8,643 bases of DNA from an uncultured Lachnospiraceae bacterium (lineage in GTDB: Bacteria > Bacillota_A > Clostridia > Lachnospirales > Lachnospiraceae), in contig CACXGS010000176.1 of assembly GCA_902767195.1 (NCBI GenBank), positions 1-8,643 of the forward strand, written 5' to 3'. Position 1 is the first letter of the stretch. Each line of letters begins with the position of its first letter. The position numbers and the translations under genes are program-made. Positions 1 through 8,643 of this stretch are shown piece by piece. A model generated the notes under the pieces. It was not told where the DNA came from and searched no databases. It worked only from the letters and a program-made list of their open reading frames with translations.

Positions 1-1
1 G

Positions 2-2524
2 GATCCTGAGAAGCCTTACGTTCAGATCGTGGACCGGTTCAACAACAACCGCCAGCTGGTGGAGGAAGTTTTCCTGGACGGGGAAGATCAGCCGGTCAAC
101 AACGAGGAAGGCTATGCTCTGATGAAGAATGACTATGACAGCAAATGGCAGCTGATCAAAACATCCTATTTTGACGCTGACAAGAAGGCTGTCCTGGTGG
201 AGAGCAAGGGCTACTCCTATGTGGAGATGACCTATGACGAGACAGGCAATAAGACCGACGAGAAGTATTTTGATGCTTATGGCAATGTGCTTGCTCTTGC
301 CGGAAAAGATTATTCCTCTATCCAATATACTTACGATAAAGATGGAAATGTGGCAACCATGGCCTACATGGATGCGGAAGGCGAGAAGCTGATGATCCCG
401 GAAGGCTATCACAAAGTTGCCTATACCTACAACCAGAACAAGAAGATCCTCACCGAGCGTTACTATGACAAGAAGGATAAGCTGATCATGACCAAGAAAG
501 GTTATGCCGGTGTGGACCACGAATATAATAAAGCCGGTCTGGTTTCCATGGACACCTTCTACGATGCCGATGAGAAGATTGCCATGAATACCAGCGGAAT
601 CACCCGTGTCCGCTACATTTATAACGACATGGGAAAGGTTACCCGTGAGATCTATCTGGATGCCAACAAGAAGAGGACCAGAGTGGCGGCCCTTGGGTAT
701 GCCCAGGTTAAGCGGGAGTATGATGCGGCAGGCAACGTCACCAGGGAAGTCTACTATAACAAGGCAGGCAACAAAACCACCAGCAAGAATGGCTATGCCT
801 CCGTGGAGTATACCTGGAACGAAGAGGGGAAGAAGACCTCGGAGCGTTACTGTGGTACCGACGGACATCTCTGCATATCTCCTGTTAAAGGTTATGCCGG
901 TGTCGATCTGGCCTATGATCAGGCAGGAAATGTTGTGGGGGAGACCTACTACAACAATGACGGGAAAGCAGCCGAGAATGCAAATGGTGTCGCTTCCATT
1001 ACCCGGACCTACGATGAGAACAATCTCCTGACCGAGGAAGCCTATTTTGATAAAGACGGCAATCCGGTCAGAGATACTGCCAAAGAATATGCCACCGTCC
1101 GTTATACCTACGACGAGAACGGAAGGAAACTTTCCGAAAAATATTACGGCAAGAAGGGCAAACTCGTGATTGCCGCCCCAGGCTATGCCGGCAAGCTCAT
1201 CAGTTACGATGAGAACGGATTTGTCAATAAGGAAGTATATATCGACAAAGATGAGAAGGAAATGATGGTGGAATCCCTGGGATATGCCGGGGTCCGCTAT
1301 ACCAACGACGAGAAGGGAAGAGTCCTCTCCACCGTCTATCTGGATGATAAAGGAAGGAACATCGCTTCTGCCAATGGTTCCAGTGACGTGGCCAAAGAGT
1401 ATGACGAGAAGGGCAATCTGGTAGCTGAGCGTTACCTGGATGATAAGGGGAATCTGATGATGGTTCCCACCCTGGGTTATGCCATGGTCAAACACAAATA
1501 CAACAAGAAGAACCAGGAGATCGAGACCTCCTACTATAATGAGAAGGAGAAACCGGTCAATGCCAACGGAATTGCCCGCAAGGAAATGGAGCGGGATAAG
1601 GCCGGAAATGTCACGGCCACCAGGAATTATGCTCTGGATGATAACCTGATTGTGGACGTCAATGGCATGGCCTATACCGAGTATGAATTCAATGACCTGA
1701 ATCAGTCTGTCAAAGAGACATTTATGACCGCTGACGGCAAGCCTCTGGTCACACCTGCCGGCTATGCCACCGTAAAGAAGAAATATAACGGAGAAGGCCG
1801 TGTCAGTGAGCAGTCTTATTATGATGATCAGGATGTGAAAGTAACCCTTCCTTCCGGATATCACGGTATGACTATGGAATACGATGCCGACGGTCACGTG
1901 ATACGTACCGCCTATTTCGGAACGGACGGCAAGGAAGTGTCCACCACAGCAGGATATTCCGTTCTCCTTAACGATTACGACAAGAACGGCAACATGATCA
2001 TGGAGTCCTACTGTAATTCCAAGGATGAGCCGGTTTCCAGCACAAGTGGTTATGCCTCCGTTAAGAAGACTTACAATAAGCAGAATAAAGTCACCAAAAC
2101 GGAATACCTGAACTCTGAAGGAGAGATCACAAGCATTCCTGCCGGTTACTGCGCTCTGATCAACCGCTACGACAAAAAAGGCAACATGGTCTACGAGACC
2201 TACGAGAACTCCGCCGGCGAGAAAGTATTCTTAGATGCCGGTTATGCTGCCATCGAGAACAAATACGATGATTATAACCGAATTATTTCCAAGGCATTCC
2301 TCGGATCGGATGACCAGAAAGTCAACGGAGCCCAGGAATACTGCGAAGTGACTACAGAGTACGATAAGAACGGCAGAATCCTCCGGGAGACCTGGCTGGA
2401 TTCCGACGGCAATAAGACCAACGGCAATCGGGGTTATTCTGTTGTAGAGTACTCCTATAACAAGGACGGATCAAAGAGTGAAAAGCACATCGATAAGGAC
2501 GGAGATGTTGTCAGTGAAAACTAA
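2..2524 (+). CDS. Giant YD/MORN-like tandem-repeat protein, 5'-truncated by the window
   Basis: The reading frame is already open at base 2, and the residues before the first possible start (GTG at 29) fit the repeat pattern. The gene therefore begins upstream and the GTG is internal. About 840 residues are visible, all built from roughly 26 tandem units of 32 or 33 residues. Each unit reads approximately GYAxVxxxYD, then xxGNxxxExY, then YDxxGK and a variable hydrophobic or polar tail. Every unit therefore carries two turn-like YD/DG motifs separated by short strand-like stretches, which suggests an elongated beta-rich repeat fold. This resembles RHS/YD repeats and also MORN-variant repeats, but I cannot assign a named family. 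The protein ends inside the last repeat (30 residues), with no LPxTG, membrane anchor or toxin-like tip. Whether it is secreted cannot be judged because the N-terminus is missing. The stop codon overlaps the following NUDIX gene, suggesting co-transcription. The function is unknown; surface display or protein-protein binding is only a guess. Confidence 0.9.
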   Translation, partial: DPEKPYVQIVDRFNNNRQLVEEVFLDGEDQPVNNEEGYALMKNDYDSKWQLIKTSYFDADKKAVLVESKGYSYVEMTYDETGNKTDEKYFDAYGNVLALAGKDYSSIQYTYDKDGNVATMAYMDAEGEKLMIPEGYHKVAYTYNQNKKILTERYYDKKDKLIMTKKGYAGVDHEYNKAGLVSMDTFYDADEKIAMNTSGITRVRYIYNDMGKVTREIYLDANKKRTRVAALGYAQVKREYDAAGNVTREVYYNKAGNKTTSKNGYASVEYTWNEEGKKTSERYCGTDGHLCISPVKGYAGVDLAYDQAGNVVGETYYNNDGKAAENANGVASITRTYDENNLLTEEAYFDKDGNPVRDTAKEYATVRYTYDENGRKLSEKYYGKKGKLVIAAPGYAGKLISYDENGFVNKEVYIDKDEKEMMVESLGYAGVRYTNDEKGRVLSTVYLDDKGRNIASANGSSDVAKEYDEKGNLVAERYLDDKGNLMMVPTLGYAMVKHKYNKKNQEIETSYYNEKEKPVNANGIARKEMERDKAGNVTATRNYALDDNLIVDVNGMAYTEYEFNDLNQSVKETFMTADGKPLVTPAGYATVKKKYNGEGRVSEQSYYDDQDVKVTLPSGYHGMTMEYDADGHVIRTAYFGTDGKEVSTTAGYSVLLNDYDKNGNMIMESYCNSKDEPVSSTSGYASVKKTYNKQNKVTKTEYLNSEGEITSIPAGYCALINRYDKKGNMVYETYENSAGEKVFLDAGYAAIENKYDDYNRIISKAFLGSDDQKVNGAQEYCEVTTEYDKNGRILRETWLDSDGNKTNGNRGYSVVEYSYNKDGSKSEKHIDKDGDVVSEN
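110..2521 (+). repeat. 25 complete tandem 96/99-bp coding repeats
   Basis: Twenty-five degenerate units are counted from the Gly codon at 110 to the last sense codon, and one more partial unit lies upstream of 110. Unit lengths in residues are 33, 33, 32, 32, 32, then 33/32 alternating over nine units, then 31, nine units of 32, and a final unit of 30. The conserved core is Gly-Tyr-Ala near positions 1-3, Tyr-Asp or Tyr-Asn at 9-10, Gly-Asn near 13-14, Tyr at 20 and Asp/Gly-Lys near 24-26. The units are diverged at nucleotide level, so this is an old protein repeat rather than a recently expanded DNA repeat. Confidence 0.9.
2495..2504 (+). promoter_or_regulatory. Ribosome binding site of the NUDIX gene, inside the upstream coding region
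   Basis: AAGGACGGAG lies within the last codons of the repeat gene. The GGAG part stands 9 nt before GTG at 2514, and the AAGGA part stands 5 nt before ATG at 2505. Either start is therefore possible. The GTG is preferred because it begins the NUDIX fold with little extra sequence. Confidence 0.5.
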
Positions 2525-2987
2525 TTTGACGACTCTGTGTTATATCGAGCGGGATGACTGCTACCTGATGCTCCATCGCGTCAGCAAGAAGAATGACATC
2601 AATAAGGATAAATGGATCGGGATCGGGGGGCATTTTGAGGACGATGAAAGTCCGGAGGAATGCCTCCTGCGGGAGGCCCGGGAGGAAACGGGACTTACCC
2701 TTACCTCCTGGAGGCTCCGGGGTATCGTTACCTTTATCTCGGACCGCTGGCAGACAGAGTATATGTTCCTGTATACCGCAGACGGCTTTACCGGGGATCT
2801 GATCTCCTGTGATGAAGGAAAGCTGGAATGGATCCCCAAAGACCGGATTTTCTCTCTCAATCTATGGGAGGGGGATAAGATTTTTCACGAACTGATATTT
2901 CAGGACCGGCCCTTCTTTTCTCTGAAGCTTTCTTATGTGGGAGATGAACTGGTAGAGGCGGTCCTTGACGGGGTAAATATGATATAA
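2514..2987 (+). CDS. NUDIX hydrolase, MutT/8-oxo-dGTP diphosphatase-like
   Basis: A protein of 157 residues when started at GTG 2514, with a typical single-domain NUDIX length. The Nudix box is perfect: G39, E45, R53-E54, E57-E58, G60 and L61 fit Gx5Ex7REUxEExGU, with E54, E57 and E58 as the Mg2+-binding glutamates. The N-terminal strand (LTTLCYIERD) followed by LMLHRV and DKWIGIGGHF is the usual opening of MutT-like 8-oxo-dGTP diphosphatases of clostridia. Such enzymes hydrolyse oxidised or other nucleoside triphosphates in the cytoplasm to nucleotide monophosphate and pyrophosphate. The exact substrate cannot be read from the sequence. The gene overlaps the end of the repeat gene by 11 nt (20 nt if ATG 2505 is used; a GTG at 2478 would extend it further but lacks a good binding site). 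This indicates translational coupling, although no functional link to the repeat protein is evident. Confidence 0.9.
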   Translation: MKTNLTTLCYIERDDCYLMLHRVSKKNDINKDKWIGIGGHFEDDESPEECLLREAREETGLTLTSWRLRGIVTFISDRWQTEYMFLYTADGFTGDLISCDEGKLEWIPKDRIFSLNLWEGDKIFHELIFQDRPFFSLKLSYVGDELVEAVLDGVNMI

Positions 2988-2991
2988 CGAG

Positions 2992-3027
2992 AAAAAACCG
3001 AGATGGCTGAATATCCCGGCTTTTCTT
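2992..3027 (+). terminator. Weak candidate intrinsic terminator after the NUDIX gene
   Basis: An A-run plus CCGAGAT (2993-3004) can pair imperfectly with ATCCCGGCTTTT (3013-3024), leaving an 8-nt loop and two A/C mismatches, and TTTTCTT forms the tail. The position just past the stop codon is right for a terminator, but the stem is poor, so this is tentative. Confidence 0.35.
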
Positions 3028-3071
3028 AGCACCATAGAAGGCGCTGAAAATTATGACACCATCATATTACC

Positions 3072-3102
3072 ATAACATGCCAGGAAAATCAAGAATTAAA
3101 AT
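3072..3102 (+). promoter_or_regulatory. Candidate promoter for the lipoprotein/zinc-ribbon gene pair
   Basis: TAAAAT at 3097-3102 matches the -10 consensus at five of six bases. ATAACA at 3072-3077 matches the -35 at four of six, with a long 19-nt spacer. Transcription would begin near 3109, inside the inverted repeat at 3101-3126. The surrounding gap is AT-rich and is the largest non-coding stretch of the window (161 bp). The assignment rests only on these hexamers. Confidence 0.3.
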
Positions 3103-3126
3103 ATGTTATCTGAACAAATAACATAT
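3101..3126 (+). promoter_or_regulatory. Perfect 9-bp inverted repeat, possible operator
   Basis: ATATGTTAT (3101-3109) and ATAACATAT (3118-3126) are exact reverse complements separated by 8 nt. A further copy of the ATAACAT core in direct orientation lies at 3072-3078. The palindrome touches the candidate -10 box and the presumed start of transcription, and ends 12 nt before the AGGAGG of the lipoprotein gene. It could bind a dimeric repressor or form a short 5'-leader stem. It has no T-tail, so a terminator is unlikely. Confidence 0.45.
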
Positions 3127-3148
3127 AAAAAACATACAGGAGGTACCC

Positions 3149-3577
3149 ATGATTGTCTACAAGAAACTAGGAAAAACAGTTCCCGTCACACTGCTGCTGA
3201 CTCTGATCTTCCTGGCTCTTGCTGCCTGCGGGAAGAAGAGTGAGATTCTGGTCCTCGAACTGGATGATAACCCTGCTTCCGGTTTCGAGTGGGAGATCTA
3301 TCAGGCCGATCCGATTTTCAAAGAAGAGCACAGTTATAAGGAAAAATCCAATAAGGCGGAGGGTGGTACGACGACGTTCACATTGACCCCTGAAGAACCT
3401 GGCTTCACTAACGTAGTCTTCCGACAGAAGATGAAGAAGGGGGAAGAAGTAGCTCTGCAGTATTCTTATTCGATCATTATCGATGAGAATTACGCCATAG
3501 AGGTTGTTAGCAGTGAAGGAAAGCTTGGCGAGAGTAATCTCACAAGTGACAAGATTCCGGAACCTGTAATCCGGTAA
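3149..3577 (+). CDS. Lipoprotein with chagasin-like (inhibitor I42) domain
   Basis: A 142-residue protein with a basic N-terminus, a hydrophobic stretch (residues 11-26) and a lipobox Leu24-Ala-Ala-Cys27, so it is predicted to be lipidated on Cys27 and held on the outer face of the membrane. The mature part has marks of the chagasin/I42 cysteine-peptidase-inhibitor family. NPASGFEW at 41-48 corresponds to the NPTTGYxW loop, and EGGTTTFTL at 71-79 to the glycine loop plus strand. FRQKM at 91-95 sits where the family has its RPW loop, but only the Arg is kept. The length fits one such domain. Chagasins block papain-type proteases by inserting three loops; with one loop altered, inhibition is uncertain here and the protein may only keep the fold. 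AGGAGG at 3138-3143 stands 5 nt before the ATG. The zinc-ribbon membrane gene follows closely and is probably in the same transcript. Confidence 0.75.
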   Translation: MIVYKKLGKTVPVTLLLTLIFLALAACGKKSEILVLELDDNPASGFEWEIYQADPIFKEEHSYKEKSNKAEGGTTTFTLTPEEPGFTNVVFRQKMKKGEEVALQYSYSIIIDENYAIEVVSSEGKLGESNLTSDKIPEPVIR

Positions 3578-3581
3578 AGAC

Positions 3582-3588
3582 AAGGAGG
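3582..3588 (+). promoter_or_regulatory. Ribosome binding site deciding the start of the zinc-ribbon gene
   Basis: AAGGAGG ends only 1 nt before ATG 3590 but 7 nt before ATG 3596. Normal spacing therefore selects the second ATG, removing two residues from the longest reading frame. Confidence 0.75.
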
Positions 3589-3595
3589 TATGGAT

Positions 3596-4165
3596 ATGTT
3601 TAACAACGTAGGAAACAAGCTGAAAGGTATGGCCAAGATCGTATTTTACATCGAAGCTGCTTTTGTGATTATTCTGTCACTGGTATTTATCATTGGAGGA
3701 ATGAAAACTACCTCTGATGCCGGATCCGGCGGCGCTGGCTTCCTGGTTTTACTCTTTGGTATTATCGGTGCTGCTGTAGGTCTGTTCCTGGCCTGGCTCA
3801 GTGTTGTTAAGCTTTACGCATATGGTGTCATCACCCAGTCCTGTGAAGAGATGGTAAGACTGAATCAGATGATGCTTGACCGGCCCGGATCCGTGACTCC
3901 TTCCTATCCCCGGGATGATCCTGCAAGAGGACCGGCTCCCGTAAGAGGTCCCGGCCCCGCACCTTCCCATGGCCCTGTGCCCACTCCCGGCCCTGTACCT
4001 TCTTCGGGTCCTGCACCGTCTTCCGGAGGAGCAATTCGCGGAAGCCTGGCTCCTAAGAGCGGGTCTCCCTTCCCGACACCTTCTGCCCCCAGAAGATGTC
4101 CCAACTGTGGAGCAGCCCTGTCGGAAGGTTCCATTTTCTGCGTGGAGTGCGGAAAGCGCTTATAA
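3596..4165 (+). CDS. Two-helix membrane protein with Pro-rich linker and C-terminal zinc ribbon
   Basis: A 189-residue protein. A short amphipathic start is followed by two predicted membrane helices (about 17-35 and 47-70), then a charged stretch containing CEEMVRLNQMM. A low-complexity Gly-Pro-Ala-Ser linker runs from about 109 to 165, and a zinc ribbon closes the protein with Cys168, Cys171, Cys182 and Cys185 (CPNCG and CVECG). Proteins of this layout (DUF-type zinc-ribbon membrane proteins) are common in clostridia and have no settled function. The ribbon and linker would face the cytoplasm if both helices form a hairpin with the N-terminus inside. The gene starts 18 nt after the chagasin-like lipoprotein gene and is probably co-transcribed with it. 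The linker is made of repeated GPxP/SSGP blocks and is GC-richer than the rest, as expected for its amino acids. Domain layout is well supported; function is not known. Confidence 0.85.
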   Translation: MFNNVGNKLKGMAKIVFYIEAAFVIILSLVFIIGGMKTTSDAGSGGAGFLVLLFGIIGAAVGLFLAWLSVVKLYAYGVITQSCEEMVRLNQMMLDRPGSVTPSYPRDDPARGPAPVRGPGPAPSHGPVPTPGPVPSSGPAPSSGGAIRGSLAPKSGSPFPTPSAPRRCPNCGAALSEGSIFCVECGKRL

Positions 4166-4168
4166 CCC

Positions 4169-4196
4169 TTGTTTTTGTAACGCAAGTTTTTAATAT
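4169..4196 (+). promoter_or_regulatory. Very tentative promoter ahead of the pel operon
   Basis: The 64-bp gap between the zinc-ribbon gene and the pelD-like gene contains TTGTTT (4169-4174), 16 nt, then TAATAT (4191-4196). These match the -35 and -10 hexamers at three and four bases. The region is AT-rich and the operon needs a start somewhere, but read-through from the upstream pair is equally possible. A clear GGAGG at 4218-4222 stands 7 nt before the pelD ATG. Confidence 0.2.
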
Positions 4197-4229
4197 ATCA
4201 CTCTGTAACCTGAACACGGAGGTCTTTCC

Positions 4230-6008
4230 ATGAAAACGATTCTATTAACAGGCCGAACGGAGCTACTGTCCACGACCCTGCTGGAACAATTGTCCGTCCG
4301 GTTTTCTGTTGTGTTAACAACCGAAGACAGAAAGTGGGATAATGATATTGTCCGGGCTTATCATGTTCAGCCGGGATCCCCCTCTTTTGAGGAGTTGTTC
4401 TGGTCTTATGATTTTAATGCAGTATGGTATATTGCCCCATACTGTGACGGACAGCCCATGCCGGAAGATATGAAGCCCATGAAGACCATTCTTCATCATT
4501 GCCGGGAATTTTCCGTTCCCAAGCTGATTGTTTTGTCTTCCTCCTACCTGTCCCCGGATCAGATCCGGCTGGAGGAAGAGGTGCTTTCTTCCTCGGACCA
4601 CAATATCCCTCAGACCACCGTGCTCCGGGCACCATTCCTGCTCACCGGCATCAATGAATACAACATGCTGGGGACCCTTTTCTCCTCCCTGTATACCAAA
4701 TCAGAGGCCAGGATTCCCGAGGTCAGTGAAGGCCGCTACGAATTCCTGGATTTAAAGGATCTGGTTCGTCTGATGACCAGGATCACCCTGTCGGCCAGAG
4801 AACAGGGATTCTATTCCCTGCCCGGTGAATATGTGATCAGTCTTTCCCATCTGGATGAGGAGATGAAGAACATCCATGCAGGAAGCAAACTGATTCCGAC
4901 ACAACCCCTGCTGACAGCGGAGGAAACGGAGAATATCTCTGTCCTCACCCGCAAATACATGTACCGGACCCATGACCAGAAGGCTCTGGATTTCCGGAGT
5001 CTGTACCTTGAGTATGAAGACCGTCAGAAAAAGAGGGCAGGTGGCTTCTTTTCCCGCCTGTCCTCCTGGAGAGAACGGCTTCCCGGCCCTGTCATGGTCT
5101 TTATCGATATTGCGGTACTGTTCATTCTGGCCCAGTATATTTCCAATTATACGGCAGATAATGTCTACTTCCGTTTTATTGACGTCCGGCTCCTCTTTAT
5201 CATTATGATCGCTGTCTTCCACGGACTGCGGGCAGGTGTATTTGCCGCGATCCTGGAATGCATCGTTTTGTATTTTATCTACCTGGATAACATGGGCATC
5301 AGCAGCCTCCAGCTTTTCTATAATGTGGAGAACTGGATCCCCTTTGTGCTTTATATCGTGGCCGGTGCCATTACCGGTTATTTCTCTGACCTGAAAGAGA
5401 GTGAAAAAGCCCTGGTTGTCCGGGAAAACGATCTCCTCAGGGAGAAATATCTCTTTTTAAATGATATGTATAACGTAACCTCTGAGGCCAAGGATGAATA
5501 CAAAAGACAGATCCTTACCTTTGACCACAGTTACGGGAAGATTTATCACGCCATTGAACACATGAGCAGAGATTCCGTGGAGGAAGTCTGTTCCGTGATC
5601 CCGGAAGTGATCGAAGACCTGCTAAATAATACTTCCGCTGCTGTTTTCCGTATGGATTCTTCCCAAAAAAGGGTTGAATTCCTGGCAGGCGACCGAACCT
5701 TTTCCTCAGGGGTCGCCAGAAATCTGTCCCTCCAGGAAATGGAGGAAGCCCTTTCCTGCATGAATGAAGGAAATGTATGGAGAAACACGGCTCTTGCTCC
5801 CGGCATCCCCATGTATGCCATGAAGATCGACCCCAGGGCTTCCGGTAAAGAAGAAAGCAGCAGGGATTCTCTGATCATTGCCATCTGGGATGCAACACCG
5901 GAGCAAATGAACGATTACTATTCCAATCAGTTTGAGATTATCTGTCGGCTTGCCGGCTACGCCCTGGAGCGGGCCGGACTGACACAAGAAGAATCGAGGC
6001 AAGCATGA
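4230..6008 (+). CDS. pelD: PelD-like membrane protein with N-terminal SDR-like domain and GAF domain, no GGDEF
   Basis: A 592-residue protein. Residues 1 to about 235 look like an atypical NAD-dependent epimerase/SDR domain: strand ILLTGRT, later KLIVLSSSYL (99-107) and TTVLRAPFLLTG (129-140). The nucleotide loop keeps only Gly8, with Glu11 and Ser14 where glycines are usual, and no YxxxK is seen after the SSS strand, so it is probably non-catalytic. Four membrane helices follow (about 288-305, 319-333, 335-352, 369-385), then a coiled-coil linker (385-425) and a GAF-like domain (about 430-585) that reaches the C-terminus. Four helices plus GAF is the PelD layout, and PelE and PelA-type genes follow directly. 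In Pseudomonas PelD, a degenerate GGDEF after the GAF domain binds c-di-GMP through an RxxD site and switches on Pel synthesis; that domain is absent here. The gene opens the operon and overlaps pelE by 4 nt. Assignment rests on layout plus neighbours, with no alignment available. Confidence 0.8.
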   Translation: MKTILLTGRTELLSTTLLEQLSVRFSVVLTTEDRKWDNDIVRAYHVQPGSPSFEELFWSYDFNAVWYIAPYCDGQPMPEDMKPMKTILHHCREFSVPKLIVLSSSYLSPDQIRLEEEVLSSSDHNIPQTTVLRAPFLLTGINEYNMLGTLFSSLYTKSEARIPEVSEGRYEFLDLKDLVRLMTRITLSAREQGFYSLPGEYVISLSHLDEEMKNIHAGSKLIPTQPLLTAEETENISVLTRKYMYRTHDQKALDFRSLYLEYEDRQKKRAGGFFSRLSSWRERLPGPVMVFIDIAVLFILAQYISNYTADNVYFRFIDVRLLFIIMIAVFHGLRAGVFAAILECIVLYFIYLDNMGISSLQLFYNVENWIPFVLYIVAGAITGYFSDLKESEKALVVRENDLLREKYLFLNDMYNVTSEAKDEYKRQILTFDHSYGKIYHAIEHMSRDSVEEVCSVIPEVIEDLLNNTSAAVFRMDSSQKRVEFLAGDRTFSSGVARNLSLQEMEEALSCMNEGNVWRNTALAPGIPMYAMKIDPRASGKEESSRDSLIIAIWDATPEQMNDYYSNQFEIICRLAGYALERAGLTQEESRQA

Positions 6009-6916
6009 TTCCACTTTTGATCATACACGGATTGTGCATACTGATCCTTCTGGTCCGGAAGAAGATGGGGCTTTTGCACTGCGGCCCGGCAATCCTCTTC
6101 CTGGCAGCCCTTCTCCCCGTATTCGGCATACTGTGCGTCTTATCCGTGGAGAATAAAGCCAGAAAAGACCAGCCCGGAGAAGATCTGTCCGATCTGAACC
6201 AGTTGAAAATTGAGGATGACATTTACCGAAGCATCCGAATCAAGCCGGATACCGATTCCGATACCATTGTTCCTGTGGAGGAATCCCTTCTGATCAACCA
6301 TCCCGGCAAGCGGAGAAAACTCCTTCTGCATCTGCTGGGGCTGAATCCTTCCCATTATGTGCCTGTCCTGCGGACAGCCGGCCAAAATGACGATACAGAG
6401 GTCGTCCACTATGCCGTCACGGCACTGGTGGAACTCAGAAAGGACTACAACAACCGGATCTTTAAAATGGACCGTTTGCTGGAAGAAGGAAAGGCAGACA
6501 AGGAATTACTCCAGGAAGCTCTTCTTTTGGATGAGGAGTATCTTTCCTCCTCCCTCCCTGAGAAGGAGGAGAAAAGAGAGAGGCTTCTCCATGCGGACAG
6601 AATACTGAGTGAGCTTTATCCCTGTGCAGACAATGCCGATGAAGCCTTTCGAATTTTAGAGAAACGGGCTTACTGTGCCCTGGCTCTGGGTGATAATGAC
6701 CAGTCTGTTGAAATGGTCAACCGGATGATTACCACGGCCCCGGAAAGGGAGGAAGGATACCTTCTGAAGATCCGCTGCTTCAGTGCAGGGAAGGACCGGA
6801 AAGGAATCGACTCTGTTCTGGAAAGTCTCCGTGCCAGGCGCGTCTTTCTCTCTGAGAAAGGAAGGGAAACCGTCCGCTTCTGGCAGATGGACGAAACCCT
6901 TAGTGAAACATATTAA
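6005..6916 (+). CDS. pelE: PelE-like membrane/TPR protein
   Basis: A 303-residue protein whose ATG overlaps the TGA of the pelD-like gene (ATGA), a sign of translational coupling. Two membrane helices lie at about 2-17 and 26-47. A charged linker and a helical cytoplasmic part follow, containing DDTEVVHYAVTALVELRKDY (129-148), the acidic/basic helix around 155-205, and a TPR-like pair of helices around 213-275 (EAFRILEKRAYCALALGDND and following). Two helices plus TPR matches PelE, which binds PelD and helps assemble the Pel synthase complex in the membrane. The length is close to that of Pseudomonas PelE. Order and overlap support the name more than sequence motifs do, since PelE has no catalytic residues to check. 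An unrelated TPR membrane protein is the alternative. Confidence 0.75.
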   Translation: MIPLLIIHGLCILILLVRKKMGLLHCGPAILFLAALLPVFGILCVLSVENKARKDQPGEDLSDLNQLKIEDDIYRSIRIKPDTDSDTIVPVEESLLINHPGKRRKLLLHLLGLNPSHYVPVLRTAGQNDDTEVVHYAVTALVELRKDYNNRIFKMDRLLEEGKADKELLQEALLLDEEYLSSSLPEKEEKRERLLHADRILSELYPCADNADEAFRILEKRAYCALALGDNDQSVEMVNRMITTAPEREEGYLLKIRCFSAGKDRKGIDSVLESLRARRVFLSEKGRETVRFWQMDETLSETY

Positions 6917-6942
6917 GAGAAAACCTGTGGAGTGCATCTGAC

Positions 6943-8643
6943 ATGCGAAAGAAATCAAGTATCTACTCTTTAATTGTTATATGGCTGGTCTTTATGTTTC
7001 TTTTCACCATTGTAATTATTGTGGGACGAAATATTATTTACACGGTTCAGGGCAAGAATCTGAAGATTCTCGATCCCGACGCCTTTGTTGTTAAGGAGAA
7101 GGACAGGAAAGAAGCCAGACCGGATACCCTGATCCTTTACCAGAACAATCTGGACAGCAAGAAAGGCTTCTGGGAAATGCGGGCCATATTAAAGCAGATG
7201 AGGCTCCCCTGCAGCAAATGTAAGACCGCCGATTTCAAACCTGAGATCCTTAAAGACTATCACCGCGTCATTATCTCGGTTTCCGATGCCAGTGTGATCG
7301 AGCCTTTTATCCCCCAGATCCGGGAATATGTGGAAGAGGGCGGATATATTATGTTTGCCATTCCTCCTCATGTATCCCAGTCGCCGGAGACCATGGACCT
7401 GATGGGAATCCAGACTCTTAGTGAGAATGAACTTGCCACAGTCAAAGGTTTTACTGCAGTGGGTGATTTTATGCCCGGAGGAAGCCGTAAGCTCTCTATC
7501 AGCACGCCTTACGAATCCTCCCTGGATGCCAGAGTCAGTGAGGACTGCAGGATCTATATGACTTCCACGGATAAGCGGGCTGTTCCTCTGATCTGGAAAA
7601 GAAAAGCAGGAAAAGGCGGTGTCATCGTCGATAATTTCGGTTTTATCGAAAAAGCCTACCGGGGATATCACTGCGCAGCCTACACCTTAATGGACGAATG
7701 CACGGTATGGCCTGTTATTAACGGGTCTGCTTTCTATATCGACGACTTCCCTTCTCCGGTACCTCCCGGAGACAGCTACCAGATTTTACAGGATTACGGG
7801 ATGGATATCAAAGATTTCTATACCCAGGTCTGGTGGAAGGATGTCAGCAACCTGGCAAGAAAATACAATATCCGATATACGGGACTGATCATCGAGATGT
7901 ACAATGCCCAGACTTCCGGGGAGCTTCCCCGCCAGACGGATACCACCCGTTTCGAATATTTCGGCAACATGCTCCTGGATATGGGAGGCGAGCTGGGAAT
8001 TCACGGTTACAATCATATGCCACTGGTTCTGGAAGATTTCGATTATCTTGGCAAGTATTATTCTTATTTCCAGTGGATCAGTGTGGACGAGATCCGGGAT
8101 TCCATCTCTGAGGTTCTGGATTTTTCCCACAGTGTCTTTCCCCACCAGACCTTCACTGTTTATGTGCCGCCTTCCAATATCATTTCCAAAGAAGGCAGAA
8201 AGGTTCTGGCGGAGGATTTCCCGGAGATTAAATGCATCGCCAGCCTCTATCTCCCGGACCAGAACGACGTATCCTACGCCACCAATTTCGAGATTACGGA
8301 GGATGGCCTGATCCAGACGCCCCGTATCACATCCGGTTATGTTCTGGATGATTATATGAATGCTGCCGCCTGTTCCGAGCTTTACCTCCACTGTGTCAAC
8401 ACACATTTCCAGCACCCGGATGACGTGCTGGATGTGGACAGGGGAGCGAATCTGGGATGGCAGGAGCTTTACAGCCGCCTGGAGAACTATGTCTCCTGGC
8501 TCCACAATGCCCTTCCTTCTCTGCGGGCCCTGACGGGAAGCGAGATGGCTGCTGCGGTTCAGCGTTATTCCAATATCCGGATGAAAAAAAAGGTGGGGAA
8601 AAACAAGATTAAACTGTCTCTGGACGGTTTTGCTGATGAAGCC
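6943..8643 (+). CDS. pelA: PelA-type polysaccharide deacetylase (DUF2194), 3'-truncated by the window
   Basis: The frame opens at ATG 6943 (GGAG at 6929-6932) and stays open to the last base, giving 567 residues without a stop. A single N-terminal membrane helix (about 6-28) anchors an extracellular protein. Residues about 60-250 form an alpha/beta region (LILYQNN, HRVIISVSD, GGVIVDNFG). From about 262 there is a deacetylase domain with the expected motifs: YIDDFPSP with Asp267 and Asp268, GIHGYNHM with His354 and His358, YVPPSN at 407-412, and HFQHPDD with His491. The Asp-His-His set fits the metal site of CE4-like enzymes. In Gram-positive pel loci the deacetylase of PelA is a separate DUF2194 protein that partly removes acetyl groups from the GalNAc-rich polymer outside the membrane. 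No hydrolase domain is seen N-terminal to it, unlike Pseudomonas PelA. It lies 26 nt after pelE, in the same operon. The C-terminus is outside the window. Confidence 0.85.
   Translation, partial: MRKKSSIYSLIVIWLVFMFLFTIVIIVGRNIIYTVQGKNLKILDPDAFVVKEKDRKEARPDTLILYQNNLDSKKGFWEMRAILKQMRLPCSKCKTADFKPEILKDYHRVIISVSDASVIEPFIPQIREYVEEGGYIMFAIPPHVSQSPETMDLMGIQTLSENELATVKGFTAVGDFMPGGSRKLSISTPYESSLDARVSEDCRIYMTSTDKRAVPLIWKRKAGKGGVIVDNFGFIEKAYRGYHCAAYTLMDECTVWPVINGSAFYIDDFPSPVPPGDSYQILQDYGMDIKDFYTQVWWKDVSNLARKYNIRYTGLIIEMYNAQTSGELPRQTDTTRFEYFGNMLLDMGGELGIHGYNHMPLVLEDFDYLGKYYSYFQWISVDEIRDSISEVLDFSHSVFPHQTFTVYVPPSNIISKEGRKVLAEDFPEIKCIASLYLPDQNDVSYATNFEITEDGLIQTPRITSGYVLDDYMNAAACSELYLHCVNTHFQHPDDVLDVDRGANLGWQELYSRLENYVSWLHNALPSLRALTGSEMAAAVQRYSNIRMKKKVGKNKIKLSLDGFADEA

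Follow-up and report, generated by a model that had tools for sequence, protein, structure and literature searches.

According to the accessible text of PMC7112168, streptococci, clostridia, and actinobacteria have extended PelDs with an epimerase-like domain that is probably inactive, and those of streptococci lack the GGDEF domain, a loss regarded there as unsurprising because streptococci do not use c-di-GMP. The SDR-GAF form of PelD without GGDEF is named class IV in the accessible part of PMC12345266, where deletion of pelD is reported to abolish Pel in S. intermedius. In B. cereus PelD, which retains the receptor domain, Arg363, Asp366, and Arg395 are each required for c-di-GMP binding and for biofilm (PMC7112168, accessible text).

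Here, we describe a pelD gene on 8,643 nucleotides of DNA from an uncultured Lachnospiraceae bacterium (contig CACXGS010000176.1), the whole of which is referred to as the window. The gene (positions 4230–6008, + strand) encodes 592 aa and is preceded by GGAGG at 4218–4222 (+), from its sequence a probable ribosome-binding site. The domain features of class IV are all found in its product, namely a degenerate SDR-like domain, membrane helices followed by GAF, and the lack of GGDEF. Judged by this architecture, the ORF belongs to class IV, a kind of PelD already described (PMC7112168 and PMC12345266, in their accessible parts), in line with the original suggestion that it may fall in a known subset of reduced PelDs. 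With the streptococcal class IV protein SiPelD of S. intermedius it shares the degenerate N-terminal SDR domain, the membrane helices, the GAF domain, and the absence of GGDEF, as well as the position as first gene of what is probably a pelDEADAFG-type operon. The PelDs of B. cereus ATCC 10987 and P. aeruginosa likewise have membrane helices and a cytosolic GAF domain in a Pel synthase operon, but are described in the accessible sources as having a GGDEF receptor domain and no SDR domain. No protein labelled as streptococcal was among the 30 obtained in the homologue search with the A1 profile, by which two fragments were gained.

The AlphaFold2 model of the window PelD (mean pLDDT 83.1, pTM 0.53) comprises, in this order, an alpha/beta domain, membrane-type helices, a long helix that reaches residue 445, and a C-terminal alpha/beta domain that closes with a helix. 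The first domain (residues 1–270; 4230–5039, +) resembles NDP-sugar epimerases and other SDR enzymes in Foldseek and VIA-align, and profile A1 found its best PDB match in 3m2p (E=9.4e-7), the PDB matches of A1 and A2 being mostly SDR enzymes. A pattern search of this domain found neither GxxGxxG nor YxxxK, and by its sequence the domain is degenerate. Membrane-type helices were modelled at residues 286–308, 319–331, 333–355, and from 366 onwards, so placing the membrane part, with approximate boundaries, at residues ~286–390 (5085–5399, +). The coiled-coil linker (residues ~391–445; 5400–5564, +) is an extension of the long helix 366–445, within which confidence is low at about 421–429, and the GAF-like domain recognized by hhalign (residues 446–592; 5565–6005, +) is the last in the protein. 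Thus, the helices, coiled coil, GAF domain, and stop had been described correctly from the sequence, while the degenerate N-terminal SDR domain, itself part of the class IV definition, had been overlooked. Used as a single query against PDB sequences, the window PelD matched nothing; its best NCBIfam match was KdpD at only E=0.026, and a weak Pfam match to DUF4118 in the membrane part (E=0.00095) fell below the cut-off. The 50 Foldseek matches listed for each of the window model and the GGDEF-bearing control L024 are SDR-type enzymes, as is the VIA list for the window model; no PelD structure was among the Foldseek and VIA matches listed, which are uninformative on the GAF/GGDEF part because all are SDR-type.

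The gene context, as far as the window reaches, is that of a pel operon and, together with the domain order, bears out the prediction of a PelD that ends after its GAF domain. Downstream lie a pelE-like gene (6005–6916, +, 303 aa), with a weak TPR_14 match (E=0.096) and belonging to the gene family that follows pelD in relatives, and a pelA-type deacetylase gene with DUF2194 (PF09960, E=6.6e-139; 6943–8643, +), of which 567 aa are read before the window end cuts it. The positions of pelF and pelG fall beyond the window end and were observed in relatives such as L001, the nearest genome locus, whose PelD is 51% identical to that of the window. In L001, a divergent GH114 gene is followed by pelD, a pelE-like gene, DUF2194, DUF3492 with glycosyltransferase (pelF), PelG (PF16933, E=4.7e-118), and DUF4832-GH114; the sister genomes G001 and G002 contain one PelG each. 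Just 5' of pelD, the window holds a gene (3590–4165, +) for a membrane protein that combines a zinc ribbon at its C terminus with a proline-rich linker; no equivalent was seen at that place in L001. Before this gene come a short protein with a lipoprotein-like start and a match to the Chagasin-type peptidase inhibitor I42 (3149–3577, +; E=1.1e-8) and a long repeat protein (2–2524, +) whose frame is still open at the start of the window and which weakly resembles RHS repeats (E=7.2e-7), no individual stretch being significant. A promoter and terminator scan of 2950–4300 returned 2 and 1 sites, respectively, against shuffle means of 1.6 and 1.3.

The pelD stop and the pelE start share ATGA (6005–6008), which leaves no room for a GGDEF domain, and the tail of ~100 residues that distinguishes GGDEF-bearing relatives has no counterpart in the window PelD; on both grounds, the claim that the domain is missing stands. 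These relatives, the GGDEF-bearing SDR-type PelDs (L003–L006, L013–L015, L018, L024, and family members), are homologous to the window PelD over its whole length at ~30% identity, but add ~100 residues with an invariant RxxD and a later Arg. From 34 of the 37 located GAF+GGDEF C-termini, profile A3 was built, in which R39, P83, R195, D198, G201, and R226 are invariant (34/34) and the spacing of R195, D198, and R226 is like that of Arg363, Asp366, and Arg395 in B. cereus PelD. The GGDEF identity of the extra residues is indicated by matches of A3 to PDB 6khu (E=7.3e-4) and 3ign (E=0.044), by Pfam GGDEF matches in 4/34 rows (best E=0.0026), and by the RxxD residues themselves. The name GAF for the preceding domain comes from the literature and from weak hits of Pfam models to A3 sequences (GAF in 2/34 rows, best E=0.0092; GAF_3 in 1/34, E=0.0026). 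The Pfam family PelD_GGDEF (PF16963) was tried as a domain test and gave zero matches over cut-off in 24 genomes; since the GGDEF-bearing genomes are also without a match, it is unusable for this purpose.

When the 13 GGDEF-less C-termini (A4) were compared with the GAF+GGDEF profile, as a check for a GGDEF fold, they aligned with the GAF half only (positions 4–132; hhalign probability 99.9, E=2.6e-32) and with nothing beyond. At the level of residues, the columns of A1 that correspond to R195, D198, and R226 are empty in all 29 GGDEF-less rows, the window among them, and read R, D, R in 11/11 GGDEF-bearing rows. By this alignment, the RxxD I-site, whose absence had been predicted, and the later Arg have no counterpart in the window PelD. 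The GAF arginine R39 is kept in only 4/29 GGDEF-less versus 11/11 GGDEF-bearing rows, as if a GGDEF-linked constraint had been relaxed in the former. Searched against the 24 whole genomes (E<=0.001), A3 gave a single match in each: full length or nearly so in 11 (G003–G006, G013–G015, G018, G019, G021, G024, the halves in G019 lying on separate contigs and being counted as one gene) and within positions 2–143 only in 13 (G001, G002, G007–G012, G016, G017, G020, G022, G023). A detached second PelD-type domain was therefore not seen.

The 24 loci came from a scan of genome contigs, and their PelDs either end like that of the window or run ~100 residues longer. The short form occupies a 14-row clade (support 100/100; 43–51% identity) and a second, 13-row clade, in total 27 of the 46 tree rows, the two subclades being joined at 90/44. 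A rooted tree, obtained by a short search with three distant members as root and with the GGDEF-less subclades on long branches, places 19 GGDEF-less rows in a single clade (SH-aLRT 98) inside 37 GGDEF-bearing rows. This nesting points to domain loss, once or twice, and a tree with two losses was not rejected (p-AU 0.348). All contrasts between GGDEF-less and GGDEF-bearing PelDs reflect these one or two evolutionary events and hence are not independent. In the family of G001, 71 of 397 sampled genomes matched the window PelD; among the best 30 loci, 28 have a tail of 94–112 residues, L056 has one of ~48, and only that of G001 (L031) has none. In its genus, 4/24 genomes matched; two are the GGDEF-less G001 and G002, one contributes a fragment of 121 aa, and one a frame of 735 aa with 21% identity.

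The proposed search for diguanylate cyclases was carried out in relatives. The resulting numbers refer to genomes of unstated completeness, and the PelDs of the two sisters are 49–51% identical to that of the window. In these sister genomes of its subclade, PF00990 (GGDEF) was matched 55 times (G001) and 17 times (G002), while streptococci are reported to be without diguanylate cyclases (PMC7112168 and PMC12345266, accessible text). The other GGDEF-less genomes gave 0 (G007, G008, G011, G017), 1 (G012, G016, G020, G022), 2 (G023), 7 (G009), and 8 matches (G010), and the GGDEF-bearing genomes 3 (G003), 7 (G004, G005), 11 (G006), 8 (G013), 2 (G014), 5 (G015), 4 (G018), 41 (G019), 20 (G021), and 10 (G024). 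EAL matches numbered 25 in G001, 9 in G002, 3 in G009, 2 in G010, and 1 in G022; EAL was found in none of the GGDEF-less G007, G008, G011, G012, G016, G017, G020, and G023, and among GGDEF-bearing genomes it was missing from G014. An intact GG[DE]EF motif was present in 19/20 of the stretches examined in G001, 6/11 in G002, 2/5 in G009, and 3/4 in G010. Nine of the 11 genomes of the second GGDEF-less subclade have 0–2 GGDEF matches, so that loss of the PelD domain accompanies loss of c-di-GMP enzymes there, as in streptococci. By these counts, the second subclade mostly fits the streptococcal pattern, from which the two genomes of the window's subclade depart. Among the 24 genomes, G024 was the one with a PilZ match. 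For all their GGDEF and EAL domains, G001 and G002 thus matched neither PilZ nor either of the c-di-GMP riboswitch classes (I and II), which leaves their c-di-GMP effectors unaccounted for.

Directly 5' of pelD and on the same strand (+), a c-di-GMP-I riboswitch reaching the gathering score was found in 5/11 GGDEF-bearing genomes (L004 9808–9905, L005 9846–9944, L006 9799–9892, L013 9833–9928, L015 9807–9902). Since four of the five belong to one Eisenbergiella-like clade, a gain there is as possible as a loss elsewhere. No c-di-GMP riboswitch was detected in the window (search to E 5) or at the 13 GGDEF-less loci; upstream sequence is lacking for L022 and amounts to ~330 bases for L002. Genome-wide, c-di-GMP-I was found in 9/11 GGDEF-bearing versus 1/13 GGDEF-less genomes (G010, off its pel contig) and c-di-GMP-II in G018 only; because scoring covered at most 117 (c-di-GMP-I) and 119 (c-di-GMP-II) candidates per genome, against totals of 180 and 225 in G001 and of 123 and 108 in G002, these genome-wide absences are provisional. 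The L006 leader has a terminator-like hairpin with a U run immediately after the aptamer, then pelD, and it likely acts by transcriptional control. A riboswitch combined with a GGDEF-bearing PelD likely amounts to two c-di-GMP inputs on one operon; none of the papers listed in full-text searches of the open-licence literature, judged by their listings, dealt with pelD leaders.

Several other neighbours of pelD were recorded. In L006 (5417–6976, −) and L015 (8651–9682, −), an EAL-domain gene lies shortly before the pel operon; the one in L006 includes a MotA/ExbB-like part and is accompanied by a c-di-GMP-I match of its own near the cut-off (7071–7167, −; 35.9 bits). A phage-type integrase gene adjoins pelD in L006 and L004, and Clostridiales-1 RNA (RF01699) occurs a few kb 5' of two GGDEF-less pel loci (L011 7252–7431, L016 3591–3776). 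The accessible text of PMC7112168 raises the idea of CotH as a replacement regulator, and streptococcal pel loci have a CotH gene. In our set, however, CotH adjoins pelG in 10/11 GGDEF-bearing genomes (not G021) and in 0/13 GGDEF-less ones, several of whose contigs are short (in G008 it lies ~60 kb from pel on the same contig); CotH therefore does not track the GGDEF-less state here.

Taken together, the window ORF belongs to the class IV PelDs and probably scaffolds a Gram-positive Pel synthase that is no longer under direct c-di-GMP control. Its SDR-like domain, membrane helices, and GAF domain would still assemble the PelE/F/G complex, activation would be independent of c-di-GMP on PelD, and Pel output would depend on transcription, on constitutive activity, or on a different signal at the SDR or GAF domain. 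Since GGDEF and EAL domains remain plentiful in the sister genomes, the domain loss is better read as an uncoupling of Pel from c-di-GMP than as a by-product of c-di-GMP loss. More tentatively, deletion of the PelD receptor domain may have freed the synthase from a large c-di-GMP network and left an SDR-GAF module that responds to a different cue, such as NAD(H) or a nucleotide sugar; the GGDEF-bearing relatives, some with the pelD leader riboswitch as a further c-di-GMP input, would then represent the opposite state.

Control by c-di-GMP could instead persist through a separate receptor protein or a trans-acting transcription factor that replaces the lost domain. The wealth of GGDEF and EAL domains in the sister genomes, with effectors unaccounted for, speaks for this possibility; yet neither sister has PilZ, a second PelD-type domain, or a c-di-GMP-I/-II match (117/180 and 119/225 candidates scored in G001), and the riboswitch is absent from the window, L001, and L002 loci, so that we consider it unlikely. 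Binding of c-di-GMP to the window PelD at another site, such as the GAF domain or the dimer interface, is very improbable given that the three B. cereus contact residues have no counterpart and that the arginine which the GAF domains of all GGDEF-bearing members share is not retained. There is also only a slim chance that the product of the operon is not Pel but another polymer, to which PelD-type control would not apply: pelF and pelG lie beyond the window end, and the accessible text of PMC7112168 leaves this possibility for some clostridial loci, but L001 has DUF2194, DUF3492 with glycosyltransferase, and PelG in pel order. Damage or truncation of pelD, which the tail of only ~48 aa in L056 might exemplify, is scarcely credible for the window gene, because the short form is conserved, with the same end in 27/46 tree rows and two deep clades, and open pelE and pelA follow directly after pelD.

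With a GGDEF-less PelD occurring in a clade whose two sequenced members are rich in GGDEF and EAL domains, this form need not go together with a loss of c-di-GMP signalling. While class IV PelD as a kind is known, what is new here is the nesting of GGDEF-less among GGDEF-bearing PelDs, the I-site columns, the c-di-GMP-rich sisters, and the contrast in pelD-leader riboswitches, and it is the c-di-GMP-rich sisters that deserve attention. The GGDEF-bearing relatives, some with a pelD riboswitch, offer a natural comparison for asking what switches on Pel without c-di-GMP. If the synthase has indeed been uncoupled and answers another signal, Pel and c-di-GMP would be separable traits inside one family.
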